Shown: positions 1 to 64,000, counted from the first letter of the stretch. The stretch: DNA of 64,000 nt from Actinomycetota bacterium (GCA_004297305.1 SCTR01000006.1:70129-134128); one strand, 5' to 3'. Notes: generated by a model from the letters alone, not told the origin. Translations and numbers: made by a program.

Positions 1-1
1 C

Positions 2-925
2 AACGCGATGGACAAGTGGAAGGACGCCTACCAGGACAACTGCGCCGATGCCACGATCGAGTACCAGGGCGTCGGCTCCGGCGCCGGGGTCACCCAGTTC
101 ACCGGCAAGCAGACGGCCTTCGCGGGTTCGGACTCTGCCCTGACGCCCGATCAGCAGACCCAAGCTGACGCTCGTTGCGCGACTGGGCCGGCGCTCAACA
201 TCCCGATGGTCGGCGGCGCGATCGCGATCATGTACAACGTCAGCGGGGTCAACAAGCTGGTGCTGAACCCGGCCGTCGTCGCCGGGATCTTCAACAACAC
301 GATCACGAAGTGGAACGACCCGAAGATCGCTGCGCTGAACGCGGGAGTCACCCTGCCCGACGCGACCATCGCCCAGTTCCACCGCAGCGACTCGTCCGGC
401 ACCACAGGCAACCTCACCAAGTACCTCGCTGCCACCGCGCCCACCGTCTGGACCACGCCACCGAGCAACGACTGGGTGGCACCTGGTGGACAGGGTTCCA
501 AGGGTTCGGACCAGGTGACGGCGTCGGTCAAGAGCACCCCGAACTCGATCGGGTACGCCGAATTGTCCTTCGTGACCGATCCAGTGAAGGCGGCCTGGAT
601 CGACAACGGTTCCGGAGCGGTCGAGGCGACCAGCGATAACGCGGCGAAGACCATTGCCGGCGCGACGGTCAAGGGCTCGGGCAATAACCTGCCGCTGTCC
701 ATCGACTACGCGACCAAGGCCGCCGGCGCCTACCCGATCGTCCTGGTGACGTACGAAATCACCTGCCAGAAGGGGCTGTCGGGCACCGACCTCGCGGTAA
801 CGAAGAGCTTCCTGACCTACACCGCGTCAGACGCCGGCCAGGCCCTGCTCGGCCCGGCCAAGTACGTCCCGATCACCGGTGACCTGCTCACGAAGGTCCG
901 GACCGCCGTCGCGGCGATCTCCTAG
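2..925 (+). CDS. pstS: Phosphate ABC transporter substrate-binding protein PstS (5' end outside window)
   Basis: Extracellular, normally lipid-anchored protein that captures inorganic phosphate and hands it to the PstC/PstA permease. About 307 residues are present and the reading frame is open to the left edge, so the signal peptide and first residues lie outside. Family signatures are visible: a glycine-rich SGAGVTQFTGK stretch near the start, FAGSDSAL, and the phosphate-contacting RSDSSGTTGN segment in the middle. The ATG at position 8 is internal and should not be taken as the start. pstC, pstA and pstB follow on the same strand, and a strong hairpin lies just downstream. Identification is firm; only the start is unknown. 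Confidence 0.95.
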   Translation, partial: NAMDKWKDAYQDNCADATIEYQGVGSGAGVTQFTGKQTAFAGSDSALTPDQQTQADARCATGPALNIPMVGGAIAIMYNVSGVNKLVLNPAVVAGIFNNTITKWNDPKIAALNAGVTLPDATIAQFHRSDSSGTTGNLTKYLAATAPTVWTTPPSNDWVAPGGQGSKGSDQVTASVKSTPNSIGYAELSFVTDPVKAAWIDNGSGAVEATSDNAAKTIAGATVKGSGNNLPLSIDYATKAAGAYPIVLVTYEITCQKGLSGTDLAVTKSFLTYTASDAGQALLGPAKYVPITGDLLTKVRTAVAAIS

Positions 926-960
926 CCGCCAGACGGCTCGACCATCCCGAACGCCGGCAT

Positions 961-1004
961 GACGGCCCCGCACGGTTCAGGCGACATCCTCGTGCGGGGC
1001 CGTC
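961..1004 (+). terminator. Hairpin between pstS and pstC (attenuator or partial terminator)
   Basis: A perfect 14-bp stem, GACGGCCCCGCACG at 961-974 pairing with 991-1004, with a 16-nt loop. It starts 35 nt after the pstS stop and ends about 40 nt before pstC. No U-tract follows. In other bacteria pstS is made in excess over the permease genes, and a stem here could cause partial termination or protect the pstS 3' end; that role is inference. Confidence 0.7.
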
Positions 1005-1044
1005 TACTGTCGGCCTACCGCCCCCGACAACCGCGGCTGGTGAT

Positions 1045-2112
1045 GTGGTGAGCACTCCGTTGGACACCGGCGAGCCCGTGCCGCCGGGTGCGCGCGATAG
1101 CGCGGAGACGGCCCTCGGGATGCCCCTCTCGAGCGCCCTGGCAATCGGCGGCGGGGAAGGGCCGCCCGGTTCGTCGATCAGCGGGGCATCGGTTCGCCGG
1201 GGCGACAAGGTGTTTCGTGGCGTCTCGCGCGGCGCCGGCATCTTCGTTCTGCTGCTCATGGCGCTTATCGGCGCCTTCCTTATCTGGAAGGCGATCCCGT
1301 CCCTCACGACCAACTCGGCGAACTTCTTCACCGAGCAACAGTGGCTGCCGGACCAGACTCCCCCGGTCTTCGGCATCGCCGTACTGGCCTTCGGCACGCT
1401 GGTGACCGCGGTCATCGCGATGGTGCTGGCCGTCCCGGTCGGCTACGGCATCGCCCTGTTCATCGCCTACTACGCCCACCGCCGGGTGGCCGCGGTCCTG
1501 GCGTTCGTGGTCGATCTGCTTGCCGCCGTGCCGTCCATCATCTTCGGCCTCTGGGGTCTGCAGTTCCTCATGCCGAACATGGAAGGCCTGATGGCATGGC
1601 TGGCGACGTACTTCGGATGGATCCCGTTGTTCGCCAACGACCAGCAGCTGTACACCAAGAGCATCATGATCGCCGGCGTCGTGCTCGCGATCATGATCCT
1701 GCCGACCGTGTCGGCGTTGTCGCGGGAGGTGTTCGTCCAGGTCCCCCGGACGCATGTCGAAGCGTCGCTCGCGCTCGGTGCAACCCGCTGGGAAATGGTC
1801 CGGATGGCGGTGGTGCCCTTCAGCAAGCCGGGCATGATCTCCGCCGCGATGCTCGGCCTGGGACGCGCACTCGGTGAGACCATCGCCGTCGCCCTCATCC
1901 TGTCGGCCGTCTTCGACATCAACTGGCACATCACTGAACCTGGGGGCAACTCCTTCGCGGCCAACATCGCGTTGAAGTGGGGCGAGGCTCAGGAGAACGG
2001 CCGGTCCGCCCTGATCGCCTCAGGCTTGGTGCTGTTCCTCATCACGCTGCTGGTCAATATGGCGGCACGGGCGATCATCGCCCGCCGCAAGGAATTCTCT
2101 GGAGCGAACTGA
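1045..2112 (+). CDS. pstC: Phosphate ABC transporter permease PstC
   Basis: Inner-membrane permease of the high-affinity phosphate importer, pairing with PstA. The 355-residue product has a hydrophilic N-terminus of about 55 residues, then roughly six membrane helices. The EAA loop that contacts the ATPase is visible as EASLALGATRWEMVRMAVVP in the second half. There are two adjacent GTG start candidates (1045 and 1048). The stop codon overlaps the pstA start (TGATG), which indicates translational coupling. Its length and order pst S-C-A-B are typical. Confidence 0.95.
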   Translation: MVSTPLDTGEPVPPGARDSAETALGMPLSSALAIGGGEGPPGSSISGASVRRGDKVFRGVSRGAGIFVLLLMALIGAFLIWKAIPSLTTNSANFFTEQQWLPDQTPPVFGIAVLAFGTLVTAVIAMVLAVPVGYGIALFIAYYAHRRVAAVLAFVVDLLAAVPSIIFGLWGLQFLMPNMEGLMAWLATYFGWIPLFANDQQLYTKSIMIAGVVLAIMILPTVSALSREVFVQVPRTHVEASLALGATRWEMVRMAVVPFSKPGMISAAMLGLGRALGETIAVALILSAVFDINWHITEPGGNSFAANIALKWGEAQENGRSALIASGLVLFLITLLVNMAARAIIARRKEFSGAN

Positions 2113-3176
2113 TGACGCTCACCACCCCCGTGCCGACGGCGCCGACCGCGGCGAGCCAGTTGCGTGGCCGGCGGTTGCCGACCTGGGCCGGGTACGGGGT
2201 CGCAGCGGCGGCCGTCCTGTTGGCCGTCGTCCTGAACCTGACCACCTCGGTCGACGGCGTCGCCGGCACCACGGTCGTCGCCGTCCTGCTCTTCCTTGTC
2301 GGGCTGACCGGCTGGAGTTTCGCCGTCGAAGGCCGACGGCATGCCATCGACCGGCTGGCGACCACCGTCGTATACGCGACCTTCGTCGCCGCCTTCGTCC
2401 CGCTGGCCTGGATCCTGCTGTCGGTGGTGGCGAAGGGAATCGGTGTCCTCAACTGGGCATTTCTGACCGGCAACATGCGCAGCATCAGCGCCTCCGAGGA
2501 GGGCGGCGGCGTCATGCATGCCCTTATCGGGACGCTGCAACAGGTCGGCCTGGCGACGCTCATGTCGGTGCCGATCGGGGTACTCGCAGCGATCTATCTG
2601 GTCGAGTACGGCGCCGGCAAGCGCCTCGCCTACTGGATCAGTTTCTTCGTCGACGTGATGACCGGGGTGCCCTCGATCGTCACGGGCCTGTTCATCTACA
2701 CCGCGCTCATCCTGGCCGTCGGTCTACCCCAGTCCGGCTTCGCCGCGGCCCTCGCGCTGACCATCCTCATGATCCCGGTCATCATCCGGTCGACCGAGGA
2801 GATGCTCAAGATCGTGCCGAACGACCTTCGCGAGGCCGCATACGCCCTGGGCATCCCGAAGTGGAAGACCATCCTGAAGATCGTCATCCCGACGGCGTTG
2901 TCCGGCATCATCACCGGCGTCATGCTCGCCGTGGCCCGGGTGACCGGCGAGACCGCGCCCCTGCTGCTGGTGACGTTCCTGGCGCAATCCACCAACTGGA
3001 ATGCCTTCAACAACCCGCAGACCTCCTTGCCCACCTTCATCTGGGACCAGATCTCCCGCGGCACCGACCAAGCTGTGGCACGGGCCTGGGGCGGCGCTTT
3101 GGTGCTCATTCTCGTCGTCCTGGTCTTCTACGGCGGAGCGCGACTGATCGCCGCCCGTTTCGCACCCAAGCGCTGA
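2112..3176 (+). CDS. pstA: Phosphate ABC transporter permease PstA
   Basis: Second permease subunit of the Pst importer, 354 residues. The start chosen is the ATG at 2112 that overlaps the pstC stop; the frame is open further upstream inside pstC, but that extension reads as out-of-frame pstC. There are two N-terminal membrane helices before the conserved core, then VGLATLMSVPIGVLAAIYLVEY, and the coupling loop EAAYALGIPKWKTILKIVIP. The protein ends near an Arg/Lys-rich tail. It lies directly before pstB in the same operon. Confidence 0.95.
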   Translation: MTLTTPVPTAPTAASQLRGRRLPTWAGYGVAAAAVLLAVVLNLTTSVDGVAGTTVVAVLLFLVGLTGWSFAVEGRRHAIDRLATTVVYATFVAAFVPLAWILLSVVAKGIGVLNWAFLTGNMRSISASEEGGGVMHALIGTLQQVGLATLMSVPIGVLAAIYLVEYGAGKRLAYWISFFVDVMTGVPSIVTGLFIYTALILAVGLPQSGFAAALALTILMIPVIIRSTEEMLKIVPNDLREAAYALGIPKWKTILKIVIPTALSGIITGVMLAVARVTGETAPLLLVTFLAQSTNWNAFNNPQTSLPTFIWDQISRGTDQAVARAWGGALVLILVVLVFYGGARLIAARFAPKR

Positions 3177-3215
3177 CCTGACCTGCTCTGCCTACCGAAA
3201 CCCGAAGGAATCCCT

Positions 3216-3998
3216 ATGGCCAAGCGGATCGACGTCTCCGACCTCGACATCTATTACGGCAAGTTCCTGGCCGTCGAGGGCGTCTCGTTCAGCGTCGAAC
3301 CCAACGGTGTCACCGCTTTCATCGGTCCTTCCGGCTGCGGCAAGTCCACCGTCCTGCGCACCCTCAACCGGATGCACGAGGTCATTCCCGGGGCGCGAGT
3401 CGAGGGCAAGGTCATGCTCGACGGTGAGGACATCTACGGGCCAATGGTCGACCCGGTCAACGTCCGACGCACAGTCGGCATGGTCTTCCAACGGCCGAAC
3501 CCCTTTCCCACCATGTCCATCTACGACAACGTCGTTGCCGGACTCAAGCTCGAATCGAGCAAGAAGCGCGGCGGGCGGTCGATGGACGAGGTGGTCGAAC
3601 GGTCACTTCGCGGGGCCAACCTGTGGGAAGAGGTCAAGGATCGGCTGCACCGGCCGGGATCGGGGCTGTCCGGCGGCCAGCAGCAGCGACTGTGCATCGC
3701 GCGGGCGATCGCCGTCGAGCCCGACGTGCTGCTGATGGACGAGCCCTGTTCTGCGCTGGACCCCATCTCGACGCTCGCCATCGAGGATCTGATCCAGGAA
3801 CTCAAGGAGCGGTTCACGATCGTCATCGTGACCCACAACATGCAGCAGGCCGCCCGGGTCAGCGACACCACAGCGTTCTTCAATCTCGCCGGAGTAGGCC
3901 AACCCGGCAGGCTCGTCGAACTCGGGCCGACCGGCAAGATCTTCTCGCAACCGGAGGAGAAGGCCACCGAGGATTACGTCTCCGGTCGATTCGGCTGA
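3216..3998 (+). CDS. pstB: Phosphate ABC transporter ATP-binding protein PstB
   Basis: ATPase that powers phosphate import through PstC/PstA at the inner face of the membrane. The 260-residue protein has Walker [10 protein letters not shown] (residues 37-45), Q-loop [15 protein letters not shown], signature [15 protein letters not shown], Walker [14 protein letters not shown], and the switch histidine in [15 protein letters not shown], all canonical. It begins 39 nt after pstA, preceded by an AAGGA-type ribosome site. Pst operons are usually controlled by a Pho two-component system; its promoter would lie left of this window. Confidence 0.97.
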
Positions 3999-3999
3999 G

Positions 4000-4215
4000 A
4001 TGCCGATGCAAGCCGCACAACACGAGATCCGGCTGCTGGAACGCCCCGGGGGATTCCTGCAGGCGGTGTGCTCGTGTGGCTGGCTCGGTGCGGCACGAAG
4101 CTCTCGAGTCCTGGCCCGCCAGGAGGCCCGCGACCACGCGCTGCTGTACGCGGGGACCGTGCTGGACGGCGATACGGCCGCCCTGCTGGGGGACATCGAA
4201 AGTGGCCACGGGTAA
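4000..4215 (+). CDS. Small protein with CSCGW motif
   Basis: A 71-residue product starting one base after the pstB stop codon, so probably translated from the pst mRNA. Near residue 24 it has CSCGWLGAAR, followed by a helical stretch rich in Arg, Ala and Glu. The CxCGW pattern occurs in small actinobacterial proteins and could bind a metal or be redox active; this is a guess from the motif. I do not recognise a named family. It lies at the end of the pst operon, 10 nt before the convergent aquaporin gene. Confidence 0.5.
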   Translation: MPMQAAQHEIRLLERPGGFLQAVCSCGWLGAARSSRVLARQEARDHALLYAGTVLDGDTAALLGDIESGHG

Positions 4216-4225
4216 GGCTAGGGAG

Positions 4226-4933
4226 TCAACCGGCGGCGTGAATTGGTGCCGGCAGATCCAGCGGCTCTGGCCGAGCACCTCGCCTGGGGTAGAGCAGTTC
4301 GGTGAGCACCGCTCCGACAGCTGCGCCCACGACCTGGAAGCCGATGAAGGCCGGCACACTGGCGGGGGCGATGCCAGCAAAGCTGTCGGTGAAGGCCCTC
4401 CCGATGGTCACTGCCGGGTTCGCAAAGGACGTCGAGGACGTGAACAGATACGCGGCACCGATCCAGGCCGGAACGACCACAGCGCCCCAAGCGCCTCTAC
4501 CCGAGCGAGTCAGCGCTCCGATAGCGAGGAGCAAACCCGCCGTCGCTACTATCTCGCCGATCCACACCCCGGTGCCGCCGCGGTAGTCGGTGGATGCCTC
4601 GACGGCAGGCAACGAAAACATCACGTTGGCCAGCATCACCCCGACGACCGCCCCGACGAGCTGCACGACGACATAGGCCGCGGCTTCCCGAGCCCGGACC
4701 TCGCGGCGCACGAGCGCAACTCCGGTGACCAGCGGATTGAAATGCGCGCCGGACACCGGGCCCAGCACTGCAATCAGGACCCCGAGACCAGCCACGGTGG
4801 CGCCGGCGTTCAAGAGAAGCTGGAGTCCGACGTCGTTGCTGAGACTCGTGGCCATGATTCCCGACCCGACAACAATCGACACGAGCAGACCGGTGCCGAG
4901 GAACTCGGCCAGCAATCGCCGAGGAAGATCCAT
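4226..4933 (-). CDS. aqpS: MIP-family aquaglyceroporin of the arsenic island (AqpS-like)
   Basis: Six-helix channel, 235 residues, with the two pore half-helices visible: GAHFNPL (N66) and SFANPAV (N172). The first NPA is changed to NPL, a variation seen in atypical aquaglyceroporins. Known arsenic-linked members (AqpS) let arsenite leak out, or arsenicals pass, in cells lacking an ArsB pump; none is visible in this island. The ATG at 4933 overlaps the arsI stop (TGATG), so the two genes are cotranslated. Arsenic linkage is inferred from context. Confidence 0.85.
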   Translation of the reverse strand: MDLPRRLLAEFLGTGLLVSIVVGSGIMATSLSNDVGLQLLLNAGATVAGLGVLIAVLGPVSGAHFNPLVTGVALVRREVRAREAAAYVVVQLVGAVVGVMLANVMFSLPAVEASTDYRGGTGVWIGEIVATAGLLLAIGALTRSGRGAWGAVVVPAWIGAAYLFTSSTSFANPAVTIGRAFTDSFAGIAPASVPAFIGFQVVGAAVGAVLTELLYPRRGARPEPLDLPAPIHAAG

Positions 4934-5430
4934 CAGCAACAGGCCTGGGGCGCAGCGGCTCCAGACGACGCGGAGGATGTGCAGCAGTCCCCGTCGTTGA
5001 GGGTCGTCAGGACCCGCCGGCCGTCGGGACCGTGCGCCGGGCTCTGCGGGGCGTCGTCAGTGACCACGTAGACCTCCCACGGTGCGCCCGCGGGGTCGTG
5101 CACCCACACCTTGTCCTGTACTGCGTAGCAGCAGGTGGTTCCGCGCTCGTCAACCGTGGTCAGACCGGCGGTGGCGAGTCGGTCCGATGCGGCGGCGACC
5201 TCGGCCGGGTCGCTCACCTCGACTCCCAGGTGGTTGAGAGCGCCGAGGACGCCCGAACCTCGGGCTTCGACCGATGTCTCCAGCAGGACGAGCTTGAGGG
5301 GTGGCTCGATCACGGCGAAGTTCGCGTAGCCCGGGCGCCGTTTGTGAGGCTCGACGCCGAAGAGTCGGGTGTAGAAGGCGACTGACGCCTCCAGATCGGA
5401 GACGTTGAGCGCGAGCTGGACCCTGGACAC
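4933..5430 (-). CDS. arsI: ArsI-type C-As lyase (VOC/glyoxalase fold, CadI-like)
   Basis: Predicted Fe(II)-dependent dioxygenase that cleaves the carbon-arsenic bond of trivalent methylated arsenicals. The 165-residue VOC protein has an N-terminal RVQLALNVSDLEASVAFYTRLFG segment's opening motif, an NHLGVEV histidine (H67), the diagnostic vicinal cysteine pair in GTTCCYA (C100-C101) and a metal-ligand glutamate in PWEVYV (E119). The tail is Cys-rich (DCCTSS...QACC), as in CadI/ArsI proteins. The GTG at 5430 was chosen because AGGAGG sits 5 nt upstream; an upstream in-frame extension has no such site. Divergent from arsR across a palindromic operator. Confidence 0.88.
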   Translation of the reverse strand: MSRVQLALNVSDLEASVAFYTRLFGVEPHKRRPGYANFAVIEPPLKLVLLETSVEARGSGVLGALNHLGVEVSDPAEVAAASDRLATAGLTTVDERGTTCCYAVQDKVWVHDPAGAPWEVYVVTDDAPQSPAHGPDGRRVLTTLNDGDCCTSSASSGAAAPQACC

Positions 5431-5492
5431 GGGACCTCCTGGCCTTGACGCAGCACATTGATGGTGTTCGATACCCACCAGGGTGGCGCACC

Positions 5493-5512
5493 ATATCGAC
5501 AGCTGTCAATAT
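5493..5512. promoter_or_regulatory. Palindromic ArsR operator between arsI and arsR
   Basis: A near-perfect 20-bp palindrome, ATATCGACAGCTGTCAATAT, with only one mismatched pair, centred between the divergent arsI and arsR starts. It is AT-rich compared with its surroundings. Such symmetrical sites are the usual targets of ArsR/SmtB dimers, so this probably serves as a shared operator for both directions. Confidence 0.75.
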
Positions 5513-5555
5513 TGAGTCCCGTCGATGTTGGCGAGAGGATGAGAAGGGGCCAGCC

Positions 5556-5900
5556 ATGAGTCGATCTCGGACAACGTTGACCGTGCTCGAGGATTCTTGC
5601 TGCCCAACAACTCTCGCCGACCCACTCCCGCGCGACGTCGCTGAGGAGCTCGCACATCTGCTCAAGGCGGTGGCCGATCCAGCCCGCCTGCAGCTGCTGT
5701 CACTCATCGGCCGCAGTGCCGATGGCCAGGTGTGCCAGTGTGACCTGACCGGCCCTTTGGGCTTGTCGCAGCCCACCGTGAGCCATCACTTGCGAGTGCT
5801 CGTCGACGCCGGCGTCCTCAGCCGCGAGCGGCGGGGGTCATGGGTCTGGTTCTCGCTCGTGCCGGACCGGCTGTCGCAAATTGCGGCGATCTTCGGCTGA
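5556..5900 (+). CDS. arsR: ArsR-family arsenite-responsive repressor
   Basis: Winged-helix repressor of 114 residues that should release DNA when As(III) binds. Candidate thiolates are an N-terminal CC pair (C15-C16) and the CQCDL motif (C60, C62), the latter equivalent to the classic ELCVCDL sensor site at the start of the recognition region. The recognition helix LSQPTVSHHLRVLVDAGVL is canonical. ATG 5556 is preferred over upstream in-frame codons because the protein then aligns in length with the family and clears the operator at 5493-5512. It starts the rightward ars operon. Confidence 0.92.
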   Translation: MSRSRTTLTVLEDSCCPTTLADPLPRDVAEELAHLLKAVADPARLQLLSLIGRSADGQVCQCDLTGPLGLSQPTVSHHLRVLVDAGVLSRERRGSWVWFSLVPDRLSQIAAIFG

Positions 5901-5931
5901 GACGAGGGGTTGACTGCTGACTCTTGCTCCA

Positions 5932-5945
5932 TGACTATTGAGTCA
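5932..5945. promoter_or_regulatory. Inverted repeat just before the ArsR-phosphatase fusion gene
   Basis: TGACT-ATTG-AGTCA, 5-bp arms with a 4-nt spacer, ends directly at the ATG at 5946. A related TTGACT lies 20 bases upstream. It differs from the 5493 operator and may be a site for the second ArsR domain encoded immediately downstream; this is inference from position and symmetry. Confidence 0.4.
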
Positions 5946-6641
5946 ATGAGTGCGGAGTGGTCAACGGAGCTTGTAGCTCGGGCACGAGCGCATGCGGCGC
6001 TCGGCGAACCCGCGCGCCTCGCCATTGTGGAACGGCTGACCCTGGGCGACGCCGCGCCCTCCGAGTTGGCGGCCGACCTGGGGATTGCGTCCAACCTGCT
6101 GGCTCACCACCTCAGAGTGTTGGTCGACGGAGGCCTCATCATCCGAACTCGATCCGAAGGTGATCGCCGCCGCTCCTACGTGCAGCTGATCCACCGTTCA
6201 CCGGACACGCTGCCGAGTGCCGACCGCCTCGCAGCTGGGCGCGTCGTGTTCGTCTGCACCCGGCACTCGGCACGCTCTCACCTGGCCGCAGCGGCCTGGG
6301 CCCGCCGCAGCACCGTGCCCGTGGCCTCGGCCGGGACGCATCCGGCCGGGGCAGTGCATCCGGGTGCGACCGCGGCTGCCCGACGGCGCAACCTCCGCAT
6401 TGCGCCAGTTCGGACAGCCCACATCAACGACGTAGTCGAGTCCGGCGACCTCCTGGTCGCGGTCTGCGACAACGCGTACGAGGAGCTCGCCGCGGTTGGA
6501 CCTGTCCCGCGGCTGCACTGGGCTGTGCCAGACCCGGTACGGGTCGACAGCCCGGCGGCCTTTGACGCCGCCCTGGACAACATCGAAGGTCGGATCGAAC
6601 TTCTAGCGCAGGCAGTCGACGCATCGGAGGAGCCACCATGA
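5946..6641 (+). CDS. ArsR-type HTH fused to a low-molecular-weight phosphatase / arsenate reductase domain
   Basis: A 231-residue two-domain protein. Residues 1-85 are an ArsR-like winged helix (LARLAIVERL-type dimer helix, recognition helix ASNLLAHHLRVLVDGGL) with no cysteine in the DNA-binding part. Residues 97-225 are a low-molecular-weight tyrosine phosphatase fold with a C-X5-R active loop, CTRHSARS (C104, R110), and a PDP motif that can supply the general acid. Such ArsR-ArsC fusions occur in actinobacterial ars operons. The start is uncertain: TTG 5910, ATG 5931 and ATG 5946 are all in frame, none with a good ribosome site. The stop overlaps arsC (ATGA). Its substrate could be arsenate or a protein. 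Confidence 0.8.
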   Translation: MSAEWSTELVARARAHAALGEPARLAIVERLTLGDAAPSELAADLGIASNLLAHHLRVLVDGGLIIRTRSEGDRRRSYVQLIHRSPDTLPSADRLAAGRVVFVCTRHSARSHLAAAAWARRSTVPVASAGTHPAGAVHPGATAAARRRNLRIAPVRTAHINDVVESGDLLVAVCDNAYEELAAVGPVPRLHWAVPDPVRVDSPAAFDAALDNIEGRIELLAQAVDASEEPP

Positions 6642-7303
6642 CCGGTACCACTCAGCCCCCGTATTCGGAGATCACGCTCGACCAGCAGGTCGCGCTGAAG
6701 ACTGCCGCCACCCGACTGCAGCAGAACTTCGACGGCACCTTCGGCGTCGAGACGATCGAGAAGTTTCTCTACTCCTCCTACGACCAGTTCGCCGATCGGT
6801 CCAGCGTCGCGAACTTCCTGCCACTATTGGCCGAGCGGTTCGCTCGGCAGCGACTGCGGGCGCTGGCGCGCGTCGAGGGTAAGGGCGCCGACGCGGGCAT
6901 CCCGACTGTGCTCTTCCTCTGCGTCCACAACGCCGGTCGGTCCCAGATGGCGATGGGCTTCTTCGAACACCTAGCTGGCGACCGAGCTATCGCGTGGTCG
7001 GGCGGCTCCGAACCCGGACACGAAGTGAACCCGTCGGCCGTCGCGGCGATGAAAGAGAAGGGCATCGACATCACCCAGGAGTACCCGAAGCCCTGGACCG
7101 ACGAGATCGTCCGGGCAGCAGATGTCGTCATCACTATGGGTTGCGGAGATGCCTGCCCTGTCTTTCCCGGCAAGCGCTACCTCGACTGGACCCTGGAGGA
7201 CCCCGCCGGGCAGGGCGTTGAGGCCGTACGACCCATCCGCGATGAGATCGAAAGGCGAGTCCGCGAGTTGCTCACCGAGCTCGGCGTTCCCGCCGCTGCC
7301 TGA
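6638..7303 (+). CDS. arsC: Arsenate reductase, LMW-phosphatase type with N-terminal helical domain
   Basis: Reduces arsenate to arsenite. The 221-residue protein has an N-terminal helical bundle (about residues 12-85, ending LLAERFARQRLRAL) and a phosphatase-fold domain with nucleophile loop CVHNAGRS (C95) and two further cysteines in GCGDACPVFPGKRYLDW (C169, C173). This architecture matches the corynebacterial arsenate reductases that use mycothiol and mycoredoxin. ATG 6638 overlaps the previous stop and has CGGAGGAG upstream. It is the last intact gene of the ars operon. Confidence 0.92.
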   Translation: MTGTTQPPYSEITLDQQVALKTAATRLQQNFDGTFGVETIEKFLYSSYDQFADRSSVANFLPLLAERFARQRLRALARVEGKGADAGIPTVLFLCVHNAGRSQMAMGFFEHLAGDRAIAWSGGSEPGHEVNPSAVAAMKEKGIDITQEYPKPWTDEIVRAADVVITMGCGDACPVFPGKRYLDWTLEDPAGQGVEAVRPIRDEIERRVRELLTELGVPAAA

Positions 7304-7369
7304 CGATCGACCGCAGCCCCTGCCGACCAGTTCGAAGCCGTACCGACGGACCGCAGGCAGGAGCCCGCT

Positions 7370-8064
7370 GTGCCCATCAGGCACATCGTCACGGTTGGCG
7401 GCAGCGACGCAGGCCTTGGCGCCGCACTTCGAGCCCGAGAGTTCGACCCGGATAGCGAGGTCACCGTCCTACGTGTCCGGAGAGGTCAGCCATTGGACAA
7501 ACCTCGCGCACCGCACCGCGGCGGACCTCGAGGCAGCTGGGACAACGTTGTGCACGAATACGACCGCAATGCAGATCGACGCCCCTGGCCGACGGTTGAT
7601 AGTTCGCGATCGCGACGGCCGCGCGGGGTCGATCCGGTACGACGCCCTGGTGGTCGGCACTGGGGCGATCAGCGTCCGGCCACCGATCGCCGGGCTGACC
7701 GGTGCGGCTGCGCTCGGCCCCGCGGACGGGGTGCACCTGCTGCACTCGATGGGTGACATGTTTGCGTTGATGGACACCATCGTCAGTCGGGAAGCCAAGA
7801 CAGCCGTGGTGGTCGGCGCCGGCTATCGGCGTAGAGATGGCCGAAGGCTTGACGGCCCGCGGATGGTCGGGCGCCGCGGCGCCCGAGATCTCCAAGCGTG
7901 TTGACGTCTTCGCGACCGCTATTTTCCACGAGATGTCCGTGGCTGAGCTCAGCGAACTCGACCTGTCCTACACTCCACCGCTCGGGTCGCCCTGGGATGC
8001 CGTACAGATGGCGGCCCACGCCTGGAAGCGAGCCCATTCGGCAATCGACCACGTGACCTCGTAG
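7370..8064 (+). pseudogene. Remnant of an FAD-dependent pyridine-nucleotide disulfide oxidoreductase
   Basis: Recognisable pieces of one protein are spread over three frames. The first piece starts at GTG 7370 (HIVTVGGSDAGLGAALRARE, FAD-binding start). The second runs about 7460-7815 (YVSGEVSHWTNLAHRTAADLE, then VVGTGAISVRPPI and AVVVGAG). The third runs from about 7837 (MAEGLTARG, then ISKRVDVFATAIFHEMSV and LDLSYTPPLGSPWD) to the stop at 8064. At about 470 residues expected, large parts of the NAD- and dimerisation domains are missing, so this is deletion plus frameshift rather than one sequencing error. Intact relatives of CoA-disulfide-reductase type occur beside arsC in other actinobacteria. 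Confidence 0.8.
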
Positions 8065-8077
8065 GTTCGGACCAGCC

Positions 8078-8260
8078 CTAGGCGGGCGCGTACACCTTGA
8101 CGTAGTCAATCTCGACAAACGGCTCGGAGAAGTCGCCTACGGGGACGCCGATCCCTTCCGCCTGAATGGCTAAGTGCATCGGGACGGCCAGGAGCCGGCG
8201 AACAGCGGACATGCGGAAGGTGAACGGATACCCCCACGGAAAGCGACGCCGAACGGGAGC
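8078..8260 (-). pseudogene. C-terminal fragment of a GH16-like beta-jelly-roll protein
   Basis: Reading leftward, this stretch encodes about 60 residues ending in a stop at 8078: WGYPFTFRMSAVRRLL, then HLAIQAEGIGVPVGDF and EPFVEIDYVKVYAP. The pattern is that of the last strands of GH16-type laminarinase/glycanase domains. No catalytic part is present; upstream it runs into the end of the diguanylate cyclase gene. It is a truncated relic lying back to back with the flavoprotein relic, which suggests a deletion scar at the border of the ars island. Confidence 0.65.
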
Positions 8261-8266
8261 GGGCCG

Positions 8267-9802
8267 CTACCGAGCGTCGAGGGGAAGCTGCTCGGCCAGC
8301 CGGTCGTCGCCGGTCAAGGTGACGACCCGGTCACGGCCGCCGGCCTTCGCCAGGTACATCGCGCGGTCTGCCCGCTCAAGTGTCGTGTCGATGCGCTCGG
8401 GCGCCGAGCGCTCCGCGATGCCGATGGACACCGTCTGGCCGGCCGGGGTCGCGTCGCGCACCAGTTCCAGCAGAGCCTCGGCCTCGGCCAGTCCCACACC
8501 CGGCAGTACCGCGGCGAATTCCTCTCCGCCGTAGCGGGCCAGGAATACCCCGGTCCGGTCCAGCACGTCGCGCCAGGCACTGGCGCAGCGTCGAAGCAAC
8601 GCGTCGCCGGCCACGTGGCCGAACTCGTCGTTGTAGGCCTTGAAGCGGTCGAGGTCGAGGATCGCCACGCTCATCGGTATCCCGCGAGCCGCGCAGGCCG
8701 CCGTGACCCGCTCCAACTCGAAGTCCCAGCTGCGCCGGTTGGGCAGCCCGGTCAGCGAGTCCACCCGGGCCAGTTCGGCGAGCAGGCGTGACTGGTCCTG
8801 CACGGTCACGAACAACAGCCGGACCCGCCACAGCACGAGGGCGATGACGAACAACGAACAGGTGGCCAGCAGCCGGGACTCGGTGAGGCCGCTGGAGTAG
8901 ACGACCAGCACGAGCAGACAGGGCCCGATGAGCGCGCCGACGACCACTGCGGCGAACCGGGCCCGCGAGATGCTCGACCGCGGCACCGACCGGGGCCGCA
9001 CGAGTTCCCCGGCTTCGGAGTGGTTGATCGCCACGGCCAGGACCAAGGTGGCAGCGGCGAAGACCACCTGAAGCCAGGACGGCGTCGAGTCGGTGACGCC
9101 GTGCAACACCAACAGCTCGAAGACGATGTCGGCGCCGAGCATCAGGGCCTGGCTGGTGATGACCAGCACCAGCACCGGTTCCCGCAGCCCGCCGCCGACC
9201 GACAGCCGCAACAGGACCGCGAGCACCACGACGTCCATCACCGGGTACGCCGTGGACACGACGACCGAGAAGGCCGACTCGGCGGTGTCGGCCAGCAGCG
9301 GCACGATGAGGAACGCGCCCACGACCGCGACTGCGGCCGTACTCATGATCGCCGCGTCCAGCCACGCCTCGCGGTCACCGTCCGGCTGCCGGGCACGCAC
9401 CAGCAGCACGAGGGCGATGGCGGTGGCGACGTACGACAGCAGGTAGGCGAAGTCCGACGGCCCCGGGTATGCCGCTTCGCCGTCGGTGACAATCGACCAG
9501 TTGTAGACGGCGTCGCCGACGAACCACAGCACGCTGGCCAGGGTGAAACTGCCCCACACGCGCCGTGCGCCGCGCGGCAACCGGGCGAGCCCGATGCCGG
9601 TGGCCACGACCGCGAGCAGGGTCGCCGCGGTGTACGCCGCCACCTGTCGGCGGGAGTCGAGCGGGGTGAACAGGACCGCGACGGTCGCCACCGCGCTGAG
9701 CACCAGCAGGGCCCTCGTGCCCCAGTCCAGGACACGCGTGCCGACGGCGTTCACTTCCCGTGCATCGGCCAGCCGGCTGGCCCTCTTGAGGCGCGAACTC
9801 AC
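8267..9802 (-). CDS. Membrane-bound GGDEF diguanylate cyclase without I-site
   Basis: Makes cyclic di-GMP from two GTP. The 511-residue product has an N-terminal membrane region of about nine helices (residues 25-335) and a C-terminal GGDEF domain (about 345-500), with LTGLPNRRSWDFELE at its start and an intact active loop RYGGEEFA near residue 420. The inhibitory I-site RxxD normally lies nine residues before the GG; here it reads RTGV, so product inhibition should be absent. The start is the GTG or ATG region around 9802. It lies 10 nt downstream of glgC on the same strand, hence probably one transcript. Confidence 0.88.
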   Translation of the reverse strand: MSSRLKRASRLADAREVNAVGTRVLDWGTRALLVLSAVATVAVLFTPLDSRRQVAAYTAATLLAVVATGIGLARLPRGARRVWGSFTLASVLWFVGDAVYNWSIVTDGEAAYPGPSDFAYLLSYVATAIALVLLVRARQPDGDREAWLDAAIMSTAAVAVVGAFLIVPLLADTAESAFSVVVSTAYPVMDVVVLAVLLRLSVGGGLREPVLVLVITSQALMLGADIVFELLVLHGVTDSTPSWLQVVFAAATLVLAVAINHSEAGELVRPRSVPRSSISRARFAAVVVGALIGPCLLVLVVYSSGLTESRLLATCSLFVIALVLWRVRLLFVTVQDQSRLLAELARVDSLTGLPNRRSWDFELERVTAACAARGIPMSVAILDLDRFKAYNDEFGHVAGDALLRRCASAWRDVLDRTGVFLARYGGEEFAAVLPGVGLAEAEALLELVRDATPAGQTVSIGIAERSAPERIDTTLERADRAMYLAKAGGRDRVVTLTGDDRLAEQLPLDAR

Positions 9803-9812
9803 CCGTCCGGCG

Positions 9813-11054
9813 CTAGAGGACCTTCTGCGCCTTGCCCAGCACGACGACGCCCCCGCTGCTGACGGTGTAGCGGCCCCGATCGGCCTCGAGGTCGACCCCG
9901 ATCTGGGCGCCGTCGGGCACCTGCACGTTCTTGTCGAGGATCGCGCGGCGGACCACCGCGTTACGGCCCACCCGTACGCCGGGCATCAGGACCGACCCTT
10001 CGACGTACGCCCCTTGCTGCACGTTGACGTCGTACGACAGCACCGACGTGCGCACGTGCGCGCCCGCGACGATGGAACCGGCGCCCACCATGGACTCGTG
10101 GGCATTGCCGCCCTCGACGAACTTCGCGGGCGGCAGGGGCGGCAGCGACGTCAGGATCGGCCAGTGCCGGTTGTAGAGGTTGAAGATGGGGTGCACGGAC
10201 ACCAGGTCCATGTGCGCATCGTGGTACGAGTCCAAGGTGCCGACGTCGCGCCAGTAGCCCCGGTCCCGATCGGTCGAGCCCGGGACGACGTTGCGGGCGA
10301 AGTCGTACACCTGGGCGTCCCCGGAACCGGTCAGCATCGGGATGATGTTGCCGCCCATGTCGTGGACGCTGGACTCGTCCTTCGCGTCGATGGACAGCGC
10401 TTCCAGCAGTGCCTCGGTGGTGAACACGTAGTTGCCCATGGAGGCGTAGGTCAACTGCGGCGCGTCGGGGATGCCGGGCGGATCAGCCGGCTTCTCCAGG
10501 AACGACCGCAGGCCCAGGCCGTCGGCGGCGACGTCGATGACACCGAACTGGTGCGCGTCCTTGCGCGGCACCCGGATGCCCGCGACGGTCACGCCCGCGC
10601 CGCTGTCGATGTGCTGCTCGACCATCTGCCGCGGATCCATCCGGTACACGTGGTCGGCACCGAACACCACCACGTGGTCGGGCTGCTCGTCGTACACCAG
10701 GTTCAGGCTCTGGAAGATGGCGTCGGCGCTACCGGTGAACCAGCGCGGCCCCAGCCGCTGCTGCGCCGGCACCGGGGTGATGAAGTCGCCCACCATCGAC
10801 GACATCCGCCACGTCGTGGTGATGTGCCGGTCCAACGAATGCGACTTGTACTGCGTCAGCACGCAGATGCGCAGGTAGCCGGCGTTGACCAGGTTCGACA
10901 GCACGAAGTCGACCAGCCGGTACACGCCACCGAACGGCACCGCCGGTTTCGCCCGATCCGCGGTGAGCGGCATGAGGCGCTTGCCCTCGCCGCCGGCGAG
11001 GACGATCGCCAGGACCCGAGGACCCGCGCCTGCCACGCCGCCCAGCGTAGTCAC
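9813..11054 (-). CDS. glgC: Glucose-1-phosphate adenylyltransferase (ADP-glucose pyrophosphorylase)
   Basis: Makes ADP-glucose for glycogen (and, via GlgM, maltose-1-phosphate). The 413-residue protein carries the nucleotidyltransferase motif [13 protein letters not shown], the KPAVPFGG loop, [10 protein letters not shown], and the Asp-containing [11 protein letters not shown], followed by a left-handed beta-helix domain ([31 protein letters not shown]). GTG 11054 gives the normal length. It is divergent from glgM across 69 bp and is followed by the diguanylate cyclase gene. Confidence 0.96.
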
Positions 11055-11123
11055 GGACCGCGACGCTCACCACGCGGTCGCCGCAGCCCGGCGGTGTCGC
11101 CGGGGAGGTTCTAGGCTCGCGGC

Positions 11124-12308
11124 GTGCGAGTCGGGATGCTGACCAGGGAGTGGCCGCCTGCGGTGTACGGCGGCGCCGGAGTTCACGTCGAGCACCTGGT
11201 CGCCCAGCTGCGTCCGCTCGCCGAGGTCGACGTCCACTGTTTCGGTGAGCCGCGGCCGGACGCCGCAGCGCATCCCGTGCCGGCCGAACTGGGTGGCGCG
11301 AACGTCGCCCTGCAGACCCTCGGCGTCGATCTCGCGATGGTCGACGCGCTGGCCGGCGTCGACGTCGTCCACTCCCATACCTGGTACGCGAATCTGGCCG
11401 GGCACCTGGCGCACCTGCTGTACGGCGTACCTCACATCCTGACCGCGCACTCCCTGGAACCGCGTCGGCCGTGGAAGCAGGAGCAACTCGGCGGCGGCTA
11501 CCGCATCTCCAGCTGGGTCGAGCGTGCGGCGTACCAGGAGGCCGACGCGGTGATCGCCGTCAGCGAGGGGATGCGGGCGGACGTGTTGGCCTGCTATCCC
11601 TTCGTCGATCCGGCGCGAGTCCACGTCGTCCACAACGGCATCGACACCGACGTCTACCGGCCGGTGGCCGAGGACGACGCGCTGGCGCGCTACGGCGTCC
11701 CGACCGACCTGCCGATCGTGCTGTTCGTCGGGCGCATCACCCGGCAGAAGGGGATCGGTCACCTGCTCGCGGCCGCGCGGCGGTTCGACGACGACGTCCG
11801 CCTGGTGCTGTGCGCCAGCTCCCCGGACACCCCGGAACTTGGTGCCGAAGTCGCCGCCGCGGTCGCCGAGTTGCAGGCAGAACGAGGCGACCGGGTGTGC
11901 TGGCTGCAGGGCCAGGTGTCGCGCCCTGACCTCGTGCAGCTGTTCACCCGCGCTGCGGTGTTCGTCTGCCCGTCGGTCTACGAGCCGCTCGGCATCGTGA
12001 ACCTCGAGGCCATGGCGTGCCAGACCGCGGTGGTCGCCAGCGACGTCGGCGGCATCCCGGAGGTCGTGGTCGACGGCACCACGGGACGGCTCGTGCCGTA
12101 CGACGCCGCGGATCCGGGCGGCTTCGAGCGTGCCCTGGCCGACACGGTCAACGCCGTGGTCGGCGATCCGGCCCTGGCGACGCTGATGGGCACGTCGGGC
12201 CGGCAACGCGCCCTCGAGCGGTTCGGCTGGGATGCGATCGCCCGCCAGACACTCGAGGTCTACGCCGCCGCCGGTGGTCAGCCGGCGCCCGGAGCCGTTT
12301 CGTCGTAA
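11124..12308 (+). CDS. glgM: GT4 glycogen synthase / alpha-maltose-1-phosphate synthase (GlgM type)
   Basis: Transfers glucose from ADP-glucose to glucose-1-phosphate or glycogen. The 394-residue protein has the GT-B features of family GT4: N-terminal REWPPAVYGGAGVHVEHL, HSHTWYANLAGH, the sugar-phosphate contact VGRITRQKGIGHLL, and the EX7E signature in YEPLGIVNLEAMA. Its length is that of actinobacterial GlgA/GlgM rather than the longer GT5 GlgA. GTG 11124 gives the short, expected N-terminus. The divergent arrangement with glgC is typical of actinobacteria. Confidence 0.94.
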   Translation: MRVGMLTREWPPAVYGGAGVHVEHLVAQLRPLAEVDVHCFGEPRPDAAAHPVPAELGGANVALQTLGVDLAMVDALAGVDVVHSHTWYANLAGHLAHLLYGVPHILTAHSLEPRRPWKQEQLGGGYRISSWVERAAYQEADAVIAVSEGMRADVLACYPFVDPARVHVVHNGIDTDVYRPVAEDDALARYGVPTDLPIVLFVGRITRQKGIGHLLAAARRFDDDVRLVLCASSPDTPELGAEVAAAVAELQAERGDRVCWLQGQVSRPDLVQLFTRAAVFVCPSVYEPLGIVNLEAMACQTAVVASDVGGIPEVVVDGTTGRLVPYDAADPGGFERALADTVNAVVGDPALATLMGTSGRQRALERFGWDAIARQTLEVYAAAGGQPAPGAVSS

Positions 12309-12450
12309 CCCGGTCGCCACGTCAGAGCAAGCCGATGCACCTGACGCACCCGCTGAGCGGACGTCCTCACAAATGCGAGTCGCGGCGGGTGAAACATCAG
12401 ACCCGTTCGGGCGACGCCGCGGTTTGATCGGCGGTACCTGCTGACCCACC

Positions 12451-13404
12451 ATGATCACGAGGAAGTCGAGGGCGGGCCGGCAGATCGGGGACGGGGGCGC
12501 GGTGGACGACGTGAGCACCCGGCGTCCGGGCCACGCCCACCTGCACGAACTCGCGCAACTGCATGCCCGCACCGTTCCCGGCACCGACGGACTTCCCGGG
12601 ACACTGCCGGAAGCCGCGCAGGCCGCGGCGGTCCGGGCCGAGGCAGCCCGGCGTACGGCCGAGGCGCTGGCCACCCTGCCGGAACCGTGGCTGGTGCTGC
12701 ACTCGCTACCGGTCGAGGCCAGCCGCCGTCATCTCGCTCCCGACCACCTGGTCGTCGGGCCGGCCGGCATCGTCGCGATCCGGTTGGTCACCAGCGCGGA
12801 CCGGGCGCGTCCGGACGTGGCGTCGGTGGCCGAGCACGTCGCGGCACGGCTGACAGCGGCGCTGGGCGAAGACCTCCCGGTAGACGCGATCACGGTGCGC
12901 GACACCGACAACGACGCCCCACACGCCGTCGAGAACCTGCTCGGCAGGCCGGAACGACTCGCCGGCGCACGGTTGGCCCGGGTGCAGTCGACCGCCCGCC
13001 GGCACTCGACGTGGGTCAGCAGTCCCCGGCCGGACGGGCCCGTCCGCCACGAGACGCAGGAGCTGGCCCGGCAGCTTGCCGCCGGGCGGCGTCTGACACC
13101 GCCAGGCGGTTCCATCGCCGTCGCCGTACGACAGGAGCGGTACGGGGCGAATGTCCCGCGCCGCATCGCGCCACACGAACGGGTCCGGCTCCCGGTCCCC
13201 GCCCACCGCGGCCCGGACGGCCTGTCGCGACAGTGGGCGCTGGCGCGCTACGAAGTCGTCGGCGTCGTTCTGGTCTGTGCCGTCGTGGCGGCTCTGGCAC
13301 TCCTGCTCGCACCGGTGCTGACGACCACTCCGGCAGGGTCGCCGGGCGCTCCGGGCCAGACTGAACCGATCACGAGCGAAACTGCCGGAAGCGGCGGCGG
13401 ATAG
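12451..13404 (+). CDS. NERD-like protein with C-terminal membrane anchor
   Basis: A 317-residue product. The centre (about residues 75-130) resembles the opening of a NERD domain: PEPWLVLHSLPV, then APDHLVVGPAGIVAIRLV. NERD domains are nuclease-related, but the usual following glutamate/lysine pair is not clear here. One membrane helix lies near the C-terminus (VVGVVLVCAVVAALALLL) with a short Gly/Ser/Thr-rich tail. The start could be ATG 12451 or GTG 12502. The gene for a membrane-associated GTPase follows after 19 nt, suggesting a functional pair. Function unknown. Confidence 0.6.
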   Translation: MITRKSRAGRQIGDGGAVDDVSTRRPGHAHLHELAQLHARTVPGTDGLPGTLPEAAQAAAVRAEAARRTAEALATLPEPWLVLHSLPVEASRRHLAPDHLVVGPAGIVAIRLVTSADRARPDVASVAEHVAARLTAALGEDLPVDAITVRDTDNDAPHAVENLLGRPERLAGARLARVQSTARRHSTWVSSPRPDGPVRHETQELARQLAAGRRLTPPGGSIAVAVRQERYGANVPRRIAPHERVRLPVPAHRGPDGLSRQWALARYEVVGVVLVCAVVAALALLLAPVLTTTPAGSPGAPGQTEPITSETAGSGGG

Positions 13405-13423
13405 CCTGTGCGAGGGTGGATCG

Positions 13424-14683
13424 GTGAACGACGAAACTGGTCGACCGGAGCCGCGGTACCACCCGGAACCGGTAGCCGGCCCGCGCGCCGCAAGCAGCAG
13501 TTCCAGCGGCGCTGATCAGCGTCCGGCAGCCGACTACACGGCCGCCGACGTCACCGGAATGCTGCAGGACCGGATGCAGCAGGCCTATACCGAACTGGGC
13601 CGGTTCAATCTCGCCGTGTTCGGTCGCACCGGTGCCGGCAAGAGCACGCTGATCAACGCGATCTTCGGGGCCGAGGTGGCGGCAACCGGCATCGGCGCGC
13701 CGGTCACGACCGGCCTGTCCTACCACCTGCACCCGTCGGGCTACCTCGGGCTCTACGACTCCGAAGGTTTCGAAACCGGCCAGGCCGGCGATGCAATCGT
13801 CGCCGCCCTGCAACACGCGGTGCGATCGCGCCGCGCGCTGCCGATGTCCGAGCAGATCCATGCCGTCTGGTACGTGGTGCGTTCCAGCGACCTCCGGTTC
13901 GAACGCAGCCAGGGTGACTTCGTCCGGTCGCTCGCCGAACTGGGTTTGCCGGTCATTCTCGTCCTCGCCCAGGTCCCGTCCCGCGACGGCCAGGTGCACC
14001 CTGCCGTCGCCGAACTCGCGGCTCATATCGAGTCGCTGCGGCTGCCGATCCGGCCGGACGGACGCGTCATCGCGACCAACGCCGTCGCCGATTCCTTCCA
14101 TGGGACACCGGCTTTCGGCCTGTCGGCGCTGCTGGACGCGACGTACGCGGTGGTCCCGGAGGTGGTCGAGCAGGCCCTGACCGCGGCCCAGGTACTCGAC
14201 CTGGGCCGGAAAAGAGCTGCCGCCAGAACGGTGATCAACAAGGCGGTCGCCGTGGCAGCGGGCATCGGAGCGACTCCGATCCCGTTCGCCGACGCGGCGT
14301 TGCTGATCCCGGCCCAGACCCTCATGATCGCCCGGATCACCGCGGCGTACGGCTTGCCGCCGCGACAGGCCCGGGCAGCCGCCATCGCCGGCGCCGCAGC
14401 CTTGACCACCGGAGCGACCATGGCCGGCAAGTCGCTGGTCACCGGGATTCTCAAACTGATTCCCGGTGCCGGGACGGTCACCGGCTCGACGATCTCCGCC
14501 ACTGTCGCCGGCACGTTGACCAAGGCCGTCGGCTGGGCGTGGGCCCAGGTGTGCGAGCACGTCCTGGCCCTGCCGGCGGAGGAACGAGCCCGATTCCTCA
14601 CCGGTCCGGGCGCCCGCGACCTGTTCGTGTCGGTCCTGCGCTCCCGCGGCCGCGATGCGGCAACGGGACTGGGGCGCAACTGA
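13424..14683 (+). CDS. Era/DUF697-like GTPase
   Basis: A 419-residue GTP-binding protein. Motifs: P-loop GRTGAGKST near residue 67, G3-like YDSEGFET, and a switch-I threonine in GAPVTTGLSY. From about residue 265 there is an Ala/Gly-rich, amphipathic helical region (AAGIGATPIPFADAALLIPAQTLMI and GKSLVTGILKLIPGAGTVTG's core) that resembles DUF697 domains, which associate with membranes. The GTG at 13424 follows the NERD-like gene by 19 nt. Proteins of this type are poorly characterised; a role in membrane or stress homeostasis is possible. Confidence 0.75.
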   Translation: MNDETGRPEPRYHPEPVAGPRAASSSSSGADQRPAADYTAADVTGMLQDRMQQAYTELGRFNLAVFGRTGAGKSTLINAIFGAEVAATGIGAPVTTGLSYHLHPSGYLGLYDSEGFETGQAGDAIVAALQHAVRSRRALPMSEQIHAVWYVVRSSDLRFERSQGDFVRSLAELGLPVILVLAQVPSRDGQVHPAVAELAAHIESLRLPIRPDGRVIATNAVADSFHGTPAFGLSALLDATYAVVPEVVEQALTAAQVLDLGRKRAAARTVINKAVAVAAGIGATPIPFADAALLIPAQTLMIARITAAYGLPPRQARAAAIAGAAALTTGATMAGKSLVTGILKLIPGAGTVTGSTISATVAGTLTKAVGWAWAQVCEHVLALPAEERARFLTGPGARDLFVSVLRSRGRDAATGLGRN

Positions 14684-14698
14684 ACTCGATCGGGCCGC

Positions 14699-15814
14699 TC
14701 AGGTCGACGCGATCTGACGATCGGTAGCCCGGCGACCGGCGGCGTGGCGACCGGCGGCGGTGCGGACCAGGTCGTGGACGAATCCCAGCTTGGCGACGAC
14801 GGCCGGCGGTATGACGAACGGGTACAGGTCGTCGCGGCCCATGCTGCGGTTGACCGCGTTGAGCGCGTACGTGAGCGGCAGCCACAGCCGGATGACGTCG
14901 GAGATGTCCTCGATCGGCGCGAGGTCGTCGACCGGGCGGGCGGACAGCGGGGCAACCGGGTCGCGGCGTACCGGAGCGTCCGGCCCCGCCACGCTGATGC
15001 CGTACGCCGACGCGGTCTGCAGGGTGTCCTGGATGTGCAGGTAGTGAGCGAACGTCTCGGCCCAGTCCTCCCAGGGGTGCGACGTCGCGTAGCTGCTGAC
15101 GAAGGACTCGGGCCATTCCGGGTCCGGCGGGCCGGCGTAGTGGCGCTGCAGCGCCTCCCCGTAGTCGACCGACTCGTCGCCGAACAGCTCGCGGAAGGCG
15201 TCGAGGTGCTCCGTACCGCCGACCAGGACGTCCCAGAAGTAGTGCCCCACCTCGTGGCGCAGATGCCCGAGCAGGGTCCGATACGCCTCGCCCAGGTGGA
15301 CCCGGCGCGCCTCCCGGCGCGGGTCATCAGCCTCGGCGAGGTCCAGGGTGACCACGCCGTCGTCGTGGCCGGTGACGACCGGACTGTCCCGGCTGGACAG
15401 CAGGTCGAACGCCAGGCCGTGCTCACCATCGGTGGCCCGGTCCACCACCGGCAGCCCCAGGTCGTTCAACTGGAAGACCAAGCGCCGCTTGGCTGTTTCG
15501 ACCCGAGCGAAGGCGACGAGCGCATCCGCGTCGTCGTCAGCCGGCCTGGTCCGGGTCAGCGCGCACGACTCGCAGAACACCGTGTCGGCGGCCGCGAGGA
15601 CCAACCAGTTGCACGAGGCCAGCGCCAGGTTCGCGCACGGCACCCAGGAGGCTCCGTCGGCGTCCTCGTACTGCGGCGGGCGGTCCTCGTCGACCGCCAG
15701 GGCAACCATCGTTGCGGCCTGCGGCAGGTATCCCAGCGACGTCCCGCAGTTCAGGCACAGGGAGTTCTCGAACGAGACCAGCTGATGGCAGCGAGGGCAA
15801 CCGAAGGCACGCAT
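14699..15814 (-). CDS. Zinc-ribbon putative zinc-binding metallopeptidase
   Basis: A 371-residue cytoplasmic protein with an N-terminal zinc ribbon (CPRCHQL at the start, CLNCGTSLGYLP about 15 residues on), a third cysteine cluster (NLALASCNWLVLAAADTVFCESC), and a metallopeptidase HEXXH motif in LRHEVGHYFWDVLV followed by a downstream DWAETFAHYLH segment that can give further ligands. This matches the putative zinc-binding metallopeptidase family (Peptidase_Mx). The substrate is not known. Convergent with the GTPase gene (15-bp gap). Confidence 0.85.
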   Translation of the reverse strand: MRAFGCPRCHQLVSFENSLCLNCGTSLGYLPQAATMVALAVDEDRPPQYEDADGASWVPCANLALASCNWLVLAAADTVFCESCALTRTRPADDDADALVAFARVETAKRRLVFQLNDLGLPVVDRATDGEHGLAFDLLSSRDSPVVTGHDDGVVTLDLAEADDPRREARRVHLGEAYRTLLGHLRHEVGHYFWDVLVGGTEHLDAFRELFGDESVDYGEALQRHYAGPPDPEWPESFVSSYATSHPWEDWAETFAHYLHIQDTLQTASAYGISVAGPDAPVRRDPVAPLSARPVDDLAPIEDISDVIRLWLPLTYALNAVNRSMGRDDLYPFVIPPAVVAKLGFVHDLVRTAAGRHAAGRRATDRQIAST

Positions 15815-15953
15815 GGCCGGTGTCTACCCCAACGCCGTCCCGAGCGAACCCGCGCCATCCCGCACTCCTGGCCGCGTCGTCAGGGGTGCGGGACAGCCAG
15901 GGCGACAGTCAGGGCCGGCTGCCGGTCACGACCTGCCGGTCAGGGGCCACCGG

Positions 15954-16916
15954 TCAGGGCAGCCGGCCAGCGGGCACTGTCCCCATCCGGCCGGCCTGGA
16001 AGTCCTCGATGGCCGCGACGATCTCGTCGTGCGTGTTCATGACGAACGGACCGTGGTGCACCACCGGCTCGCGTAGCGGCTGGCCGCCCAGCAGCAGCAC
16101 CTCGAGCGCCGGGCTGGCGACGTCCTGACGGGCCTCCGCCGCCACGGTCACATAGTCGCCGGCGCCGAACACCGCCAGCTGTCCCTCCTGGATCGGCGTG
16201 CGTTCGTCGCCGACCGTGCCGCGACCGGACAGGACGTAGACCAGGGCGTTGTACGACGACGGCCACGGCGCCTGCAGCCGGGCACCGGCCGCGACCGACG
16301 CGTGCGCGTAGACGATCGGCGTCCACGTCACCCCCGGCCCCCGGTAGCCGCCGAGTTCGCCGGCGATCAGGCGCAGCAGGGTGCCGCCGTCGTCGCTCGC
16401 GACGAGGGTCACGTTGCCGCGGCCGATGTCCTGGTACCGCGGCGCGGTCATCTTCAGCGCGCTCGGCAGGTTGACCCACAACTGCACGCCGTGGAACAGA
16501 CCGCCCTTGGCCACCAGTTCCGGCGGGGGCGTCTCGATGTGCAACAGGCCGGATCCTGCTGTCATCCACTGCGTGTCGCCGTCGGAGATCAAACCGCCGC
16601 CGCCCGTGGAGTCCTGGTGGGCGAAGGCGCCGTCGATGATGTAGGTGACCGTCTCGAAACCCCGGTGCGGGTGCCAGGGAGTTCCCTTGGGCTCACCTGC
16701 TCCGTACTCGACCGCCCCCATGTGGTCCAGCAGCAGGAACGGGTCGGCGACACTCAGCGGAAGCCTGCCGGGGAAGGGGCGGCGTACCGGAAAGCCCTCG
16801 CCCTCATAGGTGGACAGAGCGGTCACCACGCGCGAGACCGGCCGCGCCGTCGAGCCAGGCGCGGGAGCGGCGAGGCGGGGCAGGACCAGCAGATCGGCCA
16901 CGGTCACAGCGGGCAT
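15954..16916 (-). CDS. Pirin-family protein
   Basis: A 320-residue bicupin. The N-terminal cupin has the metal site HPHRGFETVTYI ... AHQDS ... TAGSGLLHIET, which in characterised pirins binds Fe and in some has quercetinase activity. The C-terminal cupin includes ALVYVLSGRGTVGDE. The ATG at 16916 has GAGGAGG eight bases upstream; the frame stays open far upstream but that part is antisense to the next gene and reads as low-complexity. Divergent from the GH63-like gene (84 bp). Confidence 0.9.
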   Translation of the reverse strand: MPAVTVADLLVLPRLAAPAPGSTARPVSRVVTALSTYEGEGFPVRRPFPGRLPLSVADPFLLLDHMGAVEYGAGEPKGTPWHPHRGFETVTYIIDGAFAHQDSTGGGGLISDGDTQWMTAGSGLLHIETPPPELVAKGGLFHGVQLWVNLPSALKMTAPRYQDIGRGNVTLVASDDGGTLLRLIAGELGGYRGPGVTWTPIVYAHASVAAGARLQAPWPSSYNALVYVLSGRGTVGDERTPIQEGQLAVFGAGDYVTVAAEARQDVASPALEVLLLGGQPLREPVVHHGPFVMNTHDEIVAAIEDFQAGRMGTVPAGRLP

Positions 16917-17000
16917 GACAGCCTCCTCAGCGATTCGTTGACGACTCAACCATCGCAGGAACCCGGGCATTCCGGCGGTGCCGCACGGCAGGGTGGGCCC

Positions 17001-19748
17001 ATGAGTCCCGTCCAGCCCGATCCGGTGCAACCCAGTCCCGTGCAGCCCAGTTCTGTGCGACCCGGTCCTGTGCAGTCCGAGCCCGTCGGCACGTCCGAAG
17101 CCCAGCGTATGGCCGACGCCGGCAGCCCGGAGTACGGGCCGGAAGAAGCCGGGCCGTGGTACCGGTGGGGTCCGTACCTGTCGGAGCGCGGCTGGGGTTC
17201 GGTCCGGGAGGACTACTCCGCGGACGGTGACGCCTGGAAGTCCTTCCCGTACGACCACGCCCGGAGCCGGGCATACCGCTGGAACGAGGACGGGCTGGCC
17301 GGCCTGTCGGACCTGCACCAGGACATCTGCCTGGCGATGGCGTTCTGGAACGGTCGCGACGACCACCTGAAGGAACGCCTGTTCGGCCTGTCCGGACCGG
17401 AGGGCAATCACGGCGAGGACGCCAAGGAGTACTGGTGGTACCTCGACGCCACCCCGAGCCACGCGTGGCTGCGGTGGCGCTACCACTACCCGCAGGCGGC
17501 ATTCCCGTACGACGACCTGCGGGCGACCAACGCCCGTCGCGACCGGACCGAGCCGGAATACGAACTGCTCGACACCGGGGTATTCGACGACGACCGGTAC
17601 TGGTCGATCGACGTCAGCTACGCCAAGGACTCGCCCACCGAGATCTTCGTCCGGGTGCAGGTCACCAACGAAGGCCCCGAAGCGGACACCATCCACGTCC
17701 TGCCGCAGCTGTGGTGCCGAGACGAGTGGACCTGGGGTCGCCGTCACCAGCGGCCCGAGGTGCGATTCGACAACGGCCGGATCGTCTGCGAGCACTGGCG
17801 TGCCGGCGTCTACCACCTGCAGGCGGCGCCTGGCCCCGATGGCGTGATGCCCGAGGCTCTCTTCTGCGACAACGAGACCAACGTCGCCCGCGTGTTCGGC
17901 GCGACCGACGTCCCGTCACCGGCGTACCCGAAGGACGGCATCAACGACCACATCGTGGCCGGGGCGCCGACGGTCAACCCCGCCCGGGTGGGTACGAAGG
18001 CGGCGTGGCACCACGTCGTCACGGTGCCGGCTGGCCAGACCGTCGAGCTGCGGTTCCGGCTGTGGTCGCCCAGTAGCGAGCCGGAGATCGAGACCGACTG
18101 GGCCGGAACGGACTTCGACCGCGTGCTGGCGCAACGTGAACGCGAGGCCGATGAGTTCTACGCCACGTTGGGCCCGGCCGGGTGCGCGCCGGCGGAGCTG
18201 CAGGTGATGCGGTCGGCATTCGCCGGCATGATCTGGACCAAGCAGTTCTACCGCTACGACGTCCGGCTCTGGCTGACCGGCGACCCGGGCTCGCCACCCC
18301 CGCCGGACGGGCACCAGCACATCCGAAACAGCAACTGGCGGCATTTCGACGCCTACGACGTGCTGTCGATGCCCGACGCCTGGGAGTACCCGTGGTTCGC
18401 AGCCTGGGATCTGGCCTTTCACACCGTCGTGTTCGCCCACGTGGATCCGGGTTACGCCAAGTACCAGCTGCTGCTCATGCTGCGCGAGTGGTACATGCAT
18501 CCCAACGGTGCGCTGCCCTCGTATGAATGGAACTTCGACGATCGCAATCCGCCGGTCCACGCCTGGGCAGCCATCCGGGTGTTCGAGATCGACGGCGGTC
18601 GCGATCACGCCTTCCTCGAGCGCGTGTTCCACAAACTGCTGCTCAACTTCACCTGGTGGGTCAACCGGGTGGACGCGGACGGAAACAACGTCTTCGAGGG
18701 CGGGTTCCTCGGACTGGACAACATCGGGCCGATCGACCGTTCCCACCTGCCGGGCGGCTGGCGGATCGAGCAGGCCGACGGCACTGCCTGGATGGCGTTC
18801 TACTGCCTGTCCATGCTGCGCATCGCCCTGCGGCTGACCGAGCACAACGAGGTCTACGGCAGCCTCGCCCTGAAGTTCCTGGAACATTTCGCCGCGATCA
18901 CCGACGGCTTCACCACTGCTGACATGTGGGATCCAAGCGACGGCTTCTTCTACGACCAGTTGGTGCTGCCGGCCGGTGAGCGAGTGCCGTTGCGCGTCCG
19001 CAGCGTCGTCGGGGTGATTCCGCTGCTGGCGGCGGCGCTGCTCGAACCGATCCCTGGTGTGACGGCGACCGAACGCACCCGGCGACGGGTCTTCGACTTC
19101 ATGCGCCGGCGCGGCGTCGACGAGGACGCCATCGACACCGACAAGGCCGGCTTCGTGTTCCGGGCACCACAAGCGGCTGGGTTGCTGCTCACCGTGGTCG
19201 ACCCCGAACGGCTGCGCCGCGTCCTGCTCGAGGTCCTCAGTGAGGACTCGCTGCTGTCGCCGTACGGCGTGCGTTCCCTGTCGCAGCGGCACCGGGACGA
19301 TCCCTTCGTCGTGCGGGTGGCCGACCAGGAGTTCCGTATCGACTACGAGCCGGCCGAGTCGACCACGGCGATGTACGGCGGAAACTCCAACTGGCGCGGG
19401 CCGGTGTGGTTCCCGATCAATCATCTGGTGGTGGAGGCGCTGGAGCGCTACCACATGTACCTCGGCGACACCTTCACCGTGGAGTGCCCGACCGGCAGCG
19501 GGACGATGATGACGCTGCAGCAGGTGGCCGACGAACTGCGTCGCCGGCTGATCTCGCTGTTCCTTCCCGGGGCCGGTCGCGTCGCGCCCGCTTTCGGCGA
19601 GCGCGACCGGTGGACCGACAGCCGCTGGTCGCAGCATCCGCTGTTCTTCGAATACTTCGACGGCGACACCGGTGCCGGCCTGGGCGCCTCCCATCAGACC
19701 GGGTGGACCGGGCTGGTCGCCGATCTGATCATCGGCCGGAAGGGCTGA
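17001..19748 (+). CDS. GH63-like (MGH1-type) alpha-glucosidase
   Basis: A 915-residue cytoplasmic glycoside hydrolase of the GH63/MGH1-like clan. Conserved blocks: RWGPYLSERGWGSVREDYS near the N-terminus, KEYWWYLDATPSHAW, the catalytic region WFAAWDLAFHTVVFA (likely general acid Asp), EWNFDDRNPPVHAWA, and the C-terminal GGNSNWRGPVWFPINHL. GH63 enzymes release glucose or mannosylglycerate-type substrates; which one applies here is not visible. ATG 17001 follows AGGGTGG. The first 30 residues are five VQPSP-type pentapeptides from a 15-bp tandem repeat, probably dispensable; an alternative start is ATG 17109. Confidence 0.82.
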   Translation: MSPVQPDPVQPSPVQPSSVRPGPVQSEPVGTSEAQRMADAGSPEYGPEEAGPWYRWGPYLSERGWGSVREDYSADGDAWKSFPYDHARSRAYRWNEDGLAGLSDLHQDICLAMAFWNGRDDHLKERLFGLSGPEGNHGEDAKEYWWYLDATPSHAWLRWRYHYPQAAFPYDDLRATNARRDRTEPEYELLDTGVFDDDRYWSIDVSYAKDSPTEIFVRVQVTNEGPEADTIHVLPQLWCRDEWTWGRRHQRPEVRFDNGRIVCEHWRAGVYHLQAAPGPDGVMPEALFCDNETNVARVFGATDVPSPAYPKDGINDHIVAGAPTVNPARVGTKAAWHHVVTVPAGQTVELRFRLWSPSSEPEIETDWAGTDFDRVLAQREREADEFYATLGPAGCAPAELQVMRSAFAGMIWTKQFYRYDVRLWLTGDPGSPPPPDGHQHIRNSNWRHFDAYDVLSMPDAWEYPWFAAWDLAFHTVVFAHVDPGYAKYQLLLMLREWYMHPNGALPSYEWNFDDRNPPVHAWAAIRVFEIDGGRDHAFLERVFHKLLLNFTWWVNRVDADGNNVFEGGFLGLDNIGPIDRSHLPGGWRIEQADGTAWMAFYCLSMLRIALRLTEHNEVYGSLALKFLEHFAAITDGFTTADMWDPSDGFFYDQLVLPAGERVPLRVRSVVGVIPLLAAALLEPIPGVTATERTRRRVFDFMRRRGVDEDAIDTDKAGFVFRAPQAAGLLLTVVDPERLRRVLLEVLSEDSLLSPYGVRSLSQRHRDDPFVVRVADQEFRIDYEPAESTTAMYGGNSNWRGPVWFPINHLVVEALERYHMYLGDTFTVECPTGSGTMMTLQQVADELRRRLISLFLPGAGRVAPAFGERDRWTDSRWSQHPLFFEYFDGDTGAGLGASHQTGWTGLVADLIIGRKG
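17010..17084 (+). repeat. Five 15-bp tandem repeats in the GH63-like gene
   Basis: Five consecutive diverged copies of a unit like GTGCAGCCCAGTTCT, encoding V-(Q/R)-(P/S)-x-P pentapeptides in the N-terminal leader of the glucosidase. They occur just after the chosen start codon, outside the conserved domain. Confidence 0.8.
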
Positions 19749-19833
19749 CCTCAGCAGTCACATCAGTACCATCAGCCACGCGAGTCGTGGTGCTCGCTCA
19801 AGCGCGCCCGCATTCCGGCCGAGGAGGTGATCA

Positions 19834-20925
19834 GTGACCGCACGACGGCACGGCAGGCACGCCGCCGAGCCGCAGGAAGGAGACGCCGTGCCAGGCCGTC
19901 CGAACCGGGCTGTCGCCATCACCCTGGGACTGATCGCCGGTGGCGCCGCAGTTGCCGTCGGCGTCCCCCTCTCGACCGGTCTGACCATGTCGTCCTCACC
20001 TGTCGCCGCCGCGGCCACGGGGTCGAGTTCGCCTGGGTCGAGCGGTGGCGCCAGCGCCCAGTCGCCGGCCGCCACGGCCAACGCCGCTCCCCCCGCGTCG
20101 ATCCCCTCCCCAGCCGTCGCCGGCGCCACGATCCCGTCCGCGACCATGGTCGCCCCGTCGGCCGCGCCGAGCACCTCGCAGCTGCCGGCCACCGAGGCCG
20201 GACCGACCGGGTTGCCGACGACCGGCGCCGCTGCCGGCGAGCTGGTGACGACCGGCGGGCCGACGCCTGCGGCCACGACAGCCGCGCTGGCGGCAACGGT
20301 GGTGAAGCCGGTACTGCCGGTCCGGGCGGGCAGCGTCGGTGCCGACGTCACCGCCGTACAGCAGCGGCTGAGCTGGCTCGGCTACCGCATCAAGGACACC
20401 GAACTGGCAACAGCGACCTTCGGGCGGACCACCCAGCAGGCGGTGAAGTCGTTCCAGGGCAAGTGGTCGCAGCGTGCCACCGGTGTGGTCAGCAAGCCGA
20501 CATGGGCCGAACTGAAGCGCAAGTCCGGAACAGTCGGCTCGCTGCCGGCCGCCTGCACCAGTGTGCGAGCCGCGCTGTGCGTGGACAAGGATCAGAAGGT
20601 CCTGCGGTGGGTGCGCGACGGCGTCGTCGCCCTCACCGTCGACACCCGATTCGGCCCCGAATACTCGGCGGCTCTGCGCACTCGCGAGGGCATCTTCACC
20701 GTGTACCGCAAGAGCCGGGACCACGTGTCGTCGAAGTACCACACCTCCATGCCGTTCGCGATGTTCTTCTCCGGCGGCCAGGCGGTGCACTATTCGCCGT
20801 ACTTCGCCCGGGACGGCTACGCCGGCAATTCACACGGCTGCGTCAACGTCCGCGACTACCAGGCCATCAAGAAGTTGTTCGACCGCGTCGCGATCGGTAC
20901 CCGGGTCGTCATCTACCAGTCCTGA
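19834..20925 (+). CDS. Secreted L,D-transpeptidase with peptidoglycan-binding domain
   Basis: Cell-wall crosslinking enzyme forming 3-3 links. Of 363 residues, the N-terminus holds a membrane/signal helix (AVAITLGLIAGGAAVAVGVPL), then a long Ala/Ser/Thr/Pro linker (to about 150), a peptidoglycan-binding PG_1 domain (VTAVQQRLSWLGYR ... TTQQAVKSFQ), and a YkuD catalytic domain with YHTSMPF and the active-site motif NSHGCVNVRD (Cys near residue 336). GTG 19834 has GAGGAGGTG just upstream. It is probably anchored or exported through the Sec route. Confidence 0.9.
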   Translation: MTARRHGRHAAEPQEGDAVPGRPNRAVAITLGLIAGGAAVAVGVPLSTGLTMSSSPVAAAATGSSSPGSSGGASAQSPAATANAAPPASIPSPAVAGATIPSATMVAPSAAPSTSQLPATEAGPTGLPTTGAAAGELVTTGGPTPAATTAALAATVVKPVLPVRAGSVGADVTAVQQRLSWLGYRIKDTELATATFGRTTQQAVKSFQGKWSQRATGVVSKPTWAELKRKSGTVGSLPAACTSVRAALCVDKDQKVLRWVRDGVVALTVDTRFGPEYSAALRTREGIFTVYRKSRDHVSSKYHTSMPFAMFFSGGQAVHYSPYFARDGYAGNSHGCVNVRDYQAIKKLFDRVAIGTRVVIYQS

Positions 20926-21030
20926 GATCGCCGGCGGCGCACGAGCCGACGGCGGGACCGCGACAGGGCGGCGAGCTGACCACGGGCGACGACCGGGCGG
21001 CGGCGCGACCAACCCGCCGGCGCAACGCCC

Positions 21031-21103
21031 GCTGCAGGTGGCCGGCTGCGTCTGGGCTCCTGCGTCTGGCTGCTGCAGGTCGCCGGCTGCAGCTGGGCCG
21101 CTG
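21031..21103. repeat. Imperfect 32-bp direct repeat in the intergenic region
   Basis: Two copies (21031-21062 and 21072-21103) starting GCTGCAGGT(G/C)GCCGGCTGC, 27 of 32 positions identical, start-to-start distance 41 bp. They fill part of the 257-bp gap between the L,D-transpeptidase and the next gene, which otherwise holds no gene that I can support. Confidence 0.75.
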
Positions 21104-21182
21104 CGACAAGACTGCGACCTGCTGCGCTGGACGTCATGTGCCTGCGGGGCCACCATCGTGCCAACCGGCCCCGGAGGTGCCC

Positions 21183-21668
21183 ATGACCGCTCCCACCACC
21201 CCGCCCACCAGCGCCGCCGGGCTGCAAGGCCGGCCGCTGGAGCTGATGCGGCAACAGCGGATCGGCCTCAAACAGGGCATGAGCGGCCTGGAGTCCGCAT
21301 TGGCGCAGCCGGCGCCGGGCCGGTTGAGTGCCTGGGCTGACGGTGCGCGGACAGCCAGCGCGACCCTCCGGACCGCCTTCGAGGTCCACGTCGAGGTCAA
21401 CGAAGCGCCCGACTCCTTCCAGCACTCGGTCGTCGTGCACGCGCCCCACCTGCTCGGCAAACTGCAACGGCTGGAACGAGAACACGTCCGGCTGCGGCGG
21501 GATCTCGACGAACTCGACCGCGTGCTGCAGCAGGTCGAGGACGATGACCAGCTGGCGGAGGCACGCGAGCGGGGCAACCAGCTGCTGCTGGCGCTGGTGC
21601 ACCACCGGCAGCGTGGCGCCGACCTGGTGTGGGAGGCATTCGCGGTCGACGTGGGCGGCGAGGACTGA
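21183..21668 (+). CDS. Conserved helical protein, hemerythrin-like or coiled-coil
   Basis: A 161-residue soluble protein beginning at ATG 21183, with GGAGGTG as ribosome site. Predicted mostly helical: LMRQQRIGLKQGMSGLESAL, a histidine-bearing central part (HVEVNEAPDSFQHSVVVHAPHLL), then the charged coiled coil LEREHVRLRRDLDELDRVLQ, and LLLALVHHRQRGADLVWEAF at the end. The spaced His and Glu residues recall hemerythrin-type four-helix bundles in actinobacteria. This is inference; no function can be assigned. Confidence 0.6.
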   Translation: MTAPTTPPTSAAGLQGRPLELMRQQRIGLKQGMSGLESALAQPAPGRLSAWADGARTASATLRTAFEVHVEVNEAPDSFQHSVVVHAPHLLGKLQRLEREHVRLRRDLDELDRVLQQVEDDDQLAEARERGNQLLLALVHHRQRGADLVWEAFAVDVGGED

Positions 21669-21742
21669 TCACGCGGCGGCGGCATCGCCGGGCTTGCCGC
21701 GGCTCGACCGGCCCGGTATCGGCCTGTCGTGGATTCCTGGCT

Positions 21743-21770
21743 TTGTCAACGGATTATGTAGGGATACTAT
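21743..21770 (+). promoter_or_regulatory. Vegetative-type promoter for the cysteine dioxygenase operon
   Basis: TTGTCA at 21743-21748 and TACTAT at 21765-21770, separated by 16 bp, in an AT-rich island that stands out in this GC-rich window. The GTG start of the dioxygenase lies 36 nt after the -10. It fits a housekeeping sigma factor. Confidence 0.7.
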
Positions 21771-21805
21771 GGCGCTCCGGTCCGTCCAGGAGAAGGAGCG
21801 TCGCC

Positions 21806-22378
21806 GTGGCTGCCGCGCCTCGTATCGCCGTACTGCCGAGCCCCTCGCTTCGCAGGAACGCGAGCGGGTCGACATGCCAGCGCGGGCCCGCCAGACCCGA
21901 TCCGGCAACGGCACCGGCACCGGCACCGGCCGAGGGGGCGGGCGCCGGGGCCGTCCTCGCCCGGTTGATCCGACAGGGCGTCGACTGGCGGTCGGTCGTG
22001 CGTTACGACGACGCCGACCGTTGGTTCACGCGACTGGGCGTGGTGGACGGGCACGAGATCTGGCTGCTGTCGTGGCTTGCCGGCCAGCAGAGCCCACTGC
22101 ACGACCATGGGGATTCCTCCGGCGGCTTCGCCGTACTCGACGGTGGGCTCGACGAACTGGTGGTGCATCGTGACGGCACGCTGGTCCGACGACGCTGGTT
22201 CCCCGGTGCCGTCGCGACGTTCGGCGCCGAGCACGTCCATCGGGTGGGCAACGACCTGGCAGCGCCAGCCGTGAGCCTGCACGCCTACACCCCTCGGCTG
22301 CGCACGATGCGCCGCTGGACCTACGACGACGGGGCGTTGACGCTGGTGGGGACCGAGCGCGCCGGTGCGGACTGGTGA
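21806..22378 (+). CDS. Cysteine dioxygenase-like cupin
   Basis: Predicted Fe(II) enzyme that oxidises cysteine to cysteine sulfinate. The 190-residue product carries the type I cysteine dioxygenase cupin core: LSWLAGQQSPLHDHGDSSGG with two metal histidines, and the third in AEHVHRVGN. The GTG at 21806 has GGAGAAGGAG eight bases upstream and lies downstream of a clear promoter. Upstream of the domain is a 50-residue Ala/Pro-rich leader. The stop overlaps the rhodanese start (GTGA), suggesting that the two act in one sulfur pathway. Confidence 0.85.
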   Translation: MAAAPRIAVLPSPSLRRNASGSTCQRGPARPDPATAPAPAPAEGAGAGAVLARLIRQGVDWRSVVRYDDADRWFTRLGVVDGHEIWLLSWLAGQQSPLHDHGDSSGGFAVLDGGLDELVVHRDGTLVRRRWFPGAVATFGAEHVHRVGNDLAAPAVSLHAYTPRLRTMRRWTYDDGALTLVGTERAGADW

Positions 22379-22818
22379 CCGGGTCACGCCCGCCGGGCGC
22401 TCGGACGATCGACGAGTTGCTGGCGGCTGCCCGCAGCAGGTTCGAACGACTGGATCCGACGAGCGCGGCGGCAGCCGTGGCGGGCGGCGCGGTCCTGGTC
22501 GACATCCGGCCGGCCGCGCTGCGAGCGGCCGAAGGCGAAGTGCCCCAAGCACTTGTCGTGGAACGCAACGTACTGGAGTGGCGGTTCGACCCGACGTCTG
22601 ACGCGCGGCTGCCGATCGCGGACTACGACCTGCAGGTCGTCGTCATCTGCCAGGAGGGTTACACCTCGAGCCTGGCCGCCGCGGCCCTGTTGGACCTGGG
22701 TGTCGGCCGGGCCACGGACGTCATCGGCGGGTTCGCGGCGTGGCGAGCGGCCGGCCTGGCCACGACGACCCCGCCGTCGACACCGTCGCCCGGCAAGGTG
22801 TCAGGAGCTCTTGCGTAG
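22375..22818 (+). CDS. Rhodanese-like sulfurtransferase
   Basis: A 147-residue single rhodanese domain. It has the N-terminal VLVDIRPAAL signature, and the active-site loop CQEGYTSSLAA supplies the persulfide-forming cysteine. It starts at GTG 22375 inside the stop of the cysteine dioxygenase gene, so it is cotranslated and may handle sulfane sulfur from cysteine breakdown. Its last 18 bp overlap the end of the convergent ku gene. Confidence 0.88.
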   Translation: MTGSRPPGARTIDELLAAARSRFERLDPTSAAAAVAGGAVLVDIRPAALRAAEGEVPQALVVERNVLEWRFDPTSDARLPIADYDLQVVVICQEGYTSSLAAAALLDLGVGRATDVIGGFAAWRAAGLATTTPPSTPSPGKVSGALA

Positions 22819-23853
22819 CGGCCGAACCCGCTGCGCCTTCGTCACGGCGGCTTCGAGTTCCTCGCGCGACATCTTCGACCGCCCGGCGATCGCCAGATCG
22901 CGGGCCAGCCGGTCGAGGTCGGCGCGGGTCATCGCCGCGACGTCGCCCGCCGGCGGCGGCGTGGCCCGACCGGCGCGCTTCTTCGACGGAGCCGGCGCTG
23001 CGTGCAGATGCCGCCCACCGGCGGCATGCTCGTCGGTGCTGTCCTCGCTCGCCGCAGCCGAGGCCTGACTGGCGGCGGAATTCGCTTCCACGCTGCGGCG
23101 CAGCGCCTCCATGAGGTCCAGCAACTCGTTCGAGCTGTCCGGCGCCTCGGCGGCGACGTACTCCTGGCCCGCCCCCTTGGCCTCGATGAGCTCCATGACC
23201 TTGGCGGTGTAGGTGTCGGCGTACTCCGCGGGATCCCACGGCTTGGCCATGATCTCCACCAGGTGCGCGGCCATGTCCAGCTCCGGCTTCGAGAACTCGT
23301 GACCGTCCGGCAGGGTGGACAGTTCCTCGCGTGGGTCGCGAATCTCGTCGGCGAAGAACAGCTCCTCGAGCACGAGCATCCCGTTGTGCGCGCGGACGAG
23401 CACGAGCGCCTGCTTGCCGCGCATGACGAACATCGCGACGCCGGCCCGGTTGGTCTTCTCCAACGCGGCCAGCAACAGGGCGTAGGTCTTGCCGCCGTCG
23501 GCCTTCAGCGGGGCCAGGTAGAACGTCTTCTGGAAGTACATCGGGTCGACCTCGGCAAGGTCGACGAACGCCATGACGTCGATCGTCTTCGACCTGCCCG
23601 GAGCCACGGCGTCCAGCTCCTCGGGTTCGACCACGACGTACTGCCCGCCGCCGAGGTCGTAGCCCTTCACGATGTCCGAGCCGGCCACCTCGTCGCCGGT
23701 CCGCTCGTTGACCTTGCGGTAGCGGATGCGATCGGCGGTCCCGCGCTGCAACTGGTTGAAGTGGATGGTGTGCTCGGACGTGGACGGATAGAGGCCGACC
23801 GGGACGCTGACCAGTCCGAAACTGATCGCGCCGGTCCATAGGGGTCGCGCCAC
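22801..23853 (-). CDS. ku: Ku DNA-end-binding protein with C-terminal SAP-like region
   Basis: Homodimeric ring that binds double-strand breaks in bacterial non-homologous end joining. The 350-residue protein starts MARPLWTGAISFGLVSVPVGLY, with FNQLQRGTADRIRYRKVN and GYDLGGGQYVVVEPEEL as canonical blocks. After about residue 260 there is an Ala/Ser-rich linker, a basic patch (KKRAG) and a SAP-type helix pair (MTRADLDRLARDLAIAG ... MSREELEAAV). The partner ligase LigD is not within the window. The ATG has AAGGAGG a few bases upstream. Confidence 0.96.
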   Translation of the reverse strand: MARPLWTGAISFGLVSVPVGLYPSTSEHTIHFNQLQRGTADRIRYRKVNERTGDEVAGSDIVKGYDLGGGQYVVVEPEELDAVAPGRSKTIDVMAFVDLAEVDPMYFQKTFYLAPLKADGGKTYALLLAALEKTNRAGVAMFVMRGKQALVLVRAHNGMLVLEELFFADEIRDPREELSTLPDGHEFSKPELDMAAHLVEIMAKPWDPAEYADTYTAKVMELIEAKGAGQEYVAAEAPDSSNELLDLMEALRRSVEANSAASQASAAASEDSTDEHAAGGRHLHAAPAPSKKRAGRATPPPAGDVAAMTRADLDRLARDLAIAGRSKMSREELEAAVTKAQRVRPLRKSS

Positions 23854-24085
23854 CGGACCTCCTTCTCAGGTCCGATCACGCTACCCCGCTCCCCTGCCCT
23901 GTGCCCACCTGACGCGCGTCCCACTGGTCACTCTGGGCTCAGGCCCGCAGGGTGGGCCACTGCCACGAAGCGGGCGGGTACGGCAGCGTCGTGCGAGCGG
24001 GGACAGGCGTCCAGGGGTCGCAAGGGCAGGGACAGGTCGCCGGGCGGAGCGGTACGACGGGAGGCTCGGCCGGTCGCGGCGGCGA

Positions 24086-24433
24086 TCAGCTGCCGAGCAG
24101 CTCCCGGGTGTGCTGGGTCCGCCGGCGTGCTCGCTCCCGGCGCAGCCGCTTCACCACGAGCGGGTCGTACTGCAGCGCGGCCGGCTGATCGATGAGGACG
24201 TCGAGCAGTTGGTGGTACCGCCGGGGCGAGAGCCGGAAGATGGTCCGGATGTGCTCGGACTTCGGGCTGGCGAGCACAGGGGCGTACCGCTCGAGTTCGA
24301 GCATGGCGCGGTGCCGGTCGGTCAGGCCGCTGGACCCCGCCCCGCTGGACCGCATTGTGCCGGCCGGCGTTTCACCGGACTGCGTTCGGCCGGACCCGAT
24401 GCCACTGGACTCGATGCCGCTCGACTTGGTCAT
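24086..24433 (-). CDS. DUF3263 protein
   Basis: A 115-residue actinobacterial protein. The domain runs from about residue 37 (LTDRHRAMLELERYAPVLA, then IRTIFRLSPRRYHQLLDVLI) to the basic tail LRRERARRRTQ. It reads as a helix-turn-helix-like fold often found near DNA-repair or regulatory genes; its function is unknown. The N-terminal 35 residues are an irregular Ser/Gly-rich repeat (SSGI, SGET, SSGAGSSG). The 232-bp gap to ku holds no gene I can support. Confidence 0.8.
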   Translation of the reverse strand: MTKSSGIESSGIGSGRTQSGETPAGTMRSSGAGSSGLTDRHRAMLELERYAPVLASPKSEHIRTIFRLSPRRYHQLLDVLIDQPAALQYDPLVVKRLRRERARRRTQHTRELLGS

Positions 24434-24558
24434 GTCACGACCGTAGGAGCCGGGTCTGACAGTCCGCCGTGCCACCGCCAGGGCGCCGGTGACCGCTCGA
24501 CTGCGAGCCCGTGCCGTGGCATCGGGCAGCAGGGCGTCGGCGAGACCGCAGGAGGGAC

Positions 24559-24584
24559 TAGCTGAGTGAGTACTCACTCAGCTA
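24559..24584. promoter_or_regulatory. Perfect 26-bp palindromic operator at the tetR start
   Basis: A perfect palindrome whose half is TAGCTGAGTGAGT (24559-24571), flanked further out by GGAGGG on the left and CCCTCC on the right. It contains the GTG at 24566 and lies directly after the AGGAGGG ribosome site, so a bound TetR dimer would block initiation at this gene and its exporter operon. Confidence 0.9.
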
Positions 24585-25258
24585 CCCTCCTGGCCGTGAC
24601 GCTTCCCACCCCGACGGTCGTCGCACCCGGGCGCGCCCGGCCATTGCCCGCCGACGAACGGCGGGCGCTCATCGTCGCCGCCGCCCTGCCACTGCTGCGC
24701 CGGCATGGCGCCGCAGTGACGACGCGCGAGATCGCCGAGGCGGCAGGGATCGCCGAGGGAACGATCTTCCGGGTGTTCCCGGAGAAGCAGGCGCTCATCG
24801 ATGCGGCCGTCGCCGCTGCGCTCGACCCCGGTGCGGCGCTGGCGGACCTCGACCGGGTCGACCTCGCGGCGCCGCTGGAACGCCGGCTGCATGCGGTGCT
24901 GGAGATCGGCATCGCACGGATGACCGAGATCATCGAGCTGATGTTCGCCCTCGGGGGCAACCGGCGTACGACCGACCGGCCGTCGCCACCGCCCGCGTTC
25001 GACCGTGACGCCATCGTCGAACGGATCGCCGAGATCCTGCAGCCTGACGCCGCCGCACTACGCCTCACGCCGCTGGAGGTCGCCGGCCTCGTGCGGACGT
25101 TCGCCTTCGCCGCCGCCCATCCGGTGCTGCGGCACCCCAACCCCATGACCGCCGACGAGGCCACCCGCCTGCTGCTGCACGGGGTCGACCGGCGGCCGGC
25201 ACCCGACGCGATCGGAAACGATCCGGCGGCAGATCCGATCCAGGGAGATTCGTGTTGA
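24566..25258 (+). CDS. TetR-family repressor of the adjacent ABC exporter
   Basis: A 230-residue regulator. The HTH occupies about residues 33-80: ALIVAAALPLLRRHGAAVTTREIA, then AAGIAEGTIFRVFPEKQALI. The ligand domain is poorly conserved, as usual. Two starts are possible: GTG 24566, with AGGAGGG nine bases upstream but inside the operator palindrome, and GTG 24596. The ABC exporter genes begin 19 nt after its stop, so it most likely controls itself and them in response to an exported compound. Confidence 0.88.
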   Translation: MSTHSATLLAVTLPTPTVVAPGRARPLPADERRALIVAAALPLLRRHGAAVTTREIAEAAGIAEGTIFRVFPEKQALIDAAVAAALDPGAALADLDRVDLAAPLERRLHAVLEIGIARMTEIIELMFALGGNRRTTDRPSPPPAFDRDAIVERIAEILQPDAAALRLTPLEVAGLVRTFAFAAAHPVLRHPNPMTADEATRLLLHGVDRRPAPDAIGNDPAADPIQGDSC

Positions 25259-25277
25259 TGTATCGACGGGGGGGCTC

Positions 25278-27011
25278 GTGCTGATCGCCCTACTACGACG
25301 GTTCCTGCGGCCGCACCGCCGTGACCTGCTGGCTGTCGTCGCGCTGCAATTCGTCGCGACAATGGCCGCGCTCTACCTACCGAGCTTGAACGCCAACCTC
25401 ATCGATCTCGGTGTGGCGCAAGGAGACACCGGCTACATCGTCCGCACCGGCGCGGTGATGCTCGCCATCACCCTGGTGCAGGTGGCGGCATCGATCGCCG
25501 CGGTCTACTTCGGTGCGCGAGCCGCCATGGCGTTCGGGCGCGACACCCGTGGCGCGGTGTTCGCCACCGTGGGCACCTTCTCGGCCCGCGAAGTCAGCCA
25601 CTTCGGCGCGCCGTCGCTCATCACTCGCACCACGAACGACGTCCAGCAGGTGCAGGTGCTGGTGCTGATGAGCTGCACGCTCATGGTCTCCGCGCCGATC
25701 ATGTGCGTCGGCGGGATCATCATGGCGATGCGCGAGGACCTGGGACTGTCCTGGCTCATCGCCGTGGCCGTCCCCGTCCTGGTCCTGCTGATCGGCAGCG
25801 TGATCCTGCGGATGGTGCCGCAGTTCCGGCTGATGCAGAAGCGGATCGACAACGTCAACCGCATCCTGCGCGAGCAGATCACCGGCATCCGGGTGGTCCG
25901 GGCTTTCGTCCGCGAACCGGTGGAGCGGGCGCGGTTCGCGGTCGCCAACGACGACCTCACCGTGACCGCGTTGCGGGTAGGGCGCCTGATGGCGTTGATG
26001 TTCCCCATCGTGCTGATCGTGCTGAACCTGTCCAGCGTTGCCGTGCTGTGGTTCGGCGGCCACCGTGTCGCCGACGGTGCGATGGAGATCGGGGCGCTGA
26101 CGGCATTCCTCAACTACCTCATGCAGATTCTCATGTCGATCATGATGGCGACCTTCATGCTCGTCATGATTCCGCGAGCGGCCGTCTGCGCGGAACGACT
26201 GGGTGACGTGCTGAGGACCACCACCTCGGTCGTCATCGCGGACCGGCCGGTGACGACGGTGCCGGAGCGAGCCACCGTCGAGTTCCGGGACGCCGCCTTC
26301 GGCTACCCCGGTGCCGCGGAGCCGGTGGTCCGCGACCTGCGGTTCCGGGCGACGGCGGGCACGACCACCGCGATCGTCGGCAGCACCGGCGCAGGCAAGA
26401 CCACACTGCTCTCGCTGATCCCGCGGCTCGTCGACGTCACCGCCGGCGCCGTCCTCGTCGACGGTGTCGACGTCCGCGAGCTGGATCCAGCGGCGCTGTA
26501 CTCCCGCATCGGCCTGGTGCCGCAGCGGGCCTACTTGTTCACCGGCACGATCGCCTCGAATCTGCGGTACGGCAGGCTCGCGGCGACCGACGAGGAACTG
26601 TGGGACGCCCTGCGGATCGCGCAGGCCGACGACTTCGTCGCCCAGTTGGCCGACGGCCTGCAGGCCCCCGTCGCCCAAGGTGGGACGAACTTCTCCGGCG
26701 GCCAGCGACAACGACTGGCCATCGCCCGCGCCATCGTCCGCCGACCGGAGATCTACCTGTTCGACGACTCGTTCTCCGCGCTCGACCTGGCGACCGACGC
26801 GCGGCTACGAGCCGCGCTGCGCCCCGTCACGTCGCAGTCCGCGGTCATCGTGGTGGCCCAGCGGATCTCCACGATCCGGGACGCCGATCAGATCATCGTG
26901 CTGTCCGACGGGGTCATCGTCGGGTCCGGTACGCACGACGAACTCGTCGCGACGTGTCCGACGTACGACGAGATCGTCACCTCACAGCTTCCCGCGGAGG
27001 CGTCGGCATGA
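25278..27011 (+). CDS. ABC exporter half-transporter, subunit 1 (degenerate Walker B)
   Basis: A 577-residue type IV (multidrug-type) half-transporter with six membrane helices in residues 15-300 followed by the ATPase domain. It has Walker [11 protein letters not shown]-loop [13 protein letters not shown] and a normal signature [16 protein letters not shown]. In Walker B ([11 protein letters not shown]) the catalytic Glu is replaced by Asp. This is the pattern of the non-catalytic site in heterodimeric exporters. GTG 25278 lies 19 nt after the tetR stop; its stop overlaps the partner gene (ATGA). Confidence 0.93.
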
Positions 27012-29002
27012 GCGACACCAGACCGCAGCGGAGTCCGGCTGGCCCGGCCACGACCACCGCGCCGAGCGGACCGCCGGCCCGGGGACCCGCGGCGGCGATG
27101 TTCGCCGGCATGCCGGCGGAGAAGGCGCTGGAATTCGGTCCGTCGGCTCGCCGGCTGCTGCGCCGGATGTCCCCGGACCGCCTTCTCGTCCTCGTCGTGC
27201 TGGCGGCCACCGTCGTCAGCGTCGCGCTCAACGTCATCGGGCCGAAGCTGTTGGGCGACGCGACGAACCTCATCTTCGCGGGCGTGGTCGGCCAGCAGTT
27301 CCCCGCCGGTGCGACCCGTGACCAGGTCATCGACCAGGTAGCCGCCAACGGCGACAACGGCCTGGCCAGCATGCTCGGCGGGGTCGCGTTCACCCCCGGC
27401 CAGGGCGTCGACTTCACCGCGGTAGCCCATGTCCTGGCGCTGGCGGCCGTGCTCTACGCGCTGGCCTCGGTGTTCCAATGGCTGCAGGCCTTCGTGCTCA
27501 ACGGGATCGTGCAACGGACGGTCCGCCAGCTGCGCGACGACGTCGAGGCGAAACTGCACCGGCTCCCGCTGTCCTACTTCGATTCCCGGAGCCGCGGCGA
27601 GGTCCTGAGCCGGGTGACCAACGACATCGACAACGTCGGACAGAGCCTGCAGCAGAGCATGAGCCAGCTGCTGACGTCCGTCCTCACCGTGATCGGCGTC
27701 CTGACGGCGATGCTGCTCATCTCGCCGCTACTGGCGATCGTCGCCGTCGTGATGATTCCGCTGTCGATCGTGCTCACCCGAGCCATCGCCAAGCGCTCCC
27801 AACCCCTGTTCGTCGCCCAGTGGTCACACACCGGCCGGCTCAACGGCCACATCGAGGAGACCTACACCGGACATGCCCTGGTGAAGGTGTTCGGCCACCA
27901 GGGCGATGCCGAGGCCGAGTTCGACGCCCGCAACGGCGAGCTCTACCGCACCAGCTTCGGGGCGCAGTTCCTCAGCGGCGTGATCATGCCGACGATGATG
28001 TTCCTGGGAAATCTGACCTACGTGCTGATCGCCGTGGTCGGCGGCCTGCAGGTGGCGAGCGGATCGATGAGTCTGGGCTCGGTGCAGGCGTTCATCCAGT
28101 ACTCCCGGCAGTTCACCCAGCCGCTGACCCAGCTGGCATCGATGGCCAACATCGTGCAGTCCGGAGTGGCCTCCGCCGAGCGCGTCTTCGAGTTGCTCGA
28201 CACCGACGAGCAACGCCCGGAGGTAGACGCGGCGGGCCCGGCCGGGCCGGCGCACGGCCGCGTGGAGTTCGAGCACGTCTCCTTCCGCTACCTGCCGGAC
28301 ACGCCGCTCATCGACGATCTGTCCCTGGTGGCAGAACCGGGCCACACTGTCGCGATCGTCGGTCCGACCGGTGCCGGCAAGACCACCCTGGTCAACCTCG
28401 TGATGCGGTTCTACGAGCTGGACGCTGGCCGGATCACGCTGGACGGCCGCGATATCGCGCTGATCCCGCGCGACGAGTTGCGGAAGAACATCGGCATGGT
28501 GCTGCAGGACACCTGGCTGTTCCACGGAACCATCGAAGAGAACATCCGCTACGGCCGACCGAGCGCGACCGCCGAGGAGGTCCGCGCGGCAGCGCGCGCC
28601 ACGTTCGTCGACCGCTTCGTGCAGACACTGCCCGACGGCTACGCCACGGTGATCGATGAAGAGGGCGGCAACGTCAGCGCCGGCGAACGACAACTCATCA
28701 CGATCGCCCGGGCGTTCCTGGCCGCGCCGAGCCTGCTGATCCTGGACGAGGCGACCAGTTCGGTGGACACGCGGACCGAAGCCCTACTGCAGCGGGCGAT
28801 GTCAGCGTTGCGAACCGACCGGACGAGTTTCGTCATCGCCCATCGGCTGTCGACCATCCGCGACGCCGACCTGATCCTGGTGATGGCCGACGGCCGGATC
28901 GTGGAGCAAGGCAGCCACGGACAGCTGCTCGAGCAGAACGGGACGTACGCCGCGCTCTACGAAGCCCAGTTCGCCGGCGCGACGGCGGCGGCCGACGCCT
29001 GA
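27008..29002 (+). CDS. ABC exporter half-transporter, subunit 2 (catalytic Glu present)
   Basis: A 664-residue partner of the preceding gene. A 45-residue N-terminal extension leads into six membrane helices; a periplasmic-facing insertion (residues about 85-130) separates the first two. The ATPase domain has Walker [10 protein letters not shown], Walker [13 protein letters not shown] with the catalytic Glu, but an altered signature [15 protein letters not shown]. Together with subunit 1 this gives one competent and one degenerate ATP site, as in TM287/288 or BmrCD-type drug exporters. ATG 27008 overlaps the previous stop. Confidence 0.94.
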
Positions 29003-29072
29003 CCCCGTCGGTCACGCCGGCGCCCCGGCTGCTGTGAGAACAGGGCCGGCGGGGTCCCGTGACCGCCGTCGG

Positions 29073-29912
29073 TCAGGTGGTGAAGGGCGGTTCGACCCGG
29101 CCGGGAAACACGTCGGGCAGGTCGGCCGGGACCGTGCCGGTGAAGGCCGCGTCACGCCGGTCGAAGAAGGACGCCACCCCCTCCGTCGAGTCCGGGCTCA
29201 GGCCCCGCAGGTACATCGCTCTGGACTCGACGATGTTCGCCGCCATGGGATGCGGCTCGCCGAGCATGCGCCACACCATCTGGCGGTTGAGCGCCACCGA
29301 GACAGGAGACGCCTGCTTGATCTGCGCAGCCAGGGAATACGCCGCCGGCAACAACTCCTCGGGCGGGTGAACCGCGCTCACCAGGCCGGTGCGCAACGCT
29401 TCGGCGGCATCGAAGACCCGGCCGGTGAATGACCATTCCAGCGCCTGCGACACCCCGACGACGCGCGGCAGGAACCAGGTCGAGCAGCTCTCCAACACGA
29501 TGCCGCGCTGGGCGAAGACGAAGCCGAAGCGCGCCCGGTCCGACGCGAGCCGGATATCCATGGGAAGCGTCATCGTGACGCCGATGCCGACCGCGGCGCC
29601 GTTGATGGCGGCGATCACCGGCTTCGTACAGTTGAAGATCCGGACCGCCAGTTCGCCACCGGAGTCCCGCAGCCGGTCAGCCTCGGGTTCGTCCAGTCGA
29701 GCGAACGTCTGTGGCCCCGGGCTCAGATCCATCCCCGCACAGAACGCCTTGCCGGATCCGGTGACGACGACGACCCGGACGTCGTCGTCGGCGTCAGCAC
29801 GGTCGAAGGCGGCCATCAGCGCGTCCTTGAGCGCGATGTTGTACGTGTTGAGCTCGGCGGCCCGATCCAGGGTGATGGTCGCCACCTGGTCGGCCACGTC
29901 GTAAGCGATCAT
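29073..29912 (-). CDS. Enoyl-CoA hydratase / isomerase family protein
   Basis: A 279-residue crotonase-fold protein. The oxyanion-hole segments are KAFCAGMDLSPG and INGAAVGIGVTMTLPMDIRL; a glutamate follows in QRGIVLESCSTW, at the position of one catalytic residue, while the other usual Glu is not obvious. Such proteins act in fatty-acid or aromatic acyl-CoA breakdown. It stands alone, convergent with the exporter operon, so its pathway is unclear. Confidence 0.88.
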   Translation of the reverse strand: MIAYDVADQVATITLDRAAELNTYNIALKDALMAAFDRADADDDVRVVVVTGSGKAFCAGMDLSPGPQTFARLDEPEADRLRDSGGELAVRIFNCTKPVIAAINGAAVGIGVTMTLPMDIRLASDRARFGFVFAQRGIVLESCSTWFLPRVVGVSQALEWSFTGRVFDAAEALRTGLVSAVHPPEELLPAAYSLAAQIKQASPVSVALNRQMVWRMLGEPHPMAANIVESRAMYLRGLSPDSTEGVASFFDRRDAAFTGTVPADLPDVFPGRVEPPFTT

Positions 29913-30014
29913 CCGGCCACCCTGCCGCGCCCGGGGCCCGATGTCACGTCACCGGCAGTCAGGGCGACGCCGTCGTCCCGACTCCGCACCGCGTTCGCTG
30001 ACCGGATGGCGTGC

Positions 30015-30039
30015 GTGTAGGCCTGACCTGGCCGGGTAG
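30015..30039 (+). promoter_or_regulatory. Candidate stress-sigma-factor promoter for the CsbD gene
   Basis: GTGT at 30015-30018 and GGGTAG at 30034-30039, 15 bp apart, close to the GTTT-N15-GGGTAT consensus of actinobacterial SigB/SigF-type factors. It lies about 80 nt upstream of the csbD-like start. CsbD genes are SigB-controlled in Bacillus, which supports the reading. Confidence 0.5.
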
Positions 30040-30120
30040 GACCGCCGCGCCGCCGGAAGGCGGCGCAACGCACGGCTACGAGTCAGCGCCGTGCAGCCGT
30101 CCACCGAGGAGGTTCGTGCC

Positions 30121-30294
30121 GTGAGTGGCATCGACAAGCTGAAGAACGCCGCCGAAGACGCCGTCGGCAAGGTCAAGGAGGTCGTCGGCGACAAGACCGA
30201 CAACCACGACCTGGAGGCCGAGGGGAAGACCGACCAGACGAAGGCCGACCTGAAGGATGCTGGCGAGAAGGTGAAGGACGCCTTCAAGCACTGA
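30121..30294 (+). CDS. CsbD-like general stress protein
   Basis: A 57-residue, very hydrophilic helical protein. The CsbD pattern is plain: DKLKNAAEDAVGKVKEVVGD, followed by Lys/Asp-rich repeats DQTKADLKDAGEKVKDAFKH. These abundant small proteins are induced in general stress; the molecular role is unknown. GTG 30121 has GAGGAGG eight bases upstream. A stress-type promoter lies upstream and a strong hairpin downstream, so it is probably monocistronic. Confidence 0.9.
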   Translation: MSGIDKLKNAAEDAVGKVKEVVGDKTDNHDLEAEGKTDQTKADLKDAGEKVKDAFKH

Positions 30295-30355
30295 ACAGCC
30301 GCCATGCACGAACGGCCACGTACTGAACGGCAGTGCGATGAGCCGAACCGACTAG

Positions 30356-30394
30356 CCGCCGGCACCGCGCTCTCACGGGCGACGGTGCCGGCGG
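30356..30394 (+). terminator. Rho-independent-like hairpin after the CsbD gene
   Basis: A perfect 12-bp stem, CCGCCGGCACCG (30356-30367) with 30383-30394, loop 15 nt, about 60 nt after the stop. The right arm is followed by TTCGTC rather than a T-run, as is common in GC-rich actinobacteria. The rest of 30295-30483 shows no gene. Confidence 0.7.
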
Positions 30395-30483
30395 TTCGTC
30401 ATGTCAGCTGCGCCGACAGCTGCGCACCGGACAGCGCCGAAGCCAACATTGGTCGCCCCGGTGACGAACTCAAGAGCGAGCCG

Positions 30484-31134
30484 TCAGTAGCCGACGGTGA
30501 AGCGCTGCCGCGAATGCCGCTGCTGTTCCACCTCGTCGATGATGGCGACGGCATAGTCGGGTACCGAAATCGCGCTCTTGCCGTCGGCGCCGACCAGCAG
30601 GGCGTCCCCACCGACCCGGAAGTTCGCGGTTCGCTCGCCTGGCCCGAACCCGGGAGATGGGCTGAGGTAGGCCCAGTCCACGTCCTGCACCGTGCGCAGG
30701 TAGTCCAGTTCGGCGACGTGGCCGCCGGCCCATTCGCGGAACTGTTCCGGGATGCCGCCGCTGTCCAGCAGGCTCACGCCGGGCGCCACTTCGAGGCTGC
30801 CCGCGCCACCGACCACGATCAATCGCGGCGCGGCATCACCGAGTTCCCGAAGCGCGGCCACCAACGACTTCGCGGCGGCCAGAAACGCTGCCGGCTCCTG
30901 CTGGGCGCCGTGGGGCGCCTTGTAGGCGCTGATCACCACATCGGCGCCCGCGGCGAACGAGCGAACCGCCTCGGAATCCAAGACGTCGGCGGTCACGCTG
31001 CTGACGCCCGCCGGCGCGTCGAATGGCGCGATCCCGCGGGTCACCGCGGTCACGTCGTGACCGCGCGCCACGGCCTCGGACAAGATCGCCCCGCCGACGT
31101 TGCCGCTCGCCCCTACCAGAACGATCTTGCTCAC
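30484..31134 (-). CDS. NAD(P)-binding atypical SDR / NmrA-like reductase
   Basis: A 216-residue Rossmann protein beginning MSKIVLVGASGNVGGAI, the GxxGxxG dinucleotide motif. Later parts are VTADVLDSEAV, PRLIVVGGAGSLEVAPG and TVQDVDWAYLSPSPGFGPG, typical of the NAD(P)H-binding YwnB/NmrA-like group. These act as reductases or redox sensors; no substrate can be read from the sequence. It stands alone, tail-to-tail with the CsbD gene. Confidence 0.85.
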   Translation of the reverse strand: MSKIVLVGASGNVGGAILSEAVARGHDVTAVTRGIAPFDAPAGVSSVTADVLDSEAVRSFAAGADVVISAYKAPHGAQQEPAAFLAAAKSLVAALRELGDAAPRLIVVGGAGSLEVAPGVSLLDSGGIPEQFREWAGGHVAELDYLRTVQDVDWAYLSPSPGFGPGERTANFRVGGDALLVGADGKSAISVPDYAVAIIDEVEQQRHSRQRFTVGY

Positions 31135-31297
31135 AGCGACCCCTTCGTCCGACTGCTCGTGTTGGCCCCCCGGCAGCAGGCATCCTAGTCACGGAAGCGG
31201 TCCGCTCCGGCGCGGGCCCCTTGGCCGATGACGACCGACGCCGCTGTTCGGCAGGTCAGCCGGGCCGCCCTCGCAATCACCCGCCGCGCGGCGCGTG

Positions 31298-32055
31298 TCA
31301 GACCAACACCGCCCCGCCCGCCACGTCCACGACGATGCCGCTGACCCAGGCCGCAGCGTCCGAGGCCAGGAACACCGCGGCGGCCGCGACGTCGTCCGGG
31401 GTGCCGAGCCGGCGTAACGGGTGTTCGTCGGCCAGTCGCCGCTGCAACTGACCGGGGATCTTGCGCAGATTCGCCTCGGTCAGGATCGTGGCGGGCGCGA
31501 TGCAGTTTGCCCGGATGCCGTAACGACCCGCCTGTGCCGCCAGGTCCTTGGTCAGCAACTCGATACCCGCCTTGGCCGCCGCGTACGCAAGAGGAGACCC
31601 CGAATTCGGCCGGCGGGCCGCCGACGACGAGACGGTGACGATCGACCCATGACCGCGAGCCTTCATACCGGGCAGGAATGCCTTGATAGTGAGGAACGTC
31701 GCCGTCAGGTTCGCCTCGACCGAGTCGCGCCACCCTCGCTCGGGATGTCCTCCAACGACATCGGCGGTATCGGGCTGCCGCCGGCATTGGCAACGAGCAC
31801 GTCCACGACGTCGAACCGTCGTTCGATCCGATCGCGCATCGCTTCGACCTGTTCGCCGTCGGTGAGATCGGCGACGACCACCATGGCGTCACCGCCCGCG
31901 TCGGCGATCCTCGCTCGGACCCGCTCGAGGGCCTCCCGATCGCGACCGTGCAGCACCAGGTGCGCTCCCTCCTCGGTGAACCGCAGCGCGATAGCCGTAC
32001 CGATGCCACGAGAACTTCCGGTGACCACGGCGACTCGACCTGCCAGGGCATTCAT
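31298..32055 (-). pseudogene. Short-chain dehydrogenase broken by one frameshift
   Basis: An SDR of about 252 residues split in two frames. The N-terminal part starts at ATG 32055 (GRVAVVTGSSRGIGTAIAL, then VLVANAGGSP, and MSLEDI) and would run to a premature stop at 31705. The C-terminal part continues in another frame (W-R-D-S-V-E-A-N-L, then GSIVTVSSSAARR with catalytic Ser, LAYAAAKAG with catalytic Tyr and Lys, and SGIVVDVAGG) to 31298. The shift is one base near 31729-31740, in a CGAGGG context. All active residues survive, so the break is either recent or a sequencing error. Its ATG overlaps the stop of the upstream gene. Confidence 0.85.
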
Positions 32056-32486
32056 CGACCATGTCCCGGCAGCCGGTCCAGCGAGCGGATCAGGAAGACC
32101 GGATGGTCAGCGGGATCCGGCAACGCGTGGAAGGTCCGTTCGACGGTCGGGCGTTTGCCGAACTCTCGCCGATATGCCGACAGCAGCGGCGGCCGTTCGC
32201 CAACCGGTATCTCCACCACGCTGAATTGCTGGGTTCGGCCGCTCCGCGTCAATTGGCCGCGCCCGGCGGCGCGCAGGTTCCGTGACCACTCGGTGTCGCC
32301 GTACGCCGCGACCAGGTACTCCTGGCCGTCGTATCGCAGTACTGCCACCGATACCGACTGCCGCTGCCCCGAGGTACGGCGCACCACGGACAGCCGGCCA
32401 ACGATCGACGGACGAAACAGCCGCGCCAGCCGACTGCCGACGACCCGAGCTGCCCACGGCGGTCGCACGTACCGTCGGGTGCTCAT
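32052..32486 (-). CDS. Deazaflavin (F420)-dependent nitroreductase-family protein
   Basis: A 144-residue split beta-barrel protein of the Ddn/DUF385 type. Features: RLARLFRPSIVGRLSVVRRTSG at the N-terminus, VAVLRYDGQEYLVAAYGDTEWSRNLRAA (the conserved W-x-x-N-L motif that contacts F420), and a C-terminal PVFLI. Members reduce quinones or nitro compounds with F420H2. ATG 32486 overlaps the upstream stop, and its own stop overlaps the SDR start, so three genes are cotranslated under the divergent MarR. Confidence 0.85.
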   Translation of the reverse strand: MSTRRYVRPPWAARVVGSRLARLFRPSIVGRLSVVRRTSGQRQSVSVAVLRYDGQEYLVAAYGDTEWSRNLRAAGRGQLTRSGRTQQFSVVEIPVGERPPLLSAYRREFGKRPTVERTFHALPDPADHPVFLIRSLDRLPGHGR

Positions 32487-33214
32487 GCCGTCCGCATGGT
32501 TCCGGCCGCACCGGTCGCCGCCGTACCACCCGGGGCGACCCGGCCGACGAGCCGGCGCGACCGCTGGTGCGGCAACAGCAGGCCGGCCACCACGAGCCAT
32601 CCCAGCGCCGGGAAACGGGCGATCGGCACCGCGACGGCCAGTTCCGGCCAGATCAGAACGACAGTGACCAGTTCGCAGCCGATCGCGATGACGAGCCCAG
32701 CGAATGCCACGGCACGGGGCAGTAGCCCGAGGATCAGCGCGGGTACGGCGATACCCGCGAGCAGCAGGCCGACGAACACCACGCTCGCCGGTCCCCCGGT
32801 GAGGAAGCTCAGGTCGTGTAGTGACCGGAGCAGCGCCGGATCGCCGGCGACGGCGGGTCGAGACAACGTCCACTGCACGAGGCCGGACAGGCTCAACGAG
32901 CCGGCCGACAACAGCCCGCCTGCCAAGGCGATGGTGGCCCCGGGCGCGGTCACGCCGAGCTGGCGCAGCCGCGCAGCGGCGGTCGCGGCATAGACCGCCA
33001 GCGGGACCGCCGCGCCGAAAACCAGGACGCCGCTGGCCTTGATGGCGTCGGGTTGCGCGGCGACATACGCGGTGATCGCTGCTGGATCGTCGAAGGGCGA
33101 GGGCAGGACTCCGCCCAGCACAGCGCTGACCACTATGCCGCCGACGAACAGCCCGGCCGAAACCCCCGCCAGCAGCCCCAGCGGCGGGCCGCTCTGCGCT
33201 CCCGGACGCGACAT
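32483..33214 (-). CDS. Multi-pass membrane protein of unknown function (MarR-divergent operon)
   Basis: A 243-residue integral membrane protein with about six to seven hydrophobic helices, e.g. GLLAGVSAGLFVGGIVVSAVL and VLVFGAAVPLAVYAATAA, and a basic C-terminus. I do not recognise a named family; DUF4386-like proteins have a similar plan. ATG 33214 is the first gene of a three-gene leftward operon (membrane protein, F420-type reductase, SDR) with overlapping stop and start codons. Confidence 0.75.
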   Translation of the reverse strand: MSRPGAQSGPPLGLLAGVSAGLFVGGIVVSAVLGGVLPSPFDDPAAITAYVAAQPDAIKASGVLVFGAAVPLAVYAATAAARLRQLGVTAPGATIALAGGLLSAGSLSLSGLVQWTLSRPAVAGDPALLRSLHDLSFLTGGPASVVFVGLLLAGIAVPALILGLLPRAVAFAGLVIAIGCELVTVVLIWPELAVAVPIARFPALGWLVVAGLLLPHQRSRRLVGRVAPGGTAATGAAGTMRTA

Positions 33215-33241
33215 GCGCTGCCTAAATATATGTGCTGACGA

Positions 33242-33262
33242 ATCGTTCATAGTCTGAACGAT
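33242..33262. promoter_or_regulatory. MarR operator in the divergent intergenic region
   Basis: Perfect inverted repeat ATCGTTCA-TAGTC-TGAACGAT, 8-bp arms with a 5-nt spacer, located in the 72-bp gap between the leftward membrane-protein operon and marR. The gap is AT-rich (AAATATATG just left of it), giving room for divergent promoters. Size and spacing suit a MarR dimer. Confidence 0.85.
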
Positions 33263-33286
33263 ATAGCGCCTGTATGATCTGCGCAA

Positions 33287-33799
33287 ATGACTCCGCCCGC
33301 CGCTTCCCGCCGCCAATCCGGGCCCGGGCAACTCGCCTTCCTGCTCGCCCAGCTCGGCGGTCTTGCGGCGATGAGATTCGCCGAACGGCTCGCCCCTCTC
33401 GGCTTGTCGCCGCCGCAGGCCGGCCTGCTGCGGGCGATCGACGGCGATGCCGGCCGGTCGCAGCAGGCCGTGGCCGCCCAACTGGGATTGCTGCCGAGTC
33501 GACTCGTCGCGCTGATCGACGAACTCGAGCGAGACGGGCTCGTCGAGCGCCGACAGAACCCGGCCGATCGCCGTCACCACGCGCTCTACCTGACCGCCGA
33601 CGGCGAGCAGCGGCTCCGTGACATCGGACGAGTCGCCACTGAACACGGAGCGGACTACTTCGCCTCCCTCGACGATCATGAGCGGACCGCGCTTGCCGAA
33701 CTGCTCGGCAAACTTGCCACCCAGCACGGCTTGGCACCCGGTGTTCATCCGGCGTACCGCATGCTCGGGGCCGACAGCCAGGCCGGGCGGGTGGAGTGA
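33287..33799 (+). CDS. MarR-family transcriptional regulator
   Basis: A 170-residue winged-helix regulator. The core matches the family: LAPLGLSPPQAGLLRAIDG, SQQAVAAQLGLLPSRLVALIDELERDGLVERRQNPADRRHHALYLT (recognition helix and wing with the DRR signature). It is divergent from the membrane-protein/F420-reductase/SDR operon, with a clear operator between them, so it probably represses both until a phenolic or oxidant ligand appears. The SDR gene 33850 follows on the same strand. Confidence 0.92.
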   Translation: MTPPAASRRQSGPGQLAFLLAQLGGLAAMRFAERLAPLGLSPPQAGLLRAIDGDAGRSQQAVAAQLGLLPSRLVALIDELERDGLVERRQNPADRRHHALYLTADGEQRLRDIGRVATEHGADYFASLDDHERTALAELLGKLATQHGLAPGVHPAYRMLGADSQAGRVE

Positions 33800-33849
33800 C
33801 CCGCCCATAACCCGGTGCGCCACATCAGTTCGCTCGAGAGGAAACATCG

Positions 33850-34656
33850 ATGGACTTGCAACTCGACGGCAGGGTGGCGCTCGTCACCGGCGGCAGCCGG
33901 GGAATCGGCCTGGCGATCGCGCGCACGCTGCTGGCCGAGGGCGCCACGGTCGCCGTGCTCGCTCGTGACCGACAGCGACTCGCCGCGGCGCGCGACGAGC
34001 TGGCTGCCACGGCGGGCAGCTCGGTCACCGTTGCCGCCGTAGCAGCGGACACCACGGACGACGCCGCCGTACGGGCCGCGGTCGACCGGGTCACCGCCGA
34101 ACTCGGAACCGTCCAGGTCCTGGTCAATGCCGCCGCGACGCCGGGCGGAAGTGCTCCCGGCACACCGCCGACCGGGGTAAGCGACGCCGACCTGTTGGCG
34201 GAACTCGACACCAAGGTCGTGGGCTACCTGCGCACCGCGCGCGCGGTAGCGCCCGGGATGATCGAACGCGGCTGGGGCCGCATCATCAATATCGGCGGCC
34301 TGGCCGCCCGCACCACCGGCACGCTCAGCGCGACGGTACGCAACGTCGGGGTGCACGCGGTGTCCAAGAGCCTCGCCGACGAACTGGGGCCGGCCGGCAT
34401 CAACGTCACGACGGTCCACCCCGGAGCCACCGTCACCGAACGACTGCCCGAACTCATCCGGGCCCGAGCCGCCGCGAGCGGAATCGACGAGGCCGACGTC
34501 GCCCGCCGCATGGCTGCGGGATCGGCCATCGGCCGGTTGGTGACCGCCGACGAGATCGCCTGGGTCGTCGCCTTTCTGGCGTCCCCGCGCAGCGTGGCGA
34601 TCAACGGCGATGCGGTGGTCGTGGGCGGTGGGTCTCCCGGCGGGGTGTACTACTGA
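33850..34656 (+). CDS. SDR-family protein lacking the usual catalytic tyrosine
   Basis: A 268-residue Rossmann protein with VALVTGGSRGIGLAIAR and NVLVNAA-like LVNAAAT. In the active-site region the serine block is INIGGLAARTTG, and the expected Tyr-x-x-x-Lys reads HAVSK, so the Tyr is replaced by His while Lys is kept. This RNVGV...K variant occurs in a subgroup of SDRs. The end, AINGDAVVVGGGSPGGVYY, is typical. Whether it is an enzyme or a binding protein is open. It is followed closely by a SnoaL-like gene. Confidence 0.85.
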   Translation: MDLQLDGRVALVTGGSRGIGLAIARTLLAEGATVAVLARDRQRLAAARDELAATAGSSVTVAAVAADTTDDAAVRAAVDRVTAELGTVQVLVNAAATPGGSAPGTPPTGVSDADLLAELDTKVVGYLRTARAVAPGMIERGWGRIINIGGLAARTTGTLSATVRNVGVHAVSKSLADELGPAGINVTTVHPGATVTERLPELIRARAAASGIDEADVARRMAAGSAIGRLVTADEIAWVVAFLASPRSVAINGDAVVVGGGSPGGVYY

Positions 34657-34742
34657 CCCGACGCCGGTGACGGCCCCGAGCGGTCGACCACGCGTCCGCG
34701 ATCCCGGTACGTCGCCGGGCCATCCGTACGCCAGGAGGATCC

Positions 34743-35246
34743 GTGGAACTACCCGACGTCATTGCCCGCCAGGACATCCAGCGAGTGATCAACGCGTACG
34801 CCGTGTGCTTCGACTACATGATCTGGGACCGGATGGAAACCCTCTGGGCCGACGACGCCGTACTGATCCCCCCGGGCGGAACTCGGATCGAGGGCCGGGC
34901 AGCGATCATGAGCCGGCTGCGCCGGATGGAGATACGCGACCTCATCGCCGCGGGCGCCGCGGCCGCTGGCCGCGCTCCCCTGACCTTCATGCGCCACCAC
35001 GTCACGACCTGCGACATCACCATTGATGACGCCACGACTGCCCACGGCACGACCTACTTCGCGGTCATCACCGACGCCGGTCTCGACCAGGCCGGCGTCT
35101 ACCGAGACGAGTTCCGCCGGATCGACGGCCGCTGGCTCTTCAGCGTCCGGCGGGCCCGCGTCGACCTCATCACCCCTGATGCCTACTTCGGTGTGACGCG
35201 GGCGGCCGTGGCCGCCGACCTGGCCCGTGAGGGGTTGGACAGGTAG
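34743..35246 (+). CDS. SnoaL-like / NTF2-fold protein
   Basis: A 167-residue cone-fold protein of the SnoaL_4 type. It starts LPDVIARQDIQRVINAYAVCFDYMIWDRMETLWADDAV, with the characteristic alternation, and has MRHHVTTCDITIDD and DEFRRIDGRWLFSVRRARVD near the end. Such folds act as polyketide cyclases, dehydratases or ring-hydroxylase small subunits. GTG 34743 has CAGGAGGA seven bases upstream. It probably forms a unit with the SDR upstream. Confidence 0.83.
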   Translation: MELPDVIARQDIQRVINAYAVCFDYMIWDRMETLWADDAVLIPPGGTRIEGRAAIMSRLRRMEIRDLIAAGAAAAGRAPLTFMRHHVTTCDITIDDATTAHGTTYFAVITDAGLDQAGVYRDEFRRIDGRWLFSVRRARVDLITPDAYFGVTRAAVAADLAREGLDR

Positions 35247-35401
35247 GCCGCACGGGAGCGGACGACAGGATCACCCGTGGCCCGGCCTACCGGGTCTCGT
35301 ACCCGCACAGTTGGGCGCCGTCGGCCGGCAGGTGGGTGCTGTCCCGCGCGGCACGATGGCCCGGATCGGCCGGACACCGGATCTGAACCGTTCGGGTCGG
35401 A

Positions 35402-36610
35402 ATGATGACCGGTGTGCCGGACGCGACGCCACCACGAGCGACGGCACCGCAGGAGCGTCCTGGGTCGGCGTGGGAAGTGCTCGGGGTCGCCCTCAAGCTG
35501 GGGCTGACGTCCTTCGGCGGCCCCAATGCCCACGCCGGCTACTTCCACGCCGAGTACGTCGTCCGCCGACGCTGGTTAAGCGACGAACTATTCGCCGAGT
35601 TGCTCGCGATTTCTCAGGCGTTGCCCGGGCCGTCGTCGTCGCAGCTGGGCGCGGCTATCGGGTTCTGCCGATCCCGCACCCGCGGTGCGGTCGCGGCCTG
35701 GCTGGGTTTCACCCTGCCGTCGGCGATCCTCATGATCGGGTTCGCCTGGTTCGCCTACGGTCGGGACCTGCGCGGCGCGGTGTGGTTGCACGCCCTCGGC
35801 CTGGTCGCGGTCGCGGTCGTCCTGGACGCCGTACTCTCCCTCGGCCGGCGACTGGCCTCGACGTGGCCGACCGCGGCGGCGGCGGTCGGCGCAGCGGTCG
35901 CCGTCCTGCTGATCCCGTCGCCGGTCACGCAGGTTGCAGTCCTGCTCGTCGCCGCAGCCATCGGAGCCGTATTCCGTCGCCGCACGATCACCGCGGCGAT
36001 GCTGTCGACGCTGCCTGCCGTCACTCGCCGCGCCGGACGCTTGTGCCTGGCCGCGTTCGTCCTCGGCCTGGTGCTCCTCGCGGCGCTCGCGAACACGTCA
36101 CCACTGGCAAACCTGGCACAGGCGATGTATCGCTCCGGGACCCTCGTGTTCGGCGGGGGTCACGTCGTCCTGCCGCTACTGCAGGCCTCCACCGTGCCGA
36201 ACCTGGTCAGCGAACAGCAGTTCCTCACCGGATACGGTGCGGCTCAGGCCATCCCCGGGCCCTTGTTCACGTTCAGCGCGTTTCTCGGGCAGTCGTCGAC
36301 GGGCCCGGTCGGCGCCATCGTCGCGGTAGTCGCCATCTTCGCGCCGGGCATGCTGCTGCTGTTCGGCCTGCTGCCGTACTGGACGCGGATTCGCACGGCA
36401 CCCACCGTCCACGCCGGGTTGGTGATGGTCAACGGCGCCGTGGTCGGCCTGCTCGCGGCGGCCTGGTACGACCCGATCATCGTCAGTTCGGTTCACGCGC
36501 CGCTCGACGTCGCGTTCGCGGCGGCGCTGTTTCTGTTCTTGCGCTTGCGGGTGCCGCCGTGGGCCGTTGTCGTCGGCGCGATCGCGGCCAGTCCACTCCT
36601 TGGCTGGTGA
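35402..36610 (+). CDS. chrA: Chromate transporter, CHR family (long, two-domain form)
   Basis: A 402-residue membrane protein with two homologous CHR halves. Half one has LGLTSFGGPNAHAGYFHAEYVVRRRWLS and ALPGPSSSQLGAAIG; half two has LVFGGGHVVLPLL and GYGAAQAIPGPLFTFSAFLG. The paired FGG and PGP motifs are diagnostic. Members expel chromate and may also move sulfate-like anions. Two adjacent ATG codons (35402, 35405) serve as start candidates. No ChrB regulator is adjacent. Confidence 0.92.
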   Translation: MMTGVPDATPPRATAPQERPGSAWEVLGVALKLGLTSFGGPNAHAGYFHAEYVVRRRWLSDELFAELLAISQALPGPSSSQLGAAIGFCRSRTRGAVAAWLGFTLPSAILMIGFAWFAYGRDLRGAVWLHALGLVAVAVVLDAVLSLGRRLASTWPTAAAAVGAAVAVLLIPSPVTQVAVLLVAAAIGAVFRRRTITAAMLSTLPAVTRRAGRLCLAAFVLGLVLLAALANTSPLANLAQAMYRSGTLVFGGGHVVLPLLQASTVPNLVSEQQFLTGYGAAQAIPGPLFTFSAFLGQSSTGPVGAIVAVVAIFAPGMLLLFGLLPYWTRIRTAPTVHAGLVMVNGAVVGLLAAAWYDPIIVSSVHAPLDVAFAAALFLFLRLRVPPWAVVVGAIAASPLLGW

Positions 36611-36688
36611 CGGCAGCTGCGAGAGCCCCCAACGATCGGCGACCGCATGGCGACCGGAGCTGGTGATGCACGAGATGGCGCGGGTGGA

Positions 36689-36703
36689 CAATGTGCTACA
36701 TTG
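36689..36703. promoter_or_regulatory. Inverted repeat at the toxin-antitoxin promoter
   Basis: CAATGT-GCT-ACATTG, perfect 6-bp arms with a 3-nt spacer, ending 4 nt before the antitoxin ATG. TACATT can act as a -10 box. It fits autorepression by the Phd-type antitoxin. Confidence 0.65.
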
Positions 36704-36707
36704 AAGC

Positions 36708-36971
36708 ATGAGCGAGGTCGGCATCCGCGCGCTGAAGCAGAACGCCTCTGCCGTCGTGGCCCAAGCAGCGACGGGCGAGACAATCACCATCACCGACCGG
36801 GGACGAGCCGTCGCCCGGCTGACGCCCTTGCCGTTGTCGCGACTCGCCGAGTTGGTCGGGGCCGGCCAAGCCCGCCGTCCACGCCGCGACATCACGAAGC
36901 TGCAAGCTCCCAAGCCTGGACCCAGCCTCACTGACGATCTGATCAAAGCCAGAAACACCGAGCGTTACTGA
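36708..36971 (+). CDS. Phd/YefM-family antitoxin
   Basis: An 87-residue antitoxin. The N-terminal DNA-binding part is IRALKQNASAVVAQAATGETITITDRGRAVARLTPL, typical of the Phd/YefM fold with its TDRG and VARL motifs. The C-terminal half is basic and probably disordered until it wraps the toxin. The toxin gene follows after one base, so they form a module. Autoregulation is suggested by the inverted repeat directly upstream. Confidence 0.92.
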   Translation: MSEVGIRALKQNASAVVAQAATGETITITDRGRAVARLTPLPLSRLAELVGAGQARRPRRDITKLQAPKPGPSLTDDLIKARNTERY

Positions 36972-36972
36972 G

Positions 36973-37362
36973 GTGGCGCACTACCTGGACACCTCGGCCC
37001 TGACCAAGCTCGTCGTGGCTGAGGCGGAGAGCGCGCCGTTGCTTGCTTGGCTGCGGGCAGACCGCGAGCCGGTAACGTGCGATCTAGCTCGTACCGAACT
37101 CATCCGGGCGGTACGACGATCCGCTCCCGAGCGAATCCTGCAGGCCCGCGCTGTCCTCGACTCGTTGACCTTGATCGACGTAACGACTGCGGTGTTCGAG
37201 CAGGCCAGTCGTCTCGATCCGCTCACATTACGGAGCCTCGACGCGATCCATCTGGCCGCAGCGCTCGATCTTGGCGACGATCTGGACAGCATTGTCACCT
37301 ACGATGATCGACTCGCCGAGGCAGCCAGTTTCCACGGAATAACTGTCACCGCACCCAGCTAG
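36973..37362 (+). CDS. vapC: PIN-domain (VapC-type) toxin
   Basis: A 129-residue putative RNase. The acidic PIN residues are in place: Asp in YLDTSAL, Glu in ARTELIRAV, Asp in SLDAIHLAAAL and the Asp pair in VTYDDRLAEAA. The GTG at 36973 follows the antitoxin stop by one nucleotide, so it is translationally coupled. Cognate VapC toxins cleave tRNA or rRNA at single sites; the target here cannot be told. 37363-37567 (205 bp) shows no gene. Confidence 0.92.
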   Translation: MAHYLDTSALTKLVVAEAESAPLLAWLRADREPVTCDLARTELIRAVRRSAPERILQARAVLDSLTLIDVTTAVFEQASRLDPLTLRSLDAIHLAAALDLGDDLDSIVTYDDRLAEAASFHGITVTAPS

Positions 37363-37567
37363 CCAGAGCCTGGCACGAAGCCGACGCGATCTTCGCTTCT
37401 CACCGAACTGGTGACCGCTACCCCCGGCCATTCGCCAGTTCCGCCCGTGGATCACCAGCACGTGCGACCACTCATTGCCTCGCTTCGGTGCGCTCCGCCG
37501 GCGCAGCCGTGGCCTTCAGGGTCGACGATATCCGGCCGATAACGCCGGACCGGCCAGCTGGAGAGAA

Positions 37568-38158
37568 CTACTTCACAGTTTGTGCCCGCCGGTCCGACTG
37601 CCAGGCTGGGTCGCGGCCGATGAACGCCATCAGTTTGTCCTGCGCGGAGGCGTCGTCAGCGACAGGCACGGCCGGACCGTACTGCCCGCTGTCCCGCAGT
37701 AACTGTTCGATGGGTTTCATCGCCGCGAGAGCTGCGGCGCAGCGTTCCTCGCCCAAGTCAGGCTCGCGGCCCAGTGCCTTGGCGAGGTCCCAGGAGTGCA
37801 GCCAGATGTCGCCGGTGTAGAACTGATCGATCGCCTCGTCCACGGGCCTGTCCCCGGTATGCGGGTTGCTGAGCACCCGCCCGGCCGGGTCGTCGAGAAT
37901 GGCCTGGATGTCGTGGACGTGCTGCTGCCACGCGACTACCGGGTCGGCCTCGACGTCCAACGACGGCAGCTCGATACCGGCACCGCGCAGGAAACCCCGC
38001 GACCAGCTGACCAGGTGGTCGACGACGCCGACCGCCGTCCATTCGAAGACCGGGCTGGGCCGCGTCCAGTCGGTGGTCGAGGCGGAATCGACCAGTGCGG
38101 TGAACCGGGCCGCGTCGTACGCGTGCTGCTGGGCCGGAGTCATGGCCGCTGGCGTCAC
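37568..38158 (-). CDS. MDMPI-fold protein (TIGR03086-like, DinB superfamily)
   Basis: A 196-residue four-helix-bundle protein of the mycothiol-dependent maleylpyruvate isomerase superfamily. Visible: FEWTAVGVVDHLVSWSRGF, with its metal-type histidine, IDQFYTGDIWLHSWDLAKALG with two further histidine positions nearby, and ALAAMKPIEQLLR. Such proteins bind thiols such as mycothiol but most are uncharacterised. It begins at GTG 38158 just after the AHSA1 gene, so it is the third gene of an ArsR-led operon. Confidence 0.82.
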   Translation of the reverse strand: MTPAAMTPAQQHAYDAARFTALVDSASTTDWTRPSPVFEWTAVGVVDHLVSWSRGFLRGAGIELPSLDVEADPVVAWQQHVHDIQAILDDPAGRVLSNPHTGDRPVDEAIDQFYTGDIWLHSWDLAKALGREPDLGEERCAAALAAMKPIEQLLRDSGQYGPAVPVADDASAQDKLMAFIGRDPAWQSDRRAQTVK

Positions 38159-38159
38159 G

Positions 38160-38648
38160 TCAGGCCTGCTTCGCGAGCAGTTCGTCGAGTTTGTCGTAGC
38201 CCTCGTTGACCCCGACGTCCATGCCGCTGGACAGGATGGCGTCGCGGGTCTCGAAGTCCGCCACCACGCTCAGCACCTTCAGTCGGGTCCGGTCGCCGTC
38301 GAGCTGCTCGAAGGTCGCTGTCTCCAACGACACTCCGTCGGGCTGGCCCTCGTACGTGAAGGTCCACACGATCCGCTCGTGCGGGCGTACCTCGTGGAAG
38401 CTGCCGTAGAAGGAGGCGATCTGTTCGCCGTCTCGATCGTTGGCGAAGGCCCACGCGCCACCCGTGCGGGCATCCCACCTGGTGATCCGCGTGGTAACCG
38501 AACGTGGTCCCACCCATTGCAGGTAGAGCTCGGGGTCGACGTGAGCACGGAATACCCGCGCCGGAGCCGCGTCGAAATACCGGATGATCTCGATCGTCGG
38601 GACCTTCTCGTCCGCCCGGATCTCCGTTTCGTGGTTGGTCATGGTCAC
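38160..38648 (-). CDS. AHSA1/START-family (SRPBCC) protein
   Basis: A 162-residue helix-grip protein. It opens with VPTIEIIRYFDAAPARVFRAHVDPELYLQWVGP, the usual SRPBCC start, and has ERIVWTFTYEGQPDGVSLETATFEQLDGDRTRL and the C-terminal GVNEGYDKLDELLA. These pocket proteins bind hydrophobic ligands, generally unknown. The GTG at 38648 overlaps the ArsR stop and has AAGGGA six bases upstream; ATG 38642 is the alternative. ArsR-AHSA1 pairs are common in actinobacteria. Confidence 0.88.
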   Translation of the reverse strand: MTMTNHETEIRADEKVPTIEIIRYFDAAPARVFRAHVDPELYLQWVGPRSVTTRITRWDARTGGAWAFANDRDGEQIASFYGSFHEVRPHERIVWTFTYEGQPDGVSLETATFEQLDGDRTRLKVLSVVADFETRDAILSSGMDVGVNEGYDKLDELLAKQA

Positions 38649-39013
38649 GATGCGTCCCTTGTGTCGGTCCGGTTGTTGTCCTTGCCGTCCATCCGCTCCA
38701 GCAGAGCGTCGAGGCGCTGGTAGCGCTCCTCCGCCGCCTGGCGGTAGCGCTCGATCCATGTCGTCATCAGGTCGAACACCTTCGCGTCGAGGTGAACTGG
38801 GCGGCGCTGGGCGTCCCTACTGCGCGTGACCAGTCCGGCCTCCTGGAGCACCTTCACGTGCTTGGAGATTGCCTGCAGGCTCACGCCGTACGGCTCCGCC
38901 AGTTCGCTGACCGTGGCGTCTGCGCGGGCCAGCCGGGCTACCAGGTCCCGCCGGGTGGGGTCTGCCAGCGCCGCGAACACCCGGTTGAGCCGTTCAGTGT
39001 TTCTTGCCGCCAC
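38645..39013 (-). CDS. ArsR-family regulator of the AHSA1 operon
   Basis: A 122-residue winged-helix regulator: LNRVFAALADPTRRDLVARLARADATVSELAEPYGVSLQAISKHVKVLQEAGLV. It lacks metal-binding cysteines, which puts it with the non-metal ArsR group always paired with SRPBCC genes, where the partner may bind the signal. Two copies of one operator lie upstream. GTG or ATG start at 39013. Confidence 0.92.
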   Translation of the reverse strand: MAARNTERLNRVFAALADPTRRDLVARLARADATVSELAEPYGVSLQAISKHVKVLQEAGLVTRSRDAQRRPVHLDAKVFDLMTTWIERYRQAAEERYQRLDALLERMDGKDNNRTDTRDAS

Positions 39014-39023
39014 CTGTCGTCCT

Positions 39024-39084
39024 CAACTCATCGGTTGAACGAGACGGTACGTCGGTGGCCATGCGTTGTCAACCACATGGTTGA
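39024..39084. promoter_or_regulatory. Two tandem operators for the non-metal ArsR
   Basis: TCAAC-N6-GTTGA occurs at 39024-39039 and again at 39069-39084, 45 bp apart; the second has extended arms TCAACCA-CA-TGGTTGA. Both are upstream of the arsR-AHSA1 operon. Two sites suggest cooperative or stepwise repression; the left copy lies within about 10-25 bp of the start codon. Confidence 0.85.
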
Positions 39085-39208
39085 GGACGGGGGGATCAGC
39101 CGTGGTGGACTCCGTCGGTGACTGCAGTTCAGTGGCCTGCGGCGATCGAACGCGCAACCCCGCGGATGAAGGGTCGGAACCGCGGTCGGTCGACTAGTGC
39201 TCGGGCTG

Positions 39209-40537
39209 TCAGACGCCGGTAGCCAACGGCTTCCGTACGTCGCCGCGGGGAAAGTAGTCGTGGGTCGGCGGAGTCAGAATCTCTTGCAGGCTTGGTCCAA
39301 TGAGCCGGGCCCGGGACTCCAGGGCATCGGCGTCTAGCTTCCAGAGCGCGGCGGCGTTGCCGCCGAGCATGAGTCGGGCTTCCTCAGCGGACACGCCCGC
39401 GGCGCCCAGCGTGGCCCGCAGATAGGCGACGTTTCCGGGCCCCGATCCCCAGGTGCCCTCGTGGTGGGGATAGTCGACTCCGATGGCGATCTTGTCGACA
39501 CCGATCTCGCTACGGGCCTGCGCTTCGGCGAGGGAGAACAACGACGACCCCAGGTGACACTGCCGACCGAAGTACTCCGACGGCTTGTGTCGCACCACTT
39601 CCCGCACGTCACGCCGCAGGTAGCTGCCCTCATACGAGTAGTCCATGCTGGTGAGAGCTCCGACGACCCAGCCCGAACCCTGTTCGGTGAGGACGACCTG
39701 CAGGTCCGGATGACGTTCGAGAACACCACCCCAGATGAGGTGGGTCAGAATCTCACGAGTAACGAAGAAACCCTGCGACGTGAGGATCGGGAAGGCACAG
39801 CTGGGATGAGGAGCTGCCGCTACTGCGCCACCGGGTATCGCCTTGGTGATCGCGCTGATCCCGGTATGGCTGTTAGCCGGCATGCCGAGCTCCTCCAGGA
39901 CATCCCAGATCGGCTCATGGCGGGCATGGTAGAACGGCGTCGACTCGTCGACCGCAGGCAACACGATGCCCTGCAGACCCGCTGATTTGGCCCAGCGGAT
40001 TTCGGCCACTGCGGCCTCGACGTCGTCAAAGCCAACAATCGCCAGACCGACGAAACGGTCCGGTGCGCCGGAGACGAAGTCGGCCAGCCAGCGGTTGTGG
40101 GCGCGATTGGCGGCCTCGACCTGTTCCGGAGTCCGGGTCTGACCCTTCAACGCCGCGAGCACCGGTGGATCGAGTTCGAACGCCAAGCCGAAATCCGGGA
40201 ACAGGACTTCAGCTGCAACGCCCTGCCGGTCGAGTTCTGTCAGCCGTTGCGCCGGGTCGGACTGCCCGGCCAACCGGCCTGGCTCGATGACGGTGGCGGT
40301 CCATTCGTCAACCAGGTAGGGATCCATCCGGGCCAGCAGGCTCTTCGGATCGATCGTCCGGGAACCTTCGCGTCGGTGAACCTCACAGAACGCGTCGAAT
40401 TCCTCGCGCATGTCGGCGGGCAGATACGGCCGGTAGTCGGGCATCCGGGCAACCGCGTGACCGTCGGAGGAAACAATCACGACGGGATCCGGCGTGCCTG
40501 CATTCGGCGGCTGATGACCCTGTGCAGCTGCCCACAT
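39209..40537 (-). CDS. Amidohydrolase (PF04909-type metal-dependent hydrolase)
   Basis: A 442-residue TIM-barrel amidohydrolase. Near the start VIVSSDGHAVARMPDY carries the metal-binding DGH. Other blocks are VLFPDFGLAF, NRWLADFVSGAPDRFVGLAIV, GLQGIVLPAVDE, MPANSHTGIS with another histidine, and the C-terminal IAIGVDYPHHEGTW with the final Asp. This is the family used for aromatic acid decarboxylation or lactone hydrolysis. ATG 40537 is preferred because GGGGAGG lies nine bases upstream; ATG 40555 is possible. It stands alone between an ArsR region and tRNA-Lys. Confidence 0.87.
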   Translation of the reverse strand: MWAAAQGHQPPNAGTPDPVVIVSSDGHAVARMPDYRPYLPADMREEFDAFCEVHRREGSRTIDPKSLLARMDPYLVDEWTATVIEPGRLAGQSDPAQRLTELDRQGVAAEVLFPDFGLAFELDPPVLAALKGQTRTPEQVEAANRAHNRWLADFVSGAPDRFVGLAIVGFDDVEAAVAEIRWAKSAGLQGIVLPAVDESTPFYHARHEPIWDVLEELGMPANSHTGISAITKAIPGGAVAAAPHPSCAFPILTSQGFFVTREILTHLIWGGVLERHPDLQVVLTEQGSGWVVGALTSMDYSYEGSYLRRDVREVVRHKPSEYFGRQCHLGSSLFSLAEAQARSEIGVDKIAIGVDYPHHEGTWGSGPGNVAYLRATLGAAGVSAEEARLMLGGNAAALWKLDADALESRARLIGPSLQEILTPPTHDYFPRGDVRKPLATGV

Positions 40538-40731
40538 CGACTCGTCCCTCCCCATCCCGGTGCTGACGCCATTGCGCTGCCGGCCGTCCGTGGCGTGCCG
40601 AACGTATAGTCCCGGCCGGCGCGCAGCAACGGTTCGCCGACGAGGTCCGGTGCCGCCAGGTGATCGTTCGCCGGTGGCGCTCGCTGCTGCCAGCCAGCGC
40701 CGATGGCGACGTCTAGCCTGCTCTGCGGCGG

Positions 40732-40804
40732 TGGGCCCCGCGGGGATCGAACCCGCAACCCGCGGATTAAAAGTCCGCTGCTCTGCCAATTGAGCTAGAG
40801 GCCC
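40732..40804 (-). tRNA. tRNA-Lys (anticodon TTT)
   Basis: A 73-nt cloverleaf on the minus strand: acceptor GGGCCTC pairing with GGGGCCC (one T-G wobble), TA at positions 8-9, D stem GCTC/GAGC, anticodon stem GCGGA/TCCGC with loop CTTTTAA (anticodon TTT), and T arm GCGGG-TTCGATC-CCCGC. The discriminator base is A; the CCA is not fully encoded. No integrase or attachment-site repeat was seen beside it. Confidence 0.97.
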
Positions 40805-40839
40805 CGCTCGGTCGCGCACGCCACCGTACCGAGCGCCGC

Positions 40840-40872
40840 GGGCCGGGCGCGGGCCGGGCGCGGGCCGGGCGC
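40840..40872. repeat. Three 11-bp GC-rich tandem repeats
   Basis: Three perfect copies of GGGCCGGGCGC lie between the tRNA-Lys gene and the acyl-CoA dehydrogenase. The G-runs on this strand could fold as a quadruplex upstream of the dehydrogenase start; that is only a possibility. Confidence 0.8.
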
Positions 40873-40906
40873 GGCTAGCCTGAGCCGCCGACGCGAAGGA
40901 GAACCG

Positions 40907-42073
40907 ATGGCGCTGGACCCCGACCCGGGCTTCGACCAGTTCGCGCTCCCGCCGGAACACGAGCAGTTGCGGCGGTCGGTGCGCTCGCTGGCCGAGGAGG
41001 TCATCGCGCCACGCGCCGCGGAGATCGACCAGACCGAGCAGTTCCCCTGGGACGTGCACGAGGCCCTCGCCGCGGCGGGCTTCAGCGCTGCTCACGTACC
41101 CGAGGCGTACGGCGGTGCCGGCGGCGACTCCCTGGCCGTCTGTCTGATCATCGAGGAAGTGGCCCGCGTCTGCGTGTCGTCGTCGTTGATCCCCGCGGTG
41201 AACAAGCTGGGCAGCCTCCCGATCATGATCGCCGGCTCCGCCGAGCAGGCCGAGCGCTACCTGGGACCGCTCGCCCGCGGCGAGGCCCTCATCTCCTACG
41301 CGCTGTCCGAACGCGAGGCCGGGTCAGACGCCGGCTCGCTTCGTACCCGCGCCGTACGCGACGGCGACGACTGGGTCATCACCGGGCAGAAGTCCTGGAT
41401 CAGCGGGGCCGGTGAGTCGGCGTACTACGTGGTCATGGCCTCGACCGACCCGGCCGCCGGGGCCCGCGGCATCTCGGCTTTCGTGGTGGAGAAGGACGAT
41501 CCGGGGCTGTCGTTCGGTGCGCCCGAACGCAAACTCGGTGTGCGCGGTTCACCGACGCGGGAGTTGCTCTTCGACTCCTGCCGCATCCCCGGTGACCGGC
41601 TGATCGGCGAACCCGGCACGGGTTTCGCCACCGCGATGCGCACGTTGGACCACACTCGCGTCACCATCGGCGCGCAGGCGGTCGGCGTCGCGCAGGGTGC
41701 CTTGGACTACGCGACCGCGTACGCCAGGCAACGGCAGCAGTTCGGCCGCAGCATCGGGGACTTCCAGGGAATCCAGTTCCTGCTGGCCGACATGGCGATG
41801 AAGGTGTCCGCCGCGCGAGCGCTGGTCTACACGGCTGCGGCCAAGAGCGAACGCGACGACCCGGATCTGCGCTACTTCGGTGCGGCAGCCAAGTGCTTCG
41901 CCGCCGATACGGCGATGGCGGTGACCACCGATGCCGTGCAGGTGCTCGGCGGTGCCGGATACGTCCGCGATCACCCCGTCGAACGCATGATGCGCGACGC
42001 CAAGATCACCCAGATCTACGAGGGCACCAACCAGATCCAGCGCGTGGTGATGGCCCGCCACCTCCTCGGGTGA
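40907..42073 (+). CDS. Acyl-CoA dehydrogenase
   Basis: FAD enzyme oxidising acyl-CoA in beta-oxidation. The 388-residue protein matches the family throughout: FSAAHVPEAYGGAGGDSL, the LISYALSEREAGSDAGSLRTRA FAD/substrate loop, the QFGRSIGDFQGIQFLLADMA helix, and the C-terminal VQVLGGAGYVRDHPVERMMRDAKITQIYEGTNQIQRVV, where the Glu of YEGT is the usual catalytic base. ATG 40907 has GAAGGAGA seven bases upstream. It is a lone gene after the tRNA. Confidence 0.95.
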   Translation: MALDPDPGFDQFALPPEHEQLRRSVRSLAEEVIAPRAAEIDQTEQFPWDVHEALAAAGFSAAHVPEAYGGAGGDSLAVCLIIEEVARVCVSSSLIPAVNKLGSLPIMIAGSAEQAERYLGPLARGEALISYALSEREAGSDAGSLRTRAVRDGDDWVITGQKSWISGAGESAYYVVMASTDPAAGARGISAFVVEKDDPGLSFGAPERKLGVRGSPTRELLFDSCRIPGDRLIGEPGTGFATAMRTLDHTRVTIGAQAVGVAQGALDYATAYARQRQQFGRSIGDFQGIQFLLADMAMKVSAARALVYTAAAKSERDDPDLRYFGAAAKCFAADTAMAVTTDAVQVLGGAGYVRDHPVERMMRDAKITQIYEGTNQIQRVVMARHLLG

Positions 42074-42121
42074 CCTGACCGGGGTTCACCGGGGTGGCGA
42101 GGGTGCGCCAGCCGACGAGGT

Positions 42122-42661
42122 TCACTTCTCGGACGAGGGTGGCCGGATGGGGTCACTGCTGAGCCGCAACGCCAGCGGCAGCACCACCCACAGGCCCACG
42201 ACGATCACCACGCAGCCACCGATGATCCACGGCGTGGATCCGCTGGTGCCCAACGCGACCCGCGCGACGAGCGCGACCGCGCACAGCACCGACACCATGA
42301 GCAGCAACAATCCGACGACGGCCAGCCAGTGGCTGACCACGACCAGTTCCGGGCGGCGCTTGCGCTGGAACAGCGCCCGGTGAACGAGTACCGGTGACAT
42401 GAGGAAACCGAGCGCGGCGGTCGAGGTGACCAGCGTGAGGGCGTACAGGATGTGATCGGTGTCGACCAGGCGATTCGAGCCCGCGCTGAACGGCAGCAAC
42501 AGCAGGAACCCGAACAGCAGCTGGACGCCGGTCTGCGCGACCCGCAGTTCCTGCAGCAACTCGCCGAACTGTCGGTCCAGCCGCTGCCGGGGATTCTCGG
42601 TCGAACGGTCGTAGCGGTCCCGACCGCTGCCCTGGTCATGGCCGCCGGGTGCCGTGCTCAT
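42122..42661 (-). CDS. DUF6328 membrane protein
   Basis: A 179-residue integral membrane protein with four hydrophobic helices, e.g. GVQLLFGFLLLLPFSAG and WLAVVGLLLLMVSVLC. The conserved opening is RQFGELLQELRVAQTGVQLLFGFL. The family is actinobacterial and uncharacterised. The start is ATG 42661 or ATG 42667. It follows two small genes on the same strand with short gaps. Confidence 0.8.
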   Translation of the reverse strand: MSTAPGGHDQGSGRDRYDRSTENPRQRLDRQFGELLQELRVAQTGVQLLFGFLLLLPFSAGSNRLVDTDHILYALTLVTSTAALGFLMSPVLVHRALFQRKRRPELVVVSHWLAVVGLLLLMVSVLCAVALVARVALGTSGSTPWIIGGCVVIVVGLWVVLPLALRLSSDPIRPPSSEK

Positions 42662-42680
42662 GTCCATGCCGCCGGTGGCG

Positions 42681-42947
42681 TCAGGAGGATCGTCGGCGGG
42701 GCGCGGTGTCCGGAGCGCTCCCTGTCGCCTCGCCGCCGGACGTCGCCTCGCTCGCGTGGTCGTCCGCCCTGTCCGGCTCAGCGTCCCCGCCGACGGCAGC
42801 CGCGCCTGCGGATGGCCCCGTCGCGTCGGGCTGCCCGCGGTAGGCGGCCTCGTCGGCAGCCGGGCCCCCGGCAGTGTCGCTGGCGTCCGCTGGCGCGTCG
42901 GCCATCGCTTCCTCAGCCGTCGTGTGCTCTGCCGAGCGCTCCGTCAC
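42681..42947 (-). CDS. Acidic Ala-rich 88-residue protein
   Basis: A low-complexity hydrophilic product rich in Ala, Asp, Glu and Gly (VTERSAEHTTAEEAMADAPA at the start, TAPRRRSS at the end), probably disordered. It is supported by the GTG at 42947 with GGAGG five bases upstream and by its fit between the HGxxPAAW and DUF6328 genes (13 bp to the latter). No family recognised. Confidence 0.5.
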   Translation of the reverse strand: MTERSAEHTTAEEAMADAPADASDTAGGPAADEAAYRGQPDATGPSAGAAAVGGDAEPDRADDHASEATSGGEATGSAPDTAPRRRSS

Positions 42948-43009
42948 GCTGCCCTCCGGGTCAAAGTCACCTCGATGTGCGGCCACCTCGATGGGTGCCC
43001 GGCCGGCGG

Positions 43010-43288
43010 TCAGCCGTCGACACCGGCCTCTTCGGCGTACGACGGCAGCGCACCGAGTCCGGCCAGCTGCATGACCTTCCCGACCACCAGCGCGACCGGG
43101 AGCAGGGCGACACCGACCCAGAACAGCCACGGCCGGTCGACGATGAGCGCGAGGGTGCCGACGAGGAAACCCACGCACACGATGATCACGGTCGCCCACG
43201 CCGCCGGGGTCCGTCCGTGCTCGTACGTCGGCCGCCGCGCCGGATCGGTCGCCGTACGCTCGGCCTGCTGATCGCCGGTGGCACTCAT
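43010..43288 (-). CDS. HGxxPAAW-family membrane protein
   Basis: A 92-residue actinobacterial membrane protein with the defining YEHGRTPAAWATVIIVCVGF motif followed by two membrane helices (to about residue 75) and a short acidic tail. In many relatives this gene lies by the tryptophan operon; here it is next to a glycosyltransferase instead. ATG 43288 overlaps the glycosyltransferase stop. Function unknown. Confidence 0.85.
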   Translation of the reverse strand: MSATGDQQAERTATDPARRPTYEHGRTPAAWATVIIVCVGFLVGTLALIVDRPWLFWVGVALLPVALVVGKVMQLAGLGALPSYAEEAGVDG

Positions 43289-44628
43289 CGCGGCGTCCCT
43301 CCTCCTGCTCGGCCCGCCGCAGCGGGAGTGCGCGTCGCGCCCCGGCCCGGGGCCGACCTGGCGCCGAGCACCTGCTCGGTCGTGCGGTGCAAGGTATCGG
43401 CTAGCCGCTCCCAACCGTACGAGGCTCGGGCCCGATCGCGAGCGGCCGCCCCCATGGCCTCCCGTAGCACGTCGTTGGACAGTTCGCGCAGCGCCCGGGT
43501 CAGCCCGGCCAGGTCGCCCTCGCGGATCGTGCGGCCCGTGACGCCGTCGACCACGACGTCGTCGAGCGCCCCGGCGGCGACAGCCACCACGGGGGCGCCG
43601 CAGGCCATCGCGTGCAAGGCGATGGCCGGACCATCGGCCGCCCCGGTGAGCAGGCACACGACGTCGGCGGCCGGGATCCACCCCGGATCACCCGGGGATA
43701 CCCGGGTCACGCTGACCACGTCGTGCAGACCGAGGCGGTCGACCCGAGCCGAGATGTCGGCGAGGTCGGACGTTTCCCAGGGTCCAAGCAGCTGCAGGTC
43801 GAGGTGCACCCGCGGCGACCGGGAGGCTGCCGCGAGAGCCAGTGCGACCGCGCCGCGATCGGTGGCCGCGACCGGGACCGCGACATGCAGCGGGTCTCGG
43901 CTGAGCCGGGGCGGAACCTCGTGCCAGGGACACGGGCTCACGCCGGGCCCGAGGACCGTCACGCGGCCGAGCGGTACGCCGAGCAGGTGCAACCGGTGCG
44001 CGTCGGCCGCCGACCGAGGCAGGCAGTGGTCGGCCGCGCGAGCCACGGCCAACTCCAGCCGCGCCCGGGCCGGATGCTCGGCTGGCTCGGCTGCCGCCGT
44101 ACGACGCTCCTTCGCCGGCAGCACCGTCGCCGCCCGAGCCCCGCGCTGCGCCGAGGCGAGGCCGGACGGTACGCCGCGGGACTCGGCCGAAGCGACACCG
44201 CGCGGCCCACCGGCGCTGGCGAGGTCGGGGAGCCGCTGCAGGCACGCCACTGTCGTCCCGGCCACCGCGGCACGGACAGCCAGACCCGCGACCCACGTCA
44301 TGGCCACCACGGCATCCGGCCGGCCGGCGGCAATGCGGTCTCCGAGGCCCTCGGCGTACTGCCCGACGTGGTCGATGAGGGCACCGGCGGACGTCCGACC
44401 GGTCGGGCCGGCCACCACCCGCTCGACGGTGACGGCATCGACCACCTGGGTACCACGCCGACGTGCCCCGGAGCGCCGGGTGACGACGGTGACGTCGTCC
44501 CCCAGCGCCGCGAGGGCAATCGCGAGCGCCGGGAGTTCGGGGTCGTCGACGACGTCAGCCTGATCGCGTACGCCGTCCGTCCAGGCGTCGACGTGGGCCG
44601 AGTCCAGGCTCGCCAAGAGCAGGTGCAC
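43285..44628 (-). CDS. GT-B glycosyltransferase, GT4-like but lacking the EX7E pair
   Basis: A 447-residue GT-B protein. The N-terminal half has DVTVVTRRSGARRRGTQVVD and PDAVVAMTWVAGLAVRAA; the nucleotide-sugar half has GRVTVLGPGV, ISARVDRLGLHDVVSVTRV and GWIPAADVVCLLTGAADGPAIALHAMACGAPVVA. In GT4 enzymes the last block normally holds E-x7-E; here the first Glu is replaced (TGAADGPAIALHAM), so activity is doubtful or altered. It is Ala-rich at the C-terminus. Confidence 0.75.
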   Translation of the reverse strand: MHLLLASLDSAHVDAWTDGVRDQADVVDDPELPALAIALAALGDDVTVVTRRSGARRRGTQVVDAVTVERVVAGPTGRTSAGALIDHVGQYAEGLGDRIAAGRPDAVVAMTWVAGLAVRAAVAGTTVACLQRLPDLASAGGPRGVASAESRGVPSGLASAQRGARAATVLPAKERRTAAAEPAEHPARARLELAVARAADHCLPRSAADAHRLHLLGVPLGRVTVLGPGVSPCPWHEVPPRLSRDPLHVAVPVAATDRGAVALALAAASRSPRVHLDLQLLGPWETSDLADISARVDRLGLHDVVSVTRVSPGDPGWIPAADVVCLLTGAADGPAIALHAMACGAPVVAVAAGALDDVVVDGVTGRTIREGDLAGLTRALRELSNDVLREAMGAAARDRARASYGWERLADTLHRTTEQVLGARSAPGRGATRTPAAAGRAGGGTPR

Positions 44629-44676
44629 GCCGCCTCACTCCGTCTCGATCGTCGTTGATCACTACGGCGTGCGCAG

Positions 44677-44820
44677 TCAGGCAGGTCCGGGCACGGGCGG
44701 CCCGATGTCGGGCTCGGGGCGACCCGGTGGGTCCAGCGGCTGCGGCACCGGATCCGGCGTCGGGGGGTCGATCGGCTGCGGCACCCCGGGATCGGGGGCC
44801 GGGGGCACGGGGACGGTCAC
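44677..44820 (-). CDS. 47-residue Pro-rich small protein
   Basis: A product of 47 residues, almost half of them Pro (VPQPIDPPTPDPVPQPLDPP in the centre). The GTG at 44820 is preceded by GAGGAGG with a 4-nt spacer, a strong ribosome site. It follows the SpoIIE phosphatase by 63 bp on the same strand. A polyproline peptide of this type could serve as a binding ligand or wall-spanning segment, but it lacks a signal peptide. No function is assigned. Confidence 0.6.
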   Translation of the reverse strand: MTVPVPPAPDPGVPQPIDPPTPDPVPQPLDPPGRPEPDIGPPVPGPA

Positions 44821-44883
44821 GACGCCTCCTCGAACGGGCCGGCCGCGCAACTGCACGGCCGAGTTCGGGTTGCCCGACCGGGA

Positions 44884-46923
44884 CTACGACGAAACCTCCC
44901 GCTGATCGGTGAGCAGCACCAGGGCCACGTCGTCGGTGAACGGGCCGCCGTTGCGCAGGTACACCGCGTGCGCCAGTCGTTCCAGGTCCTCGCCGTCGCG
45001 CCAGCGGCCGGCCGACAGGATCTGCAGCAGGCCCTCCGTACCCACCCGGCGACCGGCGGGACCGGCCTCGCGGACGTCGTGCGCCTCGAGGATGCCGTCG
45101 GTGCACAGCAGCAGCGCCCACCCCGCCGGGAGGTCGACCACCGTCTCGGTCGGTGTGATACGGGGGCCGTCGCCGTACCGCAGCAGGCCCAGCGGCGGGA
45201 CCGGAGCCGCCGGCAGCACCCGCGGCCCGGCGCCGGGCTGCAGCAGGAGCGCGGCCGGGTGCCCGGCACAGACGTACCGGACGGTCTGGTCGTTCGGGTC
45301 CACGCAACCGGTGAGGGCGGTGACGAAGAAGCCCGGCGCCGGGGCGCGTTCGCGCACGATGACGTCGAGCGTCTCGACCCAGTCCCGCGGCTCACTGCCG
45401 TCGGTGAGTGCCGCACCGAGCCAGCCACCGCGCAGCACGGCACCGAGCGCGGCCTGCTCCGCCCCGTGCCCGGAGACATCCCCGATGATGAACGAGACCG
45501 CGCCGGTCGGGCCGACGACGAGGTCGAAGAAGTCGCCGCCCAGCACCAGCCGGTGCTCGCCGGGGATCGACAGCGTGGCCACCCCGACCCGGCCGGGACC
45601 GATCGACGGGTTGGGGACGAGCCCCTCCTGCAGCCGCCGCGACAACTCCGCTGCCTGTTCCTGGGCCCGATGGCGGGCGGCGGCGGCCTCGGCCAGCGCG
45701 ACCTGCGTGGCGAACCGTTCGAGTAGGGCGAACCAGCGCGGGCCCGGCGCGGGCCGAGGCTGCGGCCAGGAGGCAACCACCACGAGTTGGCGACCTGACG
45801 AGACCGCCACCCGGACCGCCGCGCCGCGCCGCTGCTCGGCCGGGTCGGCCGCCGGCACCACGTCGGCACCGGACCACCACAGGCCGGGATCGGCGATGGC
45901 CGGCGGCGATGGCGGCGGGCCCTCGGTGCCCGATCGCGCCCGCAGCCTGCCCCCCTCAGCCGACATGTCCCAGTAGGACATCTCGCCGTCGAACAGTTCG
46001 TGACCGAGCTCGCACGCCTGATGCAGCAACTGGTCGACGTCGTCGATGGTCAGCAGGTCGGCGAGCCGCTCGACCATGTGCGTCGAGATGGCCAGTACGG
46101 CGTCCCGGTCGGCCTGTTCCTGCCGCCGTTCCGTGGCGTCGACCACCACGCCGGCGGCGCCCAGCACCGCGCCGGACGCGTCGAGGAGCGGTTCGCCGCG
46201 CAGTTCGACCCACAGCGGGCGGCCGTCGGCCCGGACCATCCTGAACTCCAACGAGAACCGGCGGGTGACGGACGGGAGCTCGGCCAGCTTGGCCGCGATG
46301 TCGTCGCGGTCGGCGGGGTGGACGACGTCCAGGAAGCCGGTCACTCCCGGGCTCAGTACGGCGGAGCCGAGCAGCGCGGCGACGCCGTCGGTGTGCACCT
46401 CACCGGTCGCGGCCTCCCACTGCCAGGTCGCCGTCGCGCCCGCGGCGGCCGCGATCGACCGGCGCTGTACAGCGGCGTGCGCGGTCGCCAGCGACCGGGC
46501 CTGCGCGACGATCGCCGCCTGCTGCCGGCGACGTACCCGGGCCACGGCGTATCCGATGGCGGTCGCCAGGGCTACGACCGTGATCCGGCCGATGGTCGCG
46601 CCTTCGCCGAGGACGCCCGCGGTCGCTGCCACGATCACGGCCAGCGCCGTCATCAGCACGCCGACCAGCAACGTGACGGCAGGCGTGGCGACCAGGGCGA
46701 TCACGATGACGGGCACCAGCAGGTAGCCCACCGCGTTGCCGGAGTACCGGATCAGCGGGATCAGCCCGGCCGCCGCCACCAGCGCGCCGACGACGTACCA
46801 GACCTGCGCGCGGATCTCGGCGAGAACGCGGTGCACGGCGGCGGGTCGCACGGCGCGGATACCCCCAAGGGACGAGGTGGAGGCGGAGCTTAACGTCGCT
46901 CGGGTGGCCGGTGGCCAGACCAC
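44884..46923 (-). CDS. Membrane SpoIIE/RsbU-type serine phosphatase with PAS and GAF
   Basis: A 679-residue sensor phosphatase, probably acting on an anti-anti-sigma factor. Order: N-terminal membrane helices (residues 40-130), a PAS domain (about 155-265: TWQWEAATGEVHTDG, EFRMVRADGRPLWVELRG), a GAF-like domain (290-435), and the PP2C/SpoIIE domain (450-675) with LVLGGDFFDLVV and FIIGDVSGHGAEQAAL metal sites and GGPFTDDVALVLL at the end. The start codon is uncertain (GTG 46923 or later GTGs). No switch gene lies adjacent. Confidence 0.88.
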   Translation of the reverse strand: MVWPPATRATLSSASTSSLGGIRAVRPAAVHRVLAEIRAQVWYVVGALVAAAGLIPLIRYSGNAVGYLLVPVIVIALVATPAVTLLVGVLMTALAVIVAATAGVLGEGATIGRITVVALATAIGYAVARVRRRQQAAIVAQARSLATAHAAVQRRSIAAAAGATATWQWEAATGEVHTDGVAALLGSAVLSPGVTGFLDVVHPADRDDIAAKLAELPSVTRRFSLEFRMVRADGRPLWVELRGEPLLDASGAVLGAAGVVVDATERRQEQADRDAVLAISTHMVERLADLLTIDDVDQLLHQACELGHELFDGEMSYWDMSAEGGRLRARSGTEGPPPSPPAIADPGLWWSGADVVPAADPAEQRRGAAVRVAVSSGRQLVVVASWPQPRPAPGPRWFALLERFATQVALAEAAAARHRAQEQAAELSRRLQEGLVPNPSIGPGRVGVATLSIPGEHRLVLGGDFFDLVVGPTGAVSFIIGDVSGHGAEQAALGAVLRGGWLGAALTDGSEPRDWVETLDVIVRERAPAPGFFVTALTGCVDPNDQTVRYVCAGHPAALLLQPGAGPRVLPAAPVPPLGLLRYGDGPRITPTETVVDLPAGWALLLCTDGILEAHDVREAGPAGRRVGTEGLLQILSAGRWRDGEDLERLAHAVYLRNGGPFTDDVALVLLTDQREVSS

Positions 46924-47006
46924 GGGCGGCCGTTGTCCGCGCCCCGGGCGTGCGGCGCACTAGGGTCGGCCGGGGCGCCGCCGGAGCGCCGGAACTGGGA
47001 GCCCCC

Positions 47007-47195
47007 GTGTCGACTGGATTGTGGGTCCTCGTCGCGCTCGTCGCGGTCGTCTGTTCGGTCCTCAGCGCGGTGATCGCCGCCCGGAAGGGCTACGGGACGG
47101 TCGGGATCGTCGGATTCGCCGTCGTCGGGTTCGTGCTGCCGCTAGTGGGACTGGTCGTGGTGGCGCTGCTCGAGCCGCAGGACAGCCGGGCCTAG
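47007..47195 (+). CDS. Small two-helix membrane protein
   Basis: A 62-residue product: GTG 47007, then a first helix (GLWVLVALVAVVCSVLSAVIA), a short basic loop ARKGYGT, and a second helix to residue 52, ending QDSRA. GGGAG lies seven bases upstream. The plan resembles small actinobacterial membrane proteins, but no family was recognised. It is divergent from the SpoIIE gene and is followed by a strong hairpin. Confidence 0.6.
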   Translation: MSTGLWVLVALVAVVCSVLSAVIAARKGYGTVGIVGFAVVGFVLPLVGLVVVALLEPQDSRA

Positions 47196-47230
47196 GCCAG
47201 CCCCAGCCGGCGCAACGCCCCCCGGACGCC

Positions 47231-47267
47231 GAACAGGGGCCCCGCCGGTCGGGCGGGGCCCCTGTTC
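47231..47267. terminator. Bidirectional terminator between the small membrane gene and cspA
   Basis: A perfect 16-bp stem, GAACAGGGGCCCCGCC (47231-47246) with 47252-47267, and a 5-nt loop GGTCG. It sits between two convergent genes (stops at 47195 and 47299), so it can serve both. Confidence 0.9.
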
Positions 47268-47298
47268 GATTCGGCCGTGACGACCGGCAGCGCGTCGG

Positions 47299-47502
47299 TC
47301 AGACGGCGCGAACCTGGTCGGCCTGCGGGCCCTTCTGGCCCTGCACGATCTCGAACTCGACACGCTGGTTCTCGTCGAGCGAGCGGTAGCCGTCGGACTG
47401 GATCGCCGAGAAGTGCACGAAGACGTCGGGTCCTCCGCCGTCCTGCGCGATGAAGCCGAAACCCTTCTCGGCGTTGAACCACTTGACGGTTCCCTGAGTC
47501 AT
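47299..47502 (-). CDS. cspA: Cold-shock protein CspA
   Basis: A 67-residue single cold-shock domain. The RNA-binding motifs KGFGFIAQD (RNP1) and VFVHFSAI (RNP2) are intact, and the start [14 protein letters not shown] is canonical. ATG 47502 gives exactly the family length; an in-frame extension upstream is not conserved. It acts as a nucleic-acid chaperone. The 5' leader may be long (a hairpin lies 104 nt upstream). Confidence 0.97.
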
Positions 47503-47605
47503 TGCGATCGAACCTTCCACTGGGCTGGCGAGGGGGCACCGCGCCACCCTCGGGCTGCAACCGAAGACTCGTCCTGCGCCGGGCTGGAAGGCCCTGAGAC
47601 GACAA

Positions 47606-47638
47606 GAACGCCCTGCGGATCACACTCCGCGGGCGTTC
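47606..47638. terminator. Hairpin between the PKS operon and cspA
   Basis: Stem GAACGCCC(T)GCGG with 47627-47638, 12 bp and one bulged base, loop 8 nt. On the minus strand the stem is followed by TTGTCGTC, so it most likely ends the type III PKS operon; alternatively it is part of the cspA leader. Confidence 0.6.
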
Positions 47639-47737
47639 TCAGAAGACCTCGTGGACATGCACCTGCAACCGGGCGCGACGCTAGCACAGGGCGGATGCCG
47701 GCGCAGCCGATGCGCTCCGGTGGGGCCGGTGCACACC

Positions 47738-48856
47738 TCAGCCGCCGCAGGGCCGAGCCCGCAGCAGCATCGCCGCCAGCGTCAGGCCAGGGCCGAAGGC
47801 CAAGGCCACCAACCACGAACCCGGGGCCGGTGGACGCCGGCTCAGCTCCTCGTCGAGGACCAGCAAGACGGTCGGGGACGAGCAGTTGCCGTGCTCGGCC
47901 AGCACCCGCCACGACGAATCCAGCGCACCGGCGGCCAGCCCGAGACGATCGGCAGCGACCTCGAGAATGCGTGGGCCACCCGGGTGAACCGCCCAGGACT
48001 CGACCGCGGACCGTGTGACACCGGAGCGCGCCAGCAACTGCTCGACCAAGGGGCCGACGCAGTCGGCGAGCACGTCCGGAACCGCGGCGGACAATCCCAT
48101 CCGGAAGCCGAGATCGGTCACGTCCCAGGTCATCTTGTCCGCGTGGGCAGGTTCGGTCCGCACCACGAGGTCGACGATCTCCAGCCGGCCGGCGGCCAGC
48201 CCGCCCGGCGTGGGCTCCGGCGCCGCGCCGGGCGCCGGTTCCGGGCGGACGACGACAGCGGCTGCGGCGTCACTGAACAGCGCGTGAGCCACGACCTGGT
48301 CCAGCTCCCGCGACGGCGGCTGCGCGTGCAGGCTTGTCAGCTCGCAGCACAGCACCACCGAGACCTGGCCGCGGGACCGCACGAAATCCATGGCGACACC
48401 CAGCGCCGGAATCGCTGCGTAGCAGCCCATATGCCCGACGACCAGCCGGTGGGCGTCGGCGGGCAACCGCAGGTCGCGGGCCAGCGCGATGTCCAGGCCG
48501 GGCGTGGCATATCCGGTGCAGGACACCACGATCAGCTGCCCGACCTCGCCCGGGTCCACCCCGGCGGCCTCGAGGGCCGCCGCCACGGCCCGAGTGCCCA
48601 GCGGCACCGCGGCGGCCAGGTAGCGGGTCATCCGCTGGCCGGTCGACCACCCCGAGACGTCCTCGACCAGCGGGTTGACCACGGCGTGACGGCGCCGTAC
48701 GCCGGAGCCGGTGAAGATCTGGCGAGCCACCGCAGCCCGGCCGGCCGGGACGCGCGCGTGGAAGTAGCCGTCCCACAAGGCGTCCTGCGTGACCGACTCG
48801 GGGCAGGCCGAGCCGAAGCCGGCGATGACCGCGGTCGTCGGTACGCCGGCCGTCAC
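47738..48856 (-). CDS. Type III polyketide synthase
   Basis: Chalcone-synthase-like condensing enzyme that builds resorcinols, pyrones or similar aromatics from malonyl-type units and an acyl-CoA starter. The 372-residue protein has the catalytic triad Cys135 (GHMGCYAAIPAL), His281 (AVHPGGPRIL) and Asn314 (EHGNCSSPTVL), and the GFG-type loop LAFGPGLTLAAML near the end. GTG 48856 overlaps the acyl-CoA dehydrogenase stop (GTGA). It is the last of three overlapping genes: methyltransferase, dehydrogenase, PKS. Confidence 0.93.
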   Translation of the reverse strand: MTAGVPTTAVIAGFGSACPESVTQDALWDGYFHARVPAGRAAVARQIFTGSGVRRRHAVVNPLVEDVSGWSTGQRMTRYLAAAVPLGTRAVAAALEAAGVDPGEVGQLIVVSCTGYATPGLDIALARDLRLPADAHRLVVGHMGCYAAIPALGVAMDFVRSRGQVSVVLCCELTSLHAQPPSRELDQVVAHALFSDAAAAVVVRPEPAPGAAPEPTPGGLAAGRLEIVDLVVRTEPAHADKMTWDVTDLGFRMGLSAAVPDVLADCVGPLVEQLLARSGVTRSAVESWAVHPGGPRILEVAADRLGLAAGALDSSWRVLAEHGNCSSPTVLLVLDEELSRRPPAPGSWLVALAFGPGLTLAAMLLRARPCGG

Positions 48857-50040
48857 CACCGGCGCGGCCCGTCCTCGGCGTCCGGGTCGCCGCCCAGCGC
48901 GGCCACACCCAGCCAGTCCGCGCAGACGTCCGACGTCGCCGGTTGCAGTGCGCCGCAACGGGCGTCCCGATACAACCGTTCCAGGGCGTGCCCGCGGCGG
49001 GCAGCCGAGGTGCCCGCCGCCTCCAGCATCGACGCGGCGACGTCGGCCGCGGTGTCACCGGCGACGAGTTTGGCGCGCCATACCCAGCGGTTGGTCGCCG
49101 GCTCGCCGGGGGCCGCATCGATGAGCGCGGCGGCCCGACGCACGACCTGTCGAGCGGCGCAGACCTGGGCGTCGGCCCGGCCGAGCCGGGCGCGTACCTG
49201 CGGAAGACCTTGCAGCCCACGGCTTCCCAGGTGCGCCACGGCCGCGTCCAGCGCCGCCTGCGCCACCCCGACGTACACCGCCGCGTAACTGGCGATCAGC
49301 CACTGCGGCATCACCTCGGCCAGCAGCAGGGCCAGGCCCTCCACGCCACCGAGCAACGCGGTGTGGTCGACCACGGTGTCCAGGTGCAGGTCGTGGCTGC
49401 CGGTGGCCCGCATCCCGAGGGAGTCCCAGGTCCGTTCCACCACGGTGCCGGGTCCGGCGGGGACCAGGAAGTACGACACGGTCTGCTCGGCGACCGCCGA
49501 CCGGGCGGCGACGAGGTAGGCGTCGGCGGCCGCGGAACCGGAGACGAACGCCTTCGAGCCGGTGATGCGGTACCCGCCGTCGACCGGGACGTACGACGTA
49601 CGCAGCTGCGACAGCCGCGCCCCCGCGCCGCGTTCACTCATCGCCACCGCGTAGAAGGCGCCGCCGGCGGCATCGGCAAGGACCTTGTCCCGCACCGCGA
49701 ACGACGACTCCGGCGCGCCCACGGCATGCGCCAGCGCGTCCGGCGTACGGGCCAGCGCACCGGTCACCGACGCGTGCATGTTGAACACCAGGGCGGTCGC
49801 GCCGCTACCGGCGGCCAGGACCATGGCGACCTCGACGTACTCGGCGAACCCGGCACCGAGTCCGCCGAGCCGCGCGGGGACCAGCAGGCCGAGCAATCCG
49901 CTGGAGCGCAACGCCGCCAGGTCGGCCAGCGGGAACTCGCCCGGGCCGTCGTTGGCGGCGGCGCGCTCGGCCAGACCGGCAGCGACCCGCCTGGCCGCCT
50001 GGACCACCTCCGGTGACTCGGCACCGGGTCCGGTGGTCAT
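48853..50040 (-). CDS. Acyl-CoA dehydrogenase-like flavoprotein of the PKS operon
   Basis: A 395-residue acyl-CoA dehydrogenase-fold protein. Typical blocks: GLLGLLVPARLGGLGAGFAEYVEVA, FYAVAMSERGAGARLSQLRTSY, SKAFVSGSAAADAYLV, SLGMRATGSHDLHLDTV, and the C-terminal RRGHALERLYRDARCGALQPATSDVCADWLG. Some such proteins are hydroxylases rather than dehydrogenases. The usual catalytic Glu near the end is not clear. ATG 50040 overlaps the methyltransferase stop. It probably oxidises the PKS starter or product. Confidence 0.87.
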   Translation of the reverse strand: MTTGPGAESPEVVQAARRVAAGLAERAAANDGPGEFPLADLAALRSSGLLGLLVPARLGGLGAGFAEYVEVAMVLAAGSGATALVFNMHASVTGALARTPDALAHAVGAPESSFAVRDKVLADAAGGAFYAVAMSERGAGARLSQLRTSYVPVDGGYRITGSKAFVSGSAAADAYLVAARSAVAEQTVSYFLVPAGPGTVVERTWDSLGMRATGSHDLHLDTVVDHTALLGGVEGLALLLAEVMPQWLIASYAAVYVGVAQAALDAAVAHLGSRGLQGLPQVRARLGRADAQVCAARQVVRRAAALIDAAPGEPATNRWVWRAKLVAGDTAADVAASMLEAAGTSAARRGHALERLYRDARCGALQPATSDVCADWLGVAALGGDPDAEDGPRRW

Positions 50041-50822
50041 CGTTTGACTCCCCACGCCTGGACCAGCACGGCGGTCGACCACGTCGGCACCATGGCACCC
50101 GCCGGCGCGCCCGGGCGCCCGGCCCGGCCGGTCCACCAGCGCAGCAGCGACCCGGCGGTCGGCCGCAGCCCGCGCATCGTCAGGGAGACCCCGTGGGCCG
50201 CGCAGAGCCGGCGCAGCGCGACGCGGTCGACCAGCAGCGCCGGATCGTGGACGCCGGAGGGGACCCGCGGGAGCCGCTCGGCGAGGTGGATCGCGAGGAG
50301 CCGGCTGAGCGCCGTGGCGGCCAGCGTGTCCACCACCAGCAGCCCGCCGGGGCGCAGGATCCGGCACGCCTGCGCCACCACGGCGGGCAGGTCGGTGACG
50401 TGTTCGAGGATCTCCCCGGCGCAGACCACGTCCGCGCAGCGGTCCGGCAGCGGCAGCGCCGCGACGTCGGCCACCGCACCGGCCATGCCGCGGTCCCGCG
50501 CGACCCGCAGCGCCGAGGACACCAGGTCGACCCCGACATGCCGGTAGCCCAAGGCCTGCGCGTGCGGGGCGAATCCCCCGCCGCCGCACCCCAGATCGAC
50601 CAGCAGTGAGACCTGCGGCTGCGCGGCCGGGGGCAGCAACCGGGCCCGCGCGGCGGCCAGCCACTGCAGCGGTGCCAGTGGGCCGACCGGGTCCTGCCAC
50701 GATCCGGCCAGGTCGTCGTAGAGCGCCGGATCGTTACGGCGCCAGCGGCCCGGCCGCCGTCCTGCTGCCGGCGGCTGCGCAGCGCCGGACGACAGTCGCC
50801 CGTCCGGCGACGCGAGGACCAC
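50037..50822 (-). CDS. SAM-dependent methyltransferase (UbiG-like) of the PKS operon
   Basis: A 261-residue class I methyltransferase. Motif I is LVDLGCGGGGFAPHAQALG, motif II VGVDLVSSALRVARDRG, and motif III-like ICRILRPGGLLVVDTLAATAL (reads AQACRILRPGG). The overall plan resembles UbiG/UbiE O-methyltransferases. The N-terminal part ALYDDLAGSWQDPVGPLAPL is typical. GTG 50822 starts the operon. It likely methylates a phenolic or carboxyl group of the polyketide. Confidence 0.85.
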   Translation of the reverse strand: MVLASPDGRLSSGAAQPPAAGRRPGRWRRNDPALYDDLAGSWQDPVGPLAPLQWLAAARARLLPPAAQPQVSLLVDLGCGGGGFAPHAQALGYRHVGVDLVSSALRVARDRGMAGAVADVAALPLPDRCADVVCAGEILEHVTDLPAVVAQACRILRPGGLLVVDTLAATALSRLLAIHLAERLPRVPSGVHDPALLVDRVALRRLCAAHGVSLTMRGLRPTAGSLLRWWTGRAGRPGAPAGAMVPTWSTAVLVQAWGVKR

Positions 50823-51004
50823 GCGGTCAGATTCGCACAGCCGGCCCCGTCCCGCCGCTCACCCGAACAGCGCAGCGTCCCCGGCGACCCCGTACGGCGA
50901 CGTCCCCACCGCGCCGCGGGCTGCCCGGTCAGCGGGCTCGGGTGGGGCCGCCCGCACCGGCCGATACCCGGACGACCGGGTTGGCAGCAGGCCGAGCCGT
51001 TGCG

Positions 51005-53758
51005 ATGGTGCCGACCGTGACGAGCAGAGGGGGAGCCCGGCCGCCGCGTCGCTGGTCGTTCGGTTGCCTGCTCGTCGCCGCCACCGTGACGGCCGGCCTG
51101 CTCGGCCCGGCCAGTGCGGCGCAGGCCAAAGTGAAGGCGCCCAAGGTGGATCGCGCCGCTGCGGCCGCGCAATGCCCGATCGGCGCCGGAGCGTCCTCCG
51201 GCAACGCGAAACTCGAAGCGAAGCGGGCCGCCGAGCTGTACGCGGGCACCGTCGTACTCGGCAGCTACGGCACGTTCCGGTGGGGCGCGAACCCGTCCTG
51301 GAAGCCCAAGCGCACCCTGGACGCGTCGGGCAACGCCAACATGCACGGGCTGGACTACCTGTTGCCGCTGCTGCGCGAAGGCGTCCGCACCGCGAATGCG
51401 GCGTACGTCAACCGGTTCTACGCGATCCTGCGCGACTGGGTGAAGGACAACCCCAAGCGGCCGCTGTCGTCCACCGGCGCGTACTCCCAACTGCCGCAAG
51501 GACTTCGGCTGGTCACGATGGTCTGCGCGGTCGCCGGTCCGCAGGGCAAGGCCGGCTGGCTGCGCAAGGCGTTGAAGGCGCAGGCGGACGCGGTCGCGAA
51601 GGGCCCGTGGGTGCCGGGGAACAACACCGCGCTCGCCCAGTCCCTCGGCCTGCTCGCGGCGGGCCAGACGCTGCGACGCGGCGACCTGGTGAACCTCGCG
51701 GCCGCGCGGATCGACGACATCGCCGGACGCGCCCTGACCGCCGACGGGTCCGACCGCGAGAACGCCATCCAGTACGGCCTGACCAACTACGTCTGGTACG
51801 GCGAGGCAGCCCAACGCCTGGCCATCGCCGGTCGGCCCACCCCGGCGAACCTCAACCGGATCGCCGCGATCCCGTCGTTCCTGGCCTGGGCCACCCGGCC
51901 GGACGGCCGGCTGGAAGCCGTCGGCGACTCCAGCCCCGTCGATCTGCCCAACAGCTTCGGCGACCCGGCGGTGGCGTGGTCGGCCACCCAGGGCGCGGCC
52001 GGCGCCCCGCCCTCGACGCTGTTCGCCACCTTCGCCGGCGGCTACGCCTTCGGCCGCAGCGGCTGGGGTACCGGCGCGCGCTCCTTCGCCGACGAGACGT
52101 TCTATTCGGTGCGCTACGACGTCCCCGGCGGATCCTCGGCCCACCAGCACGCCGACGCCGGCGCGCTGACCCTCGCCTCGCACGGCGCCCAGCTGCTGTT
52201 CGACTCCGGCCCGTACCGCTACGCCAACGACGCCAAGCGCGCCTACGTCCGCAGCCGTGCGGCGCACAACGTCGTGGACCTGCCGGGTGTCCCGTACACC
52301 GCCGGAGCGACCGAGGTGCTCCAGACGCGCGGCGGCGCCTCCGACGACCTCACCTTCATCGACCACGGTTACGCCGGCGCCACGGTGACCCGGACCATCC
52401 ACTACGACCGGGCCCACGACCTGTTCGTCGTCTGGGACACCGCCGAGTCGGACACCCCACGGACGTTCACGCAGAACTGGCAGCTGGGTCGGGACCGCTC
52501 GGTGGTGGCGACCAATGCCGCCGGCGGTACCGGCATCGCCACCACCGGCGCCGGCGCGAACCTGACGATGCGCTGGGCGGGCCCGCAGCCCGCGGTCAGC
52601 ACCGTGAAGGGCCGCAGCGCCCCGATGCTCGGCTGGAACAGCCAGGCGTACGGCGAACTCGTGCCGGCCCCCACCGTGCAGGCCACCCAGACCGGGACGT
52701 CGGCCAGCTGGCTGACCGTGCTGGTGCCCCGCCGCGACGGGGTAGCCGACAACCAGATCGTCACGCAGGGCGCCGCCGGCCCGACCAGCGCTGCGGTGTC
52801 GATCCAGGCCCCCGGGGTCGACACCGTCATCGAACTGCAGCGGCGGGATCCGGCCGCGACGCTGCCGCTGGCGACGGCCATCGTGACCGGCCCGGCCGAC
52901 GGCAGCGCGATCGCCGCCACCGGCACCGACGTGACGTGGGCCGTCGGTTCGCCGGCCGGCCGGGCGCAGGTCGCGACGTACCGCGTGGTGGTCGACGGCA
53001 CCGAGGTGGCCACCGTCGGCGCCGGGACCACGTCGTACCGGCTGGACGGGCTCGGCCAGGGTCCGCACACCGTGCGGGTCGACGTGGTCGAGACCGGATC
53101 GGTACGGCGGACCGGACCGACCACGCGGTTCGTGGTCGACACGATTGCGCCGGTCTACGTCGGTACGCCGTCGCTGCGCCTGGACGGCGGCGCGCTGAGC
53201 GGCGCGAAGGTGCCCACGACGTTGTCCTGGAACGTGACCGACAACCGGGGCGTGGTCCGGCAGCTGGTCAACGGCGCCGAGGTCCCCGCCGGCTCCACCA
53301 GCCGGTCGTTCACGCTGGGCGCCGGTGCCGGCGCGGCGATCGGGCTGCAGGCATTCGACCGGGCGGGCAACGCCGCGAGCCAGGTGGCAGTGACCGGGCC
53401 GATCGGGGTGGACCCTCGCGGCTTCACCACCGCCGCCGGCTGGCGCACCGTCGCGCGCTCCTCGCTGCTGGGCGGTACGGCAGTAGCGGCCAAGCGCAAG
53501 GGTGTCTGGGCCACGGCCACGGTCTCGGCTCACTCGATCGGGATCGTCGGCAGCAGGATGCCGAAGGGCGGCACGCTGCAGGTCTTCCTGGACGGTGCCC
53601 TGGTGGCCACGATCGATCTGCGGGCGCCCGGCCGCCGCGATCGGCAGCTGCTCTGGGTGGTCAACCTGCCGACCACCGGCACGCACCAGCTGGCGCTCAA
53701 GGCCAAGGTGAGCAAGAAGCGTCCGCAGGTCGTCGTGGACGGCCTGGTCACACTCTGA
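51005..53758 (+). CDS. Secreted heparinase II/III-like protein with C-terminal Ig-like region
   Basis: A 917-residue exported protein, predicted to degrade acidic polysaccharide. A signal peptide (RRWSFGCLLVAATVTAGLLG with AAQA cleavage region), an alpha/alpha barrel (residues about 60-360), a heparinase II/III beta-sheet domain with YDVPGGSSAHQHADAGALTLASHG and RSRAAHNVVDLPGVPY (catalytic His and Tyr candidates), then Ig-like modules (ATYRVVVDGTEVATV and following). ATG 51005 is chosen, but the ribosome site is weak. It has no partner enzyme beside it. Confidence 0.85.
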   Translation: MVPTVTSRGGARPPRRWSFGCLLVAATVTAGLLGPASAAQAKVKAPKVDRAAAAAQCPIGAGASSGNAKLEAKRAAELYAGTVVLGSYGTFRWGANPSWKPKRTLDASGNANMHGLDYLLPLLREGVRTANAAYVNRFYAILRDWVKDNPKRPLSSTGAYSQLPQGLRLVTMVCAVAGPQGKAGWLRKALKAQADAVAKGPWVPGNNTALAQSLGLLAAGQTLRRGDLVNLAAARIDDIAGRALTADGSDRENAIQYGLTNYVWYGEAAQRLAIAGRPTPANLNRIAAIPSFLAWATRPDGRLEAVGDSSPVDLPNSFGDPAVAWSATQGAAGAPPSTLFATFAGGYAFGRSGWGTGARSFADETFYSVRYDVPGGSSAHQHADAGALTLASHGAQLLFDSGPYRYANDAKRAYVRSRAAHNVVDLPGVPYTAGATEVLQTRGGASDDLTFIDHGYAGATVTRTIHYDRAHDLFVVWDTAESDTPRTFTQNWQLGRDRSVVATNAAGGTGIATTGAGANLTMRWAGPQPAVSTVKGRSAPMLGWNSQAYGELVPAPTVQATQTGTSASWLTVLVPRRDGVADNQIVTQGAAGPTSAAVSIQAPGVDTVIELQRRDPAATLPLATAIVTGPADGSAIAATGTDVTWAVGSPAGRAQVATYRVVVDGTEVATVGAGTTSYRLDGLGQGPHTVRVDVVETGSVRRTGPTTRFVVDTIAPVYVGTPSLRLDGGALSGAKVPTTLSWNVTDNRGVVRQLVNGAEVPAGSTSRSFTLGAGAGAAIGLQAFDRAGNAASQVAVTGPIGVDPRGFTTAAGWRTVARSSLLGGTAVAAKRKGVWATATVSAHSIGIVGSRMPKGGTLQVFLDGALVATIDLRAPGRRDRQLLWVVNLPTTGTHQLALKAKVSKKRPQVVVDGLVTL

Positions 53759-53776
53759 GCACGAGCACCTGTCGGT

Positions 53777-53794
53777 TCATAGGGTTCTCCTAGG
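53777..53794 (+). promoter_or_regulatory. Direct repeat upstream of the response regulator gene
   Basis: TCATAGG (53777-53783) and TCCTAGG (53788-53794), offset 11 bp, about one helical turn. This spacing is typical for OmpR-family response regulators, so it may be an autoregulatory site for the gene starting 59 bp downstream. Confidence 0.5.
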
Positions 53795-53852
53795 TTGCGG
53801 CTCGATGCTGGCCGGACGAGGGTCAGCGTGGCCCGCGGCCGGGAGGACCACT

Positions 53853-54584
53853 GTGGGAACCACGACGTACCTGGGCATCGCCCCCGACGAGTTGCCGATC
53901 CGGGTCCTCGTCGTCGACGACGAGCCCGACCTGGCCGATCTGGTGGCCACGGCGCTGCGATTCGACGGCTGCCTGACGGCCACCGCGGGCAACGCCGACG
54001 ACGCGCTGCGCGCCGCGAGGACACTGCGCCCGGACGTCGCCGTACTCGACGTCATGCTGCCCGACGTCGACGGCCTGGAACTGCTGCGCCGGCTGCGGGC
54101 CGAACAGCCCGACCTGCCGGTGGTCTTCCTCACCGCCCGGGGCGAGACCGGTGACCGGATCGCGGGACTGCGGGCCGGTGCGGACGACTACGTCGCCAAG
54201 CCGTTCTCGCTGGAGGAACTGCTCGCGCGCCTCGGCGCGGTGCTGCGCCGGTCCGGGCGGGTCCACGACCGCACCACCACACTCGTCGTCGCCGACCTCA
54301 CCCTGGACGAGGACAGCCGAGAAGTACGGCGCGGCAACGACTCCGTGGACCTGACTCCCACCGAGTTCGACCTGCTGCGCTTCCTCATGCTCAACGCGCG
54401 CACGGTCGTGTCGAAGGCCCAGATCCTCGACCGGGTGTGGCGCTACGACTTCGACGGGCGCACCAGCGTGGTCGAGATCTACATCGGCTACCTGCGGAAG
54501 AAACTCGACGTCGGCCGCGAGCCCCTGATCCATACGGTCCGGGGCGTCGGCTACGTCCTGCGCCCGCCGCGGGTGACGGGATGA
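53853..54584 (+). CDS. OmpR/PhoB-family response regulator
   Basis: A 243-residue two-component regulator. The receiver domain has the acidic pair in VLVVDDEPDLADLV, the phospho-acceptor Asp in VAVLDVMLPDVDGLELL, Thr in VVFLTARGE and Lys in YVAKPFSLEELLARL. The C-terminal winged helix is LTPTEFDLLRFLMLNARTVVSKAQILDRVWRYDFDGRTSVVEIYIGYLRKKLD. GTG 53853 has GGGAGGA five bases upstream. The kinase gene follows four bases later. Confidence 0.96.
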   Translation: MGTTTYLGIAPDELPIRVLVVDDEPDLADLVATALRFDGCLTATAGNADDALRAARTLRPDVAVLDVMLPDVDGLELLRRLRAEQPDLPVVFLTARGETGDRIAGLRAGADDYVAKPFSLEELLARLGAVLRRSGRVHDRTTTLVVADLTLDEDSREVRRGNDSVDLTPTEFDLLRFLMLNARTVVSKAQILDRVWRYDFDGRTSVVEIYIGYLRKKLDVGREPLIHTVRGVGYVLRPPRVTG

Positions 54585-54588
54585 ACCG

Positions 54589-56142
54589 TTGCGGCGCCTA
54601 GTGTCCGGCCTGCCGCTGCGGACCCGGCTGGTCGCCGGACTGCTGCTGGTCACCGCCGTGGCCTTCCTCGTCGTCGGGCTGGTCACGACGCTGTCGTTGT
54701 CGACGTACCTCGTGCGCCGGACCGACGAGACCGTGCTGAGCGCGGTACCCCCGGGGCCGCCGGGCGGCCGTGGGCCCGCCGGCACCCCCGACCGGATCGC
54801 CCTCGACCGAGCCCGGTCGGTCTGGGACCTCACCGTCGCGCTGGACGACGACCAGGCCGTCGTCGTCGCCTATCGCAGCCCGGAGACGCTGGTGCTGTCC
54901 GAGGCCGATGTCGCTGCGCTGCAGGCTGTCCCGGTCGGCGGAACCACTCCGGTCACCGTGGACCTCGGAGCCGCCGGTTCGTTTCGCATGGTCGCGCTGC
55001 CGTGGGGCGACAGCGGACAGGTGCTCGTCGGCGGTGACTCGCTGGCCAGTGTGTGGGACACGGTCCGACGGCTCGTGCTGATCGAAGGCCTCGTGTTCGC
55101 GGCGGTCCTCGTCGTGGTCGGCATCGCCGGCACGGTGCTCGTGCGGCTCTCGCTGCGGCCGCTGCGCCGCGTGGCGACGACCGCGACAGCCGTTGCCGCA
55201 CTGCCGCTGTCCGACGGTACGGTCGCCATCGACGTACGGGTTCCCGAGGCCGACCCGCGTACCGAGGTCGGGCAGGTCGCGACCGCCTTCAACGAGATGC
55301 TCAACCACGTCGAGGCGTCGTTGCAGGAGCGGCAACGAACCTCCGAACGGCTGCGCCGCTTCGTCTCCGACGCCGGACACGAACTGCGGACCCCGTTGGC
55401 GGCGATCCGCGGGTACGCCGAACTGTTCCGCCGGGCCGGGCGCGACCATCCCGAGCAGGCCGAGGTGTCGGCGGACCGGATCGAGTCGGCCGCCAGCCGG
55501 ATGGGCGTCCTGGTCGACGACCTGCTGCTGCTCGCGCGACTGGACGAGGGCCAGCCGCTCACCCCCAGCCCGGTCGACCTCGTCGCGACCGTCTCCGAGG
55601 CGGTCGACGAGGCACGGGCCGCCGGACCCCACCACCACTGGCAGATCCGTTCTGCCGCTGGCGATTCCGCCGATACCGGCGGCGACGGCAAGGGACCGGT
55701 GTGGGTGCTCGGGGATCCGGTACGGCTGCACCAGGTGGTGGCGAACCTGCTGGCCAACGTCCGGGCCCACACCCCTGAGGGCACCACGGCCACGGTGCAG
55801 GTCACGGTCGAGGATGCCCAAGCGGTGCTCGAGGTCGCCGACGACGGCCCGGGGATCCCGGCCGACCTGGTGCCGCGGGTCACCGAACGTTTCACCCGGG
55901 CAGACCTCAGCCGCTCACGCGCCTCCGGCGGCAGCGGCCTGGGCCTGTCGATCGTGGCCGCGATCGTCGCTGCCCACGACGGGACGCTGAGCGTGCAGTC
56001 CCCGCCCGGAGCGGGTACCCGGGTGACGATGCGGCTGCCGCTCGCCCCGGTTCAGGGAGCCGAGGCCACCGGCAGCAGCTCGGGGTCGACGACGTCGGGA
56101 TCCAGATCGGGCTCGGCGAACATCGGCGAGGAGATCAGGTAG
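54589..56142 (+). CDS. Sensor histidine kinase
   Basis: A 517-residue membrane kinase partner of the upstream regulator. Two membrane helices (about residues 15-40 and 160-185) frame an extracytoplasmic sensor; a HAMP segment follows (LRPLRRVATTATAVAALPL), then the H-box SDAGHELRTPLAAIRGYAEL, N-box NLLANVRAHTPEG and G-boxes DDGPGIPADL and GGSGLGLSIV. The start is TTG 54589 or GTG 54601. Its last 91 bp overlap the convergent methylglyoxal synthase gene. Confidence 0.95.
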   Translation: MRRLVSGLPLRTRLVAGLLLVTAVAFLVVGLVTTLSLSTYLVRRTDETVLSAVPPGPPGGRGPAGTPDRIALDRARSVWDLTVALDDDQAVVVAYRSPETLVLSEADVAALQAVPVGGTTPVTVDLGAAGSFRMVALPWGDSGQVLVGGDSLASVWDTVRRLVLIEGLVFAAVLVVVGIAGTVLVRLSLRPLRRVATTATAVAALPLSDGTVAIDVRVPEADPRTEVGQVATAFNEMLNHVEASLQERQRTSERLRRFVSDAGHELRTPLAAIRGYAELFRRAGRDHPEQAEVSADRIESAASRMGVLVDDLLLLARLDEGQPLTPSPVDLVATVSEAVDEARAAGPHHHWQIRSAAGDSADTGGDGKGPVWVLGDPVRLHQVVANLLANVRAHTPEGTTATVQVTVEDAQAVLEVADDGPGIPADLVPRVTERFTRADLSRSRASGGSGLGLSIVAAIVAAHDGTLSVQSPPGAGTRVTMRLPLAPVQGAEATGSSSGSTTSGSRSGSANIGEEIR

Positions 56143-56519
56143 TCCGCGGTCGCGCGGTTGCACGCGGTCGGGACGTCACGCAGGACGCAGATCCGCAGCA
56201 GTGCCTTCACGTCGGGGTCGTGCGGTTGCGGCTGCAGCGGGTCCCAGAAGAAGACCAGCAGGTCGATGTCGCCGTCCACGATGCGCGCACCGATCTGCAG
56301 GTCGCCGCCCAGTGGCCCACTGGCCAACAGCTCCACGTCGAGGTCGAGGTTGTCCCGCAACATGGATCCGGTCGTCCCGGTGGCGACGAGGTGATGACCC
56401 CGCAGGGTGTCGGCGTTGAACTTCGACCACTCGAGCATGTCCCGCTTGCGGTGATCGTGGGCGACCAGGCCGATGCGGCGGCGAGGTACCCGGTGGTCGG
56501 CTGCGGCTCGTAGGTCCAT
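56052..56519 (-). CDS. mgsA: Methylglyoxal synthase
   Basis: Converts dihydroxyacetone phosphate to methylglyoxal. The 155-residue protein has IGLVAHDHRKRDMLEW at the N-terminus, TGTTGSML (phosphate loop), ASGPLGGDLQIGARIVDGDIDLLVFFWDPL with the catalytic Asp, and PDVKALLRICVLRDVPTACNRATADYLI. The last block is diagnostic. Its 3' end overlaps the kinase gene on the other strand by 91 bp. An aldo/keto reductase, which can remove methylglyoxal, is encoded next upstream on the same strand. Confidence 0.95.
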   Translation of the reverse strand: MDLRAAADHRVPRRRIGLVAHDHRKRDMLEWSKFNADTLRGHHLVATGTTGSMLRDNLDLDVELLASGPLGGDLQIGARIVDGDIDLLVFFWDPLQPQPHDPDVKALLRICVLRDVPTACNRATADYLISSPMFAEPDLDPDVVDPELLPVASAP

Positions 56520-56619
56520 ACCGACGACGGTAGGCGGCGCAACGTTGCGCGACGGTTAACCCGACGTGGTGCCGTCATGACGAACTCCGCAGTCGCCGTG
56601 ACGCTGCTCACGACCCGGG

Positions 56620-57558
56620 TCAGTCCGGGACGGGCACCAGCGCCGAGATCTCCGCCAACTCCGCGACGGTCGGTACCCACTCGCCGGCGTCGGCGTTGGC
56701 CACGACCTGCTCCGGACGGGTCGCGCCGGCGATGACGGACCCCACGCCGGGCAGGGCGGCCAGGCCACCGACGGCGACGTCGAGCACGGTGCGGCCATGC
56801 TCGGCAGCCCACCGCTGCAGGGCCTCGATCCGATCGAAGGTCTCGGCCGCCACCGGGTCGCGCCCGGCCAGTCGGGTGCCCGCGACCGGCGCCTCACCGC
56901 GGCGGTACTTCCCGGTCAGCAGCCCGTTGGCCAGCGGGAAGTACGGCAGGACGCCGACGCCGTAGTGCACCGCGGCCGGGACCACCTCCCGCTCGACGTC
57001 GCGGCGCAACCAGGACCAGTGGTTCTGTGCCGACACGAACGCCGTCAACCCGAGTTCCCGCGCCGTGTGAGCGGCTTCCGCCAGTTGCCAGCCGGTCAGG
57101 TTGGAACTGCCGACGTACCGGACCTTGCCTTCGCGGACGAGATCGTCGAGCGCCGACAGCGTCTCCGCGATCGGCGTGAGCGGATCCGGTGTGTGCAACT
57201 GGTACAGGTCGATCCAGTCCGTTTGCAGGCGGCGCAGCGACGCGTCGACGGCCCGTCGGATATACGACCGGCCGCCCTTCGCGCCCGCCGCACTGCCGAA
57301 CATCTCCACGGCGCGATGGCCGAACTTCGTCGCCAGCACGACCTGGTCGCGCCGGCCCAGCAACGCCTGGCCGAGCAGTTCCTCGGAGGCGCCCTGGCCG
57401 TAGATGTCTGCGGTGTCCAGCAGCGTCACCCCGACGTCGATCGCGGCGTCCAGCACCGCCCGCGTCCCTTCCAGCCCGACTCGGGCGCCGAAGTTGTTGC
57501 AGCCCAAGCCGACGACCGAGACGAGGAGACCACTGTCTCCGAGGGTGCGGTAGCGCAT
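56620..57558 (-). CDS. Aldo/keto reductase
   Basis: A 312-residue NADPH-dependent TIM-barrel reductase. Visible: GLGCNNFGARVGLEGTRAVLDAAIDVG, LLDTADIYGQGASEELLG (catalytic Asp and Tyr), VVLATKFGH (Lys), IDLYQLHTPDPLTP (His), and ALPGVGSVIAGATRPEQVVAN for coenzyme binding. Members reduce aldehydes such as methylglyoxal, which fits the neighbouring methylglyoxal synthase gene. ATG 57558. The gap of 100 bp to mgsA has no gene. Confidence 0.93.
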   Translation of the reverse strand: MRYRTLGDSGLLVSVVGLGCNNFGARVGLEGTRAVLDAAIDVGVTLLDTADIYGQGASEELLGQALLGRRDQVVLATKFGHRAVEMFGSAAGAKGGRSYIRRAVDASLRRLQTDWIDLYQLHTPDPLTPIAETLSALDDLVREGKVRYVGSSNLTGWQLAEAAHTARELGLTAFVSAQNHWSWLRRDVEREVVPAAVHYGVGVLPYFPLANGLLTGKYRRGEAPVAGTRLAGRDPVAAETFDRIEALQRWAAEHGRTVLDVAVGGLAALPGVGSVIAGATRPEQVVANADAGEWVPTVAELAEISALVPVPD

Positions 57559-57673
57559 GCGATCACCGTAGGGGGCCGTCCGCGGCCGCCGCACCGCGGG
57601 CCAGCGGAACCCTGCAAGGATGCGCTGTCGCTGCCTGCAGGGACGACGCAACCGGACGTACGAGAGGAGCCGC

Positions 57674-58543
57674 ATGGTCGCCGCAGCCGGGTCGCAGCCG
57701 ATGCTCGTGCTGGCCAATCTCACGCCGCTGCGCGTCGCGACATTCCAGCAGCGGGTCGAGGTCGCCGCCGCTGCCGGCTTCACGGCCCTCGGTCTCAGCC
57801 TGACCAGCTATCGCCAGATCCTGGCGACCGGGCTGAGTCCCCGCGAGGTCCGCGCGATCCTGGACGGCAACGGCGTGCGCGTGGCCGAACTCGAGGTGAT
57901 CATCGGGTTCGCCGCCGATCCGGAAACAGGAGGCGGGGCGCCCGACACTCGAGGTGGCAGCCTCGCCGATCTGGACGAGTACCTCGCCATGGCCGAACTG
58001 TTCGGCGCCCGGCACCTGCAGACAGTCGGCTCGTTCCGTGCACCGATCGTCGAACCCGATGTCATCGAGCGCTTCGCGGCGCTGTGCGACCGCGCTGCCG
58101 ACGTCGGGCTCAAGGTGGCGCTGGAGTTCATCCCGACGACGAACGTGCCCGACGCAGCGACCGCGAACTGGATCGTCACCGAGGCGGGGCGGCCCAACGG
58201 CGGTGTCTGCGTCGACGTATGGCACCACGTGCGCGGTGCCAACGACCTGGCTCTGCTACGCGCGATCGACCGTGCCCACCTCGTCTCCATCCAGCTCGAC
58301 GACGGTCCGATCGACCGGGCCGATCCGGACTTCCGTACCGAGACGCTGCACTACCGGAACGTGCCGGACGAAGGCCAGTTCGATCTCGACGCGTTCCTGG
58401 CCGCGCTCGGCGGTGCCGATCCGGCGATCCCGGTGTCGGTGGAGGTCCTGTCCGACGAGCTGGCCGCGGCCGACCCGGTGGACGCCGCCCGCCGGCTGGT
58501 CACCGGGACGAAAGCCGTCCTGGCGAGGTCGCAGCCGAGCTGA
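57674..58543 (+). CDS. TIM-barrel sugar phosphate isomerase/epimerase-like protein
   Basis: A 289-residue AP-endonuclease-2-type TIM barrel. Features: VEVAAAAGFTALGLSLTSY, RVAELEVIIGFAAD, ALCDRAADVGLKVALEFIPTTNVPD (Glu ligand), GVCVDVWHHVRGAND (Asp and His ligands), SIQLDDGPIDRAD, and SVEVLSDELAA (final Glu). Such proteins isomerise or epimerise sugars and inositols. ATG 57674 has GAGAGGAG just upstream. It is divergent from the aldo/keto reductase. Confidence 0.88.
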   Translation: MVAAAGSQPMLVLANLTPLRVATFQQRVEVAAAAGFTALGLSLTSYRQILATGLSPREVRAILDGNGVRVAELEVIIGFAADPETGGGAPDTRGGSLADLDEYLAMAELFGARHLQTVGSFRAPIVEPDVIERFAALCDRAADVGLKVALEFIPTTNVPDAATANWIVTEAGRPNGGVCVDVWHHVRGANDLALLRAIDRAHLVSIQLDDGPIDRADPDFRTETLHYRNVPDEGQFDLDAFLAALGGADPAIPVSVEVLSDELAAADPVDAARRLVTGTKAVLARSQPS

Positions 58544-58567
58544 CCGGACAGCCCTTCCCGGACTGGC

Positions 58568-58690
58568 CTACCCGACCACGTGACCCACCGGCGACACGAC
58601 GAGCGGGACCACCTCGGGCAGCAGGAACGCCGGCAGCAAGCACGCGGCCAGCGGCGCCACGTCCGGGTCGGCAGCACCCGCTCGTTGAGC
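58568..58690 (-). pseudogene. Degenerate second copy of the tadC 3' end
   Basis: Reading leftward, the stretch encodes DPDVAPLAACLLPAFLL, then PEVVPLVVSPVGHVVG and a stop at 58568. It matches the last residues of tadC (VAPLAACFLPAFLLLGVVPLVVSLVGQLVG's blocks) at 59968-60090, offset exactly 1400 bp, with scattered substitutions. Upstream the similarity fades and the frame is broken. The remainder of 58544-58844 contains no gene I can support. It is a relic of a second tadC-like gene or of a duplication. Confidence 0.8.
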
Positions 58691-58844
58691 CACACCCTCA
58701 GCGCGACCGCCTTCGCCGTGCGCCGGAACAGGGTCTGGTCGACCGTTGCCACGCTACGTACGGCGGCGTTAACGTGCGCGCCTAGAGCACGTGCGTTTCC
58801 CAGTTCGACGTCCGCACGTCGTGTGAAACGAGGGGGGCACATTG

Positions 58845-59189
58845 ATGCGCGCGTCAAGGATGGTTCTTGCTTCCACACTCGGGATTCCTCCTGTCTGTGG
58901 CTGGCGCGGCGCATGCAGGGACGTTCGAGACATTTGGGCAGTGGCCAAACAATCAGCGCGCCTACTGTCTTGGGTCATCGGCTACGTCACACACACACCG
59001 GCCCACGGCCATCGTGAGTCGGATCCGAACAGTCCGAACTGCAACGTCACCTCGACCACGCTGCACGAGTTTGGGCACTCGCAGGGGGCTGCTGCACTCG
59101 AGCGTGACGACCGCGGTCATGTACCCATAGATGCCAACAAAATGACTCTCCAGCCCGACGGCATCAGTGGGCTGCAGTACTTCTACTAG
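58845..59189 (+). pseudogene. Decayed matrixin-like (M10) secreted metalloprotease
   Basis: Pieces of one protein lie in two alternating frames. ATG 58845 opens a signal peptide (MRASRMVLASTL, then after a shift SGFLLSVAGAAHAGTF); next come NCNVTSTTLHEFGHSQG with the HEXXH zinc motif, then in the other frame LLHSSVTTAVMYP, and finally NKMTLQPDGISGLQYFY before the stop. This is the C-terminal logic of matrixins (HE-GH--G--H, MY-P, final D-I-G-Q-Y). At least three frame changes and a missing catalytic N-terminal half show that it is dead. It lies within the insertion at the end of the tad locus. Confidence 0.75.
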
Positions 59190-59208
59190 CCGACGGGGGA
59201 CGTTCAGC

Positions 59209-59922
59209 ATGAGTCACCAGCGTGTGCTACACCTCGGTATCGCTTGCGCGGGAATCGGTCTCATCGTCGGGTGCGCGGCACCGAGTGGATCTCTCAGGTC
59301 ATCGACCGAGTCGCCGATCCCGGCTGCTGTGCCGAGTGCCGAGGCTCCCACCGGCGAGCCGACGACAGCCAACAAGGTGACCACCGTCGACACCTCCTGT
59401 GTGAACAGGGACATCGCCTGGTGGCTCGTCGGATATCGCAAGGACGCAAGGTACTCGTTGGCCGAGCTCACCGTCAGCTCGCTGGGCAACCCCTTCGATG
59501 TATCCCGCCCGGTGGATGCTGGAATCACCGAACGAGAGATCTACACCCGGGCGGGGGTCGTTATCCAACGGACCGTGTTCGGCCCGCCGGTGAAGGCTGA
59601 CGAAATTGCAGTGCTCGGAGGAACCATCGGAGGCGCGACGTACACGACGGCTAACGGTGTGCCAGGGATGACGCCCGGCTCGCGGACCTTCGCCGTACTT
59701 CGTCACGATCGCGACGCCGGCTGGTTGTTGGTGAACTCCTATCTCCGGGAAGGCGATCGCGTGATCTTGAACGGCGGTTGCCAAACACCTGCCGCTGGTC
59801 AGCACGCAACCCCGTTCACCGACACGATTCCCGTCCTCAAGGGGGGCGTGGCGGGTGCTGAACGATCGCCGCACGCCGTCTCGATCCCCGTGCAGGAGTT
59901 CCTCGCCCCTGTCGGGGGCTAG
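59209..59922 (+). CDS. Secreted lipoprotein of unknown function
   Basis: A 237-residue lipoprotein. The signal sequence ends in a lipobox, GLIVGC, then a Ser/Thr/Pro-rich linker and a domain from about residue 60 (DTSCVNRDIAWWLVGYRKDA, then REIYTRAGVVIQRTVFG, and SRTFAVLRHDRDAGWLLVNSYL). The end has paired cysteines with GGCQTPA. I do not recognise a family; it is anchored outside. The ATG is at 59209. The codon pattern appears slightly less GC-rich than its neighbours, in keeping with an inserted block. Confidence 0.7.
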   Translation: MSHQRVLHLGIACAGIGLIVGCAAPSGSLRSSTESPIPAAVPSAEAPTGEPTTANKVTTVDTSCVNRDIAWWLVGYRKDARYSLAELTVSSLGNPFDVSRPVDAGITEREIYTRAGVVIQRTVFGPPVKADEIAVLGGTIGGATYTTANGVPGMTPGSRTFAVLRHDRDAGWLLVNSYLREGDRVILNGGCQTPAAGQHATPFTDTIPVLKGGVAGAERSPHAVSIPVQEFLAPVGG

Positions 59923-59967
59923 GGACACCCGGACAGCCCTACTCGGACGGCCCCCACCCGGACGGGC

Positions 59968-60963
59968 CTACCCGACCAACTGACCCACCAGCGACACGAC
60001 GAGCGGGACCACCCCGAGCAGCAGGAACGCCGGCAGGAAGCACGCGGCCAACGGCGCGACCGCACGGACGCCCGCCGCTCGGGCCGCCACTTCCACGTGC
60101 AGCCGGGCCTCGCGGCGCAGGTCGGCCGCGGCGTGACCGAGCACGGCAGCCAACGGCGCCCCGCTACGACTCGATCGGGCCACCGCCACTGCGATACTCC
60201 GCAAGCCGGGCTCCTCACCCAAGACGCTCCACGCCAGCACCGGGTCGGCGCCAAGTCGCAGCGCCGCCACCACATTCCGCAGGCTGCCCGCGGCCGGCTC
60301 GCCGATAGCGTCGGCGACGGTCGCCGTCGCCACCACCGTTGGCGCACCCGCGGCCAGGCACGCTGCCAGCAGATCGGCCACCAGCGGCGCCTGGGCGACC
60401 AATCGCGACCGTCGCAGCCGAACGTGTCGCGGTTCGAGGCGGCCGAGAATCGGCGGCAGCACGGCCGCCAGCAGGGCACCGACGGCGATCCCGCCGAAGC
60501 CGCCGACCACGACCGCAGTGGCCACGCCGGCGAGTGCGCACGCCAGTCGAGTGCGGCGACGAGCGGTGTCCTGGCCCGGTCCATCCTCGACCGTCGGCAC
60601 AACCAACCCCGGCAGCCCCCATCGCCGCCATCGCCCAGATCGCTGAGGTCGCCCGGGTAGCCCGGGTCGACCCCGACGATCAGGCGGGCCGCCGGTCGCC
60701 CGGTCGGCTGCCCCCACCGTTCCGCCGCCGGCACGCGCCGGACCCTCCGGTCTCTCGTTCACGATGCGGCGCAGGCGTTCCCGCCGCTCCGCTCTCCCAG
60801 CGATCCACAACCGCCACCCCACGACCATGAGCGTGGTGGCGAGGACGAGTTGTCCACCGGCCGCTGTCACCACGGCCGGGCCGACGCGGTCCCGTCGACT
60901 TCGCCGCGACACAGGCTGTCGCGCCGCATCGCACCCGACGACCCGCGGTGACGCCGGGCGCAC
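59968..60963 (-). CDS. tadC: Tad pilus inner-membrane protein TadC-like (T2SSF fold)
   Basis: Type II secretion F-domain protein of the Tad/Flp pilus. Up to 331 residues: one N-terminal membrane helix (QLVLATTLMVVGWRLWIAG), a Gly/Arg-rich linker, then two helices (ACALAGVATAVVVGGFGGIAVGALLAAVLPPIL), a cytoplasmic helical domain (PLVADLLAACLAAGAPTVVAT, VARSSRSGAPLAAVL) and a last pair of helices ending GVVPLVVSLVGQLVG. The true start could be GTG 60963 or GTG 60870. A second copy of its 3' end lies 1400 bp downstream. Confidence 0.87.
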   Translation of the reverse strand: MRPASPRVVGCDAARQPVSRRSRRDRVGPAVVTAAGGQLVLATTLMVVGWRLWIAGRAERRERLRRIVNERPEGPARAGGGTVGAADRATGGPPDRRGRPGLPGRPQRSGRWRRWGLPGLVVPTVEDGPGQDTARRRTRLACALAGVATAVVVGGFGGIAVGALLAAVLPPILGRLEPRHVRLRRSRLVAQAPLVADLLAACLAAGAPTVVATATVADAIGEPAAGSLRNVVAALRLGADPVLAWSVLGEEPGLRSIAVAVARSSRSGAPLAAVLGHAAADLRREARLHVEVAARAAGVRAVAPLAACFLPAFLLLGVVPLVVSLVGQLVG

Positions 60964-61028
60964 GCACCCCCATCCGGACGCCCCGCGCTCAGAGCGGACA
61001 CCTCGCGCTCACTGGGAACATGTCGCGC

Positions 61029-61886
61029 TCACAATCGCCGCTCCACGCTGCGCGCAATGGCGGCGGTCCACCACAACCCCAGCGCAGTCAGGGCCAGTCC
61101 GGCCGCGCCGACGGCCACGCCGGGGATCGTCGTGCACAGCCACTGGACCGGCTCGCCGCCGAGCAGGGTGCCCAGCAGCAGCCCGATCACCGGCAACAGC
61201 GCGAGCATGCGCGCGGTGGCCCGCGGACCGGCGAGCTGGGCATCCAGCGCGACCCTGACGTCCTCGGTGGCGCGCATCGACTGGCCGAGCCGGTCGAGGG
61301 ACGCCGCCAACCCGGCGCCGGCGCCTTCGCCCACCTGCCAGCACGCTGCGACCAGCAGCAGGCCGTCGCAGCCTGGCGCCTGCGCGTCACGACGCAGCCC
61401 TGCGGCCACGTCTCCGCCGAGCCGAGCCGCCGCAAGCGCCGCCGGGACAAGGACAGCGCTGCCCAATCCGGTCACGCTGGACGCCACGGAAGCGGGCGTC
61501 GAGCCGGCTGCGCTGCGGGCAGCTGGTGCCCCGGCCGCAGCGGCGAGCGCGTCGCGGGGCGGGCGTCCGGCGAGCAGTTCGGCCGACAACCCGTCGCAGA
61601 GCTCCCGGACGCCGGTCCGGGCGCGACGGGCCCCCGCCCGCGCCCCCGGACCGGCTCGACCGGCGAGAACTGTCCACCGGACGGCGAGGGACTGCCAGTG
61701 AGCGGACCAGCCGCGGAGCCGACCGGTCCGGGTCAGGACCGGACGCGACGGCCACACGGCCACGGCGACCGTGACCAGCACGATCGACGCGAACAGCGCA
61801 ACCGACGGCGACAAGGCGACTGCCGGCAGTGCTGCGGCTGGCGGTGGGGCTGCGGCCATGGGCCAGCGTGCGACGGCGATTGACAT
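61029..61886 (-). CDS. tadB: Tad pilus inner-membrane protein TadB-like (T2SSF fold)
   Basis: A 285-residue partner of TadC. N-terminal helix VALFASIVLVTVAVAVW, a cytoplasmic domain (GVRELCDGLSAELLAGRPPRDALAAAAG, then ACWQVGEGAGAGLAASLDRLGQSMRA), and C-terminal helices (MLALLPVIGLLLGTLLGG and GVAVGAAGLALTALGLWW). GEGAGAGL corresponds to the conserved glycine loop of T2SSF domains. ATG 61886 starts one base after the tadA stop. Confidence 0.88.
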   Translation of the reverse strand: MSIAVARWPMAAAPPPAAALPAVALSPSVALFASIVLVTVAVAVWPSRPVLTRTGRLRGWSAHWQSLAVRWTVLAGRAGPGARAGARRARTGVRELCDGLSAELLAGRPPRDALAAAAGAPAARSAAGSTPASVASSVTGLGSAVLVPAALAAARLGGDVAAGLRRDAQAPGCDGLLLVAACWQVGEGAGAGLAASLDRLGQSMRATEDVRVALDAQLAGPRATARMLALLPVIGLLLGTLLGGEPVQWLCTTIPGVAVGAAGLALTALGLWWTAAIARSVERRL

Positions 61887-61887
61887 G

Positions 61888-63072
61888 TCACCGGGCTCGC
61901 AGCAGGTCGTAGAGCGCGCCGATGCCGGGACCGCGACGAACCTGTCGTCCGCTGAACCGCAGCGCTGGCACGGCGCGGACGAACTCGTCGGGGCCGCGAC
62001 GCAGCACATGGATGCCCTCGACCGTCCGTCGTCCGTCACGTCGTCGCTGCAGGTGGACGACGGCGTCCAGGCCTGCTGCGACCTGCGCGTGGACGGCGTC
62101 TCGCCCGAGTCCGGCGGCCAGGGCAAGCGCCTCCAACCGAGCCGGCACGTCGGCCGCCGAGTTCGCGTGCAGCGTGCTGCAGCCGCCGTCGTGGCCGGTG
62201 TTGAGCGCAGCGAGAAGGTCGACGACTTCGGCCCCCCGGACCTCGCCGACCACGAGCCGGTCCGGCCGCATCCGCAGGGCCTGCCGGACCAGGTCCCGCA
62301 GCGTCACCGCTCCCGCGCCCTCGAGGTTGGGCGGTCGCGCCTCCAGCCGGACGACGTGAGGGTGGGCAGGCCGGAGCTCGGCGGCATCCTCGACCAGCAC
62401 CAGCCGCTCCCGCGGGTCGACCTCGCTCAGCAGTGTCGCCAGCACCGTGGTCTTGCCGGTGCCCGTCCCGCCACTGACGACGTACGCCAACCGGCGGGCC
62501 ACGATCGCGCGCAACCAGGCCGCGCCGCCGGGCGGAACGGTGCCGACGTCGACGAGTTCGTCGAGCGTGAACGGTCGGCGCCGGCCCACCCGCAACGAGA
62601 CCAGGGTCTGCGAACCGGACACCGGCGGCAGCACCGCGTGCAGCCGTGTCCCGCCGGGCAACCGGGCATCGACGTACGGCGCGGCTTCGTCCAGCCGCCG
62701 GCCGGCCGAGGCGGCCAGTCGCTGCGCGAGTCGGCGGACCGCGTCGTCGTCCCGGAACCGCAGGTCGGCCCGCTGCAAGCCGTGCCCACGATCGACCCAG
62801 ACCTCGTCCGGCCCGTTGACCAGGACATCGGTGACCTCCGGGTCGGCGACCAGGTCGTCCAGCGGCCCGGCCCCGGTCAGCTCCGAACGCAAGGTCGACA
62901 CGAGGCTGAGGACCGCGGCGTCGCCGAGGACGACGCCCTCCTGCCGCAGCGCGCTGGCGACCTCGCTGGGGCTGGCCGCGGCGGCGGCGTCGGCGATCAG
63001 CCGGGACCGCACCCGGCCCACCAGGTCCTGGGCCTGGCCGTCCTCGCCTGGCACGGCCGATGCGATGCTCAT
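61888..63072 (-). CDS. tadA: Tad pilus assembly ATPase TadA (CpaF)
   Basis: Secretion ATPase of the Tad pilus. The 394-residue protein has an N-terminal helical domain, then [45 protein letters not shown], Walker [10 protein letters not shown], Asp box [22 protein letters not shown], Walker B-type [18 protein letters not shown], and His box [16 protein letters not shown]. All catalytic blocks are intact. ATG 63072 overlaps the Ssd-like stop (ATGA); tadB follows directly. Confidence 0.96.
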
Positions 63073-64000
63073 GCCGGCTGCTCCGCGTCGAGGCGACGCA
63101 ACAGGATCTCGGCGGCCTGCGTCAGCGAACTGCGGGCCGACATCCGCGGCGGCCGGCGGTCCTCGGCCGCGACCGGGACGTTCCGCTGCCGCCCCACGAC
63201 TGCCCAGACGGGCAACTGCAGGGCGTCAGCGAACGCCTGCGGGTCATAGTCCTTGCCTCCCAACGTCCGCCGGACGACCAGGCCGGTCGCTGCGCTGGGC
63301 AGCGGCAGGACCTGGCACAGCCGCTCGGCGGCTGCCGCTGCCCGGACCTGGGTCGGCACCACCAGCACCACCAGTCGCGCCCGGGACAGCGCCTGCAGAC
63401 TTGCCTCGTCCGCCGTACGGGGAAGGTCGACGACGGTCAGGTCGAAGCCGCGGGCGGCGGCCGCGAGAGCGGCGACCATCGCCGCCGGCGGGACTGCGGT
63501 GGCACCGACCCGGTCGTACGACAGGACCGTGAGGTCGCCCACCCGCGGCAGACCGTTGCCGAGCACCTCCCCGGCCAACCGACCCTGGGTCTCGGCCAGG
63601 TCCGGCCACCGCAGGCCTGCCGCGTCCTCCGCGCCGAGCAGGACGTCGACTCCGCCGCCGAGCGGATCCGCGTCCACCAGCAGCGTCCGCCGGCGGCGGG
63701 CGGCCGTCCGGGCCAACGCTGCGGCCAAGGTGCTGGCACCCGCACCGCCGCGCCCGCCGACGACGCACACGACCGCTCCGTCACGTGATGGCCCGTCGCG
63801 GAGATCGGCGAGACGATCGGCCAGCACACCGTCGTCGGCCGGCAGTGCCAGCACCTCCTCGGCGCCCACGGCGACAGCCCCTTCCCAGACGCCGGGGACG
63901 CCGAACAGGGTCGGCAAAGCGGCCGGGGCCTGCGAAGCGGCGAGAGTCGGTGATGCGAGGCTCGGATCGGCGGACGAACCGTCGGCCTGCCGGCCGACCA
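63069..64000 (-). CDS. Septum-site/CpaE-like ATPase (Ssd), N-terminus beyond window
   Basis: ParA/MinD-superfamily protein in front of tadA, at least 310 residues. It carries a deviant Walker A, CVVGGRGGAGASTLAAAL (Ser-Thr after Ala instead of Lys-Ser/Thr), LLVDADPLGGGVDVLLG, DLTVVDLPRTADEASLQAL, and RLVVLVVPTQVRAAAAAERL. The frame is open to the right edge, so the start is outside; the TTG at 63917 is internal. This matches the Ssd/CpaE proteins that open actinobacterial tad loci and place the pilus machinery. The missing P-loop lysine suggests altered ATP use. Confidence 0.85.
   Translation of the reverse strand, partial: VGRQADGSSADPSLASPTLAASQAPAALPTLFGVPGVWEGAVAVGAEEVLALPADDGVLADRLADLRDGPSRDGAVVCVVGGRGGAGASTLAAALARTAARRRRTLLVDADPLGGGVDVLLGAEDAAGLRWPDLAETQGRLAGEVLGNGLPRVGDLTVLSYDRVGATAVPPAAMVAALAAAARGFDLTVVDLPRTADEASLQALSRARLVVLVVPTQVRAAAAAERLCQVLPLPSAATGLVVRRTLGGKDYDPQAFADALQLPVWAVVGRQRNVPVAAEDRRPPRMSARSSLTQAAEILLRRLDAEQPA

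Follow-up and report, generated by a model that had tools for sequence, protein, structure and literature searches.

An actinobacterial operon combining a type III polyketide synthase with an acyl-CoA dehydrogenase-fold flavoprotein and its likely relation to the agq/los phenolic-lipid clusters

Analysis of a 64,000-nucleotide stretch of actinobacterial DNA (hereafter the window) revealed three overlapping genes on the minus strand, in the order methyltransferase, acyl-CoA dehydrogenase (ACAD)-fold flavoprotein and type III polyketide synthase (PKS). Gene 1 (50037..50822, GTG start) codes for a class I SAM-dependent methyltransferase recognized by the Methyltransf_11 profile, gene 2 (48853..50040, ATG start) for the ACAD-fold flavoprotein with the Pfam Acyl-CoA_dh N, M and C domains, and gene 3 (47738..48856, GTG start) for the type III PKS with the Chal_sti_synt N and C domains. 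The ATGA and GTGA overlaps claimed in the original prediction were both read in the sequence of this strand: the methyltransferase stop and the ACAD start share the ATGA at 50037..50040, and the ACAD stop and the PKS start share the GTGA at 48853..48856; the PKS might equally well start at a second GTG, at 48859. The genome (2.68 Mb, 13 contigs) carries a single copy of the PKS and of the ACAD orthologue. The operon is flanked by a heparinase-like gene and a small cold-shock-like gene. The divergent neighbour, at 51005-53758 on the plus strand of the window, codes for a heparinase II/III-like protein (PF07940, 6.9e-19) and is adjoined at 53805-56142 by paired genes for a response regulator and a histidine kinase.

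The methyltransferase matched Pfam Methyltransf_11 (3.1e-19) and NCBIfam UbiG (1.6e-19, under the cut-off of that model), and a homologue is located directly upstream of the ACAD or the PKS gene in nearly all related loci. The protein is predicted to be the O-methyltransferase of a hydroxylated alkylresorcinol.

Gene presence and order in the neighbouring loci were determined by tblastn, as ORF calling by codon-position GC was rough and several genes were mis-called. Two samples were analysed: a GTDB scan with the window PKS as query, from which 80 loci were kept, and 395 genomes drawn evenly from the class, in which ACAD orthologues were accepted at E <= 1e-90. Genome mining for the three-gene order, which had been proposed as a check on the original prediction, recovered the arrangement in both. 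The ACAD gene lies immediately upstream of the PKS gene in 14 GTDB loci besides the window, and the methyltransferase gene precedes it wherever the contig extends far enough; most of the remaining GTDB loci carry the methyltransferase and the PKS only. An ACAD orthologue was identified in 23 of the 395 class genomes (the window's genome counted), always directly before a homologous PKS (23/23), with the methyltransferase upstream in 22 of them, while in the exception, G290, the contig ends before it. Four further class genomes harbor a weaker ACAD at the same place, and no ACAD orthologue away from the PKS was found in the 395-genome sample. ACAD and PKS are co-stranded in all 73 locus records, some of which are duplicates of one place, and the junctions between them in the same records, duplicates included, range from about -27 to +140 nt. 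Chance juxtaposition of the three genes was rejected, since their order is conserved far beyond chance.

A two-gene form, methyltransferase and PKS without ACAD and without UbiA, is found in Geodermatophilaceae (L007, L014, L023 and about 40 more loci). A NarL-type response regulator follows the PKS on the same strand in 44 loci of this form and a GAF-domain histidine kinase is located downstream of the PKS on the opposite strand in 43, which suggests that expression of the two-gene form is controlled by a signal. Three PKS homologues (G067:C120:824-1885, G400:C42:163301-164365 and G073:C62:11219-12268) contain one in-frame TGA each and represent decayed copies, frameshifts or sequencing errors.

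The PKS of the window matched the Pfam chalcone/stilbene synthase N (2e-19) and C (3e-20) domains and is 55-62% identical to more than 100 homologues, the best of the GTDB scan being about 61% identical. The catalytic triad, predicted to be complete, indeed consists of Cys145 (GHMGCYAA, 48422..48424), His291 (VHPGGP, 47984..47986) and Asn324 (HGNCSS, 47885..47887), all on the minus strand and all invariant in an alignment of 15 homologues. Trp244 (48125..48127, minus strand) is likewise invariant in this alignment, while PKS18 has a Leu at this position according to the HMMER alignment to 1ted. In ArsB, a Trp at position 281 reportedly tips the outcome towards resorcinols rather than pyrones (PMC9927152); Trp244 probably occupies the position of this ArsB residue. 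The third gene is predicted to code for an alkylresorcinol synthase. In the PKS tree the window protein forms a long branch (0.79) and its placement is unsure; it belongs to one homologous set with the PKS of the agq-scored Saccharomonospora piscinae locus L077 and with the Micromonospora PKS.

The best NCBIfam model for the PKS was that of DpgA (NF042429), with 157.9 bits against a cut-off of 425, and none of the dpgBCD partners was found among the window neighbours; identity as DpgA, the 3,5-dihydroxyphenylacetyl-CoA synthase, was rejected because the score is far under the cut-off. We consider it unlikely that the PKS yields an alkylpyrone or other scaffold and that the operon product is genuinely different. 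This top model, however low its score, the presence of the alkylpyrone synthases PKS18 and Pks11 among the closest solved structures, and an identity of only about 60% to any other PKS would agree with such a scaffold. On the contrary, LosA of a syntenic locus described below makes alkylresorcinols, Trp244 in place of the PKS18 Leu is consistent with the resorcinol-steering Trp of ArsB, given the presumed equivalence of the two residues, and an O-methyltransferase together with a ring oxygenase would fit a resorcinol better than a pyrone.

The losA region of Micromonospora endolithica comprises genes for UbiA, a putative methyltransferase, an acyl-CoA dehydrogenase, losA, two hypothetical proteins, CarD, IspD and IspF (PMC7587189, Table 1), and the order methyltransferase, acyl-CoA dehydrogenase, type III PKS is identical to that of the window operon. 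The UbiA and CarD-IspD-IspF neighbours of losA are common to relatives of the window operon but not to the window itself, where the heparinase-like and small cold-shock-like genes are found instead. Expression of losA under a strong promoter, inserted before losA only, led to alkylresorcinols, the loseolamycins, in a heterologous host (PMC7587189). The published work activated losA alone and neither the methyltransferase nor the ACAD gene.

The agq cluster of Actinoplanes missouriensis (Awakawa et al. 2011) reportedly makes 6-alkyl-4-O-dihydrogeranyl-2-methoxyhydroquinones; its database entry is BGC0001077, the alkyl-O-dihydrogeranyl-methoxyhydroquinone cluster. Like the window operon, agq combines a type III PKS with tailoring genes, three of which, agqB-agqD, are adjacent, and one step each of hydroxylation, methylation and prenylation is needed for its product. 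If agqB-agqD code for an ACAD, a methyltransferase and a UbiA protein, as they presumably do, the ACAD would be the hydroxylase by elimination. We infer that agqB-agqD include an ACAD and that there is one-to-one orthology with the window operon, while the UbiA homologue of the latter is unlinked, unlike in the agq type. In Phytohabitans, orthologues of agqB-agqD adjoin agqA. The T3PKS region of S. piscinae (contig 1, 519335-560387) was scored by antiSMASH as agq, 57% (PMC7380521). In the corresponding locus, L077, homologues of the methyltransferase, ACAD and PKS of the window operon are accompanied by UbiA, and the L077 PKS, at contig position 539335-540387, is in the exact centre of the agq-scored region. 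The operon thus belongs to the already described agq/los cluster family, and the proposal that it makes an undescribed small natural product is not upheld, as the losA gene order is published (PMC7587189) and a homologous ACAD-bearing locus has been scored as agq (PMC7380521).

The three-gene logic of type III PKS, methyltransferase and flavin oxidoreductase is also that of srs from Streptomyces griseus and pkq from Mycobacterium smegmatis, which lead to methoxylated benzoquinone lipids, although the order is reversed: the PKS comes first in srs/pkq and last in the window operon. The srs/pkq oxidoreductase is a Rossmann-type FAD hydroxylase and is not known to have the ACAD fold. Pfam searches of the window operon identified no Rossmann-type FAD hydroxylase as redox partner; an ACAD-fold protein takes the place of the flavin hydroxylase of Streptomyces srs, and this part of the original prediction was right.

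The flavoprotein matched all three Pfam Acyl-CoA_dh domains (N-helical, middle beta and C-helical), its AlphaFold model is a confident ACAD fold (pLDDT 82, pTM 0.85) and the FAD-site motif MSERGAG is retained. A canonical acyl-CoA dehydrogenase with an intact YEGT Glu is encoded some kilobases from the operon, at 40907-42073 on the plus strand of the window; it is unrelated to the operon and was used as a contrast. The residue that aligns with its YEGT Glu, the catalytic Glu position of dehydrogenases, is Pro367 (48940..48942, minus strand), which is invariant in 32 homologues and lies within an invariant stretch that ends with ATSDVCADWLG in most of them. The IVD-type catalytic position in helix G presumably holds no Glu either. 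His89 (49774..49776, minus strand), part of the motif NMH (Asn87-Met88-His89) that is invariant in the 32 homologues, aligned with a His of 5gj7/5z8t and is a candidate catalytic residue. The C-terminus carries a distinct and invariant motif, RDARCG-L-PATSDVCADWLG, while the C-terminal His used by DszC-type monooxygenases is, judging from known motifs, presumably missing.

By sequence and by fold, the best solved matches of the flavoprotein were 5gj7/5z8t, the latter titled a flavin-containing monooxygenase, followed by the nitrososynthase DnmZ and TdsC. In the fold search the E-values of monooxygenases and dehydrogenases were less than 10-fold apart, and because acyl-CoA dehydrogenases score nearly as well as monooxygenases the fold alone does not decide between them. 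Group D flavin monooxygenases combine the ACAD fold with aromatic hydroxylation (PMC10696468). The window ACAD shares the fold of these two-component enzymes (DszC/TdsC, DnmZ and HpaB type) but has a C-terminal motif of its own, and its operon is without a dedicated flavin reductase: two PF01613 flavin reductase genes, whose products could provide reduced flavin, were found in the genome, none of them inside the operon.

The ACAD is missing from one acidimicrobial and six Pseudonocardia loci, where a PF01494 FAD monooxygenase is encoded nearby, with a score exceeding the threshold of a 3-hydroxyphenylpropionate-hydroxylase-type model; none of the loci compared holds both enzymes. In the PKS tree the six Pseudonocardia loci formed one clade beside the ACAD-bearing rows, so that they stand for about one replacement of the ACAD by the PF01494 enzyme and give only a hint. 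The substitution of the catalytic Glu by Pro367, the monooxygenase as nearest solved relative and the Pseudonocardia replacement together make ring hydroxylation the most likely reaction, and we predict that the ACAD is a group-D-like flavin monooxygenase which acts on the alkylresorcinol ring, most likely prior to O-methylation, and not a desaturase of the starter. A literature search covering AgqB/C/D and alkylresorcinol hydroxylases retrieved no description of the ACAD reaction.

The original prediction had allowed for both desaturation and hydroxylation. Ring hydroxylation is the better supported of the two, while desaturation of the fatty starter ahead of the PKS, with the protein acting as an acyl-CoA or acyl-thioester dehydrogenase, is improbable and is disfavoured by the absence of the catalytic Glu, replaced by Pro in 32/32 homologues, and by a helix G position which we likewise take to be without Glu. 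A PKS that accepts fatty acyl-CoA would be a natural consumer of a desaturated starter, and the three ACAD Pfam domains and the MSERGAG motif are kept; losA alone, on the contrary, gave both saturated and less saturated alkylresorcinols, a range ascribed to the acyl pool of the host. Oxygenation of the alkyl chain instead of the ring would agree with the (omega-1)-hydroxyl of loseolamycins A1 and A2, whose BAC also contains the ACAD gene, but is very unlikely: these compounds were obtained with a promoter before losA only, the hydroxyl was assigned by the authors to host hydroxy fatty acids, the PF01494 replacement of aromatic-hydroxylase type points to the ring, and group D flavin enzymes act on activated aromatic or heteroatom sites and are not known to attack unactivated C-H.

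Taken as a ring-hydroxylating enzyme, the ACAD fits the reading that we hold to be likely, in which the operon encodes an agq/los-type pathway to a phenolic lipid, from alkylresorcinol to methoxyhydroquinone. The PKS would extend a long-chain fatty acyl-CoA by condensation with three malonyl-CoA and fold the resulting chain to a 5-alkylresorcinol. The ACAD-fold protein would receive reduced flavin from a reductase encoded elsewhere and form a C4a-hydroperoxyflavin, which would hydroxylate the electron-rich resorcinol ring, and the methyltransferase would O-methylate the resulting triol to a 6-alkyl-2-methoxyhydroquinone. A UbiA-family prenyltransferase, in the window organism one encoded elsewhere on the contig, may append a (dihydro)geranyl group. 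We infer each of these reactions, their order and the product; the sequences themselves show the content, order and conservation of the genes, the PKS triad, the lost dehydrogenase base, and a UbiA homologue and two flavin reductases in the genome. A further proposal is rather doubtful: the ACAD would be a monooxygenase locked to this one PKS whose active site, with neither the dehydrogenase Glu nor the C-terminal His of DszC-type enzymes, is of an unrecognised kind, and the product in this organism with its small genome would be a benzoquinone lipid, either not prenylated or prenylated in another way, that may serve as a respiratory electron carrier.

Of the 14 GTDB ACAD loci, 11 have a UbiA-family prenyltransferase gene upstream (tblastn; Pfam UbiA), while none was found in the window flanks, and the related loci L013 and L081 are likewise without a nearby UbiA. 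A homologue with 45% identity is encoded on the same contig as the window operon (G000:C6:338183-338965), unlinked to it, and is the only UbiA match in the genome at E <= 0.01.

The operon can now be annotated as agq/los type instead of as an orphan cluster, and the agq/los gene set, known from a few actinomycetes, is spread over many actinobacterial families. What continues to be of interest is the enzymology of the ACAD-fold protein, along with the prenyltransferase encoded apart from the operon. The ACAD-fold enzyme, never found apart from the PKS in the sampled genomes, offers a clean target for studying how this fold could have evolved into a ring hydroxylase.

Further neighbours were noted downstream of the PKS in the related loci. 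CarD, IspD and IspF are encoded directly downstream of it in L006, L008, L009, L012, L049, L061, L064, L070 and L142, an association with isoprenoid precursor genes that recurs from locus to locus; this group was not found beside the window operon. An isopentenyl-diphosphate isomerase gene follows the PKS in Pseudonocardia (L003:9034-9588 and L005:9034-9603), again pointing to prenylation. In the Geodermatophilaceae MAG loci L004, L013 and L081, the PKS is followed in a row by genes for a membrane protein (DUF6529) and a Rieske protein, identified by Pfam in L004 and by homologues in L013 and L081; this pair may act as redox partner of a quinone product.
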